This document shows, piece after piece, positions 1 to 10,765 of a stretch of DNA of 10,765 nucleotides. Every line of letters starts with the position of its first letter. The stretch's first letter is position 1. Below the pieces are notes generated by a model. That model did not search any database. It had not been told where the DNA came from and saw only the letters and a program-made list of their open reading frames with translations. This stretch comes from Pediococcus sp. (GTDB lineage: Bacteria > Bacillota > Bacilli > Lactobacillales > Lactobacillaceae). Made by a program: the position numbers and the translations under genes. The stretch is taken from NCBI GenBank assembly GCA_022712335.1, contig JALAGR010000191.1:1-10765 (forward strand). The letters are read 5' to 3'.

Positions 1-121
1 CTTATCGATAAATACTATTCCTCCGATTAGGTCACCTTTCTTATCAGAAAGTTAAAATTACTTTTTTATACAAAATTTTATTTTTTCAAATTTGCTGTCA
101 TTGTATTCTATACAAATCATA

Positions 122-150
122 TTGACAAATAGCATGCTAACTTTTAATAT
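122..150 (+). promoter_or_regulatory. Promoter of the exporter/MarR operon
   Basis: A perfect -35 box TTGACA (122-127) is followed after 17 bases by TAATAT (145-150), a 4/6 match to the -10 consensus. It lies about 40 bases upstream of the exporter start and its AGGAGG ribosome binding site (173-178). The spacer holds one of two identical palindromes, so the promoter is probably repressed by the downstream MarR protein. No other good promoter is visible in the first 188 bases. Confidence 0.75.
130..139. promoter_or_regulatory. Operator 1, palindrome TAGCATGCTA in the promoter spacer
   Basis: This perfect 10-bp palindrome lies between the -35 and -10 boxes. The same 10-mer recurs at 154-163, with centres 24 bp apart. 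MarR-family dimers typically bind such short palindromes over their own promoters. Assignment to the regulator encoded at 1568-2017 is inferred from operon context. Confidence 0.7.
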
Positions 151-152
151 AG

Positions 153-164
153 ATAGCATGCTAT
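153..164. promoter_or_regulatory. Operator 2, palindrome ATAGCATGCTAT just downstream of the -10
   Basis: This is a perfect 12-bp palindrome with the same 10-bp core as operator 1. It starts 2 bases after the -10 box and covers the expected transcription start. Binding here would block initiation directly. The longer symmetry suggests it may be the tighter of the two sites, which is an inference. Confidence 0.7.
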
Positions 165-188
165 TTAAATTCAGGAGGATTTTTTGTT

Positions 189-1553
189 TTGAAACCATCT
201 ACACGCCGCTTACTTGTTTTATCCGTACTACTAGGGGGATTTTTATCTTCTCTAACCGAGACTATCTTGAACAATGCATTGCCTACCATCATGAACGCCT
301 TTGATATTAACCAATCATCTGCTCAGTGGCTCAGTACCGGTTATATCTTGGTAGTTGGGATCATGATGCCAGCAGCTGCATTTTTCTTCAACCGTTTTCG
401 TCTCAAACCTTTATTTCTAACTACATTGACCTTATTCTTAGTCGGAACTACTATCGCAGCTTGTGCTCCCAGCTTCGGCTGGTTGTTCTTCGGACGGACG
501 ATTCAAGCCATCTCAGTCGGTATCAGCATGCCTCTGACTCAAAATGTGATGACTTTGGTTTACCCACCAGAAAAACGTGGTACAGCGATGGGAATGGCCG
601 CAATCGTTATTATTCTTGGACCAGCAATTGGACCCACACTTTCTGGATGGATCGTAGACAACTATTCGTGGCAAATGCTTTTCTGGGCATTAATTCCCGT
701 TACCATCGTCATTTTAATTTTATCTACCTTTTCTTTACGCAATATCAACGAAGTTCATCCAACTCGTTTGGACGTTCCTTCTCTGCTTTTATCCACAGCA
801 GGCTTTGGAACACTCTTGTATGGATTCTCCAATATCGGTGCCATCGCCGGAATCGACTTATTCACAATCAGTTTGGTAGTCATTGGAATAATCGTAGTAG
901 GAGTATTTCTTTGGTACCAACTTCGAATGGAAAAACCATTACTTGATATCCGTGTTTTTAAAGCACCATCGTTTACTAAAACAACAGCTTTAGCAGCGAT
1001 GACTAATATCGCTATGCTGGGCACAGAATTAATCGTTCCACTTTACCTACAAGATGTTCGTGGGATATCTCCAATGTATTCCGGTATGATGCTTTTACCT
1101 GGTGCAATCTTGATGGCATTGATGTCCCCAATTGCTGGACGCATCCTTGATAATCATGGAATTAAAAATATGGCTTTTGTTGGATTCGGTGTACTCACAA
1201 TCGCTACCATTCCAATGATCTGGTTTAATTCTAAAACTAGTCTAATCTGGATTATGGCTTTATACGCAATCCGAATGGGTTCCATCGCTTTAGTTATGAT
1301 GCCGACTACAACTTCAGGTATCAATGCTCTACCAAATCACCTGGTTGTTCACGGAAATACTGTATCCACAACATTCCGTCAGGTTGCTAGTTCACTAGGA
1401 ACCGCTGGATTGGTAACTGTATCATCAGTCGTCGCCCATGGTAGCAATTTAACTCACGGCTATCAAGCAGCATTTGCAGCCGCAAACATGGTATCATTAG
1501 TATGTTTAGTTTTAACGGCTACTTTAAAGAACTGGACTAAACCAGAAATTTAG
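189..1553 (+). CDS. MDR family MFS transporter, DHA2 (EmrB/QacA, 14-helix) type
   Basis: A 454-residue, very hydrophobic membrane protein, the length expected for 14-helix drug:H+ antiporters of the DHA2 family, which export lipophilic or cationic drugs. Helix 1 carries a motif D1 variant (LTETILNNALP, residues 22-32) with Glu where many family members have Asp. Motif C, the antiporter signature, is at about 136-156 (ILGPAIGPTLSGW). The segment HGNTVSTTFRQVASSLGTA (388-406) matches the late conserved block I associate with LmrB-like members. Motif A after helix 2 is degenerate (FNRFRLKPLF). The start is TTG at 189, with AGGAGG ending 10 bases upstream; no in-frame ATG is suitably placed. A MarR-type regulator follows 14 bases downstream, supporting inducible efflux. 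The substrate cannot be predicted. Confidence 0.9.
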   Translation: MKPSTRRLLVLSVLLGGFLSSLTETILNNALPTIMNAFDINQSSAQWLSTGYILVVGIMMPAAAFFFNRFRLKPLFLTTLTLFLVGTTIAACAPSFGWLFFGRTIQAISVGISMPLTQNVMTLVYPPEKRGTAMGMAAIVIILGPAIGPTLSGWIVDNYSWQMLFWALIPVTIVILILSTFSLRNINEVHPTRLDVPSLLLSTAGFGTLLYGFSNIGAIAGIDLFTISLVVIGIIVVGVFLWYQLRMEKPLLDIRVFKAPSFTKTTALAAMTNIAMLGTELIVPLYLQDVRGISPMYSGMMLLPGAILMALMSPIAGRILDNHGIKNMAFVGFGVLTIATIPMIWFNSKTSLIWIMALYAIRMGSIALVMMPTTTSGINALPNHLVVHGNTVSTTFRQVASSLGTAGLVTVSSVVAHGSNLTHGYQAAFAAANMVSLVCLVLTATLKNWTKPEI

Positions 1554-1567
1554 TTTAGGAGAACGTC

Positions 1568-2017
1568 ATGAAGATCTATGATTATAACCATAAAATTAAA
1601 AAACTTGATATCTTACTTTCCAAGCAACTTTCTAAAGCTTTAAAACAAATGGAAATTCCTTTTACAGATACTCAAGCTGAACTATTGATGTATCTTTTCC
1701 ATCATCCTGACCAAGATATTTATCAGCGTGATTTAACAAATATTCTTGGAATTAGTGGACCAACTGGAAATGGAATTGTTAAACGTTTAGTTGATAAAAA
1801 AGCCATTTTGTTAGTTCCGAATCCTTCTGATAGTCGCTTAAAAAGGCTTACGCTTGCTTCTAAAATTAGGGCTGATATTGAATCCCAACAAGATGATTTT
1901 GTTGAAATCTTTTCAGAAATGGAAGCACGTATGACAGTCGGTTTTTCTGATCAAGATCGAGATAAATTAGAACAATTACTGAAACTCGCTATTAGTAATC
2001 TTCAATCACATAGTTAG
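1568..2017 (+). CDS. MarR family winged-helix transcriptional regulator
   Basis: A 149-residue protein of normal MarR length. A DNA-binding helix-turn-helix spans about residues 51-75, with the recognition helix around SGPTGNGIVKRLVDK. The wing follows at about 83-96 and contains the family signature SDSRLKRLTL (D88, R90). Flanking helices at 5-30 and 105-146 would form the dimer interface. The ATG is preceded by AGGAG (1557-1561) with a 6-base spacer, and the gene starts 14 bases after the exporter stop, so the two are co-transcribed. By family analogy it represses the operon by binding the TAGCATGCTA palindromes and releases on binding a small ligand. The ligand is unknown. Transcription ends at the hairpin at 2022-2066. 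Confidence 0.9.
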   Translation: MKIYDYNHKIKKLDILLSKQLSKALKQMEIPFTDTQAELLMYLFHHPDQDIYQRDLTNILGISGPTGNGIVKRLVDKKAILLVPNPSDSRLKRLTLASKIRADIESQQDDFVEIFSEMEARMTVGFSDQDRDKLEQLLKLAISNLQSHS

Positions 2018-2021
2018 ATAC

Positions 2022-2066
2022 AAAAAGCGTTGGTACAAGTCTAATAAACTTGCGCCAACGCTTTTT
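2022..2066. terminator. Bidirectional intrinsic terminator between convergent operons
   Basis: The arms AAAAAGCGTTGG and CCAACGCTTTTT pair perfectly over 12 bp. An inner CAAGT/ACTTG stem extends the hairpin around one A-C mismatch and one wobble. The T-run on one strand and A-run on the other make it usable in both directions. It begins 5 bases after the marR stop. Confidence 0.9.
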
Positions 2067-2083
2067 AAGTTTACATCTATAAC

Positions 2084-2124
2084 AAAAAAAGCCCTACTTC
2101 CAACTTAATGGAAATAGGACTTTT
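2084..2124 (-). terminator. Intrinsic terminator of the rplJ-rplL transcript
   Basis: On the - strand, AAAAGUCCUAUUUCC pairs over 15 positions (two G-U wobbles) with GGAAGUAGGGCUUUU around an 8-base loop, and runs into seven U. It lies 20 bases after the rplL stop. Together with 2022-2066 it gives two successive barriers against read-through into the marR/exporter operon. Confidence 0.92.
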
Positions 2125-2143
2125 AACAACAACAGAAATTAAA

Positions 2144-2509
2144 TTACTTAACTTCTACTGATGCGCCAGCTTCTTCAAGCTTAGCTTTAAGTTCGTTTGC
2201 TTCGTCTTCAGAAACGTCTTCTTTGATTACAGAAGGAGCGTTGTCTACCATGTCCTTAGCGTCTTTTAAGCCAGCACCTGTGATTTCGCGAACTGCTTTG
2301 ATAACTTTGATCTTAGCTGAACCAGCTGAAGTAAGTTCAACGTTGAATGAAGTCTTAGCTTCAGCAGCGCCACCAGCAGCACCTGCAGCTGCAACTGGAG
2401 CAGCAGCTGAAACGCCGAATTCGTCTTCGATTGCTTTAACAAGATCGTTTAAGTCAGAAATTGAAGCACCTTTTAAGTCTTCAATAAATTGGTCTTTATC
2501 TAATGCCAT
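2144..2509 (-). CDS. rplL: 50S ribosomal protein L7/L12
   Basis: A 121-residue protein, the normal length for bacterial L7/L12, the stalk protein that recruits and stimulates translational GTPases. The N-terminal dimerisation and L10-binding domain spans about residues 1-34. A flexible Ala/Gly/Pro hinge follows at about 35-52. The C-terminal domain (53-121) contains the conserved [20 protein letters not shown] block. The start is ATG at 2509, preceded by GGAGG; an in-frame TTG 15 bases upstream overlaps the ribosome binding site and is rejected. It lies 41 bases after rplJ in the usual L10-L12 pair and ends at the strong terminator at 2084-2124. It should be expressed in excess of L10, since several dimers bind each L10. 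Confidence 0.97.
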
Positions 2510-2550
2510 TTTTGTTTCCTCCAAATTAATTATAATTAAATGTTATTTGC

Positions 2551-3057
2551 TTATGCAGCGTCTTCTTCAGACTTCTTATCAGCAACAGCTTTAAGTGCAT
2601 ATGCAACGTCACGTACAGGTGACATAAATTCATTAGCAAGCATTGCAAGCAAGTCTTCACGACTAGGCAATGTAGCAAATGTGTTAATTGTGTCGATATC
2701 AGCAACTTTACCTTCAATAATACCACCCTTAATTGAAAGGTTGTCATTACTGTCAGCAAAAGTCTTCAAAATCTTAGCAGGTGCAACAGCGTCATCTTCT
2801 GAGAAAGCAACGGCTGAAGGACCAACGAACACGTCGCCCATACCTTCAAAACCAGCTTGTTCAGCAGCACGTGACAACACCTTGTTTTTGATAACGCGTA
2901 GCTTGATACCAGCGTCACGAAGTTGTTTACGTAAGTCTGTTACTTCAGCAACAGTTAAACCACGTGAATCAACAACAATAGCAGAAACAGCGTTCTTCAT
3001 TTGTTCAGCAACTTCATCAACGATTGCAGCTTTTTGTGCGATAGCTTCTTTACTCAA
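2551..3057 (-). CDS. rplJ: 50S ribosomal protein L10
   Basis: A 168-residue protein of normal L10 length that anchors the L7/L12 dimers to 23S rRNA at the stalk base. The N-terminal rRNA-binding domain includes [20 protein letters not shown] (about 31-50) and the family pattern around [15 protein letters not shown]. The C-terminal helix that carries L12 ends in an acidic, Ala-rich tail. The start is TTG at 3057; GGAGG lies 9 bases upstream and the product then begins [11 protein letters not shown]. Expression is expected to be controlled by the L10-type leader and attenuator at 3058-3215. The tail reads KKSEEDAA, so no hinge or domain is missing. Confidence 0.96.
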
Positions 3058-3215
3058 TGTATTTCACCTCCTGAATGATTGTTGAACCATAAAAAAATTC
3101 GTACCCCAGAAAGACTCTGAGATACGAATAGTTTCATACGTTCCTCGGCAGGCAATATATTAAGGCCAAACATGGCCACCTGAGTCTTAGGTAAATTATT
3201 CAGTTATAATTCACT
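3058..3215 (-). ncRNA. L10-type ribosomal protein leader (autoregulatory attenuator)
   Basis: The RNA between the rplJ promoter and rplJ contains a GGCC-AUGUUU-GGCC hairpin (3164-3177). It is enclosed by CAGG (3179-3182) pairing with CCUG (3149-3152), followed by CCUGCCGAGG, a string I recall as typical of Firmicute L10 leaders. The terminator at 3091-3129 follows. AAGACUC (3182-3188) is perfectly complementary over 7 nt to GAGUCUU (3111-3117) in the terminator loop and 5' arm, giving a candidate antiterminator. By family knowledge, the L10-L12 complex binds the upstream structure and favours termination when L10 is in excess. The exact 5' end is inferred from the promoter. Confidence 0.88.
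3091..3129 (-). terminator. Attenuator terminator inside the rplJ leader
   Basis: On the - strand AUUCGUA-UCUCAGA pairs along 14 positions with UCUGGGG-UACGAAU (two U-G wobbles) around loop GUCUU and ends in a run of seven U. It lies about 33 bases before the rplJ start, so it must be bypassed for rplJ-rplL expression. Its 5' arm and loop overlap the segment complementary to 3182-3188. Confidence 0.92.
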
Positions 3216-3221
3216 CTTAGT

Positions 3222-3250
3222 AATATATCATAGCGTTCGGAACAAATCAA
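3222..3250 (-). promoter_or_regulatory. Promoter of rplJ-rplL
   Basis: On the - strand TTGATT (3245-3250) is followed after exactly 17 bases by TATATT (3222-3227). A TGA directly before the -10 gives an extended -10 element. The expected transcription start is near 3215. The -35 lies 6 bases after the rplA stop codon. Confidence 0.75.
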
Positions 3251-3256
3251 GAGATA

Positions 3257-3946
3257 TTAGAATTGAGAAAAGTCAACCTTAACTCCTGGTCCAAATGTTG
3301 ATGCAACTGATACGTTTTGTACGTAAGCACCCTTAACAGATGCAGGACGTAAACGAACGATTGTATCGTTGATTGTTTGCAAGTTACCAAGTAATTGGTC
3401 AGCATCAAATGATACTTTACCGATTGGCACATGAACGTTACCATCACGGTCTGTACGGTATGTAACCTTACCAGACTTAGAATCAGCAACAGCCTTTTCA
3501 ACATCCATAGTAACTGTACCAGTCTTAGGGTTAGGCATTAAGTTCTTAGGTCCCAATACGCGACCTAAACGTCCTACTTGTCCCATCATGTCTGGTGTTG
3601 CGATAGCAACGTCAAAGTCCAACCATCCATCTTGGATACGTTGTACTAAGTCATCGTCACCAACAACGTCTGCACCAGCTGCTTTAGCTGCTTCAGCCTT
3701 AGCACCCTTAGCAAATACAACAACTGTTTGTTCTTTACCAGTACCGTTTGGTAAAACAACGGCACCACGAAGTTGTTGGTCAGCTTGCTTTGTGTCAACG
3801 TTCAACTTGTATACTGTTTCAACAGTAGCGTCGAACTTTGCAAAATCAATTTTCTTAACTAATTCAAGAGCTTCTTTTGGAGCATAAGCCTTAAGAGCTT
3901 CTACTTGTTTTGCAGCGTCTTGAAACTTTTTACCTTTTTTAGCCAT
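3257..3946 (-). CDS. rplA: 50S ribosomal protein L1
   Basis: A 229-residue protein, the usual bacterial L1 length. L1 binds the mobile L1 stalk of 23S rRNA, helps release deacylated tRNA from the E site and in many bacteria represses its own mRNA. The family signature is at about 119-141 ([20 protein letters not shown], then PKT). The N- and C-terminal segments form the rRNA-binding domain I and the middle (about 68-160) forms domain II. ATG at 3946 is preceded by AGGAGG with an 11-base spacer. rplK lies 92 bases upstream. That gap holds a structure resembling the L1-binding site at 3971-3996, about 8 bases before the ribosome binding site, suggesting direct autorepression. Confidence 0.97.
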
Positions 3947-3970
3947 CTGTGTGTTTTCCTCCTAGCAAAT

Positions 3971-3996
3971 GTGGTTATAGCGGATTTTCCTCCCAC
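3971..3996 (-). promoter_or_regulatory. Candidate L1-binding autoregulatory site upstream of rplA
   Basis: The - strand RNA reads GUGG, then GA, then a GGA-AAA-UCC hairpin, then GCUAUAA, then CCAC. GUGG pairs with CCAC and GGA with UCC, leaving an asymmetric internal loop of 2 against 7 nt. This matches the plan of the site at 4494-4530 and resembles the L1 site of 23S rRNA helices 76-78, which in E. coli contains GGUGGGAGG and a later CCACC (from memory). It ends about 24 bases before the rplA ATG. A separate hairpin (GAUAC-UUCAC / GUGGA-GUAUC, 4000-4024) lies immediately 5'. Binding is inferred. Confidence 0.6.
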
Positions 3997-4038
3997 TTTG
4001 ATACATCCACTTTAGTGAAGTATCCGACAGTGCGTGTA

Positions 4039-4464
4039 TTAGCCTTCGACAACGAATCCCATACTACGTGCTGTACCTTCGATCATGCGCATAGCAGCTT
4101 CAACATCTGCAGCGTTTAGATCTTGCATTTTTGATTCAGCGATTTCCTTAACTTGAGCAGAAGTAACTGTTGCTACTTTGTTCGTGTTAGGTTCACCAGA
4201 ACCGTGTTCTACACCAGCAGCTTTCTTCAAAAGAACTGAAGCAGGTGGTGTCTTTGTAACGAAGTCGAATGAACGGTCTTCGTAAACTGTGATTACAACA
4301 GGAATTAACAAGCCAGCTTGGTCAGCTGTACGTGCGTTAAAGTCCTTTGTAAATCCCATAATATTAATACCTGCTTGTCCAAGAGCTGGTCCAACCGGTG
4401 GAGCTGGAGTTGCTTTTCCTGCAGGAATTTGCAATTTAACAATGTTTGCTACTTTCTTTGCCAC
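4039..4464 (-). CDS. rplK: 50S ribosomal protein L11
   Basis: A 141-residue protein, the standard L11 length. L11 binds the GTPase-associated region of 23S rRNA and takes part in factor-dependent GTP hydrolysis and the stringent response. The N-terminal domain has the Pro-rich thiopeptide-site region [17 protein letters not shown] (about 14-30, including P22 and P23). The C-terminal rRNA-binding domain begins near residue 70 and ends [14 protein letters not shown]. The start is GTG at 4464, giving [10 protein letters not shown], with AAGGAGG 8 bases upstream. An earlier in-frame start would add about 26 residues foreign to L11, and the nearby ATG at the ribosome binding site is out of frame. 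Its leader carries a promoter and a candidate L1 site. Confidence 0.97.
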
Positions 4465-4493
4465 GAGACATACCTCCTTAAAATAAGTCCGTG

Positions 4494-4530
4494 TGTGGTC
4501 ACGATGAAGATTTATATTTCTTCTCCCACA
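4494..4530 (-). promoter_or_regulatory. Candidate L1-binding autoregulatory site in the rplK leader
   Basis: The - strand RNA reads UGUGG, then GA, then GAAGA, loop AAUAUAAA, UCUUC, then AUCGUGA, then CCACA. Two helices (UGUGG/CCACA and GAAGA/UCUUC) flank a 2-by-7 asymmetric loop, the same plan as at 3971-3996. It includes the string GUGGGAG found in the 23S rRNA L1 site. In E. coli L1 represses rplK-rplA by binding such a leader. It starts close to the expected 5' end of the rplK transcript, after a 6-bp hairpin AGUAUG/CAUACU (4534-4550). Confidence 0.65.
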
Positions 4531-4555
4531 TTGAGTATGCAAGGCATACTATGAC

Positions 4556-4584
4556 ATAGTACCACACACGAAATGTTAGTTCAA
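4556..4584 (-). promoter_or_regulatory. Promoter of rplK-rplA
   Basis: On the - strand TTGAAC (4579-4584) and TACTAT (4556-4561) are 17 bases apart. TGG precedes the -10, giving an extended -10. The expected start is near 4549, leaving a leader of about 85 bases. The -35 lies 8 bases downstream of the nusG stop, and no terminator is seen between nusG and rplK, so read-through is also likely. Confidence 0.75.
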
Positions 4585-4592
4585 ATTAAAAT

Positions 4593-5138
4593 CTAGTCAA
4601 TTTTATCAATTTGTTCGATATCTAATTCTGTACTAGTTTCACGACCGAACATATCGATATTAACTTTGATTTTCATACTATTAGTGTCGACTTCAGTAAT
4701 CTTACCAGTTAAGCCTTCAAATGCTCCATCAACAATCTTAACTAATTCGCCTACTTCAACTTCGATATCAGCATGACGTGCTGACATTCCTAGACGACGG
4801 AGAATGCGTTCAACTTCGTCTGGTAAAAGTGGTGTTGGTTTACTACCAGAACCATGGGAACCAATAAAGCCGGTAACTCCTGGTGTATTACGAACAACGT
4901 ACCAAGAATCATCAGTCATGATCATTTCAACCAAAACATATCCAGGGAATTCGTTTTTCTTAACGATCTTGTCTTCCCCATTTTTTGTTTCGACTTCTTC
5001 TTCTTCAGGAACAACTACACGGAAGATGTATTCTTCCATCCCCATTGATTTAGCACGTGAATCCAAGTTATTTTTAACTTTATTTTCGTATCCAGAATAT
5101 GTATGTAACACATACCAGTTTTTTTCTTCAGTTTCCAA
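4593..5138 (-). CDS. nusG: Transcription termination/antitermination factor NusG
   Basis: A 181-residue protein, close to the usual Firmicute length. NusG binds RNA polymerase across the clamp and modulates pausing, termination and coupling to translation. The NGN domain (about 7-115) includes WYVLHTYSGYE (8-18), FPGYVLVEM (64-72) and VRNTPGVTGFIG (82-93). The C-terminal KOW domain (about 125-181) contains GELVKIVDGAFEGLTGKI. The acidic insert PEEEEVETKNGED (44-56) is normal for this group. The start is TTG at 5138, with AAGGAG 8 bases upstream; starting farther upstream would translate the hairpin at 5156-5188. secE lies 93 bases upstream. Confidence 0.96.
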   Translation of the reverse strand: METEEKNWYVLHTYSGYENKVKNNLDSRAKSMGMEEYIFRVVVPEEEEVETKNGEDKIVKKNEFPGYVLVEMIMTDDSWYVVRNTPGVTGFIGSHGSGSKPTPLLPDEVERILRRLGMSARHADIEVEVGELVKIVDGAFEGLTGKITEVDTNSMKIKVNIDMFGRETSTELDIEQIDKID

Positions 5139-5155
5139 GTTAAACGCTCCTTTTC

Positions 5156-5188
5156 CAAAATAAAAAAACTCCGTAAGCACGAAGTTTC
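5156..5188 (-). terminator. Terminator-like hairpin between secE and nusG
   Basis: On the - strand AACUUCGU (5179-5186) pairs with ACGGAGUU (5167-5174), one U-G wobble, around loop GCUU. It runs directly into UUUUUUUAUUUU. Flanking A-U pairs can extend the stem. It lies just before the nusG ribosome binding site, so it could end the rpmG-secE transcript or attenuate nusG. Its strength is moderate. Confidence 0.65.
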
Positions 5189-5202
5189 TATCAACAAATT
5201 AA

Positions 5203-5231
5203 ATTATAACAAAATAATCGACCTTATGCCA
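5203..5231 (-). promoter_or_regulatory. Possible nusG promoter
   Basis: A perfect -10 TATAAT (5203-5208, - strand) lies downstream of secE. At 17 bases the -35 position is TGGCAT (5226-5231), which matches the consensus poorly. A start near 5196 would put the hairpin at 5156-5188 almost at the 5' end of the mRNA. Confidence 0.35.
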
Positions 5232-5402
5232 TTATACAAATAGCTTAAGGAACAATTGAATTAGCCAATCGGCTAAAGCTAAGAAGGCAATAAAAAATAG
5301 CGACGTTGAAATAACAGTGGAAGAGTCTTTTCGTAACTGCTTAAAACTAGGCCAGTCTACTTCTTTCATCTCTTGCCCAATGCTCTTAAAAAATCGAAAC
5401 AT
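5232..5402 (-). CDS. secE: Preprotein translocase subunit SecE
   Basis: A 56-residue protein of the short single-helix Gram-positive SecE type, beginning MFRFFKSIGQEMKEVDWPSF. SecE clamps SecY in the SecYEG translocase in the cytoplasmic membrane. The amphipathic N-terminal helix contains the conserved EMKEVDWPS (11-19), followed by KQLRKDSS before one membrane helix at about 29-54. ATG at 5402 is preceded by AGGAGG with an 8-base spacer, and that ribosome binding site overlaps the rpmG stop codon region. It sits in the invariant rpmG-secE-nusG order. Assignment rests on motif, length and synteny. Confidence 0.93.
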   Translation of the reverse strand: MFRFFKSIGQEMKEVDWPSFKQLRKDSSTVISTSLFFIAFLALADWLIQLFLKLFV

Positions 5403-5414
5403 TTAATACGCCTC

Positions 5415-5564
5415 CTATCTTGTTTCACTGTGTAAAGTGTGTTTGTTACAACGTTTACAGTATTTATTAACTTCTAAACGGTCGGTTCTTTGTGGGTTAG
5501 CAGCAACGGTGTAATTTCTTGAACCACAAACTGTGCATGCCAAAGCAACTTTCTTTTGGGACAT
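5415..5564 (-). CDS. rpmG: 50S ribosomal protein L33
   Basis: A 49-residue zinc-ribbon ribosomal protein near the E site. The two pairs CTVC and CKRC (about residues 10-13 and 36-39) mark the zinc-binding C+ form, in contrast to the Cys-free paralogues used under zinc limitation. ATG at 5564 is preceded by AAGGAGG; an in-frame upstream ATG would add 14 residues not found in L33 and lies ahead of the ribosome binding site. It is followed 12 bases later by secE. A strong promoter at 5591-5619 drives it, so it likely begins an rpmG-secE transcript. Confidence 0.95.
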
Positions 5565-5590
5565 AAAAAATCCCTCCTTATCGAAATTAA

Positions 5591-5619
5591 ACTTTAGCAT
5601 GCACAACCCCGATTGTCAA
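5591..5619 (-). promoter_or_regulatory. Promoter of rpmG-secE
   Basis: On the - strand a perfect -35 TTGACA (5614-5619) and TAAAGT (5591-5596) are 17 bases apart. TGC precedes the -10, giving an extended -10 element. The -35 directly abuts the stop codon of the sigma-factor gene. The expected start is near 5584. Confidence 0.8.
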
Positions 5620-6210
5620 TCAACGACGCCCATACATTTGCTCACTTAACTTTTGTTTACAGCGAACTAGCGCATTTTGAATTTTGACTACGTCATAACC
5701 CAATTGTTCAGCAATTTCTTCTGGACAATTCCCTTTAAATAATAGTACTGAGACTTCTTTTTCAAATTGTGATAACAATGATTCATACTCTACGTAATTC
5801 TCTTTAATAATCAAATTATTGTGCGGAGTAATTTTAGAAATTTTTTTACTCACAATTTCTAGATCGCCATCAATACCTTCAATTGACTGAGCTGTCAGCC
5901 CTGCTTTACGTTTATACGCCATTTCAAATCTTAAGATACTGTATATTCGATTAGTAAAATTAGTGCGAAAAAATGCTCCAAGCGTAATCTTTAAGTTTTC
6001 ATCAAAATTAATAATGGTATTGAAAAATACGATTCGTCCTTCTTGTAGCCAATCATCCCATTCAAAATTACGAATTGAATACTTGGCCCTTAATTTTTTA
6101 ATAACTGGTATGTATCTTTTAAACAAATATTCAAAATTACTCGAATCATTAGCTTTGACTTGTTTCACGATTTCCATTTCATCTAATTTTTCCAAACTGC
6201 CCTGTTTCAC
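5620..6210 (-). CDS. Sigma-70 family RNA polymerase sigma factor, SigH/ComX-like
   Basis: A 196-residue alternative sigma factor. Region 2 is at about 22-100: FEYLFKRYIPVIKKLRAKY, the core-binding segment WDDWLQEGRIVFFNTI (51-66), then the -10-recognition helix RTNFTNRIYSILR. Region 4 is at about 145-190, with a helix-turn-helix CPEEIAEQLGYDVVKIQNA. The variable linker (about 103-140) is typical of sigma-H/ComX proteins. The place just before rpmG-secE-nusG is the classical sigH position; in lactobacilli such proteins are linked to competence gene control. The start is set at GTG 6210, with GAGGGGA 9 bases upstream; ATG at 6228 is possible. I find no convincing promoter and a terminator lies just upstream, so expression may be low or conditional. 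Confidence 0.82.
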   Translation of the reverse strand: MKQGSLEKLDEMEIVKQVKANDSSNFEYLFKRYIPVIKKLRAKYSIRNFEWDDWLQEGRIVFFNTIINFDENLKITLGAFFRTNFTNRIYSILRFEMAYKRKAGLTAQSIEGIDGDLEIVSKKISKITPHNNLIIKENYVEYESLLSQFEKEVSVLLFKGNCPEEIAEQLGYDVVKIQNALVRCKQKLSEQMYGRR

Positions 6211-6287
6211 TTTAACGCTTCCCCTCATACCTGATGGAACCGATGCTAACAAGACAATTGAAATTTCCTAACCGTATTTTTCGTAAC

Positions 6288-6322
6288 AAAAAAACGAATA
6301 ATTGGCGTTCCAATCATTCGTT
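6288..6322 (-). terminator. Intrinsic terminator after rlmB
   Basis: On the - strand AACGAAUGAUUGG pairs with CCAAUUAUUCGUU over 13 positions (one G-U wobble) around loop AACG, followed by seven U. It starts 8 bases after the rlmB stop and ends the gltX/cysS-mrnC-rlmB transcript, isolating the sigma-factor gene. Confidence 0.92.
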
Positions 6323-6330
6323 TCTAATTT

Positions 6331-7089
6331 TTATAGTTGATGCCTTGAATTGTAGCCTTGATAAATTAAAAGTCCAGCTGCCACACTAGCATTTAAACTT
6401 TGAATTTCACCAACCATTGGGATCGTTAGCATTTCGTCCACATTGTCTTTTGTAAGACGAGCCATCCCTTTTCCTTCATTGCCAATAATTAAACCAACCG
6501 CACCTTTAGCATCCCAGCGACGATAATCAGTTCCCTTCATATCAGTTCCAAAGATCCAAAGTCCACGTTCTTTAAGTTCTTTGATTGCATTGACTAAGTT
6601 GCTAACTTGAACAACTGGGACACGTTCAATAGCGCCCGCAGATGTCTTAGCTACAGTACTTGTAAGTCCTACCGCGCGACGTTTTGGAATCACTACACCA
6701 TGTACCCCAGCGGCGTCCGCAGTTCTTAAAATCGAACCTAAATTATGGGGATCTTCAATCCCATCTAAAATCAAGATAAATGGTTGTTCTTCACGTTCTT
6801 CAGCTAATTTAAAGATATCATCAAGTTCAGCATACTCGAAGGAAGCTACTGCTAATACAACGCCTTGATGATTTTGTCCATTTGATAAAGTATCTAATTT
6901 AGACTTCGTAACGCGTTGAATTACGAGTCCTTGCTTTTTAGCTTTCGCAATAATTTGACCAATTCCATCTGATTTTAATCCTTCTTGGATAAAAACTTTG
7001 TTAATCGAATGGTCACTTTGCAAACTTGCCATCGCTGGATGACGTCCAATGACAAAATCTGGTTGTTGCGTTTCTTTTGAATTATTCAA
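6331..7089 (-). CDS. rlmB: 23S rRNA (guanosine-2'-O-)-methyltransferase RlmB, SpoU/TrmH family
   Basis: A 252-residue SPOUT methyltransferase that, by family, 2'-O-methylates a guanosine of 23S rRNA using S-adenosylmethionine. An L30e-like substrate-binding domain at about 10-85 starts FVIGRHPAM. The trefoil-knot domain carries motif 1 ([16 protein letters not shown], 113-128), motif 2 (IIGNEGKGM, 201-209) and motif 3 ([17 protein letters not shown], 223-239). The start is TTG at 7089, with AGGAAGGA about 10 bases upstream; it overlaps the mrnC stop as TTGAATAA. An ATG at 7134 would add 15 non-family residues and overlap mrnC by 53 bases. It is the last gene before the terminator at 6288-6322. 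TrmH-like tRNA methylation cannot be fully excluded. Confidence 0.92.
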
Positions 7090-7495
7090 TACGTAAATTT
7101 CCTTCCTCAACTCGTTCAATACACCATTGAGCAAATTCAGCTAAACGCTCTGTTTGATTTGTCAATGATAGATAGCCAACAATTGCCTCAAATCCCGTTG
7201 AAATTCGGTAAGTAAGGACTGATGTATTTTTAGCAGACGTATGACTCTTAGCGTTGCGTCCCTTTTTGAAAGCTTCGATTTCTTTTTCAGTCAAAAAGTT
7301 TTCTTCTTTCATCGCTGCAATCAAAGCAGCCTGAGCTTTAGCCGATACGTATCTGGTTGCGACATGATGCAAACGATTAGGACGAGTAAATCCCTGTTTG
7401 ATTAAATGTCTTCTAATAAAAACTTCGTACTCAGCATCACCCAAGTAAGCTAATGCAATCCCATTAATTGCTTGATAATTAAATTCTTCACTCAT
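7082..7495 (-). CDS. mrnC: Mini-ribonuclease III
   Basis: A 137-residue RNase III-like catalytic domain without the double-stranded-RNA-binding domain, as in B. subtilis MrnC (YazC), which matures 23S rRNA ends. The signature [11 protein letters not shown] holds acidic residues D20 and E24, and [11 protein letters not shown] holds E103. The basic stretch [15 protein letters not shown] (76-90) is also characteristic. ATG at 7495 has GGAG 8 bases upstream and overlaps the cysS stop by 8 bases (ATGAGTGA). Its own stop overlaps the rlmB start by 8 bases. With rlmB it forms a 23S rRNA maturation pair fused to the cysS transcript. Confidence 0.94.
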
Positions 7496-8900
7496 CTTTT
7501 TTTCTCCAACGTGTTCCTTGTGGGGTATCTTCTAAGATAATTCCCATTTCTTTTAGTTGATCGCGTAATCGATCGCTAGTTTCAAAATCACGATCTGCTC
7601 GAGCTTGATCGCGTTGCTTTACTAATTCATCAATTTCAGCGTCGTCATTTTCTGCTTGTTTTAAATCAATCCCAAAAACAGCTGCCATCTTAGCATAGCT
7701 AGCTAGTAGTTGATTAATTTGTTCACCATTGACTGCATCTTTTTCACTATACACATTAATCAAGCGTGCAAATTCATAGACAGCTGTGATTCCATTTTGA
7801 GCATTAAAATCATCATCCATTGCAGCGATGAAATCAGCTTCTAATTGCGTCGCTTTTTCGGTAATTGTAGTGTCAACAGCTCCTGAAGCATCCTTCAAAC
7901 GGTAATCCAAGTTGATAAATGCATTTTGAAGCTTCTCGAGATTGTTTTTAGCATCTTGCAAGCTCGCCTGTGTATATTGAATTGGGCGACGATACTGGGT
8001 GGTCGACATTAGGAAGCGTAAAACTTGGGGATTCACTTCTTTAACCAAATCATGCACAGTTACGAAGTTTCCCAATGATTTACTCATCTTCTCGTTGTCA
8101 TCACCGACCGTAACAAACCCATTATGCATCCAGTATCTCGCAAATTGTTGCCCAGTTTTTGCTTCACTTTGAGCAATTTCATTTTCATGATGTGGGAACT
8201 GAAGATCTTCACCGCCACCATGGATATCAAAAGTATCACCAAGATATTTAGTCGACATTACTGAACATTCAATATGCCATCCCGGACGACCAGCACCCCA
8301 TGGAGCATTCCAAGCGATTTCGTCTCCCTTAGCTGCTTTCCATAGAGCAAAATCAATCGGATCTTCTTTACGTGCCGTTTCATCATCATCCACGTGTTGA
8401 CTAGCACCCTGTTCAAGTTCGTCGATATTTTGATGTGATAATGCACCATATTTATCAAACTTGCGTGCTCGGTAGTAAACATCACCGTCGACCGCGTAGG
8501 CAAATCCTTTATCGATTAAATCAGCGATAAAAGCAATAATATCATCAATATTTTCAGTAGCTCGTGGGTTGAGCGTAGCTGGTTTTACATTCACTGCCTG
8601 AACATCTTCCTTAAAAGCAGCAATGTAACGGTCAGCGAGCTCTGGAACCGTAATTCCTTGTTCACGTGCTGAATTGATCATCTTGTCATCAACATCGGTA
8701 AAATTTGATACAAATTTTACATCAAATCCACGATATTCAAAGTATCTTCTAATCGTGTCAAACGCAATAATACTGCGCGCGTTACCAATATGAATATAGT
8801 TATATACCGTTGGTCCACAAACGTACATCGACACTTGTCGGTCGACCAATGGTTTGAATTCTTCTTTAGTTCTAGACATCGTATTATAAATTTTAATCAT
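7488..8900 (-). CDS. cysS: Cysteine--tRNA ligase
   Basis: A 470-residue class I aminoacyl-tRNA synthetase that charges tRNA-Cys in the cytoplasm. The HIGH signature is HIGN (37-40) and the KMSKS loop is KMSKS (271-275). Likely zinc ligands are C28, C212, H237 and E241 ([20 protein letters not shown]). A helical DALR-type anticodon region follows, ending [15 protein letters not shown]. The start is ATG at 8900, 8 bases after GGGAG; the in-frame GTG at 8909 directly abuts that ribosome binding site. The Shine-Dalgarno lies in a 6-bp hairpin (8908-8922). Unlike B. subtilis, no cysE precedes it and I see no T-box motif. Confidence 0.96.
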
Positions 8901-8936
8901 TTTTTTCACTCCCTGCGGGAATTTTAGCCACTTCTA

Positions 8937-8965
8937 ATGATAATTGAAAAAAGGAGGCAACGCAA
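8937..8965 (-). promoter_or_regulatory. Possible cysS promoter
   Basis: On the - strand TTGCGT (8960-8965) and TATCAT (8937-8942, 5/6 match) are 17 bases apart. They sit just after the dyad at 8975-9077 and would start transcription near 8930, giving a 5' leader of about 30 bases that holds the ribosome-binding-site hairpin. The -35 is weak. Confidence 0.42.
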
Positions 8966-8974
8966 AGCGAATGT

Positions 8975-9077
8975 AAAAAAAGAAGAACTTCAATAAAAGT
9001 TTTGACTAATTAGCTTAGCGCCATGTCATTAGTGCGTTGTTAATTGCACACGTCTTTTATTGGAGTTCCTCTTTTTT
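8975..9077 (-). terminator. Long-armed dyad, probable terminator between gltX and cysS
   Basis: Arms 8976-8999 and 9054-9077 are complementary over 24 positions except one A-C mismatch and one G-U wobble, enclosing a 54-base loop. On the - strand the 3' arm ends in U7. The loop holds smaller dyads: ACTAAT/ATTAGT (9005-9010, 9028-9033) and GTGC/GCAC (9032-9035, 9046-9049). It starts 1 base after the gltX stop. A branched terminator is the simplest reading, but the large loop is unusual. Both ends carry A/T runs, so it could act in either direction. Confidence 0.6.
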
Positions 9078-9078
9078 A

Positions 9079-10566
9079 TTAGCTTAATTCTTCGATCATT
9101 GCACGTAGATGTTGCATTGATAGTTCGTAACCCAGTAATTCCAAACTTTCTGGAAGTTCTGGTCCATGCATTTCGTGTGTAATGGCAATTCGAATTGGCA
9201 TCCAAAGTTTGCGACCCTTGATTCCAGTTTCTTTTTGAACAGCTTTAATAGCTGCCAAAATATTAACTGTATCAAAGACAGTCATATCAGCAAATTGCTT
9301 TTCCAATGCTTTTAGAACTGGAAGAGCATCATCAGTAGCCATTTCTTCTTTAGCTTCTTCATCAATATTTTCAGGGCCGTTGAAGAACAATTCTGTAAAT
9401 TCAACGATTTGAGCTGTGTAACTCATTTGACGTTTGAATAAGTCAATTAACTTACGAGCCCATTCAACCTTCATTGGTGCTGGATTCTTTTCGATTTTTC
9501 CAGCATTGATCAATTGAAGAAGCGCAGAATGCATAATACGATCTTCGTCAGCAGCTTTAACGTATTGGTTATTAATCCATTCCAACTTCTTAGCGTCAAA
9601 GGCAGCTGGTGATTTACTTAAACGTTTTTCATCGTACATCTTGATGAATTCACGAAGTGTGAAAATTTCACTTTCGCCAACTGGTGACCAACCAAGCAAG
9701 ATGATAAAGTTCAACATTGCTTCTGGCAGGTAACCTAGACTGCGGTATTGTTCGATAAATTGAAGGATTGATTCGTCACGTTTACTTAATTTCTTACCAG
9801 TTTCAGTATTGATAATTAAGCTCATATGACCGAATTGTGGAGCATCCCAACCTAAAGCTTCGTAAATCATCAATTGCTTAGGTGTATTGGCAACATGGTC
9901 ATCACCACGGAAAACGTGGCTAATTTCCATCATGTGGTCATCAACAACAACCGCAAAATTGTAAGTTGGCATACCATCACGTTTTTGAATAACAAAGTCG
10001 CCACCGATTGTTTCAGACTCAAATGCAATATGACCTTTAACTAGGTCATCCCATTCGTAAGTCGTATTTGTAGGCACCTTAAAACGAATAACTGGTTCGA
10101 TTCCAGCTGCCTTAGCATCAGCGATTTTTTGTTCTTTTTGTTCAGGTGATAATCCAGCATATTCATCAACATAATGAGGCATTTCACCATTTGCCTTTTG
10201 TTCTTCACGTTGAGCAGCTAGTTCTTCTTCAGTCATATATGATTCATATGCCTTGCCTTCAGCAACTAACTGATCAATTAGTGGTTGATACATGCCTTTA
10301 CGTTCAGATTGACGATATGGGCCATATTCACCTGGCTTATCGGGACCTTCATCCCAATCCATTCCCAACCATTTTAGGTTATCGATCTGGCTTTTTTCAC
10401 CGTCTGCGATATTCCGACTTTGGTCAGTATCCTCAATTCTAAGAATAAATTTACCTTTGTAATGACGAGCAAACAAATAATTAAATAAGGCTGTTCGTGC
10501 ATTTCCGATATGCAAATGTCCTGTTGGACTTGGAGCATAACGTACTCGAATCTTTTGCTTTGCCAA
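9079..10566 (-). CDS. gltX: Glutamate--tRNA ligase
   Basis: A 495-residue class I synthetase that charges tRNA-Glu, probably also tRNA-Gln for later amidation as is usual in Firmicutes. The HIGH-type signature is [10 protein letters not shown] (12-21) and the KMSKS-type loop is KLSKR (259-263). The catalytic core includes [10 protein letters not shown] (42-51) and [13 protein letters not shown]. The helical C-terminal half is the anticodon-binding domain. The region that in some GluRS binds zinc through cysteines reads SYMTEEEL here, without cysteines. The start is TTG at 10566, 8 bases after GGAGAGG, giving [16 protein letters not shown]; an in-frame GTG at 10575 overlaps the ribosome binding site. 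It is followed by the dyad at 8975-9077. Confidence 0.97.
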
Positions 10567-10604
10567 AATTAACACCTCTCCAAAAAATATGTCACAATGT
10601 TTTC

Positions 10605-10633
10605 ATTCTACATTGATATCAGTAATAAATAAA
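10605..10633 (-). promoter_or_regulatory. Possible gltX promoter
   Basis: On the - strand TTTATT (10628-10633) and TAGAAT (10605-10610, 5/6) are 17 bases apart in the 69-base gap before gltX. A small dyad CAATGT/ACATTG (10595-10600, 10610-10615) overlaps the start-site region. The -35 is weak, so this is tentative. Confidence 0.3.
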
Positions 10634-10635
10634 GT

Positions 10636-10765
10636 CTATTCTGTCTTATCTTTGCTATGGGTAATTTCCTTAGTGGAGTGAACCGGTTTAGCAAAAATCA
10701 TTCGACCCGCATCAGTTTGAATTGCGCTCGTAACTACGACGTCAATTGTTTCACTGATATAAAAC
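10636..10765 (-). CDS. C-terminal end of a PIN/TRAM-domain protein (YacL-like), partial
   Basis: The last 42 or so codons of a gene entering from the right edge on the - strand, ending at TAG 10636-10638. The frame reads FYISETIDVVVTSAIQTDAG and then RMIFAKPVHS. This matches the C-terminal TRAM domain of YacL-type membrane proteins, which have N-terminal membrane helices and a PIN domain. In B. subtilis and lactobacilli yacL lies just upstream of gltX or the isp genes, which agrees with the position. The N-terminal part is outside the window, so the PIN domain cannot be checked. The function of this family is not established. Confidence 0.75.
   Translation of the reverse strand, partial: FYISETIDVVVTSAIQTDAGRMIFAKPVHSTKEITHSKDKTE

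Follow-up and report, generated by a model that had tools for sequence, protein, structure and literature searches.

The element between rplK and rplA in a Pediococcus genome (positions 3971–3996, minus strand) is very probably a uL1-binding site of a Firmicutes-type dual-site L11–L1 operon, through which L1 would repress rplA directly. This reading draws on the sequence and location of the element, on its conservation among relatives and on its resemblance to the L1 region of 23S rRNA and to the Escherichia coli rplK leader, from which we infer binding and repression by L1.

Results

The L11–L1 operon of the window

The window, meaning the whole stretch of 10,765 nt that was analysed, carries on its minus strand rplK, encoding ribosomal protein uL11 (4039–4464, with a GTG start at 4464), and, after a gap of 92 nt, rplA (3257–3946, ATG at 3946), encoding the 229-amino acid uL1. 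Bacterial L1 chains were the top matches of the rplA product among solved structures, identifying it as uL1, and its nearest named relative was that of Pediococcus pentosaceus (99% identity). Two further minus-strand ORFs were named rplJ and rplL by eye and from the L10 leader preceding them (RF00557, 64 bits; 3083–3209, minus strand), which lies between rplA and rplJ. None of the 12 window matches in Rfam 15 (up to E 10) overlapped either L1-type site; these matches included no L1-site family, and the result was not counted against L1-site membership. Elsewhere in the window, a near-perfect inverted repeat at 2019–2071, between the ORF 1568–2017 and the convergent ORF 2144–2524, is probably a two-way terminator, and gave weak matches to microRNA models on both strands in the Rfam scan.

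Anatomy of the two L1-type sites

The rplA-proximal site, recognized by sequence and conservation, comprises GTGG (3996–3993), GA (3992–3991), GGA (3990–3988), AAA (3987–3985), TCC (3984–3982), GCTATAA (3981–3975) and CCAC (3974–3971), giving 26 nt in the rplK–rplA gap that read GUGG-GA-GGA-AAA-UCC-GCUAUAA-CCAC as RNA; on the minus strand, the coordinates and anatomy given in the original prediction were exact. It has the architecture of uL1 sites, with a short outer helix, an asymmetric internal loop and an inner stem–loop, and it precedes the translation start of rplA. The rplA Shine–Dalgarno sequence AGGAGG (3958–3963, minus strand) follows 7 nt (ATTTGCT) 3′ of the site, with 11 nt between AGGAGG and the ATG, so that the predicted placement before the Shine–Dalgarno sequence was right and only the distance, put at about 8 nt, needed correction. 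The rplK-leader site (4495–4529, minus strand), recognized by sequence, conservation and the inner-stem test, reads GTGG GA GAAGA AATATAAA TCTTC ATCGTGA CCAC.

Comparisons with 23S rRNA and the E. coli leader were made by eye, with no score. The rplA site resembles the L1 region of 23S rRNA in both E. coli and Pediococcus. In E. coli this region reads GTGGGAGGC...GAAATACCACC; the uL1 target shares GUGGGAGGC...GAAAUACCACC with the rplA site, and the rRNA near 2121 reads GTGGGAGGCTTTGAAG...GGAGCCGACCTTGAAATACCACC. Unlike the mRNA site, the rRNA target, formed by helices H76–H78 as named in PMC10931766, has a long apical part. The Pediococcus 23S rRNA (L269–L272) reads GTAGGAG...ATACTAC, with an outer helix GUAG/CUAC in contrast to the GUGG/CCAC of its mRNA sites, so that the mRNA copy resembles the E. 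coli rRNA more than it does the rRNA of Pediococcus. Since the Pediococcus rRNA differs, 23S-site patterns gave no match in 13 genomes each. For the E. coli rplK leader the fold is GGG-GA-GCCUC-UCA-GAGGC-GUUAUUA-CCC, and this GGG-GA-stem-GUUAUUA-CCC architecture is the same as that of the rplA site. Its end is close to the GUUAUAA-CCAC ends found in lactobacilli, where several rplA sites end GTTATAACCAC.

Conservation of the rplA site

Within a single window, the motif is thin evidence: two copies of GTGGGAG are present where 0.43 would be expected, and at least two also appeared in 14 of 200 shuffles. The genome assembly (1.16 Mb, 76% complete) contains five matches to GTGGGAG-N(5–30)-CCAC, two of which are the rplA and rplK sites. 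It is because of its conservation in relatives that the rplA site is more than chance. Every genome searched in the genus (12, counting the one that holds the window) has it together with its Shine–Dalgarno sequence. A strict pattern, GTGGGAG-N(4–34)-CCAC at most 130 nt before rplA, was scored in three sets: Lactobacillaceae (the best 80 of 575 relatives), class Bacilli (70 other genera, one genome each, from 119 matching genomes besides the window's own) and other Bacillota (one genome per family, for 60 of the 62 families with a match). It was found in 78/80 loci, 69/70 genera and 57/60 families, respectively, amounting to 204 sites and six misses, and the pairing elements and GA loop, whose comparison across relatives had been suggested as a test, are thus conserved through the phylum.

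Among the misses, the relaxed scan showed L225 to share the architecture but to have a longer hairpin, and L211 to carry GTGGAAG, and by eye L144 carries GTGGCAGGGTAACCGCGATGACCAC. L260 has a 20-nt rplK–rplA gap, no rplA site and an rplK site only. The remaining two, L038 and L043, belong to Furfurilactobacillus and carry GGTGGAAGATG upstream and ...ACCACATTTGC before the Shine–Dalgarno sequence, with an enlarged middle. By eye, they are perhaps not plain losses and may be enlarged GTGGAAG forms whose middle holds a long insert; the relaxed scan recovered the rplA site in neither, and in the fold of L043 a GUGG/CCAC helix is restored, inner stem included. The rplK–rplA gaps of L038 and L043 are 314 and 146 nt, and in both rplK starts with ATG and is without the CACGG hairpin described below.

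When AGGAGG was also required 4–12 nt downstream, the pattern matched only 63 of 299 genomes phylum-wide, some of these matches being rplK sites or unrelated places; this lower yield arises because the distance from site to Shine–Dalgarno sequence is shorter in many families. In 203 of the 204 strict rplA sites, CCAC was followed by GGAG or GGGG at a distance of 0–9 nt; in the remaining site the distance was 15 nt.

Spread of the rplK-leader site

The same strict pattern, applied to the 200 nt before rplK, was present in all 78 testable Lactobacillaceae loci (L067 and L077 were excluded for too little sequence), in at least 59 of 70 Bacilli genera and in at least 14 of 60 other Bacillota families. 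A relaxed descriptor recovered all of these strict sites (59/59 and 14/14) and added 0/11 in Bacilli and 4/46 in other Bacillota; the four extra matches, at least two of which resemble coding sequence, were taken as chance, although shuffles yielded 0.6. Both descriptors missed the E. coli rplK leader, a known site, and the rplK-site counts are therefore lower bounds. A strict rplK site was missing from 57 genera and families, and the rplA site is present in 55 of these (10/11 and 45/46). By pattern, the rplA site thus appears to be the more widespread of the two in the sampled Bacillota.

One fold of the rplK leader was dominated by an upstream CGUGUGUGG that would compete with the L1 helix for CCACACACG; a switch of this kind was rejected, as the stretch is not conserved in the leaders of relatives and is probably not transcribed. 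It sits between TTGAAC (4579–4584) and TACTAT (4556–4561), which are 17 nt apart, and by eye is probably promoter; the TTGAAC/TACTAT pair was not among the output of a promoter scan.

Structure tests and folding

The outer helix is built into the search pattern and barely varies, and it therefore yields no evidence from covariation. The inner stem was tested with Watson–Crick pairs only, swapping halves between distinct sites; this replaced an earlier test that also allowed G–U pairs and a 4-nt strand and gave a weaker contrast at the rplA site. The two inner pairs (GG/CC) of the rplA site were present in 29/29 distinct sites in Lactobacillaceae (swapped maximum 28), 59/61 in Bacilli (maximum 56) and 57/57 in other Bacillota (maximum 54). 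At least three pairs were formed in 37/61 sites in Bacilli and 53/57 in other Bacillota, against swapped maxima of 34 and 41, respectively; in Lactobacillaceae the figure was 12/29 (swapped mean 11.3, maximum 14), leaving the third pair unsupported in that family. At the rplK site, at least four inner pairs were formed in 47/54 sites in Lactobacillaceae (maximum 16), 32/56 in Bacilli (maximum 20) and 10/14 in other Bacillota (maximum 6).

The rplK–rplA spacer of the window folds slightly better than shuffles (z −1.46), and its minimum-energy fold is without the rplA site, whose enforcement costs approximately 3.2 kcal/mol. In a wider fold, the GUGG/CCAC helix at this site has a modelled probability of 0.02 in the window, with medians of 0.072, 0.077 and 0.071 in Lactobacillaceae, Bacilli and other Bacillota, where it exceeded 0.5 in 3/78, 16/69 and 10/57 sites, respectively. 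For the rplK outer helix, the probability is 0.0 in the window, with medians of 0.089, 0.36 and 0.156 in the same sets. The naked rplA site is thus predicted by the model to be unstable, which may mean that L1 stabilizes it. Energy models of this kind are ignorant of the non-canonical pairs in such loops. A pairing of the AGUG of the site with an upstream CACU, seen in the fold, was discarded as it was not conserved on reading the spacers of relatives.

Accompanying hairpins

The rplA site is immediately preceded on its 5′ side by a hairpin, GATACTTCAC-TAAA-GTGGA-T-GTATC (4000–4024, minus strand), identified from the fold and from pair counts in relatives. It was scored in 46 of 81 loci (the window included; 30 distinct sequences), in which an A-run precedes the site; the remaining 35 were left out of the scoring, and by eye a number of these have a different hairpin. 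Standard pairs filled 260 of 300 pair cells, compared with at most 233 in 500 shuffles, and changes occurred on both sides, indicating covariation. Against mononucleotide shuffles, the spacer before the rplA site gave a mean z of −3.56 in Bacilli (47/64 below −2), −1.82 in Lactobacillaceae (34/77 below −2) and −0.56 in other Bacillota (6/25 below −2), the last being hardly better than chance.

At the start of rplK, the sequence and a test in relatives identify a hairpin (4462–4493, minus strand) between CACGGAC (4493–4487) and GTCTCGTG (4469–4462). This CACGGAC/GUCUCGUG hairpin encloses the rplK Shine–Dalgarno sequence and pairs the GTG start, a codon found in 76 of 77 Lactobacillaceae loci. 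Of 32 distinct Lactobacillaceae sequences, 23 formed a helix of six or more pairs here, compared with a mean of 7.1 and a maximum of 13 after shuffling. In Bacilli, 19/48 sequences formed it, a count within the shuffled range (maximum 20, mean 13.1), and in other Bacillota 1/14 did (shuffled mean 2.6).

Discussion

According to a 2024 review (PMC10931766), the L1 site lies before rplK in Proteobacteria and before rplA in Actinobacteria and Cyanobacteria, whereas some groups, such as Firmicutes, have two, upstream of rplK and of rplA (citing Fu et al., 2013); the review also reports two sites in Thermus thermophilus and Thermotoga maritima. The Firmicutes arrangement, like that of Pediococcus, has an irregular stem–loop with an internal bulge before each gene, and in the part of these sources available to us nothing was found that sets the Pediococcus case apart. 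Conservation, position and likeness to L1 targets uphold the proposal of a second L1-type site with direct access to rplA; its supposed unusualness is not upheld, as two Firmicutes sites are in print (PMC10931766) and the rplA site is by pattern the more widespread one. The dual-site arrangement of Pediococcus is thus already known, and one more genome is added to it. The abstract of the 2013 study is said to report biochemical confirmation of dual L1 sites in Firmicutes. The partial literature on L1 regulation covered by our search, which did not extend to the text of Fu et al. (2013), nowhere described the rplA site as more widespread than the rplK site.

We propose the following scenario for the regulation of rplA. 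When uL1 is in excess of free 23S rRNA, it would bind the rplA hairpin, which with its pair of short helices and its asymmetric internal loop is similar to the target of L1 in 23S rRNA. The complex, 7 nt before the Shine–Dalgarno sequence, would keep 30S subunits off rplA, and the rplK-leader site would act likewise on rplK. The short spacing between CCAC and GGAG or GGGG would fit such direct hindrance of the 30S subunit.

Escherichia coli differs in having a single L1 site, through which L1 represses rplK, and in having rplA 3 nt after rplK, where translational coupling passes the effect on (PMC12548453). A similar arrangement in Pediococcus, in which the rplK-leader site would be the only one active in vivo, with a weak or silent rplA copy and with rplA tied to rplK through translational coupling, has this precedent in its favour, together with the better-supported inner stem of the rplK site in Lactobacillaceae (at least four pairs in 47 of 54 distinct sites). 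We nevertheless consider it improbable, as, among the 57 genera and families sampled that lack a strict rplK site, 55 retain the rplA site and the rplK–rplA gap is at least 87 nt in the 79 measured Lactobacillaceae loci, whereas coupling is, according to a published abstract, most efficient over short distances. The gap ranges from 87 to 314 nt in these loci, from 48 to 339 nt in Bacilli (70 measured) and from 20 to 192 nt in other Bacillota (60 measured), with medians of 98, 99.5 and 58.5 nt, respectively, compared with 3 nt in E. coli. Coupling may be unable to carry repression across so long a gap, which would make a separate rplA site necessary, and given these lengths such a site would be an economical route for self-repression by L1. 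The link between gap length and the rplA site rests on one family and E. coli, because only one sampled family has a gap of about 20 nt.

Still less probable, in our judgement, is that the conserved structure serves a role other than L1 binding, such as in the processing or stability of the mRNA between the two genes. The weak naked fold of the rplA site would be compatible with such a role, as would the well-folding spacer directly upstream of it in Bacilli (mean z −3.56; 47/64 below −2). Outside Bacilli, however, that upstream hairpin is no companion of the site, being near it in 7 of 25 cases against 6.8 expected from shuffles, and the letters that are conserved match the L1 region of 23S rRNA and the rplK-leader site, and lie at L1's own gene.

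Regarding the relationship between the two L1-binding sites, we suggest tentatively, and with rather less than even confidence, that the rplA site may be the primary and older L1 control in Bacillota, kept where the gap is too long for coupling. The rplK site would then be an addition, most common in Bacilli, that provides separate control of L11, helped in lactobacilli by the hairpin at the Shine–Dalgarno sequence and GTG start, and L11 and L1 would each have a switch of its own, the two differing in strength.

The Pediococcus operon represents one more genome in which L1 control in Firmicutes need not depend on coupling alone, and the present survey supplies counts for the spread of each L1 site. 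If gap length and the rplA site do go together across phyla, this would provide a testable rule for the way in which operons exchange coupling for additional binding sites.
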